Part shown: piece by piece, positions 1 through 64,000 of the stretch
Layout of the letters: each line of letters opens with the position of its first letter
Numbering within the stretch: position 1 is the first letter of the stretch
From: Rubritalea profundi
Lineage (GTDB): Bacteria > Verrucomicrobiota > Verrucomicrobiia > Verrucomicrobiales > Akkermansiaceae
Assembly (NCBI RefSeq): GCF_002954445.1
Contig: NZ_MQWA01000001.1
Coordinates: 2,444,248-2,508,247, forward strand
Direction of reading: 5' to 3'
DNA length: 64,000 nt
Made by a program: the position numbers and the translations under genes
Notes under the pieces: model-generated
The model's input: only the letters and a program-made list of their open reading frames with translations
What the model was told of the DNA's origin: nothing
Databases searched by the model: none

Positions 1-122
1 CGTGGGTATATAGGGACAGAGCAATAGTCAGGAAAAGTCTTGAATGGTTTTTAGATGTTGTGTATATCTTAAGTAATCAATGATTTGTGCGTTGTGTTCG
101 AGTTGTTGTGATTCCCCTGATC

Positions 123-1217
123 ATGAGAGTTACTCGTAAATATTTACTAGCCCAGGAGCATGAGACTTGTGCGTCAGTATATCACTGCCTTTCAAGGGTC
201 GTATGGAGAACGTTTCTTTTTAAGAAGGAGGAAAAGGAGTTTTTTAGGAAGACGATGCGGCAATATGAAGCGTATTGCGGGGTGAAGGTGTTGGCGTTTT
301 GTCTGATGAGTAACCATGTGCATATCCTGGTGAAGGTGCCACCAAAACCTAAGCGAATGCTTTCAGATGCCGCCTTTTTAGAGAAGTTGGCTTTGATTTA
401 TAGCGATGAACACCTCGCGGATGTGAAGCGCTGGCTGGCTGAGTGCCGTGCTATCGAGAATAAAGAGGATCGGAAGCTAGCGGTGCGGGAGCTGAAGGAG
501 CGCTACACGCGGAGGATGTGTGATTTGTCCGAGTTCATGAAGGCGGTGAAGCAGAAATTCACGCAGTGGTACAATAAGCGCAAGGGCACGACAGGCACGC
601 TGTGGGAGGGAAGATTTAAGAGTGTGTTAGTGGAGGATGGCTATGCCACACGTATGACGGCGGCCTACATTGACCTCAATCCTGTACGTGCAGGAATGGT
701 GAGTGATCCGAAGGATTATAGGTGGTGCAGTTATGGCGAAGCGTCTGCAGGTGTTGAGGTTGCTCAGAATGGTTTGTTAGAGGTGATGCGGAAGCCGGAT
801 GGCTATGCAGTAAATGAACCTCTAGCTGAGACCTGGCAAGAGGTGATGGGCGAGTACCGGATGATGATGGTTGGAGAGGGGGCGGCAGCCGATCAAGAGG
901 CGCAGGGAGTACTGGGCGAGAGTAAATCGATACGGTATAAGAGACGAAATGGTTTTAGCGCGAGCGAGATTGATAAAACTCTAAAAACTGGAGGTAAACT
1001 GAGTGCTGCGCAAATGCTACACTGCAAGGTGCGTTACTTCACCGATGGCGTGGTGTTAGGCAGTCGTGAGTTTGTGGATAGGTTCTTTTATAGAATGAAG
1101 GAAGCTCGGCCAGAGCAGCATACTAAACGAACGACCGGAGCGAGGAAGTTACAGCAAGTTAGTGATTCCCGTATGTATAGTCTTAGAGATTTGAGGAAGG
1201 ATATTTACCGTATTTAG
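123..1217 (+). CDS. REP-associated tyrosine transposase (RAYT, Y1 HUH family)
   Basis: The predicted protein (364 aa from this start) has the HUH signature of Y1 transposases in MSNHVHILVKV (His65 and His67) and a candidate catalytic tyrosine at about residue 182 in AAYIDLNPVRAG, a motif typical of the TnpA_REP/RAYT branch. RAYTs are single-copy relatives of IS200/IS605 transposases that act on REP palindromes. An upstream start at 87 would add 12 residues of no family character, so ATG 123 is preferred. No terminal repeats or second IS gene are visible. A REP-like palindrome lies 120 bp downstream. The C-terminal 130 residues are less conserved and contain a basic, helix-turn-helix-like stretch. 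The family call is firm; mobility today is unknown. Confidence 0.85.
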   Translation: MRVTRKYLLAQEHETCASVYHCLSRVVWRTFLFKKEEKEFFRKTMRQYEAYCGVKVLAFCLMSNHVHILVKVPPKPKRMLSDAAFLEKLALIYSDEHLADVKRWLAECRAIENKEDRKLAVRELKERYTRRMCDLSEFMKAVKQKFTQWYNKRKGTTGTLWEGRFKSVLVEDGYATRMTAAYIDLNPVRAGMVSDPKDYRWCSYGEASAGVEVAQNGLLEVMRKPDGYAVNEPLAETWQEVMGEYRMMMVGEGAAADQEAQGVLGESKSIRYKRRNGFSASEIDKTLKTGGKLSAAQMLHCKVRYFTDGVVLGSREFVDRFFYRMKEARPEQHTKRTTGARKLQQVSDSRMYSLRDLRKDIYRI

Positions 1218-1339
1218 TGTGAGTAGGCTATTTCTCCTACATTGGGTTATGGCGAAGCGGATGCTCTGCTTGGAAAATGAGAAGCTCGAAGGTTGAGAGT
1301 TTTCAGTTGGCAGTATTCGGTTTTCCGACTGGGATGGAG

Positions 1340-1369
1340 CAGGCCGTGGGACATGGCACCGCGGCCTAC
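1340..1369 (-). repeat. REP-like palindrome downstream of the RAYT gene
   Basis: On the minus strand a GTAG tetranucleotide (1367-1370 region) runs straight into an imperfect GC-rich hairpin, GCCGCGG paired with CCACGGC around a short loop. A 5' GTAG next to such a stem is the classical layout of REP sequences recognised by RAYTs. It could also act as a weak transcription stop. Only one copy is seen here, so repeat status is inferred. Confidence 0.45.
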
Positions 1370-1458
1370 TAACTACTCTCCAGAATTCAAAAAATCCCCG
1401 GCGTGTCGGTACTCGCTGAGGCTCTGAAAATTTGTGGGAAGCTGGCTTAGCTAGGGTG

Positions 1459-2904
1459 TTAAGGTTTTTGGTAGTCTTTACCTTCCCAGGAGTCGAAGAC
1501 TGAATTTTGCCATTTGTCTAACTGTTCTAGCATTGTAGCAGTGCGGTCGGCATCGGACTTCGAGAGATCCTTGGCTTCCATAGGGTCGGTTACTAGGTTG
1601 TAGAGCTCTACAGTCTGTTTGCCATTGCTGACGATACGGTGGATCTTCTAGGGCCATTGAGTCCAGGCGGCGTGGCCGTTGAAGTTGCTTCGGTCACGTT
1701 TGGGGAAGTCGTTGATGTTTTTGAGGAGGCGCTCGGGGTGGGGTGTGGCTTCTCCCGCCTGCTGGGCTTCCATCAACTTTTTGATGATTCTGTCACTCCA
1801 GGTGGATTGGCCGCTTTCGTAATGATGCCAAAATCCCATTCCAGGGCGTTCTTTTTGGGTGCCAGCAATAACGGGGGCGAGGTCGACACCATCGAGTCGA
1901 GGCTGGTGCTCTACCTCTGCTCCTGCGATTTTCAGAAGAGTGGGGTAGATGTCAGAGGTGTTTGCGGGGGTGTCGATCGTTATGTGTTTGAGCTTGGCTG
2001 GCCATTCTAGTAATGCCGGAACACGCAAGCCACCCTCGTAGATGCTCCCTTTTTTAGCCCGTCCACCAGCGGATTGTGTGACCAGTCCTCCATTGTCGCT
2101 GCAGTACCAAACGATGGTGTTGTCGGCGATTTCCATCTTGCGTAGTTCTTTGCGGAGGCGTCCCACTTGTTGATCTAACAGGTTGATTTCTAGAAAGTAT
2201 CCGCGGAAGTGATCTTCGATACCGTACTTCTTTTTAAGGTCCTTGTAGAGGTCATCACCGCCGGGGAAATCGACAGGAACTTCTTTGTGTGGGTCGTGAG
2301 GCGCTGGAAACCACGTGACGGCAAACATTGGTTTGTCACCGTCCTTGTGCTTGTTGAGGAAATCGAGCGTGGCATCCATGGTGAGCACCGACCCTTGCCC
2401 TTTCAGTTGCTCGTACTTGCCGTTCTTTACGAGGTAGGGGTCTTGGTCAAAGAAATTGAGACCAGTGAGCCACTCGTCGAAACCAACTTTACCTGGCGAT
2501 GTTGGGCTCTCGGGTTGGACCGACCCGATGTGCCACTTGCCAAAATGTCCGGTGACGTAGCCCGCGGACTGCAGTACCTCTGCTAGGGTGGTTTCATGGG
2601 GGCGCATTTAGTGGCCGTGGTTCGGTATGTTGGTGCGCATCGGGTGGCGGCCGGTGAGGACGCTGGCGCGGGTGGGGGAGCAGACGGGAGCAGACGCGTA
2701 AAAGCGATTGAAGACGACACTTTCTTTAGCCATGGCGTCTAACTCAGGAGTCTTGACGAACGGGTGGCCAGTGAAACCGCAATCTCCGTAGCCTTGGTCA
2801 TCTGCCATTACGAGGATGATGTTAGGCCGTTGGTCTTTTGCTGGAGCTGATATACTAAGAGCCAAGATGGCGATGCAGCAAAGAGAGAATTTGATATGGG
2901 TCAT
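1459..2904 (-). pseudogene. Sulfatase (arylsulfatase A-like) with two in-frame stop codons
   Basis: Read through, the frame is a full-length secreted sulfatase of 481 positions. It has an N-terminal signal peptide (about residues 1-22), metal-binding Asp35-Asp36 in [10 protein letters not shown], and the formylglycine signature CSPTR with Cys75. It is followed by GHFGKWHIG and a C-terminal tail with ELYNLVTDP. Two codons break it: TAA at 2608-2610 (residue 99, where relatives usually have Tyr before MRP) and TAG at 1648-1650 (residue 419, where a Trp is expected before K-I-H-R-I). The frame is otherwise intact on both sides of each stop, so the damage is by substitution rather than indel. The gene would hydrolyse sulfate esters, for example of marine polysaccharides. 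Either a young pseudogene or base-call errors; readthrough is unlikely. Confidence 0.85.
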
Positions 2905-2981
2905 CTGAATAAGGTGCCTTTATGTTAGTGGAAAATGGACACTTGAGCGATCGATTTCTTGCTAATGTATTGGCGTCAAAT

Positions 2982-4507
2982 TTATTCTTCAGTGATAAAG
3001 GAAACGAGGTCTTTGCGCATCTTTTCTAGATCTGTTTGGTTCAGGTAGAACATGTGACCCGCATCGTACCAAGCGGTCTGGATGTTAGCGCGCTGCGCTT
3101 TGGGGAGCATCAGGTGGTCAATACTGTAGAGGATGCCGCTAGCTGGGGTGGCTAGGTCAGTGTGGCCGCATTGGATTAACACACGAAGCTTTGGGTTGTG
3201 TTTGAGAGCGCTGGCGATCGATCCGCTGAGGTTGACGTAGGAGTTGTTAGCATTCCAGTTCCACGGGTGAACCTTGCCGGTGAGGATTTCATAGACGCGT
3301 TCATCTTTCCAGCCGAGGTCACGACCGAGGTAGTCGAGCATAGCGGTGGAGATTGGTCCGTGGACTACTGAGTAGGAGGGGTCGTAGTCAGGGTGGTCGC
3401 TGGCAGTGTTGATCGCGTCCCATGCGACTCGGGCATCAAAGCGTCCTAGCACTTTACCTTCGCTTTTGAGCAACTGTTTGCGGAACTTGCTAGGGGAGAT
3501 ACGAAGGTGGTTGTCGATGATCCATTGTGGATCGAGACTGGTGAGCTCTGAGATTTTAGCCGCGATCTTTTGCTTGCTTGCGTCATCGAGTGTCTGTCCA
3601 CGGTAGAGAGCTGTGCGGTAGGTCGTTGCCGCAAACTCCTGGCTTCTTTGACAATGGTTTTGCGGTCGCCTTTTATTTTGCCATGGAAATGCGCCGTGGC
3701 AGCTAATGATGGAAGAAAAATGGAGTAGGATAGGTCGTTGCCTGGACTAGGGCTCAGAGTGCGATAGTCGAGCAGTCCAGAGAGCAAGATCACTCCATTC
3801 AAATGCATGCCATAGCGCTGTTGTAGCTTGTCCGAGAGACCGGCAGCGCGGAGTGATCCATAGCTTTCACCGAGAACGAATTTTGGTGAAGACCAGCGCT
3901 TGTGCTGAGTAATCCATCGGCGGATGAAATCGGACATCGAATCGAGGTCGCCATTGACGCCGAAAAATTGCTTTGATTTGTCTTTGTCCTCAGGGCGCGA
4001 GAGTCCAGTCGCGACGGGGTCCACAAACACGAGGTCAGCGACATCGAGGATGGACTGTGGGTTCTCGACCACTGTGACTGGAGGAGCGAGAGCCTTGGTG
4101 CCATCCGCAGAGGTTGGGATGATTCTAGGTCCCAGTGCGCCGAGGTGTAACCAGACTGCTGAGGAACCTGGACCTCCATTGAAGGCAAAGAGGACCGGGC
4201 GGGTGCTCAGATCTTTGACGCCTTTCTTTATATAGCTGACGTGAAAGATGTTGGCTTGCTCTTCGCCTTTGTCATTTTTCAGTTGGAGTTCGCCAGTCGT
4301 CACTGTGTAGTCGATCTGAGCCCCTGCTATTGTGACCGATCCATCTCGGCTGACAGGTTCTTTTTGCTCAGGTTTAGCTTCGTCCTTTTTCTCCTTTTCT
4401 TCCGCTGCGCTTACGCTGCCCGCAGTGAGTAGGAGTCCAACAAGAAGGGTGAGTGGTGATGTCCAATGCATAGGGAGTAAACAAGCAGAGAATCGTCCAT
4501 CTGTCAT
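2982..4507 (-). pseudogene. Serine carboxypeptidase-like (peptidase S10), frameshifted
   Basis: The N-terminal part (4507 to about 3640) carries a signal peptide ending near SVSAAEE, the oxyanion-hole motif NGGPGSS (residues 110-116) and the nucleophile motif GESYGS (Ser215). The C-terminal part, read in another frame from about 3640 to 2982, continues with EFAATTYRTALYRG and carries the acid and base regions LIQCGHTDLATP and DAGHMFYL. The two frames join cleanly if one base is added in the GG doublet at about 3640-3642, giving KEAREFAAT. A second in-frame Met at 4471 sits closer to the signal peptide and may be the true start. All three triad regions are preserved, so the lesion is either recent or a sequencing error. 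The role would be secreted peptide degradation. Confidence 0.85.
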
Positions 4508-4627
4508 CTTTTCTTGAGATATTTCAACTAATTTTCTGGTGGAGGGGGAGAACTCTAGTTCGAGCTCAAGGTCTGATCGTCGATTGATGCCCTATCCAAA
4601 CGCCAAAATTCATGATAACTCTAGAAT

Positions 4628-5509
4628 ATGTTGTTCAAGCGTCTCATCGCCTCCCTCTGTCTACTCGCTCAGCCAAGTTTAGTTTCTTGTGCTGCGGAGA
4701 CCGATTTACCCACCGCGATTGCATTGGGTTTGATGGGTAAAGACGGTGGTGATCGACTCTTTTATTTCCCGACAAAGGACGCACCATTCACCCCCGCTAA
4801 GCACGGCTACAACTACGAGGACGTAACATTCACGGCGAGCGATGGAGTCAAACTCCACGGCTGGTGGATACCGGCCAAGTCAGCCAAGACGGCCAAGGCC
4901 ACAGTCGTCTACTCTCACGGCAATGCTGGTTCCTTGCCGCACCACTTCGTATTCGTCTATTGGCTAGTGGATGCTGGCTACAACGTGATGATGTACGACT
5001 ACCGAGGCTATGGGAAGTCTGGCGGGGAAATCTCTAAAGAAGGTATTGTGGAGGATGCCAAGGCCGCTTTTATCTATACAACTGGGCGCAAGGAGGTGGA
5101 TGGAATTATATCCATGGGTCATAGTCTGGGGGGAGCGAAATCTATTGCAGCACTCGCCGAGTTGGCCCCGGAAAACCTCAAGGCTGTGGTGGTAGATTCA
5201 ACCTTCGCTTCCTATAAGGACATGGCTGAGCGGGTGGCTGGACCGCGAGCGAGAAAGGTGGTGAGCGATACCTTTGAACCCTATGTTTACGTAAAGAAAC
5301 TGCCGGAAGGTACGCCAATCCTCGTGGTGCATGGCTCAGACGATGAGACCATCCCATTCGCGCAGGCTGAGAGATTACTAGCGGCTGCAAATCCGCCAAA
5401 AAAATTGATGCGGGTGGTGGGCGGTAACCACGTGAATTGCTTTTTTGTCGATGACGGCAAATACCGCACTCAGCTGCTGCGCTGGATGGACCAGACTCTC
5501 GTTCCGTAA
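4628..5509 (+). CDS. Alpha/beta hydrolase lipoprotein (S33/BAAT-like)
   Basis: The protein (293 aa) begins with a signal peptide ending in the lipobox LVSC (Cys at about residue 21), which suggests a membrane-anchored lipoprotein. An alpha/beta hydrolase core follows: VVYSHGNAG, the nucleophile elbow GHSLGG, an acid-loop region VVHGSDDETIP, and a late His in GGNHVNC. The closest recognisable class is the serine aminopeptidase-like/BAAT C-terminal-like hydrolases (YsgR or FrsA type); the substrate cannot be told. It is transcribed alone, divergent from the S10 peptidase gene. Confidence 0.8.
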   Translation: MLFKRLIASLCLLAQPSLVSCAAETDLPTAIALGLMGKDGGDRLFYFPTKDAPFTPAKHGYNYEDVTFTASDGVKLHGWWIPAKSAKTAKATVVYSHGNAGSLPHHFVFVYWLVDAGYNVMMYDYRGYGKSGGEISKEGIVEDAKAAFIYTTGRKEVDGIISMGHSLGGAKSIAALAELAPENLKAVVVDSTFASYKDMAERVAGPRARKVVSDTFEPYVYVKKLPEGTPILVVHGSDDETIPFAQAERLLAAANPPKKLMRVVGGNHVNCFFVDDGKYRTQLLRWMDQTLVP

Positions 5510-5606
5510 GATTGAAGATTTATCTACTTTTCTGTAGACAGAACGAGGTGGTTGGGGTAAATCCCAGCCCGTCTAAGGAGCAATCTTCAGACGTAAATAA
5601 GTGAAT

Positions 5607-5681
5607 GGCAGGTTAGCTCAGTGGTAGAGCAGTGGAATCATAGTCCATTGGTCGAGAGTTCGAATCTCTCACCTGCTACCA
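5607..5681 (+). tRNA. tRNA with CAT anticodon (elongator Met, or Ile2)
   Basis: A complete 75-nt cloverleaf: acceptor GGCAGGT pairs with ACCTGCT, D arm AGCTCAGTGGTAGAGC, anticodon loop ATCATAG (CAT), T loop TTCGAAT and encoded CCA. The three G-C pairs of an initiator anticodon stem are missing, so it is not tRNA-fMet. CAT could be elongator Met or the lysidine-modified Ile2 tRNA; sequence alone does not settle it. Confidence 0.93.
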
Positions 5682-5692
5682 TTTATATAAAT

Positions 5693-5722
5693 GCCCGTAA
5701 CTGTAATGGTTACGGGCTTTTT
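5693..5722 (+). terminator. Rho-independent terminator after tRNA(CAT)
   Basis: A perfect 9-bp stem GCCCGTAAC/GTTACGGGC with a 7-nt loop is followed by five T residues, 12 nt after the tRNA. Confidence 0.88.
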
Positions 5723-5909
5723 CTTGTCTGGGTATTGAGGCGTTGGGTTCTGTTAAGCTGAATGCGACTATAACCCACCTTGATGGGTTGATGTTGGTGG
5801 AATATTCGACCCAGCATGAATGTGAAGCCATTTTTGAAAAGTGGGTGGTTTTGAATATTCCTGAATACGTACAGGGCAATGTATCAATTGGCCTATTGCT
5901 AGAAACAAG

Positions 5910-5941
5910 AAACGCTGCGAACCAATACGGTTGCAGCGTTT
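5910..5941 (-). terminator. Probable terminator of tRNA-Ser
   Basis: On the minus strand AAACGCTGC...GGT pairs with ACC...GCAGCGTTT with one unpaired base, and the 3' side is T-rich (TTTCTTG). It lies 9 nt beyond the 3' end of tRNA-Ser. Confidence 0.65.
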
Positions 5942-5949
5942 GCTTAAGA

Positions 5950-6039
5950 TGGCGGGCCGGGAGGGATTCGAACCCTCGGTGACATCACTGCCACACACGC
6001 TTTCCAGGCGAGCTCATTCGACCACTCTGACACCGACCC
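5950..6039 (-). tRNA. tRNA-Ser (GGA)
   Basis: A 90-nt class II tRNA with acceptor GGGTCGG paired with CCGGCCC, discriminator G and encoded CCA. It has the D-arm motif GAGTGGTCGAA, anticodon loop CTGGAAA (GGA), a long variable arm and a TTCGAAT T loop. Confidence 0.95.
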
Positions 6040-6168
6040 CGTTATCTTAAATATTACCTCTTTCGAGGTGGGCGGAAGCTAACGAGTGATCTAGTTGATG
6101 GCAATGCTTTTTTTGCAAAAATCTAGATTGGTTTTTGACGGCTGAGAAATGCGCTCCTATATGGGGGG

Positions 6169-7004
6169 ATGGCAGCAGGAGATGAGGTGATAGTATTGAT
6201 GGATAATGGCTCATTGCGAGCTGAGGCGACTATACAGTTGCGCGTTTTGGCGGAGGCTCTTAGTGCCAATTTGCAGATGCCTGTCCATCCAGTTTCGTTG
6301 TTGCATTCGAGTAAGCTGGATCCAGCGGATACGGATGGGGTGGTGGCTCAGACTTTGGTGCCATTTCTGCGTGCTCAGAGGGCTCTGGGGAAAGATGAAT
6401 TCACGATTATTCCTTTGTTTTTTGGACCGAGTGGGGCGCTGGTGGATTATCTGCCGCAGCGGGTGAGTGAGCTGAGGTTAGAGGGCTGGGGGGGCTGAAG
6501 GTGACTGTAGCGCCGACATTGGTGCGGCAGGCAGATACGCGCATAGCAGATATCATGGCATCGCTAGTGGCTGAGAAAATGGATACTCTGGGTTGGACGC
6601 AGGCGAGTGTGGCGATGTGCGACCACGGGACACCAGCGCGGGCAGTGAATGAGGTGCGGGAAGTTATTGCTAAACAGCTTCAGGAGTTGTTAGTTGAGAA
6701 ACAATGCAGTGTCACTGCGTGCTCTATGGAGCGCCGTGAGGGAGCTGAGTATGATTTTAACGATCCTTTGTTAGGGAGTCTTCTCGGGGCAGAGGGCTAT
6801 GAGGAGAAGGTGATCGTGTCGATGTTGTTCGCTGGGCCTGGTAGGCATGCTGGAGCGCAAGGCGATGTGGCCGAGATCTGTCAGGCGGCAAAGCTAAAGA
6901 CCCCTCAGTTAGAAGCTGAGATGACTGGGCTGGTCGGGAGTAAAGTGGAAGAGTTGGTGGCTATTCTTGCGGATCGTTATCGTGAGCTTCACGTAGTTTC
7001 TTAA
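6169..7004 (+). pseudogene. CbiX-like sirohydrochlorin chelatase, split by a frameshift at a G7 run
   Basis: Two adjacent frames make one CbiX-type protein. The first (6169-6498) starts VIVLMDNGSLRAEA and includes FTIIPLFFGPSGALVDYLP, then stops at TGA 6496. The second frame continues without a break as GGLKVTVAPTLV and on through VSMLFAGPGRHAGAQGDV to 7004. Adding one G to the seven-G run at 6488-6494 fuses them as EGWGGLKVTVAP. CbiX chelatases insert Co or Fe into sirohydrochlorin for cobalamin or siroheme; the tandem-domain size (about 278 aa) fits the longer members. The run could be a sequencing error, a lesion or a slippage site. The 3' end overlaps the convergent gene by 44 bp. Confidence 0.75.
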
Positions 7005-7527
7005 CATCTAGGAGCTCTGCCTGCTTTTTGAGGAAGGCTGGCCATTCTGAGTTCGGGATGTTGCTCACAGCCCGACCAACCATGATGACTTCCCTGCTTT
7101 CAGATACGCGGCCGTTATGGTCGAGTGGAATTTTATCCCATGCTATGGCCATTCCTCGGTCGTTCTCATTGAGGCCATTGACGAAGTGCCATGAGCTGCG
7201 CTCAGGTTTGAGGTAGCCATGGTTGGCGTAGAATTTCTCGGCGGCTTCTAGATCGCCAGCTTTGCCGACGATAAGATCTAGATTGTCTTGATCGACCCAT
7301 CCATTTCCGATAAGTTGTGTTAGAGCTAGCTTTGAGGGGTCATCAGAGTTCGGTAATTCGCCATCATGGCCCTCAGAGTAGCTGAGGAGAGCAAAGTATA
7401 GACCTTTTGAGCATCGGTGCGTGCGACCGTAGGGATACTGGCTTTTATAGTAGCCTCGGATACTGACAGTGGCGATAGTGACAATTGCCAGAGAGATGAG
7501 GATTACGTATTTCTTCTTCTTCGACAT
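6961..7527 (-). CDS. Membrane-anchored hypothetical protein
   Basis: The start at ATG 7527 gives 188 aa with a KKKK tract then one membrane segment (about residues 5-23), so the bulk would lie outside the cytoplasm. An upstream Met at 7584 would add 19 residues that overlap the tRNA-Gly terminator region. After the anchor comes LLSYSEGHDGELPNS, a pattern like that seen just after the pilin-type helix in many PVC-group secreted proteins. No enzyme motif is visible. It overlaps the CbiX gene tail to tail. Confidence 0.6.
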   Translation of the reverse strand: MSKKKKYVILISLAIVTIATVSIRGYYKSQYPYGRTHRCSKGLYFALLSYSEGHDGELPNSDDPSKLALTQLIGNGWVDQDNLDLIVGKAGDLEAAEKFYANHGYLKPERSSWHFVNGLNENDRGMAIAWDKIPLDHNGRVSESREVIMVGRAVSNIPNSEWPAFLKKQAELLDVKKLREAHDNDPQE

Positions 7528-7584
7528 GGACTGAAAACTAACAGAGGTGGAGTCAGTTTGTGAAGAGAGTTTTGTAACGGACAC

Positions 7585-7618
7585 AAAAAAGCCGCATCTT
7601 TATCAGATGCGGCTTTTT
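7585..7618 (-). terminator. Terminator of tRNA-Gly
   Basis: An 11-bp stem AAGCCGCATCT/AGATGCGGCTT with a short loop and six T residues on the minus strand, 5 nt past the tRNA. The T run on the other side makes it potentially bidirectional. Confidence 0.9.
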
Positions 7619-7623
7619 AGCGG

Positions 7624-7697
7624 TGGAGCGGGTAGAGAGAATCGAACTCTCCTAGTCAGCTTGGAAGGCTGGAGCATTACCACTATGCTATACCCGC
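7624..7697 (-). tRNA. tRNA-Gly (TCC)
   Basis: A 74-nt cloverleaf with acceptor GCGGGTA paired with TACCCGC, anticodon loop CTTCCAA (TCC), T loop TTCGATT, discriminator T and encoded CCA. Confidence 0.95.
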
Positions 7698-7744
7698 TTT
7701 ACCGTTAGAACATCGCCGTGTTGGTGATGTGGGAGAGTATTAGG

Positions 7745-8653
7745 CTAGGCCAGCGCTTGGCTCAAGCCTAAACTTGCATAAATTTCACGTGTCGCCTTCG
7801 ACTTATTGAGTGTGTAGAAGTGAATGCCATCGACTCCGCCGTCGAGGAGCTCGAGGCATTGTTGTGCAGCGTAGTGAGTACCAATGCGTTCCACAGATTC
7901 TGGGTTGCCATTGGCGCGTTCTAGGGCTCGGAGTAGCTTGGCTGGGTAGCGAGCGCCTTCGGCGAGTTCAGCCATGCGGCTCATGCCTTTGACCGAAGTA
8001 ACAGGCATGATTCCTGCGATAATTGGGATAGTAATCCCAGCAATTTGGCAGCGTTCGCGGTAGTCGAAGAAGTCGTGGTTGTCGAAAAAGAGCTGGGTGC
8101 AGATGTAGTCGGCGCCGGCATCGACTTTGGCTTTCATATATTCCATCTCTAACACCCGATTTGGAGTGGTTGGGTGGCCTTCTGGGAAGCCAGCCACGCC
8201 AATGCCGAAGCCACGAGCGTCGGGGTGGCGTCCAGATTGGTTGAATTTTTTGATAAATGCGACGAGGTCTGCGGCGAATTTAAAGTCATCATTGGAGCGA
8301 TCATAGTCTGGTTGGTCGCGTGGCGGGTCCCCACGGAGGGCGAGGATATTGGAGACTCCTGCGTTAGCATAGCGCTGAAGGATAGCGTCGATTTCGGCTT
8401 CAGTGTGGCCAATGCAGGTGAGGTGAGGAACGGGTGGGATTCCAGTAGTTTCCTTGATTCTGAGTACTAGATCGTGAGTGAGGTCACGGGTGGTGCCGCC
8501 AGCTCCGTAGGTGACGGAGACAAACGATGGTTTGTAGGGTTCAAGCTCAGCGATGACTTGGTAAAGAGCGTCGAAGCTTTCCTTGGTACGTGGAGGAAAG
8601 AATTCAAATGAGAGGGACGGGCCGTCTTGGCTAAGAATGTCAGAAATGTGCAT
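7745..8653 (-). CDS. metF: Methylenetetrahydrofolate reductase
   Basis: The 302-aa protein has the normal bacterial MetF length and motifs: LSFEFFPPRT near the N-terminus, SVTYGAGG, a NILALRGDPP loop, and the later DGIHFYTLNKS. It reduces 5,10-methylene-THF to 5-methyl-THF for methionine synthesis in the cytoplasm, as a flavin-dependent TIM barrel. It stands alone between tRNA-Gly and the divergent prc gene. The start at 8653 precedes the conserved FEFFPP by the expected 15 residues. Confidence 0.96.
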   Translation of the reverse strand: MHISDILSQDGPSLSFEFFPPRTKESFDALYQVIAELEPYKPSFVSVTYGAGGTTRDLTHDLVLRIKETTGIPPVPHLTCIGHTEAEIDAILQRYANAGVSNILALRGDPPRDQPDYDRSNDDFKFAADLVAFIKKFNQSGRHPDARGFGIGVAGFPEGHPTTPNRVLEMEYMKAKVDAGADYICTQLFFDNHDFFDYRERCQIAGITIPIIAGIMPVTSVKGMSRMAELAEGARYPAKLLRALERANGNPESVERIGTHYAAQQCLELLDGGVDGIHFYTLNKSKATREIYASLGLSQALA

Positions 8654-8876
8654 GAACGGCGCATTTGTGGAGTATGAATGGAGGGAAGCAAAGCCAAAAA
8701 GCCGTCAAGGAGGGTGTAAGTTGCTGCATACTTAGAGCGTAGTTATAAAAAATTGGATAAGAGAGGGGGCTTGAAGCGCTTGATTGGAGGAAAGGATTCG
8801 ACAAGTGAGAATCTCTGAACGATGATACACACCTCATGCATGGGATGAATATTTATGTCGGGGGAGAACTAGAACT

Positions 8877-11123
8877 ATGAAGATAAAAAACACAATACGT
8901 AATGTTGTACTCAGTGGTGCAGCAGCTTTGTCTACTGTAATACCAGCTGCGGCTGCTGAGACTGATTTCAATGAAGTCGGTAAGCAGATGTCGATCATGC
9001 TGCAAAATCGACATTATGACCGTCTTCCCTTTGATGCAAAGTTAAGTGAGAAGATCTTCAAAGTGTACGTCAATGAGCTCGATTACGGGAAAATGTTTTT
9101 CACTCAGAAGGACATTGATGCGCTCGAGAAGGAATACGGAACACGCCTTACCGATTTATTACTTCACAAGGAGAGCATGAAGCCGGCTCAGGCTATCTAT
9201 AACCTTTATCGCAAGCGTGTCGATGAGCAGACCGAGTTTGCTAAAAGGCTTCTGACGGAAGCAAAATTTGATTTTAGTGGGAACGATACGATCGTACGCT
9301 CGCGTCGCGATGTGAAAGAGCCTACGGATACGGGCTGGCCGGCTGATAAAGCGGCAGCAAATAAACTTTGGAGTGGAATGATTGAAGACGCGATGCTTTC
9401 TGAGACATTACGTCGATCCATTATTGAGATTCGAGCCAAGGAGCAAGGAAAAGAGAACCCACTGAAAGATGAGAAGGCTATCGGTGAGAAACTCAAGCTA
9501 CGATATGAGCGAGTGAAGCGCGCGGTGGACGGTGTCGACAACGAAGACGTTGCAAACTTTTTTCTCAGTGCTGTGGCCAAGTCATATGGTCCGCATACTG
9601 ATTACTTTAGCGCACGTGAGATGGAGCGTTTCATGTCAGGTATGAGCAACGAATTTGTCGGTATTGGAGCAATGCTCCAAGGTGAAGAAGATGGAGCAAC
9701 TAAGATCATGGGAATTGTCAAAGGTGGACCAGCTGAATCAGCAGGTGAGCTCAAGCTCAATGACCGTGTGGTAGGAGTAGACATCAACAACACAGGCAAA
9801 GTGGTCGACATCATGTTCATGAAGCTCGACAAAGTCGTCGATAAGATCCGTGGTGCAGCTGGGACTAGTGTCCGCCTCAAGGTGGAGCCAGCAGATGGTG
9901 GTGAGCCAAAGTTTATTGTCATCAAGCGAGGAACCGTCGAGATGGGCGAGTCGTTTGCTCAGGGCGAGATCATTGAACGCAAAAATGCAGACGGTGAATT
10001 GAGCCGCATTGGTGTGCTTACCTTACCTTCGTTCTACGCTAACTTTGACACCGGTGAGACCCGTTGTTCGGTGGATGTGGAGAAAATTCTACTCCGTTTC
10101 AATAAGGAAAAGGTAGAAGGCCTTGTTCTAGATCTTCGTGGTAATGGTGGAGGATCACTCGAAGAAGTCCGCCGCATGACAGGCTTCTTCACGGGTAAAG
10201 GTCCCGTGGTGCAAGTTAAAAACTACAAGGGCAGTATCGATCTGAAGAGTGCTTACGATAAAGCAATTTTCAAGCAGCCAATGGTTGTGTTGATCGATAA
10301 ATCTAGTGCCTCGGCGAGTGAAATTCTTGCGGGAGCTCTACAAGACTATAACCGCGCGCTCGTCGTCGGTACCAGCTCTACTTTTGGTAAAGGTACAGTC
10401 CAGCAGCCTATGGATATCTCGCGCTTGATGCCTTTCTTTGCTAACCGTGAGCGTGCAGGATACCTCAAGCCAACAATTCAGAAATTCTACCGAGTTTCTG
10501 GTATGTCGACTCAAAATAAAGGGGTCGAGGCTGACATTGTTCTTCCAAATATAATGGATGCCATCGAAGTCGGAGAAAAGTACCTCTACTACGCATTGGC
10601 CTACGACAAGATTCGTCGCGCTCCTGGATATATAGCAGCTGCCCGCGAAAACCTCTTTATCGCTCAGTTGAAGGGCATGAGCCTTGAGCGCTTGGAGCAG
10701 TCGAAAGATTTCGGCTACCTCGAAGACGATGTGAAACGTACCCAAAAGAGGATTGAGCAGAATGAGCTTTCTCTTAACCTCGAAGAGCGTCAGGCAGAAT
10801 TGACCGTAGCTGAAGCTCGCACCAAGGAACGCAATAAAGAGCGTATCGCACGTTTCGCAAAAGTTCAGAAAGAAGATAAAGCGAACATGACATTCTACAA
10901 AGCGCACCTAGATGACCTCAAGTCGGCGAAACTTCCCGTTTTTGATCCATCCTCAGATGACAATGACTACATGAAGCGTGCTGTGGACGAGATCGAAGAG
11001 CTAGACATCACCCCAGAGTGGCCATCAGGAATCGACCCGGTGAAGCGTGAGGGGATTGCTATTCTCAATGATCTTTTGAAAATGACAAACCAGGCCAAGA
11101 TGGCTGGTGTACTTAACAAGTAA
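8877..11123 (+). CDS. prc: Tail-specific (carboxy-terminal processing) protease
   Basis: This 748-aa protein has a signal peptide ending near VIPAAAAE. Next come the N-terminal Prc domain with RHYDRLPFD and DYGKMFFTQKD, a PDZ domain at about residues 235-335, and an S41 peptidase core. The core contains LRGNGGGSLEE, the candidate nucleophile in DKSSASASEIL and the general-base Lys in STFGKGTVQ. The C-terminal 180 residues are charged and helical like the DUF3340 tail of Tsp/Prc. In other bacteria Prc trims or degrades periplasmic proteins, including murein hydrolases. The length fits the full-size Prc subgroup rather than the short CtpA type. Confidence 0.93.
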   Translation: MKIKNTIRNVVLSGAAALSTVIPAAAAETDFNEVGKQMSIMLQNRHYDRLPFDAKLSEKIFKVYVNELDYGKMFFTQKDIDALEKEYGTRLTDLLLHKESMKPAQAIYNLYRKRVDEQTEFAKRLLTEAKFDFSGNDTIVRSRRDVKEPTDTGWPADKAAANKLWSGMIEDAMLSETLRRSIIEIRAKEQGKENPLKDEKAIGEKLKLRYERVKRAVDGVDNEDVANFFLSAVAKSYGPHTDYFSAREMERFMSGMSNEFVGIGAMLQGEEDGATKIMGIVKGGPAESAGELKLNDRVVGVDINNTGKVVDIMFMKLDKVVDKIRGAAGTSVRLKVEPADGGEPKFIVIKRGTVEMGESFAQGEIIERKNADGELSRIGVLTLPSFYANFDTGETRCSVDVEKILLRFNKEKVEGLVLDLRGNGGGSLEEVRRMTGFFTGKGPVVQVKNYKGSIDLKSAYDKAIFKQPMVVLIDKSSASASEILAGALQDYNRALVVGTSSTFGKGTVQQPMDISRLMPFFANRERAGYLKPTIQKFYRVSGMSTQNKGVEADIVLPNIMDAIEVGEKYLYYALAYDKIRRAPGYIAAARENLFIAQLKGMSLERLEQSKDFGYLEDDVKRTQKRIEQNELSLNLEERQAELTVAEARTKERNKERIARFAKVQKEDKANMTFYKAHLDDLKSAKLPVFDPSSDDNDYMKRAVDEIEELDITPEWPSGIDPVKREGIAILNDLLKMTNQAKMAGVLNK

Positions 11124-11136
11124 TCAAAAATTTTCC

Positions 11137-11175
11137 AGAACCCGTTCGTTCAGCTGGCCTTGCGGGTTCTTTTTT
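11137..11175 (+). terminator. Terminator of prc, ending 2 nt before the next start codon
   Basis: AGAACCCG (11137-11144) pairs with CGGGTTCT (11163-11170), followed by a run of T. The start codon of the SprT-like gene is at 11178, so that gene has no room for a leader if it is read from prc. Confidence 0.85.
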
Positions 11176-11177
11176 GT

Positions 11178-11705
11178 ATGAGCGAAGATGAGCAGATTCG
11201 TCAAGCACTGCACTCCATGTTGGAGGAGTCTATGCAGCGGCTTGAAGAGCTTACTGATGCAGTATTTGCTTCTAAGGTGAATGTTGTCTGGAACACGCGG
11301 ATGCGCTCTACTGCTGGTCGGGCATTTTGGCCAGAGGCGAAGGTCGAGCTGAATCCTAAGTTGATTGCGATTAGCCTAGAGGAAGTCCGTAGAACCTTGC
11401 TCCATGAGTTGGCGCATCTCTTGGCGTACCATCGTTGTGGTCGTCGAAGAATAGCTCCGCATGGGGTGGAGTGGCAGCGAGCCTGCGTAGATTTAGGGAT
11501 TCCAGGTGAGCGCGCCACACATAGTTTGCCTCTGCCTCGTCGGCAGCAGCAAAAAAAGTGGCGCTATTCTTGCCCTAGCTGCGGTGATGGAGTCGATCGA
11601 GTCCGTAAAATGAAGCGCTACGTCGCTTGTTTCCCTTGCTGCCAAAAATTCAGTGGCGGCATGTATAATAAAAAGTTTCTGCTGGTGTTAGAGCAGATCG
11701 TTTAG
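11178..11705 (+). CDS. SprT-like zinc metalloprotein
   Basis: The 175-aa protein has the zinc-protease motif HELAH in RTLLHELAHLLAYHRCG and a further His in PHGVEW, as in SprT/Spartan-like domains. A C-terminal zinc ribbon follows with SCPSCGDG and the pair CFPCC. Spartan homologues cleave DNA-protein crosslinks, but the bacterial SprT function is poorly known. A TTG at 11160 would add six residues inside the prc terminator, so ATG 11178 is preferred. No Shine-Dalgarno sequence is present, because the terminator T run occupies its place. The stop codon overlaps that of the convergent gene. Confidence 0.8.
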   Translation: MSEDEQIRQALHSMLEESMQRLEELTDAVFASKVNVVWNTRMRSTAGRAFWPEAKVELNPKLIAISLEEVRRTLLHELAHLLAYHRCGRRRIAPHGVEWQRACVDLGIPGERATHSLPLPRRQQQKKWRYSCPSCGDGVDRVRKMKRYVACFPCCQKFSGGMYNKKFLLVLEQIV

Positions 11706-12967
11706 CGTTGGACTACCTGCCATCCGGCTGCTTCAAATCCTGATTTCGCTTTCGAACTCATTTGGCCGTAGATCAATGCTCGGTATTTCATCTGCGGCAT
11801 TTTTGGTGCTTGCGCAAAATCGGCGATACGTGGTGTCCACGAGATGTAGTCGACAGGCGCGACAATCTCTACGATTCCTTCTTTGGTGACACCTGCAGGC
11901 ATTCTACCCACTGTGGTGAGAGCTGCGTAGGGGGTCTTCTTGTTCTGAGCTTTGAGTTTCATCATTACCTGATTGAGGTAGCGGGCTTGCTCTTTACTGA
12001 GGCAATTGGCCGCGATGCCGAGGGCGTTGAGCCTGTCACCATTTTTGGGGAATTCTTTGAGTGCCTCTATGATACTATGGCGTTGTGCTATGCTGAGGTC
12101 TTGGTTGCGAAAAACAGCTTCAATCAATGTTTCGCTGGCTCCGAGGGTTAGCATGGATTCACGGTCACGCAGCAGCAGCTCACTGGGGGTTACATCGTAA
12201 ATGTCTTCTGGGAGACCGACTGTTTTGGTGGCAGTCATGGCGGCAGATGCACCACCTGATACCGCAGACACTCCTAGACGAAGCGGGAGGCCACCAGCAA
12301 AGAATGCCCAAGTGATTTTCTCCATTTCAGATTGCAGGAGGGCATTGTCGCTATATGGATCTACTCCTAGTTTTCTTGCGCAGTCGAGCTTGGCTTTATC
12401 AAAGCCTGCAATGCTTTTTGCGGATTTACCGAGGCCTTTCCCTGCATCTTCAATGGCTTCGGCGGAGTCTTTGTTTTTGTCTCGGTTCGCCCATTTATCT
12501 TCGACTTTATCTGAGGCATTTGAGATGGACGAGCCCACTTTTTTGAAGAAGTGACCGACCGTGGCGGGGGCTTTCCTAAGGGCACCTTCCGGGTCTTCTG
12601 CGATGTTTTTTACCGCATCAATGGGTGCTTCGATTGATCGCTTGAGGCCATCTGCAAAGAGGTCAGTGCGGCTCGTTTCAACTAAAGTTTTGATCGCTTT
12701 GAGCTCGTTGAGCCGCTCGGCCAGTTCGTTCATTCCGTTGCACTGGATCTCGCCGTAGTTGGAGTCGATGGTGAAATGGATCATGAAGCCATCGCTCGGG
12801 CAAAACTCGCGGATGCGGTGAAGGTCACTCTTGATGAGCGCTGGGGGGAGTAGCTTCGAAGCTTCAAATGTAGGAGGTTTTTCAAATGAAGTGGGTGCTT
12901 GAGCGTAAGTTAAAGTAGAACTAAGGGCTAATAGTCCGCCGCTGATACAGCTGATAAAGGGATTCAT
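11702..12967 (-). CDS. Secreted hypothetical protein
   Basis: The protein (421 aa from ATG 12967; a start at 12976 adds three residues) has a signal peptide ending near TLTYAQA. A middle region (about residues 110-195) is amphipathic and charged, with a Lys/Asp-rich patch around DKWANRDKNKDS, and reads like a flexible or coiled stretch. A small hydrophobic, Gly/Ala-rich segment follows at about 225-245. No catalytic motif is recognised. The last 90 residues have the mixed character of a folded domain. It runs convergent with the SprT-like gene, sharing 4 bp. Confidence 0.6.
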   Translation of the reverse strand: MNPFISCISGGLLALSSTLTYAQAPTSFEKPPTFEASKLLPPALIKSDLHRIREFCPSDGFMIHFTIDSNYGEIQCNGMNELAERLNELKAIKTLVETSRTDLFADGLKRSIEAPIDAVKNIAEDPEGALRKAPATVGHFFKKVGSSISNASDKVEDKWANRDKNKDSAEAIEDAGKGLGKSAKSIAGFDKAKLDCARKLGVDPYSDNALLQSEMEKITWAFFAGGLPLRLGVSAVSGGASAAMTATKTVGLPEDIYDVTPSELLLRDRESMLTLGASETLIEAVFRNQDLSIAQRHSIIEALKEFPKNGDRLNALGIAANCLSKEQARYLNQVMMKLKAQNKKTPYAALTTVGRMPAGVTKEGIVEIVAPVDYISWTPRIADFAQAPKMPQMKYRALIYGQMSSKAKSGFEAAGWQVVQR

Positions 12968-13126
12968 TACTAACATATAGGCTAAATTCTGAATTGGGAC
13001 AAGGTTAAGATATTTATCCTATTGTCCGAAAAAACGAGCAGATTTGGTTAGGGCTTTTCAAGCAGCAATGGAATGCGTCATTGAGCACAATGGGGGGCTC
13101 AACTGAGCTGAAGTAAAGCAGTATGT

Positions 13127-13957
13127 CTAAGACTCCACTTTCTCTTCGAGCTTCTTTTGCATTCTTTTGGAGAGCATAGGGCGGATGAGGCCGTAAAGAA
13201 GGTAGAGTGTGAAGATGAGGGTTGGTGTGTACCAACGGGTCTGCTCGTTGAGTAGAAGCATGAAGAAGATTGCTCCGATCACGACTCCCCAGAGTGAACC
13301 TTTGGTGCGCCAATCTACTTTTTTGAAGCTGGGGTAGCGGACATTACTGAGCATCAGAGCTGAGAGGCCTAACATCGCAGCTGCAAGCACGTAATTCCAG
13401 GCTCCTAAACCCTGGGTTGTATTGGCTGATCCAGTGTAGAGGTGAATGATGAGGAAGGTGATGGAGGCGATGAAGCCAGCTGCCATAGGAATTGGAATAC
13501 CTCTAAAGTCCATGTTGTCGCCAGGTTTTTTAGGCATGTTAGCCAGGCAGTTGAAGCGGGCGAGCCGCATCGCTCCACAGAGCAGGTAGATGAAGGCGAT
13601 TGCCCAGCCTATTTTAAAGTCACCGAGTTGTTCTGAAAGTGGAAAAAGTACCGCCTTGGATACGAGGAGGGCTGGAGCCATGCCGAAGGAAACAACATCG
13701 GCAATCGAGTCGAATTCCTGGCCGAAGGGAGATTCTTGGCCACCGAGTCGTGCCAGTCTACCGTCGAGAAGATCGAAGATGCAGGAACCAAAAATGAGCA
13801 TGATGGCCTGCTGGTAAAACTTATAAGCTTCTGAGAACTCGTCGTGCTGCATCCCCTTGAAAATCGTGAGCACAGCAAAGAAACCGCAGCAAAGATTGCC
13901 CGCAGTCATCAAGTTGGGCAGCAGGTAGATTTTTGGTTCTTCGTATTCCTCACTCAT
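13127..13957 (-). CDS. pssA: CDP-diacylglycerol-serine O-phosphatidyltransferase
   Basis: The CDP-alcohol phosphatidyltransferase signature D-G-x2-A-R-x8-G-x3-D-x3-D is complete in DGRLARLGGQESPFGQEF followed by DSIAD. The 276-aa protein has several membrane segments and starts MSEEYEEPKIYLLPN just before the first, which fits the type II (Bacillus-like) PssA. It makes phosphatidylserine, the precursor of phosphatidylethanolamine. A longer reading frame begins upstream, but its extra 34 residues run into the divergent DUF1858 gene and look non-coding. No psd gene is in the window. Confidence 0.92.
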   Translation of the reverse strand: MSEEYEEPKIYLLPNLMTAGNLCCGFFAVLTIFKGMQHDEFSEAYKFYQQAIMLIFGSCIFDLLDGRLARLGGQESPFGQEFDSIADVVSFGMAPALLVSKAVLFPLSEQLGDFKIGWAIAFIYLLCGAMRLARFNCLANMPKKPGDNMDFRGIPIPMAAGFIASITFLIIHLYTGSANTTQGLGAWNYVLAAAMLGLSALMLSNVRYPSFKKVDWRTKGSLWGVVIGAIFFMLLLNEQTRWYTPTLIFTLYLLYGLIRPMLSKRMQKKLEEKVES

Positions 13958-14034
13958 CGCAGTTCTACATAGGCATAATTGTTGGGGAAGAAACAGTGGA
14001 AAATGCTGGCAGATGTGATTACCTTGACCACGCA

Positions 14035-14253
14035 ATGGCAGATCTAGATGCATCCACACCGATGGCGAGCTTACTTGCTCGATTCCCAGGCGCTAAGCGC
14101 GCACTTTTTGCCCGTTATCATATCGGCGGTTGTAGCTCGTGCGCTTACCGAGATGACGAAACCTTGGCTGAGGTTGCGACCCGCAATGAGATTGATGTGA
14201 GCGAGGTGATCGAGCACATCCTGCAAAGCCACACTGTGATGCAGCGATGTTGA
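14035..14253 (+). CDS. DUF1858-like small protein
   Basis: This 72-aa protein has the features of DUF1858-type domains: a hydrophobic N-terminal half (MASLLARFPGAKRALFARY), a CSSC pair in GGCSSCAYRDDETL, then a helix DVSEVIEHIL. Such domains often accompany sulfur-transfer or hybrid-cluster proteins. It overlaps the rhodanese gene by 7 bp, so the two are almost certainly co-translated. It is divergent from pssA with a 77-bp gap. Confidence 0.72.
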   Translation: MADLDASTPMASLLARFPGAKRALFARYHIGGCSSCAYRDDETLAEVATRNEIDVSEVIEHILQSHTVMQRC

Positions 14254-14576
14254 TCGCCGCTAAGGATGTCAAAGAGTTAGTCGAATCGGGAGCTGAGATA
14301 GTATTCCTCGACACCCGTACGCGCGAGGAGCATGAGGCTGTTGCCATTACTGGCTCCGAGTTTATGACCCAGGAACGCCAGCAAGAGCTATTCGGATCGG
14401 CTAAAGAAGACACCACTATTATTCTCTACGATCACACTGGTGGTAGAGTGCTCGATACTTGCGCTTGGTTTCAAGGGCACGGTCTCAAAGGGACCCGGGG
14501 TGTGATCGGTGGGATCGATGGCTGGAGTAAAGAGGTCGACAAGTCGGTGCCTAGATACCGACTAGAAATGGACTAG
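14247..14576 (+). CDS. Rhodanese-like protein lacking the active-site cysteine
   Basis: The 109-aa single rhodanese domain has the entry motif IVFLDTRTREEHE and the active-loop region TIILYDHTGGRVLD. The loop position normally held by the sulfur-carrying Cys is Asp62; the only nearby Cys is Cys72, on the following helix. It may therefore be a binding rather than a transferase domain, possibly working with the CxxC of the overlapping DUF1858 protein. Its stop codon shares the CTAG at 14573-14576 with the convergent parvulin gene. Confidence 0.8.
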   Translation: MLIAAKDVKELVESGAEIVFLDTRTREEHEAVAITGSEFMTQERQQELFGSAKEDTTIILYDHTGGRVLDTCAWFQGHGLKGTRGVIGGIDGWSKEVDKSVPRYRLEMD

Positions 14577-15646
14577 TTGCTCCATGGTTCTTCGAGTAAC
14601 GACTCGTGAACCACAACCTTTCTAGGGTGCTGGCGGTGCAGGTTTCTACGGTATTCAGCTACGGCGTCTTTGCGACGTGAGGTTTCGAGCGCTACTATGA
14701 TTTCAGTTTCGAGTGTCTCGAAGCTCTCTAGCTTGGAGGGTTTGGAGTCAGTGACTTCGACTAGGTGCCAGCCTAGCTTTGTCTTGATGATGGCTGGCTG
14801 GTGTGGTTCGAGAGCGAAGACAGCATCGGCAAAGTCATTTGGAATGCGTTGCTGGCTCAGCCATCCCAGATCTCCACCTACTTTTTTGCTGCGCTCATCT
14901 TCGCTGAGCTTGGAGTTGAGTGAGGCGAAGTTGTTGGTTGCTGATTGGATGAAATCGAGAGCCTCATTCAGCGAGCGCTGTGCGTCTTCTTCGGAATGTT
15001 CAAGCGCTGCGAGGAAGATGTGACGGACTTTTCTGAGGGCGGGAGTTGTGAGTGATTCGGTGTGTGCCGTGTACCACGCGCGTGCTTCTTCGTCGGTTAC
15101 GGCGATGCCGCGTGCTATGTGGAAATCTAGGTATTTGTTTTGCTGCAGCCGTGCCGCAATTCTGAATCGAAGTTCTTTTTCTCCTTCAAACCCAAAATCA
15201 GCCATCGCCTTTATGAGGTCTTGAGGGTTGTTGAATCGGCTAGAAAAGCGGAGCATTACAGCTTCGATCTCAGCGTCAGTGACTGGGAATTCCTTGTCGT
15301 TGAGTGCTACTTTTTCTCGTAAGAGTGAGAGGTCGCAGAGTTCACGAAGGACGGCTTTGCGTAGTGCAAGACGTTCGATTTCTCCGACATCTTCACGGCT
15401 GCGGCCACCGCGCCAAAGGAGGTCGTCGACCCCATAGTCCACTTGGCTGAGTAAAATAGGCTTGGTGAAAACTCGGGCGACAATTCCCCGTTCGAGGTCA
15501 TTGCTTAACTTCTCAGTCGGCGATCCCTGCATTCGATAAACTTGCTTTTTGAGAGGCCCTTCAAAAAGCACGAGGTCGAAAAGTAGATAGAGCATCAGCA
15601 CTGACCACGCAGCGAGGCGGATCACAAATGGAGAACTCATTTTCAT
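14573..15646 (-). CDS. Membrane-anchored parvulin-type peptidyl-prolyl isomerase
   Basis: The protein (357 aa from ATG 15646; ATG 15640 is also possible) has one N-terminal membrane segment (about residues 8-27). A helical SurA-like region follows, then a parvulin domain at about residues 200-300 with VRHIFLAALEHSEEDA, GGDLGWLSQQRIP and KLGWHLVEVTDSKP. PpiC/SurA-type proteins assist folding of exported proteins outside the cytoplasm. A longer frame to 15691 would cross the glnB terminator and is rejected. Lower motif conservation in the linker means the exact chaperone class is open. Confidence 0.85.
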   Translation of the reverse strand: MKMSSPFVIRLAAWSVLMLYLLFDLVLFEGPLKKQVYRMQGSPTEKLSNDLERGIVARVFTKPILLSQVDYGVDDLLWRGGRSREDVGEIERLALRKAVLRELCDLSLLREKVALNDKEFPVTDAEIEAVMLRFSSRFNNPQDLIKAMADFGFEGEKELRFRIAARLQQNKYLDFHIARGIAVTDEEARAWYTAHTESLTTPALRKVRHIFLAALEHSEEDAQRSLNEALDFIQSATNNFASLNSKLSEDERSKKVGGDLGWLSQQRIPNDFADAVFALEPHQPAIIKTKLGWHLVEVTDSKPSKLESFETLETEIIVALETSRRKDAVAEYRRNLHRQHPRKVVVHESLLEEPWSN

Positions 15647-15673
15647 ATGCAGTGTTTCTAAGCGCGCAGGCAC

Positions 15674-15703
15674 AAAAAAGCCACACAACAAAAGCTGTGT
15701 GGC
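15674..15703 (-). terminator. Terminator of glnB
   Basis: On the minus strand GCCACACAGC...TGTGTGGC forms an 8-bp stem, followed by six T residues. It lies 25 nt past the glnB stop and just upstream of the parvulin gene, which suggests separate transcripts. Confidence 0.88.
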
Positions 15704-15727
15704 CTAGAAAGATAGAGTCGCGTCAGA

Positions 15728-16078
<351 letters not shown>

Positions 16079-16225
16079 TTAAAACAGTTTGTCTTGATTG
16101 TTTGTCAGCAAGTAGCGTGCCAACATTTGGGTTGATCAGTATTTTTGATTTATTGTTACAACGTTAGAGGAGGCGCTGGCTGCTTGCAAGAGAAGAAAAC
16201 GAGATTGTGTGTCTGTGAAATTATT

Positions 16226-17322
16226 CTAGCGAAGAACATATCGAGGACCTGGGAGTTGACGGATGAGCCTCTTCATTTCAAGTCTTAGTAAGGTGGTGAT
16301 TACGGTGGAGACCGGAAGCTTGGAGCTGTTGACGATATGATCGATGAGGGTCTCTTCTTTGCTGAGGGCGTCAAAAACACATTGTTCCGTGGCATCGAGT
16401 TCTTTCGGAGGAGAGGATGCTGGTTGGACTTCGAGCTCGAAATTGAGAGGCAGGGTTTCGAGGTCTTCTAAAATGTCATCGGCACTACTTACGAGTGAGG
16501 CACCGTCACGGATGAGTTGGTTGCAACCAGCCGAGGTGGGCCTATCGATTGGCCCTGGGACGGCGTACACGGTTTTGCCCATTTCGATTCCCAGGTTCGC
16601 TGTGATTATTGAACCCGACCATTTTGGGCATTCTACCACCAGCACGCCTGTAGACCACGCGGCGACAATTCGGTTGCGCATGGGGAAGGTTTTCTTGTCT
16701 GGACGTTGTTGAAGTGGAAATTCTGAGATCACAGCTCCATGGCCATTGGCGATCTCTTCAGCGAGTTTGAAGTTTTCTGGTGGATAGAGCTGAGCGAGGC
16801 CTGAGCCAATGACTGCGATGGTACGGCCTTTGGCTTCGAGTGCTCCTCGGTGGGCAAAGGAATCAATCCCTCTTGCTAGCCCTGAAATGATGGTTAAGCC
16901 TGAGCGTGCGAGGTCGCGGGAAAATCCTAGAGCAGCTTGTTGACCGTAGTGTGTGGTGCGGCGTGAACCTACGATTGCGATGGCGTGCTTATCAGCGGCA
17001 GTGAGATTCCCCCAGATGTAGAGCGCGAGTGGGGGATCGTACATGTGGCGAAGGGCTTCGGGGTAATCCGAGTCATCTTGAGTGATGATGGAGATGCCCC
17101 TAGCTTGGCATCGTCGAGCTCTTTGCTGAGGTCAATATGCTGTTCCCATTGGGAGATGATACGTGCAGTCTCTGGGCCTATCCCATTGCTCTGAGTGAGC
17201 TGGGATTCACCAGCTTTGAGAATAGCCTCCGCTGAACCGAGGCGCTCGAGTAAGCGCCGAACCCTAATGGGTCCAATCTTCGGCAGCATATTCAGAGCTA
17301 TAGTGGCTTCGCGTGAATTCAT
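16226..17322 (-). pseudogene. dprA: DNA-processing protein DprA, frameshifted
   Basis: The N-terminal frame (17322 to about 17100) has the helix-hairpin-helix region MLPKIGPIRVRRLLERLGSA. The Rossmann-fold core lies in another frame down to 16226, with AIVGSRRTTHYG, SGLARGIDSFAH, IAVIGSGLAQLYPPEN, SEFPL and FPMRNRIVA. A winged-helix DML1-like domain follows to the end. One extra G in the four-G run at about 17097-17100 joins them as KLGGISIITQDDSDYP. DprA loads RecA on incoming single-stranded DNA during transformation. Either a recent lesion or a sequence error; every conserved motif remains. Confidence 0.88.
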
Positions 17323-17393
17323 CTTGAGTTGAATGAGTAGCTGTTAGGATGTGCTAGATCGTTCTCGCTCGCAAGAATGAAATGTGTGGGCGC

Positions 17394-17423
17394 AAAAAAG
17401 CCGCAGGCGAGAACGCTTGCGGC
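17394..17423 (-). terminator. Terminator of hisI
   Basis: An 11-bp stem AGCCGCAAGCG/CGCCTGCGGCT with one mismatch around a four-base loop, followed by six T on the minus strand, 27 nt past the hisI stop. Confidence 0.88.
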
Positions 17424-17450
17424 TGGAAAGGATTGCTGTCCGTCGGGCTG

Positions 17451-17903
17451 CTATTTTTTGTAGACTGAGTCCGGATCGAATGTCAGGTCTTCGGTGAACG
17501 CGAGCGCGGTAGGTGCGCTACCAGCTTCGAGGTCGACCTTGCGGTAGAAGCAGGAATTGCGGCCAGTGTGGCATGCCCCAGCACCTTGTTGATCAACATA
17601 AACGATCACGGCGTCTTGATCACAATCGGTCCGAATCTCGACCACCTTTTGGGTGTGGCCAGAAGTCGCGCCTTTGTGCCAGATTTCTTGGCGGCTACGT
17701 GAATAGTAAACCACTTCACCTAGCTTGAGGGTCATTTTGAGTGATTCTTCATTCATGTAGGCGAGCATCAGTGGCTCTTTGGTCACTGAATCCATGGCAA
17801 CGCATGGGATGAGACCATTTTCATCGAACTTAGGGGCGAAGACTGCCTTTTCTTCAACGGACTTCTTGTCCTCGCGTTCGCCAAAACTAATGGATGTGCA
17901 CAT
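17451..17903 (-). CDS. hisI: Phosphoribosyl-AMP cyclohydrolase
   Basis: The 150-aa protein has the HisI signatures: LMLAYMNEESL, YYSRSRQEIWHKGATSGH, a metal-binding DCDQDA and HTGRNSCFYR. It opens the purine ring of PR-AMP in histidine synthesis. There is no fused HisE (pyrophosphohydrolase) domain, which fits the length. About 20 residues at the N-terminus are charged and not conserved, so the true start could be a little later. It follows the hypothetical gene at 17924 by 20 bp and may be co-transcribed with it. Confidence 0.95.
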   Translation of the reverse strand: MCTSISFGEREDKKSVEEKAVFAPKFDENGLIPCVAMDSVTKEPLMLAYMNEESLKMTLKLGEVVYYSRSRQEIWHKGATSGHTQKVVEIRTDCDQDAVIVYVDQQGAGACHTGRNSCFYRKVDLEAGSAPTALAFTEDLTFDPDSVYKK

Positions 17904-17923
17904 AAGATGAGTTCGCTATGGAA

Positions 17924-18430
17924 TTAAGCGGCAACAAATTTCAAGCGCTCGTCAGAGGCTAGAATCTCATTGAGGTTCTCCCAGCCAGACTCGGTCTGGA
18001 GGTTGAAGATGTTGAGGTAAAGACTTACCAGTTGTGGGTCGAAGTCCACCAGTAAAGTGTCGATAGCTGCTTTGAGCTTATCTGTGTCGAACGTTTCTGG
18101 GAGGGCTCCATCGACGGATCCTTTGCCATCGTGTTCAATGCCCATGGCGTCACAGAATGCAACGAGCAGCGTTTGTTGGCCTTGCATGAAGTAGACCTGG
18201 AAAAGGTGCTCGCCAATCATGTCGCTGGACTTGAGTTTGAGTGTCTTGTGCATCCAGGAAATTTGCTCAGGGATAGACTTTTTCTGGACGAAAACTGGAC
18301 GCAGTTTGCGGTCGTTAGCAAGTGTTGCGACAGTGGTCTTGTAGAGGTCACGTTCTTCGGCTCGCATCCATATGAAGAGGTCTACAATGATGGATGGCTT
18401 GATATTTTGATAAATTTCGTATGCGTTCAC
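17924..18430 (-). CDS. Conserved-type hypothetical protein
   Basis: A 168-aa soluble, mostly helical protein with no signal peptide, membrane segment or motif I can name. Its composition is that of a real coding gene: acidic and well balanced, with LFQVYFMQGQQTLLVAFCDAMG in the middle and NLQTESGWENLNEIL near the end. It lies 20 bp upstream of hisI on the same strand. No function is proposed. Confidence 0.6.
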   Translation of the reverse strand: MNAYEIYQNIKPSIIVDLFIWMRAEERDLYKTTVATLANDRKLRPVFVQKKSIPEQISWMHKTLKLKSSDMIGEHLFQVYFMQGQQTLLVAFCDAMGIEHDGKGSVDGALPETFDTDKLKAAIDTLLVDFDPQLVSLYLNIFNLQTESGWENLNEILASDERLKFVAA

Positions 18431-18653
18431 GGTCGTATAATATGAAGTGAAAATAAGGGCTGACGCAGTGAAGCAGCTATGGGTGATCCGTCAAGGGTAG
18501 GATCCTACAAGGTACCAATATTGTACATCTTGGCAATTCCTACAAAACCCCTAGAAAGAGGAAATTTAAATGTATAAGTCATTCATGTAGAGTGTCTAGA
18601 TTCCCACGAAAACGCACAATTTTGGCTTTTGTCGAGCGCGGCCACTCTTGGAG

Positions 18654-19229
18654 TTATTCCCAAGATGTGACGAAGTCATTCTCGTCCCCATCCTGACCTT
18701 CTTCGCCGTAGGTCCAAATGAGGCTGCGCTTTTGTTTGATTGTGGTGTTACCAAATTCATTAGGCTCGTCGATCTCCTCGTCAAAAGTGCCGTCGAGCAT
18801 GATATAGAAGTCCCCGCCGAAACTGTTTACTAAAGAATCAATGTCACCATTAGCGAGATAGACAAGCCCGCTTACGCCATTGGAGGCATCGGGAAGTGAA
18901 GCGACGAAGTTTTTCCCTGTAGTATTACGATCCTTGGTGTTGCCGGCGAGAGCATTGAGTAGGTTAACCTGATCTAATTCGATTTCGTCGTCTGAGCCGG
19001 CATCAATAGGAAAATAACCGTAGTCGTCGTAAAAGTCTTCAATGCCTCGTTCGATAGTGACAATCATAGCAAGATTTTTCTTCAACTTGCTACTCTTGAT
19101 CATCTTTCCCGCGACGGGGTAAGCTATAGCAGCAAGAACTGCGATGATGGTTATAACGACGAGGATTTCGACGAGGGAGAAACCGCGACGAATAAATTGT
19201 GAGTATGAGGTTTTTTGCATAGCATTCAT
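18654..19229 (-). CDS. GspG-like prepilin / type II secretion pseudopilin
   Basis: The protein (191 aa) has a class III prepilin signal, RRGFSLVEILVVITIIAVLAA, with cleavage expected after the Gly before Phe and Glu at +5. A 60-residue amphipathic helix and an acidic C-terminal part follow (NEFGNTTIKQKRSLIWTYG). The order pilin helix then DDYGYFPID is typical of GspG-type pseudopilins. It is divergent from the prepilin cassette at 19430 across a 200-bp gap. No GspE/F or PilD gene is present here. Confidence 0.82.
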   Translation of the reverse strand: MNAMQKTSYSQFIRRGFSLVEILVVITIIAVLAAIAYPVAGKMIKSSKLKKNLAMIVTIERGIEDFYDDYGYFPIDAGSDDEIELDQVNLLNALAGNTKDRNTTGKNFVASLPDASNGVSGLVYLANGDIDSLVNSFGGDFYIMLDGTFDEEIDEPNEFGNTTIKQKRSLIWTYGEEGQDGDENDFVTSWE

Positions 19230-19429
19230 GAACTAGGGTAACATTAAGCGTCAGAGGCACCCGATTCCAATTCTTTTTTTGACACATGCTCTCGAGACTT
19301 TGATAGCTTGACCTTTATCGATTATACAATTACTTTGTAAATACAGATTGAGGCGAGACGATTAGCTAGCAATTTTTTTAAAAAAGTATTTTAACTCCAG
19401 CCAGAAATCTCTAGCGTACCAAGCAATCC

Positions 19430-20161
19430 ATGAAAAACCGTTTCAATAGCCACACCTCCCCAAGCCGTAAGGCATTCACATTGATCGAGATGCTGGTTGT
19501 CGTGGTGATAATTTCCACGCTACTAGGCATTGGGGCTCAAGTGATGAAAAATACGACGACAGCCCAGGGGACTGACACAGCTGCCTCAAAAGCGGAGAGC
19601 CTCTTTGCTGAAGCGCGTAGCTTAGCAAAAACCAGTGGATCTTCGACACGTGTAGTAATCTACAAGAGTGGCGGTACTGGTGAAAATCGTTCCAAGCACT
19701 TGCGTTACATGGGTATTGTCGGACAGCAGCAAGATGCTGACGGGTTTTACTTAAAGGACGGGGATGGAAATCCTGAATTTAAAGATCAATTGAAAGCACG
19801 AGGTGTACAGCTCCCGCCCAAGGTATTTTTCAATGCTAATCTGAGTGGTGGGACTGACCTAGCGACTATGGATGTAAAAATCCCTGGTTTTGATCTACCT
19901 CAGGAATGTTACTACTATGAATTTAATGACGCAGGATTTTTATTTGTGGATCCGCCTCATCCAGCTAATGATCCAGACCCAGTCGGAGTTTTTGTAGTAC
20001 AGTCAGGGAAGCTCTACCCCACAGATGATACGCCGAAAGAAGCTAAGAACGGGAGCCTAGACGTCGGCGGTTTCGCTATCTGGAAGCGTGGCAATACGAC
20101 CTTGTTTAGGGCGCCTAGCCAAATCCCAGATTTAAGCAACTCAGAGGATCCAAAATTCTAA
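19430..20161 (+). CDS. Prepilin-like protein, Verru_Chthon cassette D-type
   Basis: The 243-aa protein starts with a prepilin peptidase site in SRKAFTLIEMLVVVVIIST and has the GspH-like middle AESLFAEARSLAKTSG followed by VVIYKSG. From the pattern of the three adjacent genes I assign it tentatively to the D family of the Verru_Chthon cassettes, which are known only from Verrucomicrobia and have no defined role. No Shine-Dalgarno sequence precedes the ATG. It is first of three genes spaced 31 and 7 bp apart. Confidence 0.72.
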   Translation: MKNRFNSHTSPSRKAFTLIEMLVVVVIISTLLGIGAQVMKNTTTAQGTDTAASKAESLFAEARSLAKTSGSSTRVVIYKSGGTGENRSKHLRYMGIVGQQQDADGFYLKDGDGNPEFKDQLKARGVQLPPKVFFNANLSGGTDLATMDVKIPGFDLPQECYYYEFNDAGFLFVDPPHPANDPDPVGVFVVQSGKLYPTDDTPKEAKNGSLDVGGFAIWKRGNTTLFRAPSQIPDLSNSEDPKF

Positions 20162-20192
20162 TGTCATCAGACTGAGATTCTATTCTAATTTT

Positions 20193-20942
20193 ATGAAAAA
20201 AAACATTTCTTCCCGCAAAGGCTTCTCACTCGTTGAAGTGGTCATTGCCATCGGTATTGTTGCCGTACTACTGACCACCTTCATGGCCGTCTTTGGTCCA
20301 GCTCAGAAAAATATCAACAAAGCTCTCGGAGTCGCCGAAGCTAATCGACTCGTTCATACATTGGAAAATGAAATGGCGATTCTACGACCCGGGGAGTCTG
20401 ACTATATTTCCTCGTTCGATAAAGCCTTCCAGTGGATTAAAGATTCTCCAACGGAAACTAGCGCTATTGTCGTCTATCAGTATCAAACACTTCCAGGAGT
20501 TGATAATGACGATGGAACTCTCCAGGCTGCTACAATTGACGTCGTGAATGATGATTTGAAATTCCCAGGAGTGGATTATATCACGCAGACTGTAGCTCGC
20601 CGCATCGACAAAGCAACGTCAGCAGCGCTCCTCACCGCTGAACTATCTCCAGGTATTGTGCAAGGGAAAGTTTATGCAGTGCGCATGACTCAGTTGGTCC
20701 AAGACACCACGACTGGATCAGGATTGATTTTGGGAACTCCCGGGCAAATAGAGAATCCAGCAGCAGGAAGTACGATACCTAACCCTACAGATGGCTCTCA
20801 GTATGATGACGGCTACATGACTCTTCAAGTGGAGTTTTTCCCACTTAATAACAACCTACACGCATACGTTACTGGAGGGGCTTGGGAATTCGATAAGTTA
20901 GGAACTCCCGTCGCCACTCAGAATATCGCAGTCCGCCGCTAG
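20193..20942 (+). CDS. Prepilin-like protein, Verru_Chthon cassette B-type
   Basis: This 249-aa protein has a short basic leader and the prepilin site SRKGFSLVEVVIAIGIVAVL. The body has RLVHTLENEMAILRPGESD, as in the B-type cassette proteins, and ends in a region with VTGGAWEFDK. It would be a type II/IV-like pseudopilin cleaved by a PilD-type peptidase and placed in the inner membrane. The family letter is inferred by resemblance and gene order. Confidence 0.7.
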   Translation: MKKNISSRKGFSLVEVVIAIGIVAVLLTTFMAVFGPAQKNINKALGVAEANRLVHTLENEMAILRPGESDYISSFDKAFQWIKDSPTETSAIVVYQYQTLPGVDNDDGTLQAATIDVVNDDLKFPGVDYITQTVARRIDKATSAALLTAELSPGIVQGKVYAVRMTQLVQDTTTGSGLILGTPGQIENPAAGSTIPNPTDGSQYDDGYMTLQVEFFPLNNNLHAYVTGGAWEFDKLGTPVATQNIAVRR

Positions 20943-20949
20943 TATTTAT

Positions 20950-21897
20950 ATGAAAACTCACCCATCTATTAGAAAAGGTTTCACGCTCATTGAGCTGTTG
21001 ACGGCAATGGCCATCACGACTGTCATTATTGGCGTCTTGATCGGAGCCACTCGTATGTCCATGGACGCATGGAAAGATAGCCGAGACAAAGCCCGAGCTT
21101 CTCGCTTAGCCAAAGAGAGTATTGAGCTAATGTCGCACGATCTAGAAGGAATCGTGATCCGCTCTGGTAATGAGTACGAATGGCTTTCCATTCGTATGGA
21201 TGGTACTTTAGCTTCAACTGATTTAGGACCGTCGGCTAATGCTGAGATGAAAAACCCACTGGAGTTTGTTTTCTTCAGCGCTGCGACTGACCGCTACGAT
21301 GGGGCAATAGGTACTGCAACTGATAATGGCGGCGATATCTCCACTGTGATCTACAAATTGGTGTATAAAGATCAATTTGAAGGAAGTGGAGGAATGCAAT
21401 TTCCCGTGTTCTCGCTGTATCGTTATTTGATCAACCCAGATATGACATTTGATAACTATCTAGCTAAGCCTGATATTCAAAGTCTTGCAGCGGCTGAAGC
21501 TGTGACCAATGCCAATAACTTCATTGCCGAAAATGTCTACAATCTTACGGTTACTCTTATTTTTGAATTCAATAACGTTGCGACTGGGGTAATGGAGCAA
21601 CAACGAGTTCCAGTCATGACCTCGGGTAATGACTTTCAAGAAATTCGAATAAAAGGGAATATGGTTGCTAAGGATGCCCTAGCCTCACCAACAGCTGCAA
21701 ATATTGTCGACAGTAATGGTGTCAATGTTGCTTCATCAGCGCGCCTGGCAGGCGCCGAACTCGGCATTCTTGTACTTTCCGATTCAGGAATGAGAGGACT
21801 GAATAAGAAGCAATTCGCTGGTGATGCGGCATTCGCTAAGTTCGTTAAACAGAATAGCCACTACTTCACCAAGTCCGTGGTAATGCCGCGGCCGTAA
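20950..21897 (+). CDS. Prepilin-like protein, Verru_Chthon cassette C-type
   Basis: This 315-aa protein starts with IRKGFTLIELLTAMAITTVI. It then has SRLAKESIELMSHDLEG, VIRSGNEYEWLSIRMDG and FVFFSAATDRYDG. The size, the WLS and FFSAATDRY elements and the position after the B-type gene fit the C family of the cassettes (GspJ-like). It is 7 bp after the previous gene, so the three form an operon. No large A-type cassette protein follows: the next gene is on the other strand. Confidence 0.72.
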   Translation: MKTHPSIRKGFTLIELLTAMAITTVIIGVLIGATRMSMDAWKDSRDKARASRLAKESIELMSHDLEGIVIRSGNEYEWLSIRMDGTLASTDLGPSANAEMKNPLEFVFFSAATDRYDGAIGTATDNGGDISTVIYKLVYKDQFEGSGGMQFPVFSLYRYLINPDMTFDNYLAKPDIQSLAAAEAVTNANNFIAENVYNLTVTLIFEFNNVATGVMEQQRVPVMTSGNDFQEIRIKGNMVAKDALASPTAANIVDSNGVNVASSARLAGAELGILVLSDSGMRGLNKKQFAGDAAFAKFVKQNSHYFTKSVVMPRP

Positions 21898-21929
21898 AGC
21901 TGTATTTCAATTGCAGTCTCGTGAGAGAC

Positions 21930-24644
21930 TTAGTTTTCCTCAACGCTCAGTAAATCGCTGAGCGTTTTTTCGTTTAGATCGAGGCTATGGGTGGCGCCAT
22001 CTAGGATGTTGTTGGCGAGGGTATTTTTCTTTGCCTGCATCTGTTGGATCCTTTGTTCCACTGTGCCAGAGCAAATAAGCTTGTGCACCATGACTGGCTT
22101 GTCCTGACCAATGCGATAAGCTCGGTCGGTCGCTTGGTTCTCAACAGCAGGGTTCCACCAGGGGTCGTAGTGGATGACCGTGTCAGCCCCAGTGAGGGTG
22201 AGACCTGTACCGCCCGCTTTGAGAGAGATAAGAAACACTTCGCCTTCACCACCTTGGAAGCGTTCGACTAAGGCTTGCCTATCCTTTGTGGCTCCTGTGA
22301 GAATGAGATAGCTGACTTCTTCACTCTTGAGATAGTCCTCGATAATCGAGAGCATAGAAGTGAATTGCGAGAATATGAGAACGCGGTGGCCTTCCTGCCG
22401 CAGGGTGACTAACAGGTCGATTAGGTAGAGCATCTTGGCCGACTCGGTTTTGGACGCGTCTTGCATTGCTTGGCTGTTAAAATTGAGAAGGCCTGGGTGG
22501 CAGCAGATTTGGCGCAACTTGAGGAGGGCGTCGAGAAAGACAATCTGGGCCTCACCACCACGTGCGACAATCGCTTGGCGTACTTGTTTGTCCATCGCCG
22601 CGCGGACAGTCTCGTAGAGATCTTTTTGTGCCGTACTGAGTGTGATGGTGTGGAGGATTTCTGTCTTTGGTGGCAACTCCTTGGCAACATCATTTTTTGT
22701 GCGGCGTAGGATGAGTGGGCCTACCTTGCGGTTAAGAGCATCACGCTTTCCTTTGTCGTTTTGTTTCTCAATTGGTGTGCGGTAGTTTTCCGTGAAGGCG
22801 GATCGCTCACCTAACAAACCGGGCATTAGGAAGGCAAAGAGGCTCCATAGTTCTCCGAGGTTGTTTTCGATCGGAGTGCCTGAGAGGCAAAGCCTGTGAT
22901 TAGATTTGAGCTGTCTCACAGCAATGGATACCTGAGCACTAGGGTTTTTGATGTGCTGAGCTTCATCCAGCGCGATCAGGTGATAGTAATGCTGCAGGTG
23001 CTGATCGAGGTCTCGATGAACCAGGGCGTACGAGGTGAGGACGAGGTCGTAGCTTGAGATTTTTGGAAAATGCTGATGCCGTTTTGGGCCTTGAAGGATA
23101 AGGACCTTAAGTGTTGGCGCAAATTTTGCAGCTTCACGCTGCCAGTTGACGACCACCGAAGTTGGAGCGAGGACGAGATGGGGGAGGCCCTTCGAACGAC
23201 CACTGCTGATCTCTGTGAGAATATGGGTGAGCGTCTGGAGTGTCTTACCCAGCCCCATATCATCCGCTAGAATTCCACAAAAATGATGGCGGGTGAGAAA
23301 CTGCATCCAGTAAAATCCGTGGAGCTGGTAGTCACGCAAGGTCGCTTTGAGTTCACAGGGGACCTCGACGACGGCAATTTTTTCGAGCGATTGGATTTGT
23401 TCGGCAATTTTTTCAATACCCTCTGGGACATCGAGTTCAATGTCCGTGTCATTCTCAAGCAAAGCGGCATCGAGGGTACTAACTTTGATCGGTCCATCAG
23501 TGAATTTGTATTCTAGCAACTCTCCGAGAGTGACCAACATGTGGCGGAAGCGGCCGACAGGTAGAGCTAAGCCGCGGCCATCTGGCAGGAAGATCATAAA
23601 CTCTTGGCCTTTTGGTAGGCCATCGGTGACTTCTAAGAAGTTGTTAGTGAGCAGTGCTGCTAGAATTGGTTGTAGCTCGAAGTGTTCTCCATCAATTTCA
23701 AAACCTGCAGAGAGATTGAACCAACCTTTAGCTTCTTCGACCATTTCAGCCTTCCAAGTATCACTGCGGAAGATCAGAGGCTGGAGCCCTACGTGGGCGG
23801 AAAATTGTACTTCCCAATGGCGCGCTTCCAGTGCCTTGGTGGCCTCGTGGCGAAATCGTTGCCAGTAAAAGTCGGGGTGCGGCCATTGCTTATTGTCGGG
23901 AAACCAAATTTTCCCGCAGTCCTCAGCTTGGTCATCAGTTTCAATCATCCACTTCGGGCGGGAATCAAATTTTTTCTTCTGCTGAGGCGCTGGAGGATCT
24001 TTCGGTAAAAGGTCGAGCGCGTAGAGCGTCTGTAAAGCCGTCATCTCGGCTTCCCGTTGCCTGCTGATTTTGCGTTCGGCGGTAACGATTGGAAGTAACA
24101 TCCCAGATGGCTCTAGTGGCACTTTGTGTTCATCATAGATAGCAAATGCGTGAGCGTAGATTTCCGGGCCAGATCTCTCAGAGCTGTTTCTACGTTCGAT
24201 GCGGAGGAGAAAGCTGGGGTCGTCTGAGTTCTTAGTTGGAGCGGGGGAGGCAAGTCCTATGGTCTTTCCTTCAGTGACTGCACCCATGTGTGGCGTTTCG
24301 CCAAAAGCGATGGCTAGCCTTTCGCCTCTAATGAGGTGCTCAATGCTAGCGACGCAGTGCTCACAGTTGCTTTGCACTGAGCAGGAACAGGACGCGTCTA
24401 TCTGCATTTCACCTTCTTCTAACCAAAGAGCGACGATGCTTTCGTGCTGGTGGCCTGAAGGTTCTGAGACGTAGCTGACTATTTCAACATCACCTGTCGG
24501 TAAATGCTCGGCCTTTGATTGATAGACTTTCCGTGCGTGCGCGAGCTTCTTTCCTTGTTGGAGAGTGCCGTTAGAGAAGAGGGGTTTCCATTGGTCGCCA
24601 GAGAGGTAGTCGGAGATAGATGGGATCGAGAGGCTTTGGCTCAT
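21930..24644 (-). CDS. SWIM zinc-finger SNF2-family helicase
   Basis: The 904-aa protein (start at ATG 24644) carries an N-terminal SWIM-type finger, CSCSVQSNCEHC. Then comes a SNF2 ATPase core: Walker A in DDMGLGKTLQT, Walker B DEAQ in ALDEAQHIKNP, motif III LSGTPIENNLGEL, motif V GGTGLTLTGAD and motif VI DRAYRIGQDKPV. Such proteins are DNA translocases of unclear bacterial role. A longer frame to 24740 would run through the sigma-factor terminator and is rejected. Confidence 0.92.
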   Translation of the reverse strand: MSQSLSIPSISDYLSGDQWKPLFSNGTLQQGKKLAHARKVYQSKAEHLPTGDVEIVSYVSEPSGHQHESIVALWLEEGEMQIDASCSCSVQSNCEHCVASIEHLIRGERLAIAFGETPHMGAVTEGKTIGLASPAPTKNSDDPSFLLRIERRNSSERSGPEIYAHAFAIYDEHKVPLEPSGMLLPIVTAERKISRQREAEMTALQTLYALDLLPKDPPAPQQKKKFDSRPKWMIETDDQAEDCGKIWFPDNKQWPHPDFYWQRFRHEATKALEARHWEVQFSAHVGLQPLIFRSDTWKAEMVEEAKGWFNLSAGFEIDGEHFELQPILAALLTNNFLEVTDGLPKGQEFMIFLPDGRGLALPVGRFRHMLVTLGELLEYKFTDGPIKVSTLDAALLENDTDIELDVPEGIEKIAEQIQSLEKIAVVEVPCELKATLRDYQLHGFYWMQFLTRHHFCGILADDMGLGKTLQTLTHILTEISSGRSKGLPHLVLAPTSVVVNWQREAAKFAPTLKVLILQGPKRHQHFPKISSYDLVLTSYALVHRDLDQHLQHYYHLIALDEAQHIKNPSAQVSIAVRQLKSNHRLCLSGTPIENNLGELWSLFAFLMPGLLGERSAFTENYRTPIEKQNDKGKRDALNRKVGPLILRRTKNDVAKELPPKTEILHTITLSTAQKDLYETVRAAMDKQVRQAIVARGGEAQIVFLDALLKLRQICCHPGLLNFNSQAMQDASKTESAKMLYLIDLLVTLRQEGHRVLIFSQFTSMLSIIEDYLKSEEVSYLILTGATKDRQALVERFQGGEGEVFLISLKAGGTGLTLTGADTVIHYDPWWNPAVENQATDRAYRIGQDKPVMVHKLICSGTVEQRIQQMQAKKNTLANNILDGATHSLDLNEKTLSDLLSVEEN

Positions 24645-24692
24645 TGCTGTGTCAGTGGAGAATGAATCGTAGTGCTGCTTAGTAATAAGACG

Positions 24693-24724
24693 AAAAAGAG
24701 CGGCAGATTCGCATCTGCCGCTCT
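24693..24724 (-). terminator. Terminator of the sigma-factor gene
   Basis: A perfect 12-bp stem AGAGCGGCAGAT/ATCTGCCGCTCT with a 4-nt loop, followed by T residues on the minus strand, 34 nt past the stop. Confidence 0.92.
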
Positions 24725-24758
24725 CACACCTATATCCCAATCACTTAGGATTACTATT

Positions 24759-25625
24759 TTATGAAGCCCCAGCAAAACCACCGGAAAGTGGCTTTAACTT
24801 TGGCAGATCTCTTTTTCGCAAATTTTTACGCATCTTGGCAAGAGCAACATTCTGTAATTGACGAATTCTTTCGCGAGTGACCCCAAATTCCAGCCCGACT
24901 TCCTCTAGAGTTTTTGGATTCTGGCCGTCTAAACCGAAACGAGCATCGATGATTCTCTGCTCACGTTCGTCTAAAACGTCCAATAAGCCATCCAGTTGGG
25001 TGTGCATATTCTTGTTTTCTAGTGCTAGAGCAGGGTCGATAGCGTGATCGTCGCCAATAAGTTCTCCGTATGCGCTTGTTTCGCCTTCTTGCACAGGAGC
25101 GTCTAGTGACGCGGGGAGTTGTGCTGCCTGCTTGAGCATCGCTAGTTTCTTGCGGGGGATGCCGAGCTCTTCCGAGAGTTCGGAGTCAGTAGGCTCACGG
25201 CCTAAATCTTCAGCGAGCATATTGGAGATGCGGCGCATCCTTGAAATTTTGTCAACCATGTGGACAGGGAGGCGAATAGTCTTACTCTGATTCGCTAGAG
25301 CCCGCTTGATCGATTGCTTGATCCACCATGATGCGTAGGTGCTCAACTTGCCTCCTTTTTCAGGATCAAATCTCTCAACCGCCTTCATAAGTCCAATATT
25401 GCCTTCTGAGATGAGGTCTGAAAGTGGTAAGCCGTAGTTCGAGTAATCCTGAGCAATCTTCACAACAAGGCGAAGGTTTGCCTTGATCATGTGCGCTCTG
25501 GCCTTCTTGTCTCCGTTTCTAATCCTTTCAGCAAGTTCGACTTCCTGAGCTGGTGTCAGTAAGTCAGTTTTTGAGATTTCTCGAAGATAAATTCGGAGTG
25601 AGTTCTCGCTGTCGTATGATTTCAT
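24759..25625 (-). CDS. RpoD-family sigma factor without region 1.1
   Basis: The 288-aa protein has region 1.2 (LRIYLREISKTDLLTP), a complete region 2 with NLRLVVKIAQDYSNYGLPL and YASWWIKQSIKRAL, region 3 and region 4 with the HTH LEEVGLEFGVTRERIRQLQ. It lacks the N-terminal region 1.1 and the long non-conserved insert of a typical primary sigma. It is either a group 2 sigma (RpoS/SigB-like) or the short primary sigma used in some lineages; these cannot be told apart here. It has its own terminator and a long AT-rich upstream region. Confidence 0.9.
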   Translation of the reverse strand: MKSYDSENSLRIYLREISKTDLLTPAQEVELAERIRNGDKKARAHMIKANLRLVVKIAQDYSNYGLPLSDLISEGNIGLMKAVERFDPEKGGKLSTYASWWIKQSIKRALANQSKTIRLPVHMVDKISRMRRISNMLAEDLGREPTDSELSEELGIPRKKLAMLKQAAQLPASLDAPVQEGETSAYGELIGDDHAIDPALALENKNMHTQLDGLLDVLDEREQRIIDARFGLDGQNPKTLEEVGLEFGVTRERIRQLQNVALAKMRKNLRKRDLPKLKPLSGGFAGAS

Positions 25626-25991
25626 GATTTTGTCTTAGGTTATTACTTTTTGTTTTAGTTATGCTTGTCTAGATAATGTCTACAATTTTGAGCTAGTTGT
25701 TGTCGAGTTCTTTCTATGTATTCGTCTCTAGACTGGTGGAGCGCTCTTTGTTTACTTTTTTGTCTAAGTAATTTAAAAAACAATTTGTAACAGGTGTTCA
25801 CAATATAAGAGGGGTGAAAGATGAATTTAATCCTCACAATTTTATGTTTTTCATGTCAATATTTGCAATGTTCTTATTTTAAAGGGGTTGTGGATTTTTT
25901 TTGGCTAGGATGAAGTACCCGTATAGAGAGTCTAGACACGAATGCGACACACTGATGAGGAGGTTTGTTTTCTGTATTCAGCATGAGATTG
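25626..25991. other. AT-rich intergenic region upstream of the sigma gene
   Basis: These 366 bp are markedly AT-rich, with several T and A runs, and contain no reading frame with coding character. It holds the promoter region of the sigma gene, but I cannot place -35 and -10 boxes with confidence. Confidence 0.5.
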
Positions 25992-26805
25992 TTATCGATC
26001 TCTCCTTGAATCAGCATTTGAGTTCTTAGATGCGGGCGTGGCGACTTCGACTGGATCAAGCCAGTGGCTGATGAAAAATTTCTTTTCAGAGAAGTTTAGT
26101 ATATTGTCAGATCTGCCGATGATCGGCCGGAGGGTGGTAGGCAGTTGGAGTGTTACGAGGGTGAAAACGGCCATCCAGACTTTGAGGTGGAGTGAGCTGG
26201 TCATGCCGAGGTGTTTACTGGCCTTGCCAATCAGCTTGAAACCGAAGCCTAGGCAAATCAGCCAGACTGCGGTGCAGATGAAGCCGAAGAAGAGGATCGA
26301 TCCACTAGAAGTTGAGAACAGCCAAACAACTGGCGCAAAGCCAACGAGTAATAAGGAAAGAAGAGAGATGGCGCAGAGTAAGAGTCCGATCACGGTCTGA
26401 AACTTGACGTCGATTCCAGAGAGGCATCTGAAGATATAGAGACTGGGTAGCTGATCAGGCGCCGAAACTGAGACCTAGAACGATCTTTGCCGGTGCGAGC
26501 CATAGTTGTTTAGCGCCGCTGAAGGCACCGATGACGAGTCCAAAGATACTAAGGCAGAGGATACTGAACAGAAGCAACGGCAGCCATGGCAGGGTTTGCT
26601 TTGTGTGGATGGTGGCGATGAGGTCAATTGGCCTTTTTAGCAGGGCATTGAGCAGGGTGGAGAAGGTGAGGGGGTCTTCAATCAGAGAGACAGGTTTTAG
26701 AGGGGTTTGTGGCTTTGATGGAGAGGCTTGCGCCATGACGTCCTGCAAATTTTGAGGAGCTTTGTTTGCTGGACTTGGTGTTTCGGGTGGTGTGCTAGGT
26801 TCCAT
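25992..26805 (-). pseudogene. Yip1-like multi-pass membrane protein, frameshifted
   Basis: The N-terminal frame (26805 to 26455) has a Pro-rich cytoplasmic tail, then LLKRPIDLIATIH and a membrane segment LLLFSILCLSIFGLVIGAF. It stops soon after GLSFGA. The continuation is in another frame with LPSLYIFRCLSGIDVKFQ and further membrane segments down to 25992. Removing one C from the doublet at about 26460 restores a single frame of about 270 aa. This resembles Yip1/YIF-like small membrane proteins of unknown role. It lies 18 bp after the damaged gene upstream and probably shares its transcript. Confidence 0.65.
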
Positions 26806-26823
26806 GGTGTTGTTTATTTAGTG

Positions 26824-27534
26824 TTAAAAGAAGCAGAGGATGCTGTTCCAAACTGTTTCGTAGAAGGTGCCAGTGAATGGGTCATCACGCAGAAAGGCGA
26901 CCTCTAGCCGCGGACTGCCGAAGAACGGCCGCAAGATCCACGAAAGCTGAGCCCCGACGAAGAGGTTACCGCCTATCTAGGCGAAGAATGTGCTGTTGGC
27001 TGCGCTCTTTTTTTTAGAAAAATGGAGTAAGAACCGACGAAGTGTGTGGTGGGAGAGGATGCCCGCATAGGCCACGACTGCGGTGTGGAAAAGTAGAATA
27101 AAGGCGTGGAAGTCTCTAGCGTGGTCCGCATTGGCAGCGGGGGCGTGGAGAGCCAGTGCCTGACTGATAGGGCTCAGAGCTCCGAGAACGATCGACATCG
27201 TGGCGAAGCCCGCGAGCAAGAACTGCAGGCTCTGGCGCATAGTAATGCCGCTATCAAGAACTGCAGCGAGCAGTCCGTTGATCAGCCCATTCACAAGTAG
27301 CGTGCAGAAGATCAGCAGTGGTAACTTGATGGCGACATACATCCCCATTTCGGCTCCGCGCCATAGACCCATCGAGAAGCCATAAGGCGCACAGCCGACG
27401 ACAACACACGGAACAGTCCGAATGAACATTTTCTTCGGGCTGAGTGTGAGCCACTCGGACAATAGCGCATGATCGCCACGACAAAGTGCGGGGATCAGCT
27501 GAGTTAAGCTATGCGAAGAAGATTGGTTGTTCAT
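26824..27534 (-). pseudogene. Multi-pass membrane protein with an in-frame TAG
   Basis: Read through, this is a 236-residue membrane protein with four to five hydrophobic segments and a C-terminus of GNLFVGAQLSWILRPFFG then SPRLEVAFLRDDPF. A TAG at 26977-26979 interrupts it at codon 186. The downstream 50 codons stay in frame to a TAA at 26824 and keep clear coding character, and the position fits a Trp (TGG to TAG). It forms a pair with the Yip1-like gene next door, also damaged. Function unknown. Confidence 0.65.
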
Positions 27535-27623
27535 CAGGAGTGAAAGAACCCTGACGCATCATTGTGAGGTTATGATGAAGACTGTGTGAAAAGTTGGAGA
27601 AATCGAGCTCGTATCAAAAGTAA

Positions 27624-28886
27624 CTACCCCAGTGATTTCTGGATCAGTTTTTTGAGCGAGAGACCTTGAACTGAGATTGAGAAGATGACGATGACGTAGG
27701 TTACTAGGAGAATTACTTCTCGGGCCTCGCCGGCTTCTTTAGGGATTGCCAGAGCTAGGGCGATTGAAATGCCGCCACGGATACCACCCCAGGTGAGGAT
27801 TTTCACCACGTTAGGGCTGAATTCTCGGAAGCGCTTGAGGATGGTAACGGGCACCCAGATCGATGCGTAGCGAACCGATAGGCAGACTGGAATGAGGATC
27901 ACACCAGCGAGTAACACCATACCAGAGAATTCGAGTAGGAAGATTTCTAGACCGATGAGGAGGAAGAGTACAGCGTTGAGGATCTCGTCGATAATTTCCC
28001 AGAAGGTGTCGATGTTAGTGCGGGTCGTGGCGCTCATGGCATTTTCGCGCGCGTGATTGCCTATCATCAGGCCAGCCACCACCATTGCGAGAGGGCCGCT
28101 GGTGTGAAGACCCATAGCGAGACGGTAACCACCAGTCACGAGGGCAAGGGTGATGAGGATCTCTACGTGGTAGTTGTCGATTGATTTGAGTAAACGGTAA
28201 CCAAGGTAGCCGAGAATCAAACCGAGAAGGATTCCTCCACCCGCTTCTACCGCGAAGAGCTTGGCGACATCCATTGTTACGCTGCTGGAATGGGCATCGC
28301 CGCCGTGGTGTGCGCCTACGCCTGCAATACCGAGTAAAGCAAGGTAGACGACGACGCCGACACCGTCGTTGAAGAGTGATTCTCCAGTGATCTTTGTTTC
28401 GAGAGATTTTGGAGCACCGGCAGTCTTGAGGATTCCTAAAACAGCAACAGGATCAGTAGGAGCGATCAATGAGCCAAATACGAGACACCAGATATATGGC
28501 ATATTAATGCCCAGTGCGCCAAAGAGTAACCAAGCGATAGAGCCAACCAGAACGGTAGAAAGAACCACGCCAACACTGGCGAGCACGCTTACAAGACGGC
28601 GTTGGTTTTTGAGCTGAGTCATGTTGACGTGTAGAGCTCCAGCAAAGAGGAGATAGCTAAGCATGCCTTCCATCAGTGCTTCGTTGAAGTCGATCATGCT
28701 GACGAATTTTTCAGCGTAGTCATCCATTGGTGGCCAGATAGCGCCTAGACCTAGTAGGGCTAGGCTGATGACTAGGGAAATCAGCATGATGCCGATTGTG
28801 GACGGTAGCTTTATCCAGCGATGGTTCACGTAGGCAAAGAGGCTCGCCAGAGTGAGTAGAATCGCAGCAATATCGAGAAGTTCCAT
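27624..28886 (-). CDS. CPA1-type Na+(K+)/H+ antiporter (NhaP-like)
   Basis: The 420-aa protein has about 12 membrane segments and motifs of the CPA1 family: GSLIAPTDPVAVLGILK, GESLFNDGVGVVVYL with the conserved N-D, and LTWGGIRGGISIALAL. It would exchange cytoplasmic Na+ or K+ for protons. The start at ATG 28886 gives MELLDIAAILL; 17 extra upstream residues have no membrane-protein character. There is no C-terminal TrkA-like domain. Confidence 0.88.
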   Translation of the reverse strand: MELLDIAAILLTLASLFAYVNHRWIKLPSTIGIMLISLVISLALLGLGAIWPPMDDYAEKFVSMIDFNEALMEGMLSYLLFAGALHVNMTQLKNQRRLVSVLASVGVVLSTVLVGSIAWLLFGALGINMPYIWCLVFGSLIAPTDPVAVLGILKTAGAPKSLETKITGESLFNDGVGVVVYLALLGIAGVGAHHGGDAHSSSVTMDVAKLFAVEAGGGILLGLILGYLGYRLLKSIDNYHVEILITLALVTGGYRLAMGLHTSGPLAMVVAGLMIGNHARENAMSATTRTNIDTFWEIIDEILNAVLFLLIGLEIFLLEFSGMVLLAGVILIPVCLSVRYASIWVPVTILKRFREFSPNVVKILTWGGIRGGISIALALAIPKEAGEAREVILLVTYVIVIFSISVQGLSLKKLIQKSLG

Positions 28887-28983
28887 AGTGGTGTTAGTTC
28901 TAGCGAGCTGTCTCTGAGTCTTACAGGAAATAATCAACCGATGAGACAGTTCTTGCTGCCTTCCCGCTCAAGCGAGGCTACAC

Positions 28984-29019
28984 AAAAAAAGGCCGCAGTG
29001 TGAATCACTGCGACCTTTT
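28984..29019 (-). terminator. Terminator of serS
   Basis: On the minus strand AGGTCGCAGTG pairs with CACTGCGGCCT, with one G-U pair, around a short loop. It is followed by seven T, 25 nt past the serS stop. Confidence 0.9.
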
Positions 29020-29043
29020 TGAAAGATTTGTTAGTTCAGCACC

Positions 29044-30318
29044 TTAGCTAATTTCAGTTTTACCGAAGTAAGGAACCAATGCCTCTGGGATGGTGATGGA
29101 GCCATCTGGGTTTTGGTTCTGCTCCAGAAGAGCCACGTAGAGGCGTGGAAGAGCGGTGGCTGAGCCGTTGAGAGTGTGGCAGAATCGATTTTTTCCGTCA
29201 GCGTCCTTGAAGCGAAGGCGAAGGCGGCGTGCCTGGTAGTCGCCGAAGCTAGAACAGCTAGAAACCTCAAGGTACTTGCCCTGACCTGGTGCCCACACTT
29301 CGATGTCGTAGGTCTTCGTCGCAGAGAATCCTACGTCAGCAGTGCAGAGTTCGATTGTGCGGTAGTGGAGTCCTAGCTTCTGCAGGACCGCTTCGGCGTG
29401 GCCAGTGAGCTCTTCGAGCACTTTGAGTGAATCGTCTGGGTGCACCGCCTGTACGAGTTCAACTTTGTCGAACTGGTGCATGCGGATGATGCCTTTGTTG
29501 TCACGACCCGCGCTGCCCGCTTCACGGCGGAAACATGGAGTGTGCGCTGTCATCTTTATCGGGAGTTCTGACTCGGCGAGGAGAGTTTCACGCAGAAGGT
29601 TGGTGACTGGAACCTCAGCAGTAGGGGCAAGGAACATCGCATTGTCTTCGAGTCCGTACATGTCGTCTTCGAACTTAGGTAGCTGGCCGGTGCCTTCCAT
29701 GCAGTAGCGACGGATGATGTGAGGGACATTTACCTCAGTATAGCCGTGCTCTTCTGTCTGGAGGTCGAGGAGGAAGCTGATGAGGGCGCGCTCGAGGCGT
29801 GCTCCTGATCCGCGGTAAACGGCGAAACCTGATCCTGAAATTTTAGCGGCAGCATCGAAGTCGATGAGGCCGTGCTTCTCGGCGATCTGCACGTGGTCGA
29901 GTGGCTCGGCAATAGCTGGCTTTTCGCCCCATACGCGGACTTCTGGGTTGTCGTCTTCCGTGAGACCAACCGGGCATTCCGCATGTGGCACGTTCGGGAT
30001 GCTCATGAGCAGGTGGTTCTGGCGGCTTTCGACAGTATCAACTTCGAGTTCTAGAATTTTGATTTTTTCGCCAATCATTTTGACTGCCGCCTTCGCAGTC
30101 TCAGCTTCCTCAGTTTGACCTTGCCCCATCAGAGCTCCGATAGCTTTGGAGGACGACTTACGTTCAGCTTGGAGTTGTTGTTTTTCTGTCTCGATTGCTC
30201 GGCGACGTTGGTCGCAGGCAAGGACTTCGGAGATCAGGCTCTGAGTGTCACCACCACGGGTGGCAAGGCGGGCCTGAATAGCTTCAGCGTTTTCGCGTAT
30301 TTCTCGGATGTCGAGCAT
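29044..30318 (-). CDS. serS: Seryl-tRNA synthetase
   Basis: A full-length 424-aa SerRS. An N-terminal two-helix coiled-coil arm (about residues 30-100) is followed by class II motifs, including TAEVPVTNLLRETLL, PCFRREAGSAGRDNKG (motif 2), IRMHQFDKVELVQ and motif 3 in LNGSATALPRLYVALLE. It charges the tRNA-Ser encoded at 5950. It is transcribed alone. Confidence 0.97.
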   Translation of the reverse strand: MLDIREIRENAEAIQARLATRGGDTQSLISEVLACDQRRRAIETEKQQLQAERKSSSKAIGALMGQGQTEEAETAKAAVKMIGEKIKILELEVDTVESRQNHLLMSIPNVPHAECPVGLTEDDNPEVRVWGEKPAIAEPLDHVQIAEKHGLIDFDAAAKISGSGFAVYRGSGARLERALISFLLDLQTEEHGYTEVNVPHIIRRYCMEGTGQLPKFEDDMYGLEDNAMFLAPTAEVPVTNLLRETLLAESELPIKMTAHTPCFRREAGSAGRDNKGIIRMHQFDKVELVQAVHPDDSLKVLEELTGHAEAVLQKLGLHYRTIELCTADVGFSATKTYDIEVWAPGQGKYLEVSSCSSFGDYQARRLRLRFKDADGKNRFCHTLNGSATALPRLYVALLEQNQNPDGSITIPEALVPYFGKTEIS

Positions 30319-30393
30319 GTGGCTCGTTTACGTCTTTCCTACCGAAAGGTAAATCGTAAAAGCAGCATTGCGAGAGATTGTTCGAATGGGAGC

Positions 30394-32262
30394 TTATTCG
30401 TTCAATGAACTGTCGTTGAGGAAGGATTGCTTTGAGAGTTCAGCGTATTTGCCATTTTGCTGAATCAAGGATGCGTGGGTACCTGACTCTATGATCCTGC
30501 CGCGGTCTAAAACGTGGATGATGTCGGCATTTTTGATGGTGGAGAGTCTGTGAGCGATAACGAAGGCTGTTCTCGTATTCATCAAGTTGTCGAGGGCGTC
30601 TTGAATCAGTTTTTCAGTCTTGCTGTCGACGCTGGCAGTGGCCTCGTCTAAAATGAGAATAGGCTGATTTTTTAGTAGCGCGCGGGCGATCGAGACGCGT
30701 TGCTTCTCTCCGCCGGATAGTTTGACTCCGCGCTCTCCAACATTCGTGTCCAAGTGTGAGGGGAGTTCTTTGATGAATTGGCTAGCATTCGCCGCATCGA
30801 GCGCCCGCCATAGTTCCTCGTCAGTGGCGTCACGTTTTCCTAACAACAGGTTCTCACGCACAGAGCCATTGAATAGAAATGAATCTTGAGTGACGTAGGC
30901 TATATTAGAGCGAAGTGAGGGTTTGTTCAGCGTGTTGAGCTCGTATCCATCTATCGTGATCGAGCCTGAGTCATATTCGTAGAAGCGGGTGAGGAGGTTG
31001 ACTAGAGTCGATTTCCCCGCGCCGGTAGAGCCCACCAGAGCGATGGTCTGGCCCGGCATGGCTTTGAGTGAAATATTGTGGAGAGTCGGAATCTCATCGT
31101 AGCTGAAGGAAACCTGATCGAAGCAAACCTCACCACGCACAGGCTGGGGCAGAATTTCACCGTCATCAGCATGGATCTCGTCATCCGTATCAAGGATTTC
31201 AAAGACGCGTTCGGCAGCGGCTTTAGATGATAATGCCATCTGGTTGAGGCCGTGGAGCTTAGAGATGGGTTCGTAGAGTGCCCACATGATAGTGAAGAAA
31301 TACAGGTAGATCTCAGTGCCAACGCTAGGGTCAGTGATGATCCGGTAGCCGCCAACACCAAGTACCAGAACGTAACCCAATGAATTCACAAAACTCATGC
31401 TGGGCGAGTACAGAGCCCAGTATTTCATGACCTTGAGGGTAGTGTGCTGGACTTTGTTAGAGAGTTTGTTGAAGCGCTTCAGTTCATCTGCCTCAGCGGC
31501 ATAGGATTTGATCTGGTTGACTCCAGCGATGTTATCGCTCAGCAACGCGTTCATCTCACCAGTGTATTTTTTGACATCTCGGTGGCGATCTCTAGCGTTG
31601 CGGGTATAAATAGTTGCACCTATCGCTAACAGTGGAAGCGGAGCCAAGGCGGTGAAACCTAGGACTGGGTCCTTCCATATCAAGAAGGCACTCACTCCAA
31701 TAATCTGAAGGACAGCTATGAGTCCTTGCTCGACGCCGTCTATCAGCAGCCTTTCCATTGCTGGGATATCCTCGGCGACTCGTGTCATGATGTCGCCCGT
31801 ACGTTTAGAATCAAACCACTTGAGCGGCAGTCGTTGTAATTTAGAATAAAGTTCAGAGCGGAGATCAAAAATGGCTTTTTGCTCAAACACATTATTGATG
31901 AAAATGCGGAGGCAATTGAAAAGATCGCGGCCGAAAAATGCAGCTAAGGCAATACAGGTGTAAAGCAGAACCTTCCGGGCGTTCTCGCTTTTGTAGGCGT
32001 CTGACTCCACGTCGGCAACCAGCCCGCGAACTGACTCGGCTGCGGCTAGATTAGAATTACCTTCCTTTGACTCTAATTTTTTGGCAATATATTCGGTTTT
32101 TTCAATTTCGGCATGGCTAGCAATGACTTCCTCATAGATTCGACCCGACATTTCAGGGAATACGGGGAGCATTACGGTCATGAGAATAGCACAGAGTAAT
32201 TGCGCTATAGCGAGCTTCGGATAGCGGCCGTAGTAAGAGAAAATGCGTCGGATAGTCTTCAT
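30394..32262 (-). CDS. MsbA-type ABC exporter (permease-ATPase fusion)
   Basis: The 622-aa protein has a six-segment transmembrane domain then an ATPase with Walker A GSTGAGKSTL, the signature LSGGEKQRVSIARALL and Walker B PILILDEATASVDS. There is an unusually long charged loop of about 60 residues between the first two membrane segments (around residues 45-105, with IEKTEYIAKKLESKEG). It would export lipids or hydrophobic compounds; MsbA itself flips lipid A core. Whether this is the true MsbA cannot be shown. Confidence 0.9.
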   Translation of the reverse strand: MKTIRRIFSYYGRYPKLAIAQLLCAILMTVMLPVFPEMSGRIYEEVIASHAEIEKTEYIAKKLESKEGNSNLAAAESVRGLVADVESDAYKSENARKVLLYTCIALAAFFGRDLFNCLRIFINNVFEQKAIFDLRSELYSKLQRLPLKWFDSKRTGDIMTRVAEDIPAMERLLIDGVEQGLIAVLQIIGVSAFLIWKDPVLGFTALAPLPLLAIGATIYTRNARDRHRDVKKYTGEMNALLSDNIAGVNQIKSYAAEADELKRFNKLSNKVQHTTLKVMKYWALYSPSMSFVNSLGYVLVLGVGGYRIITDPSVGTEIYLYFFTIMWALYEPISKLHGLNQMALSSKAAAERVFEILDTDDEIHADDGEILPQPVRGEVCFDQVSFSYDEIPTLHNISLKAMPGQTIALVGSTGAGKSTLVNLLTRFYEYDSGSITIDGYELNTLNKPSLRSNIAYVTQDSFLFNGSVRENLLLGKRDATDEELWRALDAANASQFIKELPSHLDTNVGERGVKLSGGEKQRVSIARALLKNQPILILDEATASVDSKTEKLIQDALDNLMNTRTAFVIAHRLSTIKNADIIHVLDRGRIIESGTHASLIQQNGKYAELSKQSFLNDSSLNE

Positions 32263-32414
32263 GAAATACTGCTAAAAGATGGGCATATTTCGCATAAAAG
32301 TAAAGCTATGCTAAAAATCAGTGAATTTTAGGGTTGTCGAGTGGGGGAGGAGCCAACTAGTGTCCACCAACACACCCGAAAATCCTATTTTAACAACTGT
32401 TACATAAAACCACA

Positions 32415-33197
32415 ATGGCTACTTATATCTTTGGCGGGCTAACCGCCGCCGTCTTAGCCCTATCCATATGGATGGGATTTAAGAACAATAATGAATTTGA
32501 AAAACAAGTTAAGCTCAACAAGAGAGCTGAGAGCACGCTAAACTCTTTGCGAGTAGATTTGTCTAACCTAAAAACTAAACGCGACGATACTGTAGCTAGT
32601 AAAAAAGCCGCCACTGAAGAAAATGTTAAAGAAACTGCAAATCTTGAAGCCTTAGTAAAGGATGTAGCCTCTATCGAAAGCGATATTTCAGAAAAAGAGA
32701 ACATTAAGAAAGCAAACGATAAACAGATCGCGACTAACGTCGATGTGCTTAAAGGTCTGCCAGATCCAGATGTCCTCGTTCCTCAGATCACAGCAACCAA
32801 GAACAAGATCGCTCAACTTAAGACAGATATCGAATCTGACGAATCAAGTCTTACTGACTTGAAGGAAAGTAGTGACAAAATAATAGCTCTAGCAGCTCGC
32901 AAGCGCGTGGTGGCTGAATGCCAGGCTGCTGGTAAGTCACTCCCATCTCTTTCAACTTCTGTCCAGAGCGTCTATCGCAACTGGGGATTTGTTACACTCA
33001 GTGGTGGCAATGCACAAGGCGTAGTTTCTAGCTCTATTCTTGACGTACTTCGCAATGGTGAAGTGGTTGCTAAATTGAAAGTAACAGCAGTTGAGCAAAA
33101 TCGCGCAGCAGCAGACATCATCCCAGGTGCTCTTCCTGTTACAATCTCGCTCCGGTCCGGTGACCGAGTCGTGGCTGAAAAAATTGCTCAGCAGTAA
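32415..33197 (+). CDS. Membrane-anchored coiled-coil protein, first of a tandem pair
   Basis: The 260-aa protein has an N-terminal membrane segment (about residues 5-22), a long coiled coil rich in Lys/Glu/Asp (residues 30-165) and a compact C-terminal domain. The C-terminal domain has YRNWGFVTLSGGNAQGV, VLRNGEVVAKLKVTAVEQNR and LRSGDRVV. The layout is a periplasmic stalk with a small beta-rich head. The head resembles domains with the G-V-x-R-x-G...GDRV pattern. No named family is recognised. It has no Shine-Dalgarno sequence. Confidence 0.65.
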   Translation: MATYIFGGLTAAVLALSIWMGFKNNNEFEKQVKLNKRAESTLNSLRVDLSNLKTKRDDTVASKKAATEENVKETANLEALVKDVASIESDISEKENIKKANDKQIATNVDVLKGLPDPDVLVPQITATKNKIAQLKTDIESDESSLTDLKESSDKIIALAARKRVVAECQAAGKSLPSLSTSVQSVYRNWGFVTLSGGNAQGVVSSSILDVLRNGEVVAKLKVTAVEQNRAAADIIPGALPVTISLRSGDRVVAEKIAQQ

Positions 33198-33235
33198 ACG
33201 ATATAAATTTTTAACTACTTACTCATTTTACTACT

Positions 33236-34039
33236 ATGAAAACACCTTTGTTCGTTGCCGCATGTGCTGGTATTGCCGCAGCAGGAATTTTTTCCTACCA
33301 GAATATTAAGACGCATCAAGCTGAACTCGACTCCACTGACGATAAGAAAGATAAGATCATAAACGTCGACGTCTCGATCGACTCGATGCAGAAAGATTAC
33401 GACTCAGAAAAAGAGCTCAAGAAGAAGGCTGAAGACGACCTCAACGCGACATTAGCTGAGATCGAGATTAAAGATAGGCAAAAGCTCACACTTAAAAGCA
33501 CTCTTCAGGATCTAGATAATAAAGTCGCGACTCAGCAAGAGAAGATCGAAGACGTTGAGGCTCTCATTAATAAAATTAAAGTAGCATTCCAGGGCCAAAA
33601 CGTTGCTCTAGAAAATATTCCAGCATTTGTTGAGAAACTCGATGAAGAGCTTAAGGGGCTTGAGAAGAAGAGCGAAGAACTCGTTATAGCATTGGAAGAA
33701 ACTCAGGAGCAGTTCGATGCTAGTAATGCGGATCTACTTGGCCTGAATAAAAGTGAGTCAGAGCGAATCAAAAGCCTCCGTCAGAATAGTCTTTCTTCAC
33801 TGATCACTGCAGTCAACTCGAGCTGGGGCTTTGTAATTATTAAGCCGCATCCAAATACTGACATCAACGTAGATTCTAACTTGATCATCGTTCGAGGAGC
33901 ACAACACATTGGCCGACTCCATATCAATGCAGTTGAAACGAACCGCGTGATTGCAGATATTGATTACGATAGCCTAGTGTCTGGTGCCCGTGTGCGTGCT
34001 GGTGACCGTGTCATCCTCGCTAAAGCGAACAGCCGCTAA
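33236..34039 (+). CDS. Membrane-anchored coiled-coil protein, second of the pair
   Basis: The 267-aa protein has the same plan as its neighbour: membrane segment (residues 4-20), coiled coil (25-190) and a head with SSWGFVIIKPHPN, LIIVRGAQHIGRLHINAVETNR and VRAGDRVILAKA. The heads of the two share W-G-F-V, R-G, V-x2-N-R, A-D-I and G-D-R-V at equal spacing, so they are paralogs from an old duplication. Acidic coiled coils are longer here. The 38-bp gap and the shared terminator suggest one transcript. Confidence 0.65.
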   Translation: MKTPLFVAACAGIAAAGIFSYQNIKTHQAELDSTDDKKDKIINVDVSIDSMQKDYDSEKELKKKAEDDLNATLAEIEIKDRQKLTLKSTLQDLDNKVATQQEKIEDVEALINKIKVAFQGQNVALENIPAFVEKLDEELKGLEKKSEELVIALEETQEQFDASNADLLGLNKSESERIKSLRQNSLSSLITAVNSSWGFVIIKPHPNTDINVDSNLIIVRGAQHIGRLHINAVETNRVIADIDYDSLVSGARVRAGDRVILAKANSR

Positions 34040-34059
34040 GCGTCTAGAATTACTTCTCA

Positions 34060-34092
34060 AAACGCATTGTCCGATGGGCAATGCGTTTTTTC
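34060..34092 (+). terminator. Terminator of the coiled-coil pair
   Basis: AACGCATTG pairs with CAATGCGTT around a 9-nt loop, followed by six T, about 20 nt past the stop of the second gene. Confidence 0.9.
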
Positions 34093-34136
34093 GTTAGTGG
34101 CTGGTACTGAAATGTGTTATTACCTCGGCATAAACT

Positions 34137-34595
34137 ATGGAGAATGTACTAGTCAAAAAGGAAGGGGAGCCAGTAAAGCAGTTTTCTGTGATGCTGCAGA
34201 ATAGAGCTGGTGCGCTAGGCTCCTTAGTGAGGCTCGTCCGATCTGCTAAGGTCGAGATTATAGGAATAAGTATCCAGGATTCGAGAGACGCAACTATCGT
34301 AAGGATGTTGGTCACCGATCCGGATATAGTCTTTTGCCTATTTGCTGAAAAAGGGATTCCGTACACGATTTGCCAAATGGTGGTGATCGGCCTGCGTGAA
34401 TCTGGAATCGGACTGGCAGCCTGTCTTGAGGCGCTGATGGCGGCCGAAACGAATGTTGATTTTGCGTATTCTTTAATGGCACATCCCGACAGGCAAAGTC
34501 TCGTGGCGATGCATTTAGAAGACTACTCTTTTGGAATTGATGTTCTCAACCGTGCTGGCTTTAAGGTACTCTACCAAGAGGATTTGTCGCGATAG
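34137..34595 (+). CDS. ACT-domain protein (tandem ACT)
   Basis: This 152-aa protein has a first ACT domain at about residues 14-80, with VKQFSVMLQNRAGALGSLVRL. A second is likely at about 85-150, with SGIGLAACLEALMAAETNVDF then VAMHLEDYSFGIDVL. ACT domains bind small ligands, often amino acids, and no enzyme domain is attached, so it is a stand-alone regulator. Its target is unknown. Confidence 0.82.
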   Translation: MENVLVKKEGEPVKQFSVMLQNRAGALGSLVRLVRSAKVEIIGISIQDSRDATIVRMLVTDPDIVFCLFAEKGIPYTICQMVVIGLRESGIGLAACLEALMAAETNVDFAYSLMAHPDRQSLVAMHLEDYSFGIDVLNRAGFKVLYQEDLSR

Positions 34596-34722
34596 ATTGA
34601 CGCTAAATGACAAGCTTGTTTGTTTTAAATGAGTTGTCACTTGCGGATTGCTTGGAAACCCAGCTTCTGTCAAAATTGTTACTTGTGGATTTGGACGACT
34701 TAGTGAATGGTCGCGCCTGTCT

Positions 34723-36708
34723 ATGAATGAACAAATTTTACAGTCCGCAGCTGCACAGGCTCGTGGATTAGCAATCGACGCGGTTCACGCGTGCTCATCT
34801 GGTCACCTAGGTCTTCCTCTTGGTTGTGCTGAAATCGGTGCCGTACTTTTCGGTGAAAGCCTCAACTTTGATCCAGCTGCTCCAAAGTGGCTCAACCGCG
34901 ATCGCTTCATCCTTTCCGCTGGTCACGGCTCCATGTTTATCTACACATGGCTTCACCTCAGTGGTTACGGCGTATCTCTTGAAGACGTGAAGAGCTTCCG
35001 CAAGCTCGACAGCATCACTCCAGGTCACCCAGAATTCGATGAGACTCCTGGTATTGAAGCGACTACTGGCCCACTCGGGCAGGGAATCGCAAACGGCGTA
35101 GGCTATGCAATTTCAGGCAAGCGTGCAGCAGCTCGTTACAACACAGCTGACCACACACTTTTCAATCACAACATCGTGGTACTCGCTGGTGACGGCTGTA
35201 TCCAAGAAGGTATTGCACGTGAATCAATCGAATTCGCAGGTCACAGTGGCCTCGATAACCTCGTTCTCATTTATGATAGCAACGACGTAACACTCGATGC
35301 AATGGCTGACGTTTCCCAGGGAGACAAAGCTCAAGACTACTTCGAGTCACAGAACTGGAACGCGGTAACAATCGACGGTCACGACCTCGCAGCAGTGAAG
35401 TCCGCTGTTGATGCTGCTAAAGCTAACTCAAATGGTAAGCCATCTGTAATCATCGCTAAGACTGAAATCGGCCGTGGTATTCCACAGGTTGCTGGTACCC
35501 AGAAAGCACACGGAGAAGGTGGAGCAAACTTCGCAGCGGAAGCGCGTGCAGGTCTTGGCCTTCCAGAAGGTTCGTTCTTTGTCTCTGACGATGTGCGCGC
35601 ATTTTTCGCAGCAAAAGCAACTGAAGGCGCAGCAGCAGTTGCAGCTTGGCAGGTGACTTACGATGCATGGAGCGCTGCTAACCCAGCACTCGCTGAAGAG
35701 CTCAGCAACGGCGTTGCTAAGGTGGTTCCTAGCGACCTGCTCGACCAGATCCCAGCGTTCGACGCTGACTATAAAGACGCGACTCGTGGCACAGGTGCTG
35801 TAGTGATCAACAAGGTCGCTGAGCTCGTTCCTCAGTTCCTCACTGGTTCTGCTGACCTTTTCGGTTCTACTAAGAACTACATCAAAGAGGGTGGCGACTT
35901 CTCCGCGACTAACGCGACTGGCCGCAACCTCTGGTTCGGTATCCGTGAGCACGCAATGGGTGGCATCTGTAATGGTATCGCTTACGACGGTTTGTTCCGT
36001 GCATCTGGCGCCACATTCTGTGTGTTCGCTGATTACCTTCGTCCATCGATCCGTATCGCTGCACTCGCTAAGCTTCCAGTGACATACATCTTCACACACG
36101 ACTCAGTGGGTGTGGGTGAAGACGGTCCTACGCACCAGCCAGTTGAGACCGTGAGTGGCCTTCGCGTCATTCCTAATCTTGATGTGATGCGTCCAGCTGA
36201 TCCTGAAGAAGTGGCTGCAGCCTATGCCGCTTCACTTGCTCGCACTGATGGTCCTACAGCACTTATCTTCACTCGTCAGGGTGTGCGTCATAACAGCGAA
36301 GTGCCAGTGGCAACTCGTCGTGAAGGCACACTCAAGGGTGGTTATGTTCTTAAAGAAGAGAAGGGCGAGCTCAAGCTCATCCTTATGGCTTCAGGTTCAG
36401 AAGTTGGCCACATTGTGGAAGCTGCTGAGCAACTTGGTGACTGCGTACGTGTGGTCTCCATGCCATGTCTCGAGCGTTTCGATCGTCAGAGCTGCGAGTA
36501 CAAAGCAAGTGTTCTGCCTGCTACATGTACTAAGCGCATCGCTATCGAAGCGGGTGTCTCTGCACCTTGGTACAAGTACACAGGTCTCGACGGCGACGTT
36601 CTCGCTATCGACCGTTTCGGCATCTCCGCTCCTGGCGATGTTGTGATGGAGAAGCTCGGAATGTCTGCTGGTCACGTTGTGGTTGCAGCTAAGAACCTTC
36701 TTGGCTAG
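34723..36708 (+). CDS. tkt: Transketolase
   Basis: A full-length 661-aa transketolase with a thiamine diphosphate region [15 protein letters not shown], the GHLGLPLG and TPGHPEF elements, and a pyrimidine domain with [18 protein letters not shown] and [20 protein letters not shown]. It links the non-oxidative pentose phosphate pathway with glycolysis. The start at ATG 34723 gives [17 protein letters not shown]; the frame upstream of it has no coding character. The codon bias is strongly biased toward CTC, CGT and GGT, so high expression is likely. This bias also creates long antisense frames. Confidence 0.95.
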
Positions 36709-36731
36709 TTTCAGCTGAAATTATTTTGACC

Positions 36732-36769
36732 ATCGGCTCACCTTCACTTGGAGGTGAGCTGATTTTTTT
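36732..36769 (+). terminator. Terminator of tkt
   Basis: A stem ATCGGCTCACCTT/GAGGTGAGCTGAT of 13 bp with one G-T pair and one mismatch, followed by seven T, 24 nt past the tkt stop. Confidence 0.88.
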
Positions 36770-36860
36770 GTGGGTTCTGCAACTTTTGGCCAAATTGCGG
36801 GTTTCACTTGTTGGATCTCGCGGCTATGCTGCGAATCTTGAACCAAAGTTAGTCCCCATC

Positions 36861-37775
36861 ATGAAGCTCATTTCGATCACTACAGCCACCTTATTTCTAA
36901 GTCTCACTTCCGCGCTGCTTGCGCAAGAAGGACAACCGCGTGGAGAAGGAGATCGGAGACCCTCACGCAAAGACATGCTCAAGCGCTTTGATCTCGATAA
37001 AGATGGTCAGCTTTCTGAAGACGAGCGCAAAGCTGCACGTGAAGCTCGACCACAGCGAGGTCGCCCAGCTGGACGCCCAGCAGAGGGTAAACCTAATGGC
37101 GAGAGAGGGAATAAGCCTCCTCATGGCGTGCGCTATAAGCATTATCTTGAAAGATTTGATAAAGACAAAGACGGCAAGCTATCTGAGGAAGAACGCCGCA
37201 TTGCGCGCGATGAGATATCCAAAGGTTTTGGCCAACGAGGAAATAAAATGCGTGAGCATATGCTCAACAAATTTGATAAGGATGGCGACGGCAGGCTCTC
37301 TGAAGAAGAACGTCAGCAGGCTCACAAAGAGATGCGACGCAATCAAGGCGTGATGTCTGGTAGAACGACCAAGGCTAAAAAACGCTTCGTGGAGCAGTTC
37401 GACACTGATGGAGATGGCAAAATTTCTGAAGCTGAAAAGGCTGTGGCAAAAAAGGTGATACAGCGGCGCATGGCGGAGCTCAAGAAGAAACTTATCCTCA
37501 AGTATGACACTGACGGCGATGGTAAACTTTCCGAAGAGGAACGGCACAATGCGCACGAGCAAGAAAAGCTGGAAATGCTAGACAGCTTTGATTCTGACAA
37601 GGACGGTGAGCTCAATGGGGAAGAGAAAAAAGCAGCCTTTGAATACATGATGGAGCACCAACCTTACCGCCTGATGCACCAGATGAAAGAGCGTAAAGGT
37701 GGACCAAAGCACGGAGAGCGACACGGCGAATCTAATTCCAAGGAAGAGAGACGTCGTTCACCCCAGCGGCCATAA
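36861..37775 (+). CDS. Secreted protein with six EF-hand loops
   Basis: The 304-aa protein has a signal peptide (MKLISITTATLFLSLTS...LLAQ). Six EF-hand-type loops follow: DLDKDGQLSEDE, DKDKDGKLSEEE, DKDGDGRLSEEE, DTDGDGKISEAE, DTDGDGKLSEEE and DSDKDGELNGEE. Five are near-identical and the sixth is degenerate at the end. Such proteins bind calcium; the linkers are Arg/Lys- and Glu-rich. The start at ATG 36861 gives a clean signal peptide, whereas the upstream frame runs into the tkt terminator. Confidence 0.88.
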   Translation: MKLISITTATLFLSLTSALLAQEGQPRGEGDRRPSRKDMLKRFDLDKDGQLSEDERKAAREARPQRGRPAGRPAEGKPNGERGNKPPHGVRYKHYLERFDKDKDGKLSEEERRIARDEISKGFGQRGNKMREHMLNKFDKDGDGRLSEEERQQAHKEMRRNQGVMSGRTTKAKKRFVEQFDTDGDGKISEAEKAVAKKVIQRRMAELKKKLILKYDTDGDGKLSEEERHNAHEQEKLEMLDSFDSDKDGELNGEEKKAAFEYMMEHQPYRLMHQMKERKGGPKHGERHGESNSKEERRRSPQRP

Positions 37776-38053
37776 CCCCCCCTACTATAGACCGCGCATA
37801 GCTCTACGACGATCAGGTGTTGCACTTAGTCTAAGAATCCAAGACCTCTAACAAATCCTTCTGAGCAAGCACAACCCCAGCACAAGCCTCACCGTAGCTA
37901 ATCCTTAGGCTCGTGCCATTTAGTCTGTCTCATAGTCATGTTTGGTTGTCATGCGGGGCGGTGGCAAATTAGGAATTAGAAATTAGGAGGGGAGAGCACA
38001 TTTCAAGCTAGACTGGAGGAAAGAGGGTGGAAGCACTCTTCTACGGCAATCAA
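37776..38053. other. Intergenic region
   Basis: About 280 bp with no reading frame of coding character. It contains a low-complexity patch AATTAGGAATTAGAAATTAG at about 37968-37987, part of the dispersed motif described among the findings. Confidence 0.5.
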
Positions 38054-38087
38054 AAAAAACACTCATCCAATGTGGAATGAGGGTTTT
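38054..38087 (-). terminator. Probable terminator of tRNA-Arg
   Basis: On the minus strand AAAACCCTCAT pairs with ATGAGTGTTTT with one mismatch, followed by T residues, 13 nt past the tRNA. Confidence 0.7.
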
Positions 38088-38100
38088 GTTGATTTATAAA

Positions 38101-38175
38101 TGGTAGCCCCATCGAGAATCGAACTCGAATTATCGGTTTCGGAAACCGATGTGTTATCCGTTACACCATGGGACC
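38101..38175 (-). tRNA. tRNA-Arg (CCG)
   Basis: A 75-nt cloverleaf with acceptor GGTCCCA paired with TGGGGCT (two G-U pairs), anticodon loop TTCCGAA (CCG), T loop TTCGATT, discriminator A and encoded CCA. Confidence 0.94.
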
Positions 38176-38261
38176 TTTGGTCCGAGCGTGGCTCGGAAGG
38201 AAAAAGTGAGAAGAGGAAAAAGGAGAAAGTTATTTTCCTAACGCCCGCTTGGATAAACGAA

Positions 38262-38287
38262 GTAAGGCGGGAAAGTTCCCGCCTTAC
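38262..38287. repeat. Perfect palindrome, REP-like hairpin
   Basis: GTAAGGCGGGAA is followed after two bases by its exact complement TTCCCGCCTTAC. The 12-bp stem with a 2-nt loop and no clear T run is unlike the terminators in this window and looks like a REP-type element near the 3' end of hemL. Confidence 0.5.
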
Positions 38288-38391
38288 AATAGTAAATTTT
38301 GATAAAAGGCGCGCGTCGCAGATTGCGCGGATTCAAAAGATTTCGTTTTCGCTGCTAGTCACTACATACTAGCTACTTGTTACTATCTAAA

Positions 38392-39673
38392 TTAGATGGA
38401 TTTGAATGCTTTGGCCATGGCGTCGAGGGTGTCTTCGATGTCGCCGGCGCTGTGGGCGAGTGAGAGGAAGCCGGTTTCGTAGGGGCTTGGGGCGATGAAG
38501 ACTCCGTCGTCTAGGAGGGCGGCGAAGTAGCGCTTGAAGGCGTCCATGTCGGCGCCATTGGCGTCGTCGACATTCCAGATTTCTTTGTCGGTGAAGAAGA
38601 GACAGAACATAGAACCAACACGGTGGAAGGTGTAGTTGAGGCCATTTTCTTCTAGAAGCTTGCGGATGCCAGCTTCGAGCTGGGCACCTTTGGCTTCGAG
38701 CTGGGTGTAGCCGTCAGCGGCATCGAGTGCTTTGAGCTGGGCGAGGCCGGCGGCCATTGCGAGTGGGTTGCCTGAGAGGGTTCCGGCTTGGTAGACTGGG
38801 CCGATGGGGGCGAGGCAGTCCATGATGTCAGCGCGACCACCGAAGGCTCCTACTGGAAGACCACCACCGATGACTTTACCCATGCAGGTAAGGTCAGGTG
38901 TGATGCCGACGAGTTCCTGGACGCCGCCTTTGGCAACTCGGAAGCCGGTCATGACTTCGTCAAAAATGAGGATGGTGTCGTGCTTTTTGGTGATGTCGCG
39001 GAGGAACTGCAGGTAGCCCTCACGAGGGAAAACGAGTCCAGCATTGGCTGGGAATGGCTCTAGGATGATGGCTGCGATTTGGTCGCCGATGGCGTCGAAG
39101 ACTTCTTTGACTGCCGCTTCATTGTTGAATGGCAGGACGATGGTGTGGTCTGAGAATGCTTTCGGCACGCCGGCTGAGTCGGGCTCACCGTGGGTGAGGG
39201 CGCCGGAGCCAGCTGCTACGAGCAGGTGGTCGACATGGCCGTGATAACAACCGTCGAACTTGATGACTTTGTCACGGCCAGTGAATCCGCGTGCGACACG
39301 GATGGATGACATAGTGGCTTCTGTGCCGGAGTTTACCATACGGACTTTTTCGACAGAGGGAACCCAGTCGACGATGGTCTGAGCCATCTCGATTTCCCAC
39401 GGGCATGGAGCGCCGAATGAGATGCCATCTTTGGCGACTTCATGGATGGTCTGGGTGATCAGGATAGGAGCATGGCCGAGGATAGCAGGCCCCCATGTGC
39501 CGACGTAGTCGATGTAGGTTTTGTCGTCTACATCAGTGATGCGCGAGCTGCGCTCTGCGGACAAAAAAGGGATCGCCGTCGACGTTTTTGAAGGCGCGTA
39601 CGGGCGAGTTTACGCCGCCTGGGATGAGGGTCTTAGCTTTTTCGAAAAGTTTTTTGGAGAGTGGGCCTACCAT
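38392..39673 (-). pseudogene. hemL: Glutamate-1-semialdehyde 2,1-aminomutase, frameshifted at a T6 run
   Basis: The long frame to 39564 has the GSA-AM core: YVGTWGPAILGH, the PLP-binding Lys in TCMGKVIGGGLPVGAFGG and VYQAGTLSGNPLAMAAG. The true N-terminus lies upstream in a different frame, starting at ATG 39673 with [16 protein letters not shown] and [19 protein letters not shown]. The frame changes at a six-T run on the minus strand (six A at 39563-39568). Five or eight T would restore it. HemL makes 5-aminolevulinate from glutamate-1-semialdehyde for all tetrapyrroles and is normally essential. A sequencing error is therefore the likeliest cause, though a real lesion or slippage is possible. 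Confidence 0.9.
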
Positions 39674-39829
39674 GGTGATTGATTTGTTAAATATTTAGAA
39701 ATGAGTCTGCAGTGGGTTTGTCAAAAATTGGCGTCATGAGCGATGCTTTTTTTTGACAATCTGACGGTGAAGGAGATCTAGTAGAAGAACGAGTTTGCTG
39801 GATGGAGGGATTTGCGGCATAGTTAGAGC

Positions 39830-40531
39830 ATGAAATTCATTTTGGCCTTTTTATCAGTGGTGTTCAGTGTGGTCGGCAGCTCACTTTGTTTTGCTGGTTC
39901 TTTGCTGGATAATGACCCTGAGGTGGTTTTTTTTGAAGCCAATGATGAGATGATCTTGTTAGTGGTAAAGGAGGCTACGGTATTTGCGACGAAGAAGGGA
40001 GGGTCTAATCTAGGGACCTACCCAGTTGATACCAAGCTCAGGTTGTTAGGGATGACGGATAAGGGGTATAAGGTGAAAGGGAAGGCCAAGCACAGCCTAG
40101 TGACTGGTTGGGTTTCGCCTAAAAATCTAGCATCGAAGCAGCCTAAATTCGTTGAGGAGTTGAAGCAATACTATGAGCGTGAATTGGCAATTCGTGAGTT
40201 GATTGCCAATAAAGAGGTAGCGATAGGGATGACCATCGATGAAGTGGAGCAGTCGGTCGGGCAGCCAACTAAGAAGGAAAGCCGAATCACTAAGGACGGC
40301 AGGACCGGAAAGTGGGAGTTTATTAAGGGCAAGGAGCAGAAGCACTACACAAACACGGTAGATCCAAGGACTGGTCAGGTGTTTCGCCGTTTCTCACATG
40401 TGACAATCGAGGAACAGGAGAAGCTTACAATAGAGTTCGAGAATAATGTGGTTACTGCTATTTCGAGTCTTAAGAACAATAGTGCTGGCAACATCCGGAT
40501 CATCGTTCCACCCATCATTTTTGGATTTTAG
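39830..40531 (+). CDS. Secreted SH3-like hypothetical protein
   Basis: The 233-aa protein has a signal peptide (residues 1-22) and an N-terminal bacterial SH3-like region at about residues 35-100, with VKEATVFATKKGGSNLG and VTGWVSPKNLASKQP. This is followed by a SmpA/OmlA-like repeat-type region EVAIGMTIDEVEQSVGQPTK. Both are common in envelope proteins that bind wall or other envelope partners. The next gene starts 3 bp after its stop, so the two form an operon. Confidence 0.7.
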   Translation: MKFILAFLSVVFSVVGSSLCFAGSLLDNDPEVVFFEANDEMILLVVKEATVFATKKGGSNLGTYPVDTKLRLLGMTDKGYKVKGKAKHSLVTGWVSPKNLASKQPKFVEELKQYYERELAIRELIANKEVAIGMTIDEVEQSVGQPTKKESRITKDGRTGKWEFIKGKEQKHYTNTVDPRTGQVFRRFSHVTIEEQEKLTIEFENNVVTAISSLKNNSAGNIRIIVPPIIFGF

Positions 40532-40534
40532 ATT

Positions 40535-40888
40535 ATGCGCAAAGTTTACGAAGATCAGGACATGACGATGGTGGGCTATTACCAGTCATTGTTAGAGGAG
40601 GAGGGAGTCAAGACCATGGTGAAGAATGAATATGCAGCTCTGGCGACTGGCGAGATTCCTTTCACCCAGGTGTATCCCGAATTGTGGGTGAGTGATGACG
40701 CTGACTATGAGCGCTCGGTGGAGTTGATCCGCAGCCTTAGAGATGGCAATGTCGTGGAGGAGGAGGTTAGGCGTCCCATTAGTTACAAGCGTTCAGCAGG
40801 AATGCAGCTGGTACTTTGGTTAGGGACGCTGCTGATTATCCTGATGCTCTTGTATGCGGCTAGTTCTATCATTCAGGCTTTATTGTAG
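40535..40888 (+). CDS. DUF2007-type membrane protein
   Basis: The 117-aa protein has an N-terminal DUF2007-like domain with MTMVGYYQSLLEEEGVKT and TQVYPELWVSDDADYERSVEL, related to the PII-like/signal-transducing fold. A single C-terminal membrane segment follows (about residues 92-113, LVLWLGTLLIILMLLYAA). It is probably co-translated with the SH3-like protein. Confidence 0.75.
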   Translation: MRKVYEDQDMTMVGYYQSLLEEEGVKTMVKNEYAALATGEIPFTQVYPELWVSDDADYERSVELIRSLRDGNVVEEEVRRPISYKRSAGMQLVLWLGTLLIILMLLYAASSIIQALL

Positions 40889-41143
40889 GCCTGCTAGGCT
40901 AGAGTGGCTATCTCGGTTGTTACCTGCGGCGCTCGACAGAATTTACAGAATTAACCAATGGGGGGGGGCGATGCTCTCGCCATATTGCGGAGAGGGGAGT
41001 GTGTTTTGTCGCGGATGACGCGGATTTAACAGATCTTGAAGAGGACTAATACACCAGCATAGAAATCAATTTTGTGAAATTTTGAGCAATCCTGATAATT
41101 CTGTCTAGAATAGATCTCACAGTGCTGGTCTATACAACGATTT

Positions 41144-41815
41144 CTATTGTAGTAGGTCTGGACGGTTCTGGCGGGTGCGCTCTAGTGCTTTTTCTTTCTT
41201 CCACGCGTCGATTTTTTTGTGGTTTCCTGAGAGGAGGAGGTCCGGGACCTTCATGTCGCGGAAGGTGTTAGGCTTGGTGTAGGCTGGAGCTTCCAGCATG
41301 TTTGGGTCCGTGAAGGATTCCTCTTGGTGGGATCGTTGATCACCTAGTGCGCCAGGAATGAGACGGACGATGGCATCGGTCACCACTGCGGCAGCGATGG
41401 CTCCGTTAGTGAGCACGTAGTCGCCGATGGAGAGTTCGATGTCGACGAGTTGCTCGATCACGCGGTGGTCGACTCCTTCGTAGTGGCCACAAAGGATGAT
41501 CAGGTGTGGTGCGGTGGAAAGTTGCTGGGCGATTGCTTGTTTGAATTGCTTGCCCTGTGGAGTCATGAGTATGACTTGGCAGTTATCGCTACGCAGTTCT
41601 TCGATAGCTGCGAAGATCGGATCAGGTTTGAGCAGCATCCCCTGGCCGCCACCGCAGAGGTAGTCGTCGGTTTTGCGGTGCTTGTCTGTGGTCCAGTCGC
41701 GTAGGTTGTGTGCGTGGATTTCGACGAGATCCTTTTCCCTAGCGCGTTTGATGATGCTCTCGCTGAGTGGGGCGAGGGCTATTTCTGGGAAAAGTGTGAG
41801 AATATCGATGCGCAT
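41144..41815 (-). CDS. trmD: tRNA (guanine-N1)-methyltransferase
   Basis: The 223-aa protein starts MRIDILTLFPEIA and has the TrmD trefoil-knot motifs: DDYLCGGGQGMLLKPDPI, LCGHYEGVDHRV and SIGDYVLTNGAIAAAVV. It methylates G37 of tRNAs reading codons starting with C. The usual rimM and rplS neighbours are absent. Alternative longer starts to 41965 overlap the divergent rnhA gene and lack homology. Confidence 0.95.
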   Translation of the reverse strand: MRIDILTLFPEIALAPLSESIIKRAREKDLVEIHAHNLRDWTTDKHRKTDDYLCGGGQGMLLKPDPIFAAIEELRSDNCQVILMTPQGKQFKQAIAQQLSTAPHLIILCGHYEGVDHRVIEQLVDIELSIGDYVLTNGAIAAAVVTDAIVRLIPGALGDQRSHQEESFTDPNMLEAPAYTKPNTFRDMKVPDLLLSGNHKKIDAWKKEKALERTRQNRPDLLQ

Positions 41816-41872
41816 GGTGAGAGAATGAAGTTTCAAGTTGGAAGTTTCAAGCGTTGAGGCTACTGGATTGGC

Positions 41873-42346
41873 ATGAAACATAATGTGACTATCTATACCG
41901 ACGGTTCGTCGCGGGGGAATCCCGGGCCAGGTGGCTACGGCGCGATCTTGATAACTGGCCAGCACAAGAAGGAACTCAGTGGTGGTTTTCTAAAGACGAC
42001 GAACAATCGGATGGAGCTTATGGGGGCGATTGTGGCGTTGGAGGCACTGAAGCAATCTTGTGCAGTCGAGCTGATTTCAGATTCGAAGTATGTGATCGAT
42101 GCTATGGCAAAAGGTTGGATTCACGGCTGGAAAAAGAAGGGCTGGAGCCGGGGGCCTAACAAACTACTTAAGAATGCTGAACTATGGCAGCGGTTGGATA
42201 AAGCTCAGGCTCAGCACAAAATGATTTGGAGCTGGGTCAAGGGGCACGCTGGAAATCCGATGAACGAACGCTGTGATGAGCTCGCCTATGGATCGACCGA
42301 GGGGGAGGATTTGCCAGTGGATGCGGGGTTTAGAAGTGAGAAGTGA
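41873..42346 (+). CDS. rnhA: Ribonuclease HI
   Basis: The 157-aa protein carries the RNase H1 catalytic residues: [17 protein letters not shown] (Asp), [13 protein letters not shown] (Glu), [11 protein letters not shown] (Asp) and NERCDELA (Asp), plus the basic handle [10 protein letters not shown]. It cleaves RNA in RNA-DNA hybrids. The last codons are part of the repeated GAAGTGAGAAGTGAG motif, so the C-terminal RSEK may come from an intergenic repeat. Confidence 0.96.
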
Positions 42347-42370
42347 GAAGTGCCGGCTACATGCTACGAG

Positions 42371-43042
42371 CTACTTTTTCACTTTGCCTCGGAGGAGCGG
42401 GTGGCCGGGTTTGGCTTTGGTGATGAATGGGCCACGGAGGTAGGTTGGTGCGGGAGGGGTGTTGAGCTGAGTTTTCCTATTCTCCTCTGATAGAGTGAGC
42501 CAGGCTTCTATGTGTTGCTCTGCGCTTGCGAGTTCTTGGGGGAGTGGCTGGTCGCCAGTGAGCTGCAGGGTTGGATCTAGCGAGAAAATCGCATCTGAGG
42601 ACTGGTTTATTTTTTGGTCAAAGGCGTCTCGTTCCATGAGTTGCGGTTCCTGGGGGAGGCTGTGCGAGGCTATTTCAGCGATAAAGTAGGAACCTCTGCG
42701 GGCGTCACCTACTGCAATGCTGGGCTTGCCAGTTAACCAGGTGGGGGTGGCGAGAAATGAGGACTGGCCGACGACTGGACAGTCGTGAGCTACGGCGATT
42801 CCTTGGGCTGCAGCGATGGATATGCGCGAGCCTGAGTAAGATCCAGGACCGGTGCCGATGAGGATGAGGTCGAGCTTCTCTCCTTCGGGTATCAGCTCTA
42901 GTAACTTTTTGAGTGGGCTGAAGAGCAGTTGGTTTTGTTGCCGATGGCTTTCAAAACACTCAGAATGAGTAGGTTGTTCACCTAACTTGAGGGAGATGCT
43001 GGCAGCTGGATAGCTGGTTTCGATTGCGAGGATATTAGGCAC
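42371..43042 (-). CDS. tsaB: tRNA threonylcarbamoyladenosine biosynthesis protein TsaB
   Basis: The 223-aa protein starts NILAIETSYPAASISL and has the TsaB pattern LDLILIGTGPGSYSGSRIS followed by AAAQGIAVAH. TsaB is the scaffold partner of TsaD in forming t6A37 in tRNAs reading ANN codons; it is an ASKHA-fold protein without activity of its own. It ends convergent with rnhA, with a 24-bp gap. Confidence 0.9.
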   Translation of the reverse strand: MPNILAIETSYPAASISLKLGEQPTHSECFESHRQQNQLLFSPLKKLLELIPEGEKLDLILIGTGPGSYSGSRISIAAAQGIAVAHDCPVVGQSSFLATPTWLTGKPSIAVGDARRGSYFIAEIASHSLPQEPQLMERDAFDQKINQSSDAIFSLDPTLQLTGDQPLPQELASAEQHIEAWLTLSEENRKTQLNTPPAPTYLRGPFITKAKPGHPLLRGKVKK

Positions 43043-43195
43043 GTTAAACAGTTCGTTGAATAAAATTCATGGTAAATATGTAAAATCTTTCAGATTCATG
43101 TCGATTCGCTCTTGAAAGAATGAGTGTCTCCATGTTTCTCTCTCGTGTCACTCGGCTAATCTGTAGTCGGATGAACAATTTTCACCAGAATAGTT

Positions 43196-44326
43196 ATGAG
43201 CGATTACGCAAAAGGTTTAGAAGGAGTAGTAGCGAATGAATCCGCCTTGTCAAAGGTTGAAGGACTCGCAGGTAAGTTGTCCTACCTAGGATTCAGCATC
43301 GATGATCTCGTCGAGAACTGCAGTTTTGAAGAAGTTACCTTCCTTCTCCACAATAACCGTCTTCCAAATGTTGCAGAGCTAGCCGCTTTCGAAACGAAGT
43401 TGCGTAATGACCGTGAGTTACCTGAGCAGGTGATCACATTCCTCAAGTCACTTCCAGCTGACGCAACTCCTATGGACGTGCTTCGTACCGCAGTATCTAT
43501 GCTCGGTATCTTTGATAGCCGCGCTAAGATTGGCGAGCCAGACCACGCACTCAACCGCGAAGTAGCTCTTTCACTTGTAGCGAAGACACCAGTGATCGTT
43601 GCTTACTACCACCTCGCTCGTCAGGGCAAGGAGCTTCCAGCAGTACGCACTGATCTCTCAGAAGCAGCACACTTCCTTTACCTGATCAATGGCGAAGTGC
43701 CATCAGAAGCTGAAGCTCGCACACTGGATGTTGCCTACATCATTCACGCCGACCACGGCATGAATGCTTCCACATTCTCTGCACGTGTCACTATTGCGAC
43801 ACTTTCTGATATTTACTCCGCAATGACATCTGCGATTGGTACTCTCAAGGGCCCACTTCACGGTGGTGCTAACGAAGGAGTGATCAAGATGCTCAAGGAA
43901 ATCGGCAGCGAAGATGCTGTGGATGCGTTTGTAGAAGATTGCCTCGTCAATAAGAAGAAGATCATGGGTATCGGCCACCGCGTCTATAAGGTGCTCGATC
44001 CGCGTGCTCCACACCTCCAGAAAATGGCAATCAAGCTGACTGACGAACTCGGTGAGTCAAAGTGGATCAACATGTCTGAGCGTATCGCTACAATCATGCG
44101 TGAGCGCAAGGGGCTCAATGCCAACGTCGATTTCTACTCAGCTACAGTGTATTACTCACTCGGTATCCCAACGGACCTGTTCACACCGATCTTCGCCATC
44201 GCGCGTATGTCAGGATGGACAGCACAGGTTCTAGAGCAGCTGCAAGACAGCCGCCTCTATCGTCCACTTACTAAGTACGTAGGACCTGCGACACTTTCCC
44301 CAGTGACTCCTATTAGCGAGCGCTAG
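43196..44326 (+). CDS. gltA: Citrate synthase
   Basis: The 376-aa protein has the citrate synthase motifs: HADHGMNASTFSAR, GPLHGGANEGVIKM (His), MGIGHRVYKVLDPRAP (His) and YYSLGIPTDLFTPIFAIARM (Asp). It condenses oxaloacetate and acetyl-CoA in the TCA cycle. The size and motifs fit the short dimeric form also called 2-methylcitrate/citrate synthase, so some methylcitrate activity cannot be excluded. Codon bias suggests high expression. Confidence 0.95.
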   Translation: MSDYAKGLEGVVANESALSKVEGLAGKLSYLGFSIDDLVENCSFEEVTFLLHNNRLPNVAELAAFETKLRNDRELPEQVITFLKSLPADATPMDVLRTAVSMLGIFDSRAKIGEPDHALNREVALSLVAKTPVIVAYYHLARQGKELPAVRTDLSEAAHFLYLINGEVPSEAEARTLDVAYIIHADHGMNASTFSARVTIATLSDIYSAMTSAIGTLKGPLHGGANEGVIKMLKEIGSEDAVDAFVEDCLVNKKKIMGIGHRVYKVLDPRAPHLQKMAIKLTDELGESKWINMSERIATIMRERKGLNANVDFYSATVYYSLGIPTDLFTPIFAIARMSGWTAQVLEQLQDSRLYRPLTKYVGPATLSPVTPISER

Positions 44327-44381
44327 GAGTTTTAGATATTAGAGGTGAGATTGCCGTACGGTGGTTGCCTCATAAATTTAC

Positions 44382-44418
44382 AACACCCCATGTCTTTAGT
44401 TAGATATGGGGTGTTTTT
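44382..44418 (+). terminator. Terminator of gltA
   Basis: A perfect 10-bp stem AACACCCCAT/ATGGGGTGTT with a 14-nt loop, followed by five T, 55 nt past the gltA stop. Confidence 0.88.
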
Positions 44419-44528
44419 ATGTGTGGTCGACAGGGCTCACTGACTCGGGGGTTAAAATCCCTTGTAGGCTTGGCAGAGAGACCGCTAGCAGAAGTCAGCC
44501 TAGAGTTCAGAGCCCGAGGTGTCAGACT

Positions 44529-45035
44529 TCAATTGAGTTCGTTTTTTGCGAAGTGCTTCTGTGCGCCCGTGAGGGTGATTTCATCAATGAACAGGCTGCT
44601 GGGGAAGTGGCCGTCATTCTGTTTGGCAAATTGCCAGAGGATGTCCCGTAGTTGGGTAGCCTGAGCACTACGATCGGGGCCTGAAGTGGCTGATTCTTCG
44701 AGCTTGTAGCCGTAGCCCTTCTTCTGCCAAGCGCCAGGCGTGAGGAGCTCACGGGCGCCTGAGATCATGGTGAGGACGACGTAGAGGAATAGCCCAGAAA
44801 TGAGAGCCAGCGCGAGTGCGCGTCTGTAGTTGAGCATCGGGAGTTTCCCAAACGACTTCGCTAGGTAGTTCCAGAGCCATTTGACGAAGAGTGCCATCAA
44901 TAGGTAGGCGGCGATGAAGAAGGAAAGCGACTCGATCCGCATCTTTGCGACATCGGTCAAGGTGATGACCGTCATCCCCGCGTGGGCTGCAGATGTCAGT
45001 CCTAGTAGGAGAATAAGAGTAGAGGTAAAGCGCAT
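44529..45035 (-). CDS. Membrane hypothetical protein
   Basis: The 168-aa protein has a signal peptide (about residues 1-19) and two membrane segments at about 38-55 and 72-92. A C-terminal extracytoplasmic part has LRDILWQFAKQNDGHFPSS, a pattern shared with the hypothetical protein at 6961. The end of the protein is short relative to that pattern and a further 100 bp downstream carries no clear gene, so the C-terminus may be truncated. No function is known. Confidence 0.55.
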   Translation of the reverse strand: MRFTSTLILLLGLTSAAHAGMTVITLTDVAKMRIESLSFFIAAYLLMALFVKWLWNYLAKSFGKLPMLNYRRALALALISGLFLYVVLTMISGARELLTPGAWQKKGYGYKLEESATSGPDRSAQATQLRDILWQFAKQNDGHFPSSLFIDEITLTGAQKHFAKNELN

Positions 45036-45070
45036 ATCGAGCAGGCCGCAATCTAACTTGTTAGCTGTGA

Positions 45071-45346
45071 TTATTTCAATCCCAATTTTTGCTGTAGTGC
45101 TCGGAAGTTCTGGCGGGTTTCTTGTTTGAGAGAGGGCGGGAGCTTATTCCAATGGTGGTCGTGGATGGCGCCAGCTAGAGCGTAGGCCATGAGGAGGTTG
45201 ATGTCCTGACCGTTGAGTAGGAGCTTGCGGCAGGCCTCAATAGTGCCTAGCTGTCGGAGTTCGAACTCGCTGGGAATGCCAGCGGCTAGAAGCCAGTCGG
45301 CTGTTTTTTCTCCTAAGTTGGGGAGGTCTGCCAGTGGTTGAGTCAT
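45071..45346 (-). CDS. TfoX C-terminal-like helix-hairpin protein
   Basis: The 91-aa protein is made of a TfoX-C-type domain: LADLPNLGEKTADWLLAAGI, LRQLGTIEACRKLLLNGQD, then LLMAYALAGAIHDHHWNKLP. TfoX regulates competence in some bacteria, but the C-terminal domain alone is found in many proteins of unknown role. The start ATG 45346 is 14 bp downstream of the next gene upstream, so they are likely co-transcribed. Confidence 0.8.
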   Translation of the reverse strand: MTQPLADLPNLGEKTADWLLAAGIPSEFELRQLGTIEACRKLLLNGQDINLLMAYALAGAIHDHHWNKLPPSLKQETRQNFRALQQKLGLK

Positions 45347-45359
45347 CGCTGAATGGACT

Positions 45360-45647
45360 TCATGCCAGCTCTTCAGCCAACTGGAGCCATTCTTGGTCGA
45401 GGCTACAGGTTGGCATTTCTTTACTGGCGCGGTGGTACCAATAGGAGGCATTGGAGAGATCGCCTTCGACACGGTGAAGGTAGGCGTGAATCCACGAACC
45501 TGCAGGGTCGGGGACGGTGTCGCACATGTCGTGTGCTTTGTGCCAGTCACCGGCTTGTTCTAGCCAGAGAGCTTGGTGTGAGCTGTTGAGTCCATCGGGC
45601 ATAGGGTTGCCGGAGTGGGCAGACTTGAGAAGTACGTTAGGTGGCAT
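45360..45647 (-). CDS. Small hypothetical protein
   Basis: A 95-aa soluble protein with the recognisable block SHQALWLEQAGDWHKAHD, then GSWIHAYLHRVEGDLSNASY and WYHRASKEMP. It is tryptophan-rich and of a conserved type, possibly TPR-like by its helix pattern, with no catalytic motif. It lies 14 bp upstream of the TfoX-C-like gene. Confidence 0.7.
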   Translation of the reverse strand: MPPNVLLKSAHSGNPMPDGLNSSHQALWLEQAGDWHKAHDMCDTVPDPAGSWIHAYLHRVEGDLSNASYWYHRASKEMPTCSLDQEWLQLAEELA

Positions 45648-45753
45648 GGTTACTTTTGGTGAATATCGGTATCTCAGAGCTGAGAATTCCCTAGAGAAGC
45701 GCAGATTTGCTGGCTGGGCAAAATTTTTTGATCACTGGCAGCGATCCGTGAAG

Positions 45754-46653
45754 TTAGACCTCGAGCGCTTCGGCTATGAGGGCCATGCGGATGGGTACGC
45801 CATTGAGGGCTTGCTCGAAGTAGCGTGCTTGGGGGAGGCTGTCGACAGCTTGCATGATCTCGTTGACCCGTGGCAGTGGGTGCATGAGGGTGGCATCTGG
45901 TTTCATCTTGTGGACCATTTCTGGGGTGAAGATGAAGGCATTTTTGACTTGGTTAAATTGCTCGATGTCTTCGAAGCGTTCTTTCTGCATTCGGGTGTCG
46001 TAGATGACATCGGCAGTCTGGAGGATTTCGTCGGTGAGCGTGGTGTGGATGCTGTCGCGACTGTTGACGTATTCGGACGGCATTTGGATGGCTTCTGGGG
46101 CGACGAATTGGAGGGAGACTCCCTCGTAGTTGCGCAGGATTTTAGCGAGAGAATGGACGGTTCGGCCGTATTTTAGGTCGCCGACGAAAGCTATATTGAG
46201 AGGCTCGTTGCCTATGTTGTGGTGTTTGACGATGGTGTAGAGGTCGAGAAGCGACTGGGTGGGATGTTCGCCGCTGCCGTCACCGCCGTTGAGGACTGGG
46301 ACAGGGGAGTAGTGTGCTGCGACTTTTGCTTCGCCTTTGACCTTGGTGCGGATAGCGATGACGTCTGAATAGCCGCCGACGATGCGGATGGTGTCTTCGA
46401 TAACTTCGCCTTTGGATTGGGAGGAAAAGGTGACATCGCTCTCTGAGATGACACTGCCGCCGAGTCGGAGCATGGCGGTCTCAAAGGAGAGACGGGTGCG
46501 GGTGGAGGGCTCGTAAAAGAGCGCGCCTAAGATTTTCCCATCACACATCTTGGTGCCGCCTTGCTTGAGGATGGCTTCCATTTCAGCGGAGCGCTGCATG
46601 ATGCGGTCGAGGTCCGCGCGGGAAAATTGGTCGGCAGTGAGGACGTGATGCAT
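45754..46653 (-). CDS. pyrB: Aspartate carbamoyltransferase catalytic subunit
   Basis: The 299-aa protein from ATG 46653 has the usual PyrB length and motifs: FYEPSTRTRLSFETAMLRLG, LNGGDGSGEHPTQSLLDLYTI, FVGDLKYGRTVHSLAK and MHPLPRVNEI. It makes carbamoyl-aspartate for pyrimidines. The frame continues 62 codons upstream, but that stretch has no homology and crosses the low-complexity motif at 46657-46692. No pyrI or other pyrimidine gene is adjacent. Confidence 0.95.
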   Translation of the reverse strand: MHHVLTADQFSRADLDRIMQRSAEMEAILKQGGTKMCDGKILGALFYEPSTRTRLSFETAMLRLGGSVISESDVTFSSQSKGEVIEDTIRIVGGYSDVIAIRTKVKGEAKVAAHYSPVPVLNGGDGSGEHPTQSLLDLYTIVKHHNIGNEPLNIAFVGDLKYGRTVHSLAKILRNYEGVSLQFVAPEAIQMPSEYVNSRDSIHTTLTDEILQTADVIYDTRMQKERFEDIEQFNQVKNAFIFTPEMVHKMKPDATLMHPLPRVNEIMQAVDSLPQARYFEQALNGVPIRMALIAEALEV

Positions 46654-46903
46654 ACGGAGGAAGTAAGAAGCAAGAAGTGAGGTGTGAGAAGTCTTTTCCC
46701 TTTTACAAGAAACTTTTGCGTGAGCGAGCCGAGCGGAAGTCATTGTTTGAAAGACGAAAGAGAGTTGCTTGCTCCCTCTTTCGTAGTGGACAAGTGATCG
46801 AGTTTGATCTTCCTTGCAGAGGTTCATACGGAAATGCATGAACGGTGCATTTATTGTAAGTTATTTGACGGAGCTACGTATTTTAACTCACACAATTGAA
46901 ACC

Positions 46904-48160
46904 ATGAGAATATTTAAAACACTAATTTTTGCAGGACTCTGCAGTCAGCTCACGCTCGCCGAAGAGGGCTTCATTGATCTTTTCAATGGCAAAGACCTCA
47001 CTGGCTGGACTGGTGAGGGGTATGCGGTAAAGGATGGGACCATCGTTTGCACGCCGAAGGGGAAGAACCTGATGACTAAAAAGGAGTACTCGAACTATGT
47101 GCTCGATTTTGAATTCAAATTGCCAGCTGGTGGCAACAATGGCCTGGGCGTTCATTACCCAGGTAAGGGGGATCCCGCCTATACTGGGCTCGAGCTGCAA
47201 ATTCTCGATGACACGCACCCAGAGTACGCCAAGCTCAAGGAATCACAATTCCATGGTGGCCTTTATAAGGTACAGGCAGCCAAGCATGGCCACCTCAAGC
47301 CAGTAGGCGAGTGGAATAAGCAGCGCGTGGTTGTCAATGGTAACCATGTGGCGATCGAACTCAATGGTGTTGTCATCAATGATGCGAACCTCGACGAGCT
47401 GGCTAAGAAATTTCCAAAGCACGTGGGCGTAAAGCGTCGCTCAGGCTTTATTGCATTCTGCGGCCATGGAGATCCAGTGGCATTTCGAAATATTAAGATC
47501 AAGGATACTAGTTTGGTGAAAGTAGATCTCACCGGTTTCAAAGCACTCTACGATGGCAAGAGCCTGGGTGGCTGGAAACAAGAGCCAGGGCACGAAGGTC
47601 ACTGGCAGCCACGCGGCGATGTGCTTTACTACGACAGTAAATCCACCGCCAAGGACAAGAATCTCTGGACTGAGAAGAGCTATAAGAATTTCACCATGGT
47701 GTTTGATTGGCGTTGGGCTGAGACATCTGCCAAGCGACTCGATCGTCCAGTGCTGGACCCCGCGACGGGCGAGACAAAGAAGGATGCCAATGGTAAGCCA
47801 ATATCAAAGAATGTGATCGAGCTTGATAGTGGGATCTACCTACGTGGCAACAATCGTTCACAAGTCAACCTCTGGAACTGGCCTTGTGGCTCAGGTGAGG
47901 TTTACGGATACCGCATGAATCGTAAATTTAGCCAAGAGATCCGAGCAGCACTCACACCTAAAGTCCCAGCAGACAATCCGATTGGCGCATGGAACCGTAT
48001 GGCGATCACGCTCAATGGAGACCGTTTGACTGTGATGCTCAATGGCAAGACAGTGATTGAGAACGCTCAACTCCCTGACGTTCCATCTGAAGGACCAATC
48101 GCTCTGCAGCACCACGGAAGTGCTCTTGAGTTCCGTAACCTATCCATCAAAGAACTTTAA
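46904..48160 (+). CDS. Two-domain DUF1080 protein (3-keto-disaccharide hydrolase-like)
   Basis: The 418-aa protein has a signal peptide ending near SQLTLAEE and two DUF1080 (concanavalin-like) domains. The first (about residues 22-200) has FIDLFNGKDLTGWTGEGYAV and GGNNGLGVHYPG. The second (205-415) has FKALYDGKSLGGWKQ and ends with LEFRNLSIKEL. DUF1080 proteins include hydrolases that cleave 3-keto-glycosides made by Gfo/Idh-type oxidases. It starts the six-gene operon and is followed by a Gfo/Idh oxidoreductase after 11 bp. The start at ATG 46904 gives the signal peptide; the frame upstream overlaps the pyrB leader. Confidence 0.88.
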   Translation: MRIFKTLIFAGLCSQLTLAEEGFIDLFNGKDLTGWTGEGYAVKDGTIVCTPKGKNLMTKKEYSNYVLDFEFKLPAGGNNGLGVHYPGKGDPAYTGLELQILDDTHPEYAKLKESQFHGGLYKVQAAKHGHLKPVGEWNKQRVVVNGNHVAIELNGVVINDANLDELAKKFPKHVGVKRRSGFIAFCGHGDPVAFRNIKIKDTSLVKVDLTGFKALYDGKSLGGWKQEPGHEGHWQPRGDVLYYDSKSTAKDKNLWTEKSYKNFTMVFDWRWAETSAKRLDRPVLDPATGETKKDANGKPISKNVIELDSGIYLRGNNRSQVNLWNWPCGSGEVYGYRMNRKFSQEIRAALTPKVPADNPIGAWNRMAITLNGDRLTVMLNGKTVIENAQLPDVPSEGPIALQHHGSALEFRNLSIKEL

Positions 48161-48171
48161 AAACACCTATT

Positions 48172-49497
48172 ATGTCAGATCAACAACCATCAAACGAAGA
48201 GTCTAAGTCTACGCGACGTGATTTCGTAAAAAAAGCATCAATCGGCACTGCCGCACTGGGGCTTAGCCCGTTAGTATTCCCATCGCTTAGCGCCGCTGAC
48301 GGAGCTGGAAAGAAAAAGCTTAAAGTAGGAGTCGTCGGCCTAGGTGGCCGAGGAGCTGGAGCAGTGAGAGATATCTTGACCGCTGATCCAGATACTATCC
48401 TCTGGGCTGTTGGTGATATCTTTGATGATCGCATGAAAAAAGTGAGCGGTATCGAGAAGAAATTCTCTGGTCGTGTCGATACAGGCGGTGGCAAGCGTCA
48501 CTTTGTCGGTTTTGATGCCTATCAAAAAGTGATCGATAGTGGAGTTGATATTATTTTGCTGACGACTACGCCAGTTTTCCGTCCGTTGCACTTTAAGGCT
48601 GCAGTGGATGCAGGAAAGCATGTCTTTATTGAGAAGCCATTCGCGCTAGATATTCCAGGACTTAAAAGCGTCATGGATAGCGCTAAGAAGGCTCAGAGCA
48701 ATGGACAGTCAGTTCTCACAGGTCTAGTTTGGCGCTATAGCTCTGCCCTTATGGAGATGCACAAGCGCATTCAAGGTGGTGAGATTGGCGACGTGCTCTC
48801 CACCTCTTCGTCCTACTGTGGTGGCGGAAGACCAAATAAAATGCCTGATATCAAGTTCAAGCCCGCGAGCATGTCTGATATGGAATGGTCGCTTAGGTAT
48901 TGGCAAAACTTTGTCGAATTAGGTGGTGACGGAACCTTGGAGTACATGATTCACGGAATTGACCGGATGTCTTGGGCTATGGGAGATACTCTTCCAGCCA
49001 GGTGTTTTGCTAATGGAGGAAACATCATACCAGTAGAAGCCGCGAACGCCTGGGATCAGTTTACCCTTCGCTACGAATATGCAGATGGACGCGTGGCAGA
49101 CTTCTTCGGTCGTCAGATTCCTGGCACCTACGCAGCTAGCGGTGATGTAATCACAGGTAGTAAAGGTCATGCTATTGCAAAAGGGCAGAATGTCTCTCTA
49201 GTTCGTGATGGTAAGACCATCTGGAAAAGCTCAGGTGGACTTGGCTACGTGAATGAGCACAAGATCTTTACTGAGCACATTCGCAAGGGGAAGGTTTATA
49301 ACGACGTGATCGATAAGTTCGATATTACACACGCCATCTGTATAATGGGACGCACAGCCGGCTACACAGGAGCGTTGCTCACTGATAAGCAAATTATGAG
49401 TTCCAAAGATGTGTTTGTTGAGTCTAAAGGGCTCAACTTTGACACTCCATTTACAGCGCGCAAATCACCAATCCCTGGTAAAACAAAATTTATTTAA
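48172..49497 (+). CDS. Tat-exported Gfo/Idh/MocA-family oxidoreductase
   Basis: The 441-aa protein has a Tat signal, STRRDFVKKASIGTAALG. It then has the Rossmann-type start KLKVGVVGLGGRGAGAV and the conserved HVFIEKPFALDIPG. Such exported members keep a tightly bound nicotinamide cofactor and can oxidise sugars or keto-sugars in the periplasm. With the DUF1080 gene before it and a second, cytoplasmic Gfo/Idh gene in the same operon, a role in a 3-keto-sugar pathway is likely. The substrate is unknown. Confidence 0.9.
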   Translation: MSDQQPSNEESKSTRRDFVKKASIGTAALGLSPLVFPSLSAADGAGKKKLKVGVVGLGGRGAGAVRDILTADPDTILWAVGDIFDDRMKKVSGIEKKFSGRVDTGGGKRHFVGFDAYQKVIDSGVDIILLTTTPVFRPLHFKAAVDAGKHVFIEKPFALDIPGLKSVMDSAKKAQSNGQSVLTGLVWRYSSALMEMHKRIQGGEIGDVLSTSSSYCGGGRPNKMPDIKFKPASMSDMEWSLRYWQNFVELGGDGTLEYMIHGIDRMSWAMGDTLPARCFANGGNIIPVEAANAWDQFTLRYEYADGRVADFFGRQIPGTYAASGDVITGSKGHAIAKGQNVSLVRDGKTIWKSSGGLGYVNEHKIFTEHIRKGKVYNDVIDKFDITHAICIMGRTAGYTGALLTDKQIMSSKDVFVESKGLNFDTPFTARKSPIPGKTKFI

Positions 49498-49501
49498 GTG
49501 A

Positions 49502-50635
49502 ATGATTAAGTTAGAAATTAACTCTAGCAGGGCAATTTTAGCGATCTCAGCACTAGCCGCACTTTGTGTTGGTGCTGAGACTGTGGACGCAGCTCAACCC
49601 GTTGCTGATATCAAACCAGCTCTCGCTAAAGGTGATTTCGACGAGGAGCAAATGCGCCTAGCTCAAGTCATTCACAAGCGCGTCACTGACTATCAGCAAA
49701 TAAAGAATAAGGTCAACAATAGTACGGAAAAGCCCTTTATCGCGTATAAAAAGACGCTTAATTCGGGAGCGCAGTTTGAGATGTTACCGGTCAAAGCTGG
49801 TAGTTTCACTTGGAAAGGTGAGAAGGAGGGTGACACTCTAGAAGTGGATCTCTCTGCCTTCTGGATGGGCAAAGCCGAAGTTACATGGGAAGAGTATGAT
49901 CCCTTTATGTACTCCGTGCTACCACGGACGAAAGACGGCCAATTGCCTGATTTTATGCGAGAGCAAATCAAAGGTGATCTCGACTTCCTGGCTCGTCCCA
50001 CAACTCCCTACCACCCCATGACATTTGGCATGGCTCGTGATGGTCATCCCGCAATAGGCATGACTCAGCATGCAGCTAACAAATATTGTCAATGGATCAG
50101 CTTCCAAACTGGCCACTTCTACCGACTTCCTACTGAAGCCGAGTGGGAATATGCCTGCCGTGCTGGCAGTAAAACTAAATACAGCTGGGGAGACGATCCT
50201 GCAGATGCGAGTAAATATGCATGGCTCGCAGGTGAAGCTGGCTCACATTATCAAAAGCCCGCTCAGAAAAAACCCAATGCTTGGGGGTTTTATGACATGC
50301 ATGGCAATGTGCTAGAGTGGACTCTTGATCAATACGTTCCGAATAGGCAGGCCCATTTTGGTAAGAAGAAGGTAGTCAATCCATGGGTGAAAGCAACCAA
50401 GCCATACCCACATGTCGCGAAGGGTGGGTTTTGGAAGCTGCCGCTCAATGACGTGCAAGCGTCAGCGCGCCTGCAATCAGATCCAATCTGGAAAAAAGAT
50501 GACCCACAAGGCCCTAAAAGCCAATGGTATCATACTCGTGAACCCTATCCAGGAATACGTATCGTTCGCCCACGTAAAATACCGACTGCAGAAGAAATGT
50601 ATCACTACTGGAATTCTGGTGTAGCAGAGGACTAA
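49502..50635 (+). CDS. FGE-sulfatase-like (SUMF1 fold) protein, likely non-catalytic
   Basis: The 377-aa protein has a signal peptide (about residues 1-30) and a formylglycine-generating-enzyme-type fold. Motifs include FWMGKAEVTWEEYDPFM, AANKYCQWISFQTG, RLPTEAEWEYACRAG and WGFYDMHGNVLEWTLDQY. The Cys pair that bacterial FGEs need in the C-terminal part is not seen: the region from AKGGFWKLP to GIRIVRPR has none. It may bind glycans or proteins rather than make formylglycine. It follows the Gfo/Idh gene with a 4-bp gap. Confidence 0.85.
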   Translation: MIKLEINSSRAILAISALAALCVGAETVDAAQPVADIKPALAKGDFDEEQMRLAQVIHKRVTDYQQIKNKVNNSTEKPFIAYKKTLNSGAQFEMLPVKAGSFTWKGEKEGDTLEVDLSAFWMGKAEVTWEEYDPFMYSVLPRTKDGQLPDFMREQIKGDLDFLARPTTPYHPMTFGMARDGHPAIGMTQHAANKYCQWISFQTGHFYRLPTEAEWEYACRAGSKTKYSWGDDPADASKYAWLAGEAGSHYQKPAQKKPNAWGFYDMHGNVLEWTLDQYVPNRQAHFGKKKVVNPWVKATKPYPHVAKGGFWKLPLNDVQASARLQSDPIWKKDDPQGPKSQWYHTREPYPGIRIVRPRKIPTAEEMYHYWNSGVAED

Positions 50636-50700
50636 TTACAAAACGCAGGTCAGAGGGTGATGATTTGGCTGCAATGTAGCTATCGCCAAGTTAGAAATAC

Positions 50701-51696
50701 ATGAGAAGAATCACACCTATCCCCCTCTTTCTCTGTCTATCAGTTCTCAGCTGTAGTCCAAGGGAGGAGGAATCATCAAGTCCGCCTCCTAGATCAGAGC
50801 TGAAAAGGTGCAGTTATTCAGCCCCTCATTTAGGCACCATGGTGCGTCTCGTTTTCTATTCTGAGGAGAAAGAGCATGCTGATACATTAGCTAAGAGTTG
50901 TTTTCAACGAGTCAAAGATTTAGACACCATACTTTCTGACTATCGTGCAGATAGCGAAGTCAGCGAACTGTGCGCAAAACCTATAGGGAAAGCGCACAAG
51001 GTAAGTGATGCACTTTTCTCAGTGATTGCTCAAGCTCAGGCCATTTCGGCAAAATCTAACGGAGCATTTGATGTCACCCTCGGTAAGCACACCCAGGCAT
51101 GGAGAGAGCTAACCATGCTGGAAAATCCCTCGGTGGGAGCTCCGAGCTATCGAGATCTCATTCTCGACCACGATAAGAAAGCCATCACTCTGCAAAAGTC
51201 GCTAAAAATTGACCTAGGAGGCATCGGTAAAGGATACATAGGAGATCAACTTATGGATATTCTTAAAGGAGCTGGAATCACCCATGCCGCAATCATTGTC
51301 GGTGGTGAGACAGTCCTCGCTGCAGCTCCTCCAGAAAAAAAAGGTTGGCACATTGGCATTGAAGATCCAGAACATAAGGTCATCGGTAAAATAGTGTTAG
51401 CGAACACGGCTCTATCCACCTCTGGTGATAGTTATCAATTTTTCGAAGCCGACGGCAAACGCCAATCTCACCTCATTGACCCCGCTACTAAGCAAAGTAA
51501 AATCAATCGCCTCAACGTGACGACCATAGCCCCCACCGCGATGGAGTCTGATGCCTGGGCCACAGCCCTACGAATCTTGCCCACAGAAGAAGCCGTCAGA
51601 ATTGCCAACAAAGAGCCCCAGCTAGAGGTTCTATTTATTCCCTATCAGCAAAACACTAGCAGCACCAAAAACTTTCCAACACTACAGCTACCATGA
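50701..51696 (+). CDS. apbE: ApbE family FAD:protein FMN transferase (lipoprotein)
   Basis: The 331-aa protein has a lipoprotein signal with SVLSC. It then has an ApbE core: LGTMVRLVFYSEE, ILSDYRADSEVSELC, KSNGAFDVTLGKHTQAW, KIDLGGIGKGYIGDQLMD, and the catalytic-site region LIDPATKQ, as H-L-I-D-P. ApbE attaches FMN to Thr or Ser in target proteins outside the cytoplasm. No FMN-bind domain or Nqr/Rnf subunit lies nearby, so its target in this operon is open. It overlaps the MFS gene by 4 bp. Confidence 0.9.
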   Translation: MRRITPIPLFLCLSVLSCSPREEESSSPPPRSELKRCSYSAPHLGTMVRLVFYSEEKEHADTLAKSCFQRVKDLDTILSDYRADSEVSELCAKPIGKAHKVSDALFSVIAQAQAISAKSNGAFDVTLGKHTQAWRELTMLENPSVGAPSYRDLILDHDKKAITLQKSLKIDLGGIGKGYIGDQLMDILKGAGITHAAIIVGGETVLAAAPPEKKGWHIGIEDPEHKVIGKIVLANTALSTSGDSYQFFEADGKRQSHLIDPATKQSKINRLNVTTIAPTAMESDAWATALRILPTEEAVRIANKEPQLEVLFIPYQQNTSSTKNFPTLQLP

Positions 51697-53105
51697 GCAG
51701 CACAGAAAACAAAAATAACTACAGTAAACTCTCAATCATGATGTTCCTGCAATTCTTTGCATGGGGATCATGGTTCGCAACTCTCAAACCAGCTCTAAAT
51801 GCGCATGATCTAGGAAGCATTATTGGTGGCGCTTATGGGAGTGCTCCACTCGCTGCTATTTTTGCTCCGCTTTTCTTAGGTCTAGTAGCGGATCGATTTT
51901 TCCCATCTGAAAAAGTAATGGGCGTTCTTCTAGTGATTGGAGGAGTAATAATGAGTTATATTGCAATTATTGCTCCAGAAGGAGCTTCCCAAGGTCCCTT
52001 GATTGTAAATTTGATGATTGCTTACATGTTCTGCTACATGCCGACTCTGGGCTTGGGTAATACGATCACCTTCACCCACCTCCCTCAGGAACTGTTCCCT
52101 AAGGCTAGAGTCTGGGGGACGATAGGCTGGATTGTTGCTGGTCTAGTTATTGGCTTTGTCGGGTGGTCAATCTCGTTGAATATTTTCTGGTTGGCAGCAG
52201 CATCAACGTTGCTTCTAGGGCTATTTAGTTTCACTTTGCCTCACACTCCCGCTCCAGCCAAGGGGCAGGCGGTAAATATTCGATCATTGTTAATGTTTGA
52301 TGCGTTCAAGCTGCTCAAAGATAAATCGTTCGCGGTCTTTGCAATCTGTTCGACTCTTATTTGTATTCCGCTGGCTTACTATTACGGACAGACTGCTGAT
52401 TTCTTAACTGCAGCAGGCTATAAAGAATCTGGATCGACCATGACAATTGGTCAGATGTCCGAAATCATATTCATGTTATTGATTCCGTTTTTCTTCCGGA
52501 AGCTTGGAGTAAAAAAGATGCTACTCATTGGTATGGGGTGTTGGGTGGCGCGGTACGCTCTGTTTGCTGCTGGAGCATCAAATCAAATTGCTTGGATGTT
52601 GTTATTGGGTGTGGCTCTGCACGGTATTTGTTACGACTTCTTCTTCGTTACAGGATTTATTTACACTGACAAGAAGGCCCCTAAAGAAGTGCGAGGTCAG
52701 GCTCAGAGTTTGATCGTATTTCTCACGCAGGGAATAGGAATGTTTATTGGTTATGCATTTGCTTTTGGTGGAGGGAATTGGCCATTCACAAAAATCTCTC
52801 TCCCGGCCCTTCCTAACACTTTCGTCCAAAATGGAGAAACATATGGAACTCCGCCATCAGCTGAACTCGTTACGAGTATCGCTAAGATTAAAGAAGGTGA
52901 GCCAAGTAAAAATACGCTAGAGCAATTGGCTGACATGTTTGGTAAAGGTTACTCCGATTTAGTAGACACTGACCTCATTAGTTCAAATATGGCTGACTGG
53001 AGCAACTACTGGATTTTCCCAGCTATCATGGCCGCTGTCATTTTTGTCATCTTTGGACTCACATTTTGGGACAAAGTGAAAACTGACGACGAACCTCAAG
53101 ACTAA
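51693..53105 (+). CDS. MFS transporter of the nucleoside:H+ symporter type
   Basis: The 470-aa protein has 12 predicted membrane segments and NupG-type features: MFLQFFAWGSWFATL near the start, GSAPLAAIFAPLFLGLVADR, an internal ARVWGTIGWIVAG and YDFFFVTGFIYTDKKAP late. Members in Bacteroidetes and Verrucomicrobia often travel with Gfo/Idh and DUF1080 genes and probably take up sugars or glycosides. A 70-residue loop with EGEPSKNTLEQLADMFGKG precedes the last membrane segment. The ATGA overlap shows translational coupling to apbE. Confidence 0.88.
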   Translation: MSSTENKNNYSKLSIMMFLQFFAWGSWFATLKPALNAHDLGSIIGGAYGSAPLAAIFAPLFLGLVADRFFPSEKVMGVLLVIGGVIMSYIAIIAPEGASQGPLIVNLMIAYMFCYMPTLGLGNTITFTHLPQELFPKARVWGTIGWIVAGLVIGFVGWSISLNIFWLAAASTLLLGLFSFTLPHTPAPAKGQAVNIRSLLMFDAFKLLKDKSFAVFAICSTLICIPLAYYYGQTADFLTAAGYKESGSTMTIGQMSEIIFMLLIPFFFRKLGVKKMLLIGMGCWVARYALFAAGASNQIAWMLLLGVALHGICYDFFFVTGFIYTDKKAPKEVRGQAQSLIVFLTQGIGMFIGYAFAFGGGNWPFTKISLPALPNTFVQNGETYGTPPSAELVTSIAKIKEGEPSKNTLEQLADMFGKGYSDLVDTDLISSNMADWSNYWIFPAIMAAVIFVIFGLTFWDKVKTDDEPQD

Positions 53106-53131
53106 TTTTAAAATACACACACTAAACAATT

Positions 53132-54202
53132 ATGATCAAAATTCTATGCGCAGGTGCAGGCAATATGGGACGTTCCCATGCCTTGGCGTACCACAATATT
53201 CCTGAGTTCGAGATCGTCGGTATCTGCACACGTTCTGCTGGATCTCGCGAGAAGCTCAATGAAGAACTTGGTGGAGGTTACGCGCTCTACGATGATTTCT
53301 ACAAGGCACTCAAAGAGACCAAGCCGGATGCTGTTTCCATCTCAACTTACCCAGACACTCATGCACTATTTGCTAAAGCTGCCTTTGAAGCTGGCTGTGA
53401 TGTGTTCATCGAGAAGCCGCTAGCTGAGACTGTGGAAGAAGCGCAGGAAATTGTCGATTCAGCGAAGGCCAATGGCCGCAAGTTGGTGATTGGTTACATC
53501 CTACGGCATCATCCATCGTGGCAAAAATTCATCGAGATGTCGCACGACCTCGGCAAGCCGCTAGTGATGCGGATGAACCTCAACCAGCAATCTTTCGGAG
53601 ACAACTGGGAGACGCATAAGAATCTCATGTCCTCTATCAGCCCGATCGTTGACTGTGGTGTCCACTACGTCGATGTCATGTGCCAGATGACTCGTTCCAA
53701 GCCGGTGCGCGTTGCTGGACTAGGTGCGCGTCTTTCCGATGAAATACCTGAAGGTAAAATCAACTACGGTCACCTACAGGTGACTTTCGAAGACGGATCA
53801 GTTGGTTGGTATGAAGCAGGCTGGGGTCCAATGATGTCTGAGACGGCTTTCTTCGTGAAAGATGTCGTAGGGCCTAAGGGCTGCGTGACTATCGAAGCGA
53901 AAGAGGCTGCCGGTGAAGGCGCTTCTTCCGATGTCGATGCGCATACCAAGACAAATACTCTGCGCCGCCACTTCGCTGAGCTCGATGCTAACAACCAATT
54001 TGTCAAGAAAGACGTCTGGGAGGAAACCGGCGACGAACCGGATCACGATGAGCTTTGCCAGCGCGAGCAGTTGTTCCTGCTTGATGCTATTCAAAACGAT
54101 GTGGATCTAACCGACCACATGGATGATGCTATCAACTCCATGAAGATCGTGGAAGCTGCAGACAAATCCTTTCGCACAGGAGAGATCGTGCACCTCGACT
54201 AG
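53132..54202 (+). CDS. Gfo/Idh/MocA-family oxidoreductase (cytoplasmic)
   Basis: The 356-aa protein starts KILCAGAGNMGRSHALAY and has a conserved CDVFIEKPLAET, then the C-terminal dehydrogenase domain with QSFGDNWETHKN and PIVDCGVHYVDVMCQM. There is no signal peptide, unlike the Tat-exported Gfo/Idh protein earlier in the operon. It may reverse or complete the keto-sugar oxidation inside the cell. It is last in the operon and is followed by a strong terminator. Confidence 0.88.
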   Translation: MIKILCAGAGNMGRSHALAYHNIPEFEIVGICTRSAGSREKLNEELGGGYALYDDFYKALKETKPDAVSISTYPDTHALFAKAAFEAGCDVFIEKPLAETVEEAQEIVDSAKANGRKLVIGYILRHHPSWQKFIEMSHDLGKPLVMRMNLNQQSFGDNWETHKNLMSSISPIVDCGVHYVDVMCQMTRSKPVRVAGLGARLSDEIPEGKINYGHLQVTFEDGSVGWYEAGWGPMMSETAFFVKDVVGPKGCVTIEAKEAAGEGASSDVDAHTKTNTLRRHFAELDANNQFVKKDVWEETGDEPDHDELCQREQLFLLDAIQNDVDLTDHMDDAINSMKIVEAADKSFRTGEIVHLD

Positions 54203-54223
54203 TATTCAGGCATTTCCACTTTC

Positions 54224-54262
54224 ATGGCCTCATCCGATCATCGGATGAGGCCATTGCTTTTT
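54224..54262 (+). terminator. Terminator of the keto-sugar operon
   Basis: A perfect 15-bp inverted repeat ATGGCCTCATCCGAT/ATCGGATGAGGCCAT with a single C between, followed by TGCTTTTT, 21 nt past the last stop. Confidence 0.92.
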
Positions 54263-54308
54263 CTGGAGGAATCGATTACTCCATGGTTGAGAATTTTAGA
54301 AAAACAAA

Positions 54309-55220
54309 ATGGGACTAGGAAGAATAGCAATTGTGGGAGCTGGGGCGGTGGGCTCGTATTACGGAGCACGACTGGCGCGGGCAGGGGAGGATGTGACGTT
54401 TCTGCTGCGTTCAGATTACGAGCATGTGAAAGAGCACGGGCTCGAAGTGCGCAGTGTGGCTGGGGATTTTTATCTCGATGACGTCCAGTGTGCTCAAAGC
54501 TCTGAAGAAATTGGGCCAGTGGATCTTGTGATCGTGGCTTGGAAGACTACATCAAATGCTATGGCTCATGAGGTGATCTCGCCATTGCTGGGCCCCGATA
54601 CTGCCATTATCACCTTGCAGAATGGTCTGGGGAATTGTGAGCACCTAGCAGATCTATTCGGAGCTGAGAGAATTATGGCGGGCCTTTGTTTTGTTTGTAT
54701 CAACCGCCTGAGTCTAGGTGTGGTCTCTCACACAGCCTCAGGTCTGATCCGCATCGGTGAATTTGTGGGAGGGAAAAGTGCGAGGCTGGAGAAAGTGGCG
54801 GAAGTTTTCAGTGGTGCTCATTTCCCTTGTGAAGCCGTTGATTCTTTGGAGAAAGCTCTCTGGATGAAGTTGGTGTGGAACGTGCCATTCAATGGTTTAG
54901 CAATTGCTGAAGGTGGGGTGGATACGGCTGTGTTGTTACATGAGCGAGGTCTAGAAGCAAAGGTGCGAGCAATCATGGCCGAGGTGGTTGCTGTGGCGGC
55001 AGCTCTTGGGCATACCATCCCGCAGAGTTTTATCGATCACCAGGTGGAGATTACCTTGCCGATGGGGGCCTATCGTCCCTCCAGTATGATTGACTTTGTG
55101 GAAGGTCGACCAGTTGAGTTCGAGGCGATTTGGGAAACTCCACTTGCCGTGGCTCATCGATTAGAAGTTCCGGTGCCTGAGATGGAGGAGTTGGCAGTCC
55201 GAATAGAGGCTGTATTGTAA
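54309..55220 (+). CDS. panE: 2-dehydropantoate 2-reductase-like protein
   Basis: The 303-aa protein has the ketopantoate reductase pattern: IAIVGAGAVGSYYGARLARAG, VIVAWKTTSNA, ITLQNGLGN, a Lys-bearing helix ALWMKLVWNVPFNG and a C-terminal SMIDFVEGRPVEFEAIW. These residues cover NADPH binding and the catalytic Lys. PanE supplies pantoate for coenzyme A. Some relatives act on other 2-keto acids, so the symbol is a family-level call. It starts 47 bp after the operon terminator. Confidence 0.88.
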   Translation: MGLGRIAIVGAGAVGSYYGARLARAGEDVTFLLRSDYEHVKEHGLEVRSVAGDFYLDDVQCAQSSEEIGPVDLVIVAWKTTSNAMAHEVISPLLGPDTAIITLQNGLGNCEHLADLFGAERIMAGLCFVCINRLSLGVVSHTASGLIRIGEFVGGKSARLEKVAEVFSGAHFPCEAVDSLEKALWMKLVWNVPFNGLAIAEGGVDTAVLLHERGLEAKVRAIMAEVVAVAAALGHTIPQSFIDHQVEITLPMGAYRPSSMIDFVEGRPVEFEAIWETPLAVAHRLEVPVPEMEELAVRIEAVL

Positions 55221-55256
55221 ATTGAAGCCAAAGTGGAGAGAGAAAAGGGCTGCCCC

Positions 55257-55367
55257 ATGAAAAAAACAAAAAACACGAGACAACCCCAAGTAGCTCCCGG
55301 ATGGGAACCAATGGTAAGATCGCCAGAATTGCTAAATAGTCAAGAGTTTGAAGTAAATTTCAGATAA
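55257..55367 (+). CDS. Possible small protein, 36 aa
   Basis: ATG 55257 opens 36 codons: a Lys-rich start MKKTKNTRQPQ, then GWEPMVRSPELLNSQEF, then a stop. It has a purine-rich upstream stretch (GTGGAGAGAGAAAAGGG, about 8 nt before the ATG). It lies alone in a gap of about 250 bp. No homology is recognised; it may be chance. Confidence 0.3.
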   Translation: MKKTKNTRQPQVAPGWEPMVRSPELLNSQEFEVNFR

Positions 55368-55476
55368 CTATTTTTGATATTTGGGTAACGGAGTTGTCAG
55401 GATTTACAGCTAAGGATTACGTAGAATTGTAGATAATCGGCTGGAAATTTTAGAGTGAACGTGGTTGTTAGGGTGC

Positions 55477-56454
55477 ATGAAAATAGCATTCTATTCAGCT
55501 AAGGAATACGATCGGGAATTATTTGAAGAGTGTGGAGAAGAGCATGAGTTCCTATTCTTGAAAGACCACCTTGGGGTCGAGACCGCGAGTTTGGCCTTGG
55601 GGTTTGAGGTGGTATGCGTGTTTGTGAATGATGAGTTAGATCGTCCCGTCCTAGAGCTGCTGTATGCAGCGGGTGTAAGGTTTGTCGCATTGCGCTGCGC
55701 GGGGTTCAATAATGTGGATGTTGTGGCGGCGGCTGAGCTGGGGATCATGGTGGCGCGGGTTCCCTCGTATTCCCCACACGCGGTCGCTGAGCATGCGGTT
55801 GCGATGTTGTTGACTCTGAACAGGAAAACGCACCGAGCTTACAACCGGGTACGCGAAGGCAATTTTGAACTTAATGGGCTAATGGGTTTCGACTTGGTTG
55901 GTAAGACAGTCGGTGTCTTTGGATCGGGCAAGATTGGACTCGTTTTTTGTCAAATAATGAAAGGGTTTGGCTGTAAGGTGATCGTCTGCGATCCGTACCC
56001 GTCTGAGGAGGCTAGGCAATACACCCTAGTGACTAAGGAGGAATTGTTCTCCCAAGCTGATATTGTGAGTTTGCATTGTCCGTTGATGGAGGAAACTTAC
56101 CATCTCTATGATGTTGAAACATTTGCACAGTCAAAGCGTGGCTTTACTTTGATCAATACTGGGCGTGGTGGGCTGGTGAATGCAAAGGCGTCGATTGATG
56201 CCCTAAAGTCTGGTCAACTTGGCTACCTCGGCATGGATGTGTACGAAGAAGAGAAGGACTACTTTTTTGACGATCAGTCGTCAGGGATTATTCAGGATGA
56301 TGTGCTGATGCGCTTGATGACATTTCCTAACGTTCTGATCACAGGCCATCAGGGATTTTTTACCAAAGAGGCGCTTCAGGGAATCGTTGAAACGACTGGG
56401 GAGAATATTATGGCTTATGCGTCCGGAAGTGAGCTGGTAAATGAGGTGAAGTGA
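55477..56454 (+). CDS. ldhA: D-2-hydroxyacid (D-lactate) dehydrogenase
   Basis: The 325-aa protein has the LdhA layout: MKIAFYSAKEYDRELFEE, RCAGFNNVDVVAAAELG, NAD-binding KTVGVFGSGKIGLVFCQ, NTGRGGLVNAKASIDALK and a His in LITGHQGFFTKEAL. It interconverts pyruvate and D-lactate. Other D-2-hydroxyacid specificities are possible. The start at ATG 55477 fits the family; 4 residues upstream are optional. Confidence 0.88.
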   Translation: MKIAFYSAKEYDRELFEECGEEHEFLFLKDHLGVETASLALGFEVVCVFVNDELDRPVLELLYAAGVRFVALRCAGFNNVDVVAAAELGIMVARVPSYSPHAVAEHAVAMLLTLNRKTHRAYNRVREGNFELNGLMGFDLVGKTVGVFGSGKIGLVFCQIMKGFGCKVIVCDPYPSEEARQYTLVTKEELFSQADIVSLHCPLMEETYHLYDVETFAQSKRGFTLINTGRGGLVNAKASIDALKSGQLGYLGMDVYEEEKDYFFDDQSSGIIQDDVLMRLMTFPNVLITGHQGFFTKEALQGIVETTGENIMAYASGSELVNEVK

Positions 56455-56588
56455 GTGGCTGGAATTACACCAAATCTATCGCTGTAGAGTTAGAGTCTAA
56501 CCTCTCCTAACTAATCTTGTAGTCAGATGCGTCACAGAAATGCTGTTGTGTAAGTCAGAGGATGAAGGATTTAGCAAAAAAAGATCGC

Positions 56589-56609
56589 TGGCAATTTTTC
56601 GGATTGCCA
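56589..56609. promoter_or_regulatory. Inverted repeat and possible promoter upstream of actA
   Basis: TGGCAAT and ATTGCCA form a perfect 7-bp inverted repeat with a 7-nt spacer, about 90 bp before the actA start. A weak -35-like TTGCCA overlaps it at 56604, with TAATAA 15 bp downstream. It could be an operator or a chance hairpin. Confidence 0.35.
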
Positions 56610-56700
56610 AGTGGCGTTTCATGGTAATAATCGCGCCGCCAAAATAGAACTCAAAAAAGCCTTGTGAAAAATTTCACAAGCACGTACAAGAAAGACCGTC

Positions 56701-57441
56701 ATGGCCAACATTTTCCCACGATACTCCAACCTCATACCAATCCAAATAGCGATTTGTATAGGATCACTAGCATTTGGTATTGCTATAGCATTTACATACT
56801 ACGGTACGCCAAAGAGTACGCGTGTCGGGTACATGCCCGACCAGCCGATTCCTTATAATCATGAGTTGCACGTGAAACAGCTCGGTCTTGATTGCCGTCT
56901 GTGTCATTCGTTCGTAGAGGAATCTGGCCACGCTAACGTTCCTACGGCTGATCGCTGTTGGACTTGTCACCAGCACGTGAAGACTGATAGTGAAGAGCTT
57001 GTTCCTCTCCGCCGTGCGATTGACAAGACATATGAAGGTTACACCGGCGATCCAGTGAAATGGGTCCGCGTCCACAAGTCACCTGATTATGTTTACTTCA
57101 ATCACTCTGCGCACCTTAGTCGCGGAATCTCTTGTGTGAGTTGCCACGGTCAAGTCAACGAGATGCCTGAAGTTTACCACGCGAAGAGCCTTTCCATGGG
57201 GTTCTGTCTTGATTGCCACCGAGCGCCTGAGAAGCACCTCCGCCCGCTCGAGGAAGTATTTAATCTCGATTACACCGCTAAGAACTACGTTGAGGCTAAT
57301 CCAGAGTTCCAGAAGGCTGTATTCGGTGAGTTATACTCACCCGCAGATTCTGAAGAAAAAGTTCAACATGTAGTTGGCACATTCCTCAAGAATCACTGGG
57401 ACATTCAGCCGAAAGAAAGCTGCGCCACTTGTCATCGTTAA
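56701..57441 (+). CDS. actA: ActA: pentaheme cytochrome c subunit of Alternative Complex III
   Basis: The 246-aa protein has an N-terminal membrane anchor (about residues 12-33) and five CxxCH heme sites: CRLCH, CWTCH, CVSCH, CLDCH and CATCH (the last at the C-terminus). Alternative Complex III oxidises quinol and reduces a cytochrome c or an oxidase directly. ActA is the pentaheme electron-exit subunit. It begins the act operon, with about 250 bp upstream. No Shine-Dalgarno sequence precedes the ATG. Confidence 0.95.
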   Translation: MANIFPRYSNLIPIQIAICIGSLAFGIAIAFTYYGTPKSTRVGYMPDQPIPYNHELHVKQLGLDCRLCHSFVEESGHANVPTADRCWTCHQHVKTDSEELVPLRRAIDKTYEGYTGDPVKWVRVHKSPDYVYFNHSAHLSRGISCVSCHGQVNEMPEVYHAKSLSMGFCLDCHRAPEKHLRPLEEVFNLDYTAKNYVEANPEFQKAVFGELYSPADSEEKVQHVVGTFLKNHWDIQPKESCATCHR

Positions 57442-57476
57442 TCCACTTTATCTAACTACCAACCTTTCTGCTGAAA

Positions 57477-60400
57477 ATGAGCAAACGTAAATGGCAACAT
57501 CCTGAAGCACCTGCCGGTGAAAACGTCACAAAAGCATGGCGTAGTGCAGGTCAACTCGAAGACACTACTGGCCTACGCCAGTGGGTAGAACGTGAATTCC
57601 CGCGTGCTGCTGAGACAATGATCGACGAAAATGACCGCGAGTCGTCCCGCCGTGATTTCCTAAAAGTCATGGGCGCTTCTACAGCGCTAGCAGGCTTTGG
57701 TCTCGCGTCATGTCGTCGCCCTGAAACATTGATAGTCCCTTACGTGAATGCTCCTGAGTGGGTGATTCCCGGTAAGCCACTTTACTATGCATCTTCCATG
57801 CCACAAGCCGGCGGCGCAATTCCAGCAGTAGTGACAAACCACCAAGGACGCCCGACCAAGCTCGAGCCTAACCGCATTCACCCTGAGAATGATGGTCACG
57901 GCGCGTTCATGCAGGCATCTGTTCTCAATCTTTACAATCCGGCTCGCTCACGTGACTTCCTGAACAAAGGAAATAAAGTGTCTCGCGCAGCCGCTGAAAA
58001 GCAACTCACCGAGTTCACCAAATCCGGTAAGATCGGTTTTGTGTTTGGTGAAGATGATTCAGCAACAAGGACTCGGCTTCGTGTTGAGCTCGCCGAGAAA
58101 TTCTCTGGCGCTAAGTTTTACAGCTACGAAGCTCTCGCTGGTGCGGGCCGCAAAGAATCTAACGAGGCAATTTACGGACCTGGTGTGGATGTCATTGCAG
58201 ACTTCTCTGACGCTAAGTGCATACTTTCAGTCGACTCGGACTTCCTCGAGCTCGACAAACAAGGCCCGGTAAAAGGTTTCTACGATCGCCGCCATGTGAA
58301 CGGTCGCGATTACGACAAAACTGCTTTAGAGACTAAAGATAGCCTCAACCGTCTCTACATCGCTGAGCCTAACTTCAGTCTCACTGGTGGAATGGCTGAC
58401 CACCGCGCTCCTGTGGCTCCTTCTCAAATTGGTCGATTCCTCGCAGCGCTCGCTGTTGAGTTCGGTGTTTCTGTCACCATTCCTGGTGGCGTATTTGAGG
58501 GGAAAAAAGCGCAATGGATCAAAGCATGTGCGGTAGATCTCATGAAGCACCGTGGCGAAGCAGTCGTGCTTCTCGGATCTCGTTACGGCAAAGATCTTCA
58601 CGATCTCGCGCACCTGATCAATACTAAGCTCGGTTCGTTCGGTAAAACGCTCAAGCCTGTGCAGACTAACAAGGCTGGCCTTGGAAGTGTGAAGCAACTC
58701 ATCTCAGATGTTAAGCAGCTCGACACAGTCATTCTCCTCACACCAGCAAACCCAGTGCACGAGAGCGCTGCGCTCGCTAAGGCCTTCGCTAAGGTGAAAG
58801 TGGTGCAGCTAGGCGAGACTCTGAATGCTACAGCAAACACAGCTGACCTACACATTCCTGCGGCGAACTACCTCGAAAGCTGGGGTGACTCATACACATC
58901 TTATGGTGTTTACACCATCGTTCAGCCAATGATCCTTCCGCTTTACGGTGGAGTTTCTGAGTTCGAGCTACTTACTGGTCTTCTTGACGGTGAGCTCCAT
59001 AATTCTATGCTGGATGTAAAAGCAGTTTCACCAGCATACTCAGCAGTGCGTAAAACATTTGATGCCGTGAGTAACGGATCCAATGCTAAAGCAAAGCAAG
59101 CGGCATGGATGAAACTTCTTCGTGAAGGATTCTTCAAGTCCGAGTACGCAGTAGCGAACAAAGGCATTGCTGCTGTGAGTGCTCCGTCACTTACCGCCCA
59201 GCCTGTTCCGTCTGTAGATGCTCTCGACATCGTTTACTCGACTGACGGTTCCGTTCTAGACGGTCGTTACATCGACAACGCATGGCTGCAAGAAGCTCCA
59301 GACCCGATCACCAAGGTTTGTTGGGATAACGCGATCTACGTAGCACCTCAAACTGCTAAAGACCTCGGCATCTACGATGAACTCGTAGAGCTCGAGAAAG
59401 CTGGTGCTGCTTGGTGGTCTGGTATTGGTATAGCTACAGAAACGAAGATCAAAAAGACCGATGTCCCTGAAGAAGGAGAAGGACCAAGTCTCTATGCTCC
59501 AGTGGCTAAAATTTCTGTAAACGGCAAGACTCTCGAAGGCCCAGTGATCGTTTCTTTCGGAATGGCAGAGAACGTGATATCTATCTCCCTCGGTTATGGC
59601 CAAGGCTACGATGAGAACTTCGCGACTGAGTTCAAAGGAAGCGGCGTAGCATACAGCCAAGACTGCAAGAGCAACGTTTCTTGTGTCGGCATGAATACCG
59701 GTTTCAATGCTTACCCTCTCCGTGCTGAAGACGACTACTACGCTACAGGCGCAACCATCGCTCGTGCTGAAAATGGCACGACCTACAAGATGGCTCGTAC
59801 GCAGGAGCACCACTCGATGTACGGACGCGCGATTGCTCGTGAGATCTCCACAGCGACCGACGAGAAGACGCATAAAGACTACGCATCACAGATAGCGAAT
59901 GTTCAGAAGCAGGGAATGGATTCCCACGCTCCAATGAACATGAGCCTCTACAAGCAAGAAGCCAATGGTGGCCCACTGACAGGTGGTAAAGAAACCGCTA
60001 CTCCGCACCTTTCTGATAAATCCCAGCAATGGGCAATGACCATCGACCTCAACGTCTGTAATGGTTGTAATGCATGTCTCGTGGCATGTCAGGCTGAGAA
60101 CAACATCCCAGTGGTGGGCAAAACTCAGGTGGCAATGGGCCGTGAAATGCACTGGATCCGGATGGATCGCTACTTTGCAGCACCGGATAAATACATTGAT
60201 GCTGACGAGTGGGAGAAATCTCCAGAGATGATCCCGCAGCCAGTGGCATGTGTGCAGTGTGAATCTGCTCCTTGTGAAACAGTTTGCCCGGTGAATGCTA
60301 CAGTCCACACAGAAGACGGTCTCAATGCTATGGCGTACAACCGCTGTATCGGAACCCGTTACTGCGCGAACAACTGCCCATACAAGGCACGTCGCTTCAA

Positions 60401-60926
60401 CTTCTTCGACTACAACAAGCGTAACCCACTTCTCGACAAGAACCTCTACAAAGGTCCTCTCGGTGAGAAGCAAGAAGGCGACTCCAAGCACCTCCAGCGC
60501 AACCCGAACGTTTCAGTTCGTATGCGTGGTGTGATGGAAAAGTGCACCTACTGTGTGCAGCGTCTCCAGTCCGCTAAGATCGATGCTAAGAAGCTCGCTA
60601 AGGAAAAAGCACTCGCAACTGCTGGTGGTTCTACTATGTCAAAAATCACTGCTGAGCAACTCATGCCAAAGACTGACGGCGTCCGCGTCGCATGTCAGGA
60701 CGCATGCCAAGCAGGTGCAGTTGTCTTCGGTAATCTTCTCGATTCTAAGTCAATGATCAGCCGCATTAAGAACAAGAACAACGAGATCATCAATGATCGC
60801 GCATACGACCTTCTTAACTATATCGGCACCCGACCACGGACTAGTTACCTAGCACGTGTGAAGAATCCTAATATCAGCATGCCGGGCGCCAAATACGTCG
60901 GTAAGGCAACTATCAACATGCACTAG
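57477..60926 (+). CDS. actB: ActB: fused molybdopterin-like and iron-sulfur subunit of Alternative Complex III
   Basis: The 1149-aa protein has a Tat signal, SRRDFLKVMGAST, ending in a lipobox-like LASC, so it is probably a Tat lipoprotein. Residues to about 850 form the large molybdopterin-oxidoreductase-like domain, which in known ACIII binds no Mo cofactor. The C-terminal part has four cluster motifs: CNGCNACLVACQAENN, CVQCESAPCETVCPVN, CIGTRYCANNCPYKARRF and CTYCVQRLQ with CQDACQAGA. It is the longest gene here and follows actA by 35 bp. Confidence 0.95.
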   Translation: MSKRKWQHPEAPAGENVTKAWRSAGQLEDTTGLRQWVEREFPRAAETMIDENDRESSRRDFLKVMGASTALAGFGLASCRRPETLIVPYVNAPEWVIPGKPLYYASSMPQAGGAIPAVVTNHQGRPTKLEPNRIHPENDGHGAFMQASVLNLYNPARSRDFLNKGNKVSRAAAEKQLTEFTKSGKIGFVFGEDDSATRTRLRVELAEKFSGAKFYSYEALAGAGRKESNEAIYGPGVDVIADFSDAKCILSVDSDFLELDKQGPVKGFYDRRHVNGRDYDKTALETKDSLNRLYIAEPNFSLTGGMADHRAPVAPSQIGRFLAALAVEFGVSVTIPGGVFEGKKAQWIKACAVDLMKHRGEAVVLLGSRYGKDLHDLAHLINTKLGSFGKTLKPVQTNKAGLGSVKQLISDVKQLDTVILLTPANPVHESAALAKAFAKVKVVQLGETLNATANTADLHIPAANYLESWGDSYTSYGVYTIVQPMILPLYGGVSEFELLTGLLDGELHNSMLDVKAVSPAYSAVRKTFDAVSNGSNAKAKQAAWMKLLREGFFKSEYAVANKGIAAVSAPSLTAQPVPSVDALDIVYSTDGSVLDGRYIDNAWLQEAPDPITKVCWDNAIYVAPQTAKDLGIYDELVELEKAGAAWWSGIGIATETKIKKTDVPEEGEGPSLYAPVAKISVNGKTLEGPVIVSFGMAENVISISLGYGQGYDENFATEFKGSGVAYSQDCKSNVSCVGMNTGFNAYPLRAEDDYYATGATIARAENGTTYKMARTQEHHSMYGRAIAREISTATDEKTHKDYASQIANVQKQGMDSHAPMNMSLYKQEANGGPLTGGKETATPHLSDKSQQWAMTIDLNVCNGCNACLVACQAENNIPVVGKTQVAMGREMHWIRMDRYFAAPDKYIDADEWEKSPEMIPQPVACVQCESAPCETVCPVNATVHTEDGLNAMAYNRCIGTRYCANNCPYKARRFNFFDYNKRNPLLDKNLYKGPLGEKQEGDSKHLQRNPNVSVRMRGVMEKCTYCVQRLQSAKIDAKKLAKEKALATAGGSTMSKITAEQLMPKTDGVRVACQDACQAGAVVFGNLLDSKSMISRIKNKNNEIINDRAYDLLNYIGTRPRTSYLARVKNPNISMPGAKYVGKATINMH

Positions 60927-60981
60927 TCTGCAGTCACCGATTTCATCATCCTTTATCCCAACTTAATCTAGCACACACATC

Positions 60982-62466
<1,485 letters not shown>

Positions 62467-62505
62467 TTCCGCCCTTATTCTTAATATTTACCTAATCACA
62501 GAACA

Positions 62506-63057
62506 GTGAGTACTACAGTAAAACGCGTCTACGGTTACCTCGCCGAATTCGAAAGCGCATCACACCTCTACAAAGGAGCAGAACAAGTGCGTGATGCAGG
62601 ATTCAAGAAGTGGGATTGTTATTCCTCTTACCCGATCCACGGACTCGACGATGCCATGGGCATTCGCCGCTCGATCCTTCCCTACTTTGTTTTCTTTGGT
62701 GGTTCTACCGGACTACTCACTGGCTTCAGTTTGGCGTTCATCACTCAGGTGTTGATTTACCCAACAGTGGTTCAGGCAAAGCCAGCGAACATTTTCACCA
62801 CAGCAGCGTTCTTCCCAATCATGTTTGAGCTGACGATTCTCTTCTCGGGTTTCACAGTGCTCTTTTGTCTACTCGGTTTGATGGGGCTCCCTCGTTTGAA
62901 CCACCCACTTTTCGCTAGCCGCCAGTTCCACCGTGTGACTGACGATGGATTCTTCATCGCTATCGAAGCTCGCGACCCTAACTTCTCTGCCGAAGAGACA
63001 AAAGCCATGCTCGAAGCAGCTGGGGGTAAGAATATCGAACTCGTCGAAGAAGACTAA
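62506..63057 (+). CDS. actD: ActD: DUF3341 membrane subunit
   Basis: The 183-aa protein, starting at GTG 62506, has VYGYLAEFESASHLYKGAEQV and YSSYPIHGLDDAMGIRRS, the DUF3341 pattern, with two membrane segments at about 63-83 and 103-125. DUF3341 is the ActD subunit of ACIII. It is the only GTG start in the operon. Confidence 0.92.
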   Translation: MSTTVKRVYGYLAEFESASHLYKGAEQVRDAGFKKWDCYSSYPIHGLDDAMGIRRSILPYFVFFGGSTGLLTGFSLAFITQVLIYPTVVQAKPANIFTTAAFFPIMFELTILFSGFTVLFCLLGLMGLPRLNHPLFASRQFHRVTDDGFFIAIEARDPNFSAEETKAMLEAAGGKNIELVEED

Positions 63058-63082
63058 ACGCAACTTTTTACTAACCACACTC

Positions 63083-63745
63083 ATGCGCTATTTCTTTATC
63101 ATTTACCTACTCCTTGCAGTCCTCGTTGTTAGCATCGGCGGATTCCGCGGAGATAAGTTCAAAAACACACCGATCCGTATCTTTCAAGATATGGACGAGC
63201 AGGACCGTATCAACCCTCAGCAAGCATCTGATTTCTTCAGCGATGGTCTCGGGGCGCGACAGCCTGTGGAGGAAACAGTCCCTCAGGGACTCGAGCCCGC
63301 ATCAATCGCTGACGCATCAACCCAGTCATTCGCTAATGATAACAGCTACTACCATAATGGTATGTATGACGACCAAGTCTTAGGAACTGGCCTGCCAATA
63401 AAGGAACTCGAACTCACTGAGGAAAACCTTCCGGCGTTCATTAATCGTGGAAAGATAGTGTTCAACGCTAATTGTTCTGGCTGCCACGGTATTTCAGGAA
63501 ATGGCAAAGGTGTTGTAGCATCCTACGGTGTTCCCGGTGTCATTAACCTAATTACCTCCGAGCTTCCAGACGGTGGCAAGTACGATGTGATCGTCAATGG
63601 TCGCGGCAATATGTCGGCATTTGGTTACCAAATAGACCTTAAAGATCGCTGGGCAATTATAGCTTACCTTCAGGCTCTTCAATACTCACGCAAAGCTCCG
63701 CTTGACCTCGTCAAGGATGCCTACGAAGCAGGATCTGCTAAGTAA
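63083..63745 (+). CDS. actE: ActE: monoheme cytochrome c subunit
   Basis: The 220-aa protein has an N-terminal membrane anchor (MRYFFIIYLLLAVLVVSIGG) and one heme site in NANCSGCHGISGNGKG, with a late Met-type ligand region GRGNMSAFGYQ. Unlike many ActE proteins there is no lipobox Cys, so it seems anchored by its N-terminal helix. An upstream in-frame extension to 62945 lies inside actD and is rejected. Confidence 0.92.
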   Translation: MRYFFIIYLLLAVLVVSIGGFRGDKFKNTPIRIFQDMDEQDRINPQQASDFFSDGLGARQPVEETVPQGLEPASIADASTQSFANDNSYYHNGMYDDQVLGTGLPIKELELTEENLPAFINRGKIVFNANCSGCHGISGNGKGVVASYGVPGVINLITSELPDGGKYDVIVNGRGNMSAFGYQIDLKDRWAIIAYLQALQYSRKAPLDLVKDAYEAGSAK

Positions 63746-63788
63746 TTTAATTTTTTAACTCACTCATTTTTTTTAACACACTAGTCCC

Positions 63789-64000
63789 ATGGCACATAAC
63801 GTCACATCACAGGACCTACCAGAGAATGGCGAAAAGATCGCTAAGAAAGACCTCAGTCTTCCTAAGCTCATCGCATTTGGTTTGTTTGTAGCTGGAGCAA
63901 TCGCCAGTTATTTCTTATTCAATGATCAAACATTCGGATCTGGCTACGCCTACTCTTGGTTATTCGCATTCCTTTTCTTTCTCACCCTCGCTTTAGGTGG
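63789..64000 (+). CDS. actF: ActF: quinone-binding membrane subunit, cut by the window edge
   Basis: ATG 63789 opens a frame that stays open to the end of the window (70 codons). It has a soluble start MAHNVTSQDLPENGEKIA and a first membrane segment LIAFGLFVAGAIASYFLF. A second hydrophobic segment begins at the edge, with FAFLFFLTLALGG. By position and character it is actF, the second NrfD-like subunit of ACIII, but the visible part is short. Confidence 0.8.
   Translation, partial: MAHNVTSQDLPENGEKIAKKDLSLPKLIAFGLFVAGAIASYFLFNDQTFGSGYAYSWLFAFLFFLTLALG

Follow-up and report, generated by a model that had tools for sequence, protein, structure and literature searches.

Function of an ApbE encoded beside an exported sugar dehydrogenase

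A 64,000-nucleotide window of the Rubritalea profundi genome, to which all positions below refer, contains an ApbE flavin transferase gene in a putative operon with genes for a Tat-exported Gfo/Idh dehydrogenase and an SUMF1-like protein. We asked what ApbE contributes to such a gene set and which protein would receive its flavin.

Organization of the operon

Six ORFs on the + strand (46904-54202) make up the putative operon (Table 1), and for every gene the ORF and its Pfam assignment agree with the six adjacent genes of the preliminary description. The five junctions measure, in gene order, 11, 4, 65, -4 and 26 nt, and the previously noted 4-bp overlap of the ApbE and MFS genes is real (51693-51696). 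Upstream, the operon is limited by a divergent pyrB-like gene on the - strand (ORF 45754-46839). The perfect 15-bp terminator reported for the downstream end was confirmed by its inverted repeat (arms 54224-54238 and 54240-54254), with an effective pairing of 14 pairs around a 3-nt loop, and by a folding z of -4.28 relative to shuffles, none of 200 shuffles being equally good. This hairpin is the strongest terminator-like site of the region. An Rfam search found no riboswitch.

Table 1 Features of the putative operon, with positions in the window
Feature	Position	Strand	Evidence and remarks
Gene 1: Sec-signal secreted protein with two DUF1080 / 3-keto-disaccharide hydrolase domains; variable accessory	46904..48160	+	PF06439 (two domains), E=3.2e-79
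Gene 2: Tat-exported Gfo/Idh dehydrogenase; core gene 1	48172..49497	+	PF01408/PF22725; TAT signal TIGR01409 above cut-off
Gene 3: exported SUMF1-fold (PvdO-like) protein; core gene 2	49502..50635	+	PF03781, E=4.7e-35
Gene 4: ApbE flavin transferase, predicted lipoprotein (LSC lipobox); core gene 3	50701..51696	+	PF02424, E=6.1e-62
Gene 5: MFS transporter, nucleoside-H+-symporter type; frequent accessory	51693..53105	+	PF03825, E=4.5e-90
Gene 6: cytoplasmic Gfo/Idh dehydrogenase/reductase; accessory	53132..54202	+	PF01408, E=2.7e-25; signal peptide absent
Predicted intrinsic terminator	54224..54262	+	Perfect 15-nt inverted repeat, then T-rich tail

A three-gene core conserved across phyla

Synteny of the Tat Gfo/Idh, SUMF1-like and ApbE genes was found on every orthologue contig of sufficient length, and an SUMF1-like gene lies within 4 kb of ApbE in 16 of 17 orthologues. 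The same holds for 45 of 86 ApbE matches in the family, compared with about 0.2 expected by chance. Among the best 80 ApbE loci in named genomes, an SUMF1-like ORF was present at 28, with Gfo as well at 16 of these 28, in four phyla; the ApbE-SUMF1 association is recurrent in Verrucomicrobiota, Planctomycetota, Armatimonadota and Bacteroidota. Besides Gfo, SUMF1 is the only protein that tracks ApbE across phyla. Distances of the three core proteins correlate (Mantel r 0.80-0.92), to which shared species history contributes. In Akkermansia-like genomes (genus g3), related SUMF1 and Gfo genes are separate, and any ApbE is mostly of another type.

The DUF1080, MFS and cytoplasmic Gfo genes are missing next to most orthologous cores, where ApbE and SUMF1 are present. 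The preliminary description had regarded ApbE and SUMF1 as unexpected additions to a pathway of the Bacteroides BT2157-2159 type, and had named an ApbE found apart from these genes in relatives as evidence against its reading. ApbE instead stays with the Tat Gfo/Idh and SUMF1-like genes throughout the orthologue group, and the additions are the other three genes. Judged from sequence and gene order, the conserved core is Tat Gfo/Idh, SUMF1-like protein and ApbE, with DUF1080, MFS and cytoplasmic Gfo as variable accessories.

The accessories nevertheless recur. The first gene product is a predicted DUF1080 member (PF06439, 265.8 bits against a cut-off of 26.8, two domains), and its orthologue at locus L085 (74%) adjoins another ApbE. 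The MFS transporter scores 303 bits for PF03825 (cut-off 25.9) and 304 bits, below the cut-off of 446, for the nucleoside permease family TIGR00889; a relative adjoins many paralogous triads. Copies of the cytoplasmic Gfo/Idh that are 88-90% identical occur at L085 and L075. Neither Gfo qualifies for the BT_2158 glycoside 3-dehydrogenase family (NF058561; 30.9 bits, NCBIfam cut-off 750) or for the BT_2159 disaccharide 3-dehydrogenase family (NF058563; 39.8 bits for the cytoplasmic Gfo, NCBIfam cut-off 650).

Properties of the core proteins

The Tat-exported protein is a predicted member of Gfo/Idh/MocA, with Rossmann domain, EKP lysine and catalytic His; in an alignment of 17 relatives the RR motif, EKP and E257..H261..D264 are all invariant. 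Its structural model (pLDDT 82) resembles NAD-dependent sugar dehydrogenases (Z about 30-33), and its neighbours include the NAD-dependent glycosidases 8qc2/8qc5 (Z about 32) and GFOR 1h6d/1ofg (Z about 30). The fold is compatible with both GFOR-type and glycosidase-type chemistry and does not separate them. Glucose-fructose and aldose-aldose oxidoreductases share the Gfo/Idh fold but are only about 14-17% identical to the operon Gfo. GFOR is likewise Tat-exported, with NADP bound, and in glucose-fructose and aldose-aldose oxidoreductases the cofactor is recycled by a second sugar.

The SUMF1-like protein shares the Pfam fold of formylglycine-generating enzyme (FGE), but the active-site cysteine pair that follows the conserved GG in FGE is missing from it and from all 103 relatives checked, which corrects the earlier label "FGE-like". 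The nearest solved structure to the family profile is PvdO (5hha, E=3e-29), and the operon protein scores 72.8 bits for the PvdO family NF051459, against an equivalog cut-off of 500. PvdO is a periplasmic oxidation factor needed for dihydropyoverdine oxidation in Pseudomonas; purified by itself without cofactor it is inactive, and it may require an electron transport system (PMC6206403). Both would be exported SUMF1-fold proteins tied to periplasmic oxidation. They differ in that no pyoverdine genes were seen in the operon, the partners here being a sugar dehydrogenase and ApbE, and in that some relatives of the operon protein carry a fused haem c: ApbE-adjacent SUMF1 relatives contain CxxCH haem sites and a fused PSCyt1 domain (Pfam E=1.8e-29). 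The operon's own SUMF1-like protein contains no haem site. Its N-terminal "ADIKPAL" looks like the beginning of the relatives' cytochrome domain, with CxxCH absent; we draw no inference from this. At locus L054, two DUF1080 domains are fused to an SUMF1-like domain, which ties the core to keto-glycoside chemistry. The AlphaFold model of the SUMF1-like protein was poor (pLDDT 52) and was excluded from use.

ApbE appears competent as a transferase: the HxxDP His, the Mg-site Asp and Thr and the KG motif, predicted to bind Mg and FAD, are present, and among 18 relatives H257, D284, K177 and D182 are invariant and T288 nearly so. Y81, also invariant in relatives, aligns to residue 60 of chain 4xgw (E. 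coli Y60), a tyrosine that marks the FAD-binding class of ApbE (PMC4767422). The genome has five ApbE genes, two of which adjoin FMN_bind proteins, and a second ApbE (C1:1444649) is likewise grouped with Gfo/Idh and an SUMF1-like gene. The description of this ApbE as an orphan is hence accurate locally, but not genome-wide.

Search for the flavin acceptor

The acceptor motif D-x-x-[ST]-G-A-[ST] is absent from all operon proteins and aligned relatives, and a search of every ORF of 49 loci, then relaxed over all loci collected to that point, found no flavinylation motif linked to the core. Because relaxed motifs (VSGAS, IVGAT) occur in the genome's own FMN_bind proteins, GA[ST] was also checked, and was not conserved in Gfo or SUMF1. 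Nor did any Ser/Thr set ApbE-adjacent SUMF1 proteins apart from other SUMF1 proteins, conservation being equal in both.

In five genomes, one of them a single contig, the sole ApbE is of the core type, and FMN_bind, DUF2271, DUF3570 and NqrB/RnfD were all missing from these five. Described flavinylation systems (Nqr/Rnf, FMN_bind, DUF2271, DUF3570; PMC8238504) likewise place a transferase-competent lipoprotein ApbE amid extracytoplasmic redox genes, but their acceptor domains and motifs are missing from this operon, and the tested acceptor families from the five core-keeping genomes. In a survey of ApbE, less prevalent substrates were still unidentified in about 4% of flavinylation genomes (PMC8238504), and FMN and cytochrome c domains were described as interchangeable within extracytosolic enzymes (eLife 2021, PMC8238504). 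None of the papers searched mentions ApbE together with SUMF1.

Proposed function and alternatives

Since the core co-occurs across phyla, even where ApbE has no known target, the Tat Gfo/Idh, PvdO-like protein and ApbE are probably the parts of a hitherto undescribed module that transfers electrons in sugar oxidation outside the cytoplasm. For the operon as a whole, we see an even chance that it is a periplasmic sugar-oxidation module, in which a flavin attached by ApbE reoxidises the dehydrogenase of the conserved core and the variable accessories handle keto-sugars. By analogy with its family, the Gfo/Idh protein would fold with NAD(P) inside the cell before Tat export, and would act in the periplasm on a glycoside or polyol, oxidising a ring hydroxyl, most likely at C3. 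Because the reduced nicotinamide would not be exchangeable there, a membrane-side relay would be needed to reoxidise it. This relay may combine a flavin attached by ApbE, itself a predicted lipoprotein, with the PvdO-like protein, whose counterparts in related operons carry one or two c-type haems, and electrons would pass on to the respiratory chain. The DUF1080 protein, judging by its family, would cleave the 3-keto-glycoside; the MFS transporter could import the keto-sugar, and the cytoplasmic Gfo/Idh could then reduce or further process it. The earlier suggestion that ApbE serves to take electrons from the exported Gfo/Idh is supported, as a proposal. Weighing against the module are the lack of an acceptor motif in the operon proteins, the lack of a Ser/Thr peculiar to ApbE-adjacent SUMF1 proteins, the missing haem site in the operon's own SUMF1-like protein, the separation of the SUMF1 and Gfo genes in Akkermansia-like genomes, and the oxidoreductive glycosidases among the structural neighbours of the Gfo.

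Exported sugar dehydrogenases also act with DUF1080 proteins in the Bacteroides BT2157-2159 and Caulobacter LacABC-DUF1080 pathways (PMC9007349, PMC11300592), where periplasmic oxidation precedes cleavage, as proposed here. A plain pathway of the BT2157-2159 type, to which ApbE and SUMF1 are mere bystanders, would account for the joint presence of DUF1080, a sugar-type MFS and two Gfo/Idh genes in one operon, and BT2158 is indeed a periplasmic glycoside 3-dehydrogenase (PMC11300592). We consider this highly improbable, given that ApbE and SUMF1 are the conserved partners here and DUF1080 is optional, most orthologous cores lacking all three accessories, and that the operon Gfo proteins miss the cut-offs of the BT2158 and BT2159 families. 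What stands of the earlier 3-keto-glycoside reading is a periplasmic sugar-oxidation operon with accessories of that type; BT2157-2159 as its frame does not. The structural matches of the Tat Gfo/Idh would also suit a self-recycling enzyme of the GFOR type, or else a glycosidase of the oxidoreductive kind (GH109 or sulfoquinovosidase type), with ApbE acting on an unlinked general periplasmic redox protein. Oxidoreductive glycosidases among these neighbours require no net electron acceptor, but this alternative would explain neither why ApbE accompanies Gfo and SUMF1 in several phyla nor why it is retained in genomes without the tested acceptor families, and we judge it unlikely.

A further alternative concerns the acceptor itself. 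ApbE could modify the SUMF1-like protein, or else the Tat Gfo/Idh, through a non-canonical site. A PvdO-type fold without cofactor would in this way become a covalent flavoprotein and accept electrons directly from the dehydrogenase. The exclusive tracking of ApbE by SUMF1 besides Gfo, the five genomes with a single core ApbE and none of the four tested acceptor families, and the inactivity of cofactor-free PvdO all favour this, but neither protein has the canonical motif or a conserved GA[ST], and SUMF1 proteins without an ApbE neighbour conserve Ser/Thr equally well; on balance it seems rather doubtful. In a broader form, which we also hold to be less likely than not, the PvdO/SUMF1-fold protein would represent a novel kind of substrate for ApbE, or an oxidase partner that depends on ApbE, and would serve as a flavin- or haem-linked electron acceptor for Tat-exported Gfo/Idh sugar dehydrogenases in four phyla.

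Implications

A gene set found across phyla keeps ApbE without any known substrate, and the candidate partners are two proteins; the question is therefore testable by a single co-expression experiment. If the SUMF1-fold protein is a substrate or partner of ApbE, some of the "orphan apbE" genomes that remain would be explained, and PvdO-like oxidases would gain a cofactor logic. If the proposed module is correct, it would show how NAD-dependent sugar dehydrogenases outside the cytoplasm are coupled to respiration, and would assign a function in redox chemistry to those SUMF1-fold proteins that lack the FGE cysteines and are often taken to be formylglycine-generating enzymes.

A conserved ApbE-SUMF1-Gfo core

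The six ORFs of the operon lie on the plus strand, and re-analysis confirmed their coordinates and family assignments in the preliminary description. The genes are separated by 11, 4, 65, -4 and 26 nt, in order, and are followed by a terminator with a 15-nt perfect inverted repeat (folding z -4.28 versus shuffles), a layout that predicts likely co-transcription. Export signals were read on four of the six products: Sec signals on the DUF1080 and SUMF1-like proteins, a lipobox on ApbE and, on the first Gfo, a Tat signal that scores above the TIGR01409 cut-off.

Orthologues of the window ApbE form a sharply separate group in the family Akkermansiaceae, with 46-69% identity; the remaining family ApbE proteins show at most 39%, except for a fragment at 50% that belongs to a split gene as its other half. 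All orthologue contigs of sufficient length retain the order Tat-Gfo, SUMF1 (in some cases two copies), ApbE, while DUF1080, the MFS and the cytoplasmic Gfo are in most cases missing. A Tat-exported xylose-isomerase-like TIM barrel (assigned by Pfam for one) instead lies upstream of Gfo in four contigs, and DUF1080 is found between Gfo and SUMF1 in two family genomes, G081 and G097, the latter with a DUF1080-SUMF1 fusion. A SUMF1 gene lies within 4 kb of 45 of the 86 family ApbE matches, versus 0.2 expected under random placement, and of 16 of the 17 ApbE in the orthologue group, the exception being a gene split across two contigs.

Beyond the family, the best 80 ApbE loci from named genomes comprise 28 flanked by a SUMF1-like ORF, of which 16 also have a Gfo. 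These loci include examples from Verrucomicrobiota, Planctomycetota (L092, L095, L116, L131), Armatimonadota (L097, L118) and Bacteroidota (L108, L121, L139, L150); among these best 80 loci, no further gene was found to recur across phyla beside them.

A second, paralogous set has the same triad (ApbE ~33%, SUMF1 ~42%, Gfo ~35%), often accompanied by the same kind of MFS as in the window operon. In locus L075 the order is Gfo-SUMF1-SUMF1-ApbE-MFS-Gfo, with the last gene 90% identical to that of the window operon. Genome G066 carries an accessory set lacking Gfo-SUMF1 (L085), and the orthologous core elsewhere; the window operon resembles these two, accessory set and core, combined.

Features of the window, the R. 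profundi genome (G000, contig C1) and related loci
Feature	Locus position	Genome position	Strand
Window, in a genome of 4.17 Mb		C1:2444248-2508247	
Multihaem cytochrome and large Tat iron-sulfur/molybdopterin-like ORF, resembling the first genes of an operon for alternative complex III; outside the present finding	window 56701-60926		
Second Gfo-ApbE-SUMF1 set	L078:7176-11333	C1:1443175-1447332	
Paralogous SUMF1 with two planctomycete cytochrome c domains	L078	C1:1445548-1447332	
1172-aa ORF, an unusual fusion of an exported FAD-oxidoreductase-like part, two FMN_bind and a NapH-like membrane part; adjoins its own ApbE	L079:6229-9747	C1:1417228-1420746	-
ApbE adjoining a Tat FAD-dependent oxidoreductase	L080:5227-8362	C1:2650226-2653361	
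Weak DUF2271 match (17.4 bits, below cut-off) just upstream of the L080 ApbE		C1:2651933-2652184	
819-aa fusion of two DUF1080 (PF06439, E=2.6e-82) and SUMF1-like (PF03781, E=7.4e-34)	L054:3976-6432	G097	-
DUF1080x2 (74%), paralogous ApbE, MFS, cytoplasmic Gfo (88%)	L085:2664-7582	G066:C164	
Opposite-strand peroxiredoxin (AhpC/TSA) gene between SUMF1 and ApbE, one genus	L060:4708-5007; L061; L066		
ArsP-type permease after ApbE	L065		

Candidate acceptors and a proposed electron path

The transferase residues of the window ApbE show little or no variation, and Y81 corresponds to the tyrosine of the E. coli Y60 class; by its residues, the protein looks competent as a transferase. No ApbE acceptor motif was found in the operon proteins or their relatives. 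Since two other ApbE genes of R. profundi adjoin FMN_bind proteins, we examined five genomes with exactly one, SUMF1-linked ApbE: G087, with an orthologue of the window ApbE, and G082 (one contig, 5.3 Mb), G025, G061 and G044, with the paralogous triad. At 83-97% completeness, none of the five contained FMN_bind (with the E-value limit relaxed to 5), DUF2271, DUF3570 or the NqrB/RnfD family, and acceptor types beyond these four may exist. The weak point of the proposed mechanism is the flavin carrier, which may be SUMF1 or Gfo, through a non-canonical site, or a protein elsewhere. A literature search, with most subscription papers and preprints outside its reach, found no paper covering both ApbE and SUMF1.

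Formylglycine-generating enzyme identity was ruled out for the SUMF1-like protein by the cysteine pair, present in 0 of 103 relatives. The nearest solved structure to the family profile is PvdO (E=3e-29), a periplasmic protein required for the last pyoverdine oxidation, whose purified form is cofactor-less and inactive (PMC6206403). In many Verrucomicrobiota, haem c domains of the Pfam PSCyt1 family, one or two per protein, are part of the ApbE-adjacent SUMF1, placing it in an electron path; the haem-free window copy would have the same role.

The Tat-exported Gfo matches the folds of levoglucosan, glucuronide-3-, inositol and DgpA-type dehydrogenases (Z 30-33), consistent with oxidation of a sugar. 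A flavin attached by ApbE, together with SUMF1, would carry the electrons away, as suggested by extracytosolic enzymes in which FMN and cytochrome c domains are interchangeable (PMC8238504). DUF1080 would then cleave the keto-glycoside, and the product would be imported by the MFS and reduced by the cytoplasmic Gfo. Gene content, export signals, conservation, fusions and intact catalytic residues are observed. The interpretation in the preliminary description, a candidate 3-keto-glycoside pathway of the BT2157-2159 type with ApbE and SUMF1 as unexpected additions, was half correct and needs the opposite emphasis: what makes the operon interesting is its ApbE-SUMF1-Gfo core rather than the 3-keto-glycoside accessories.
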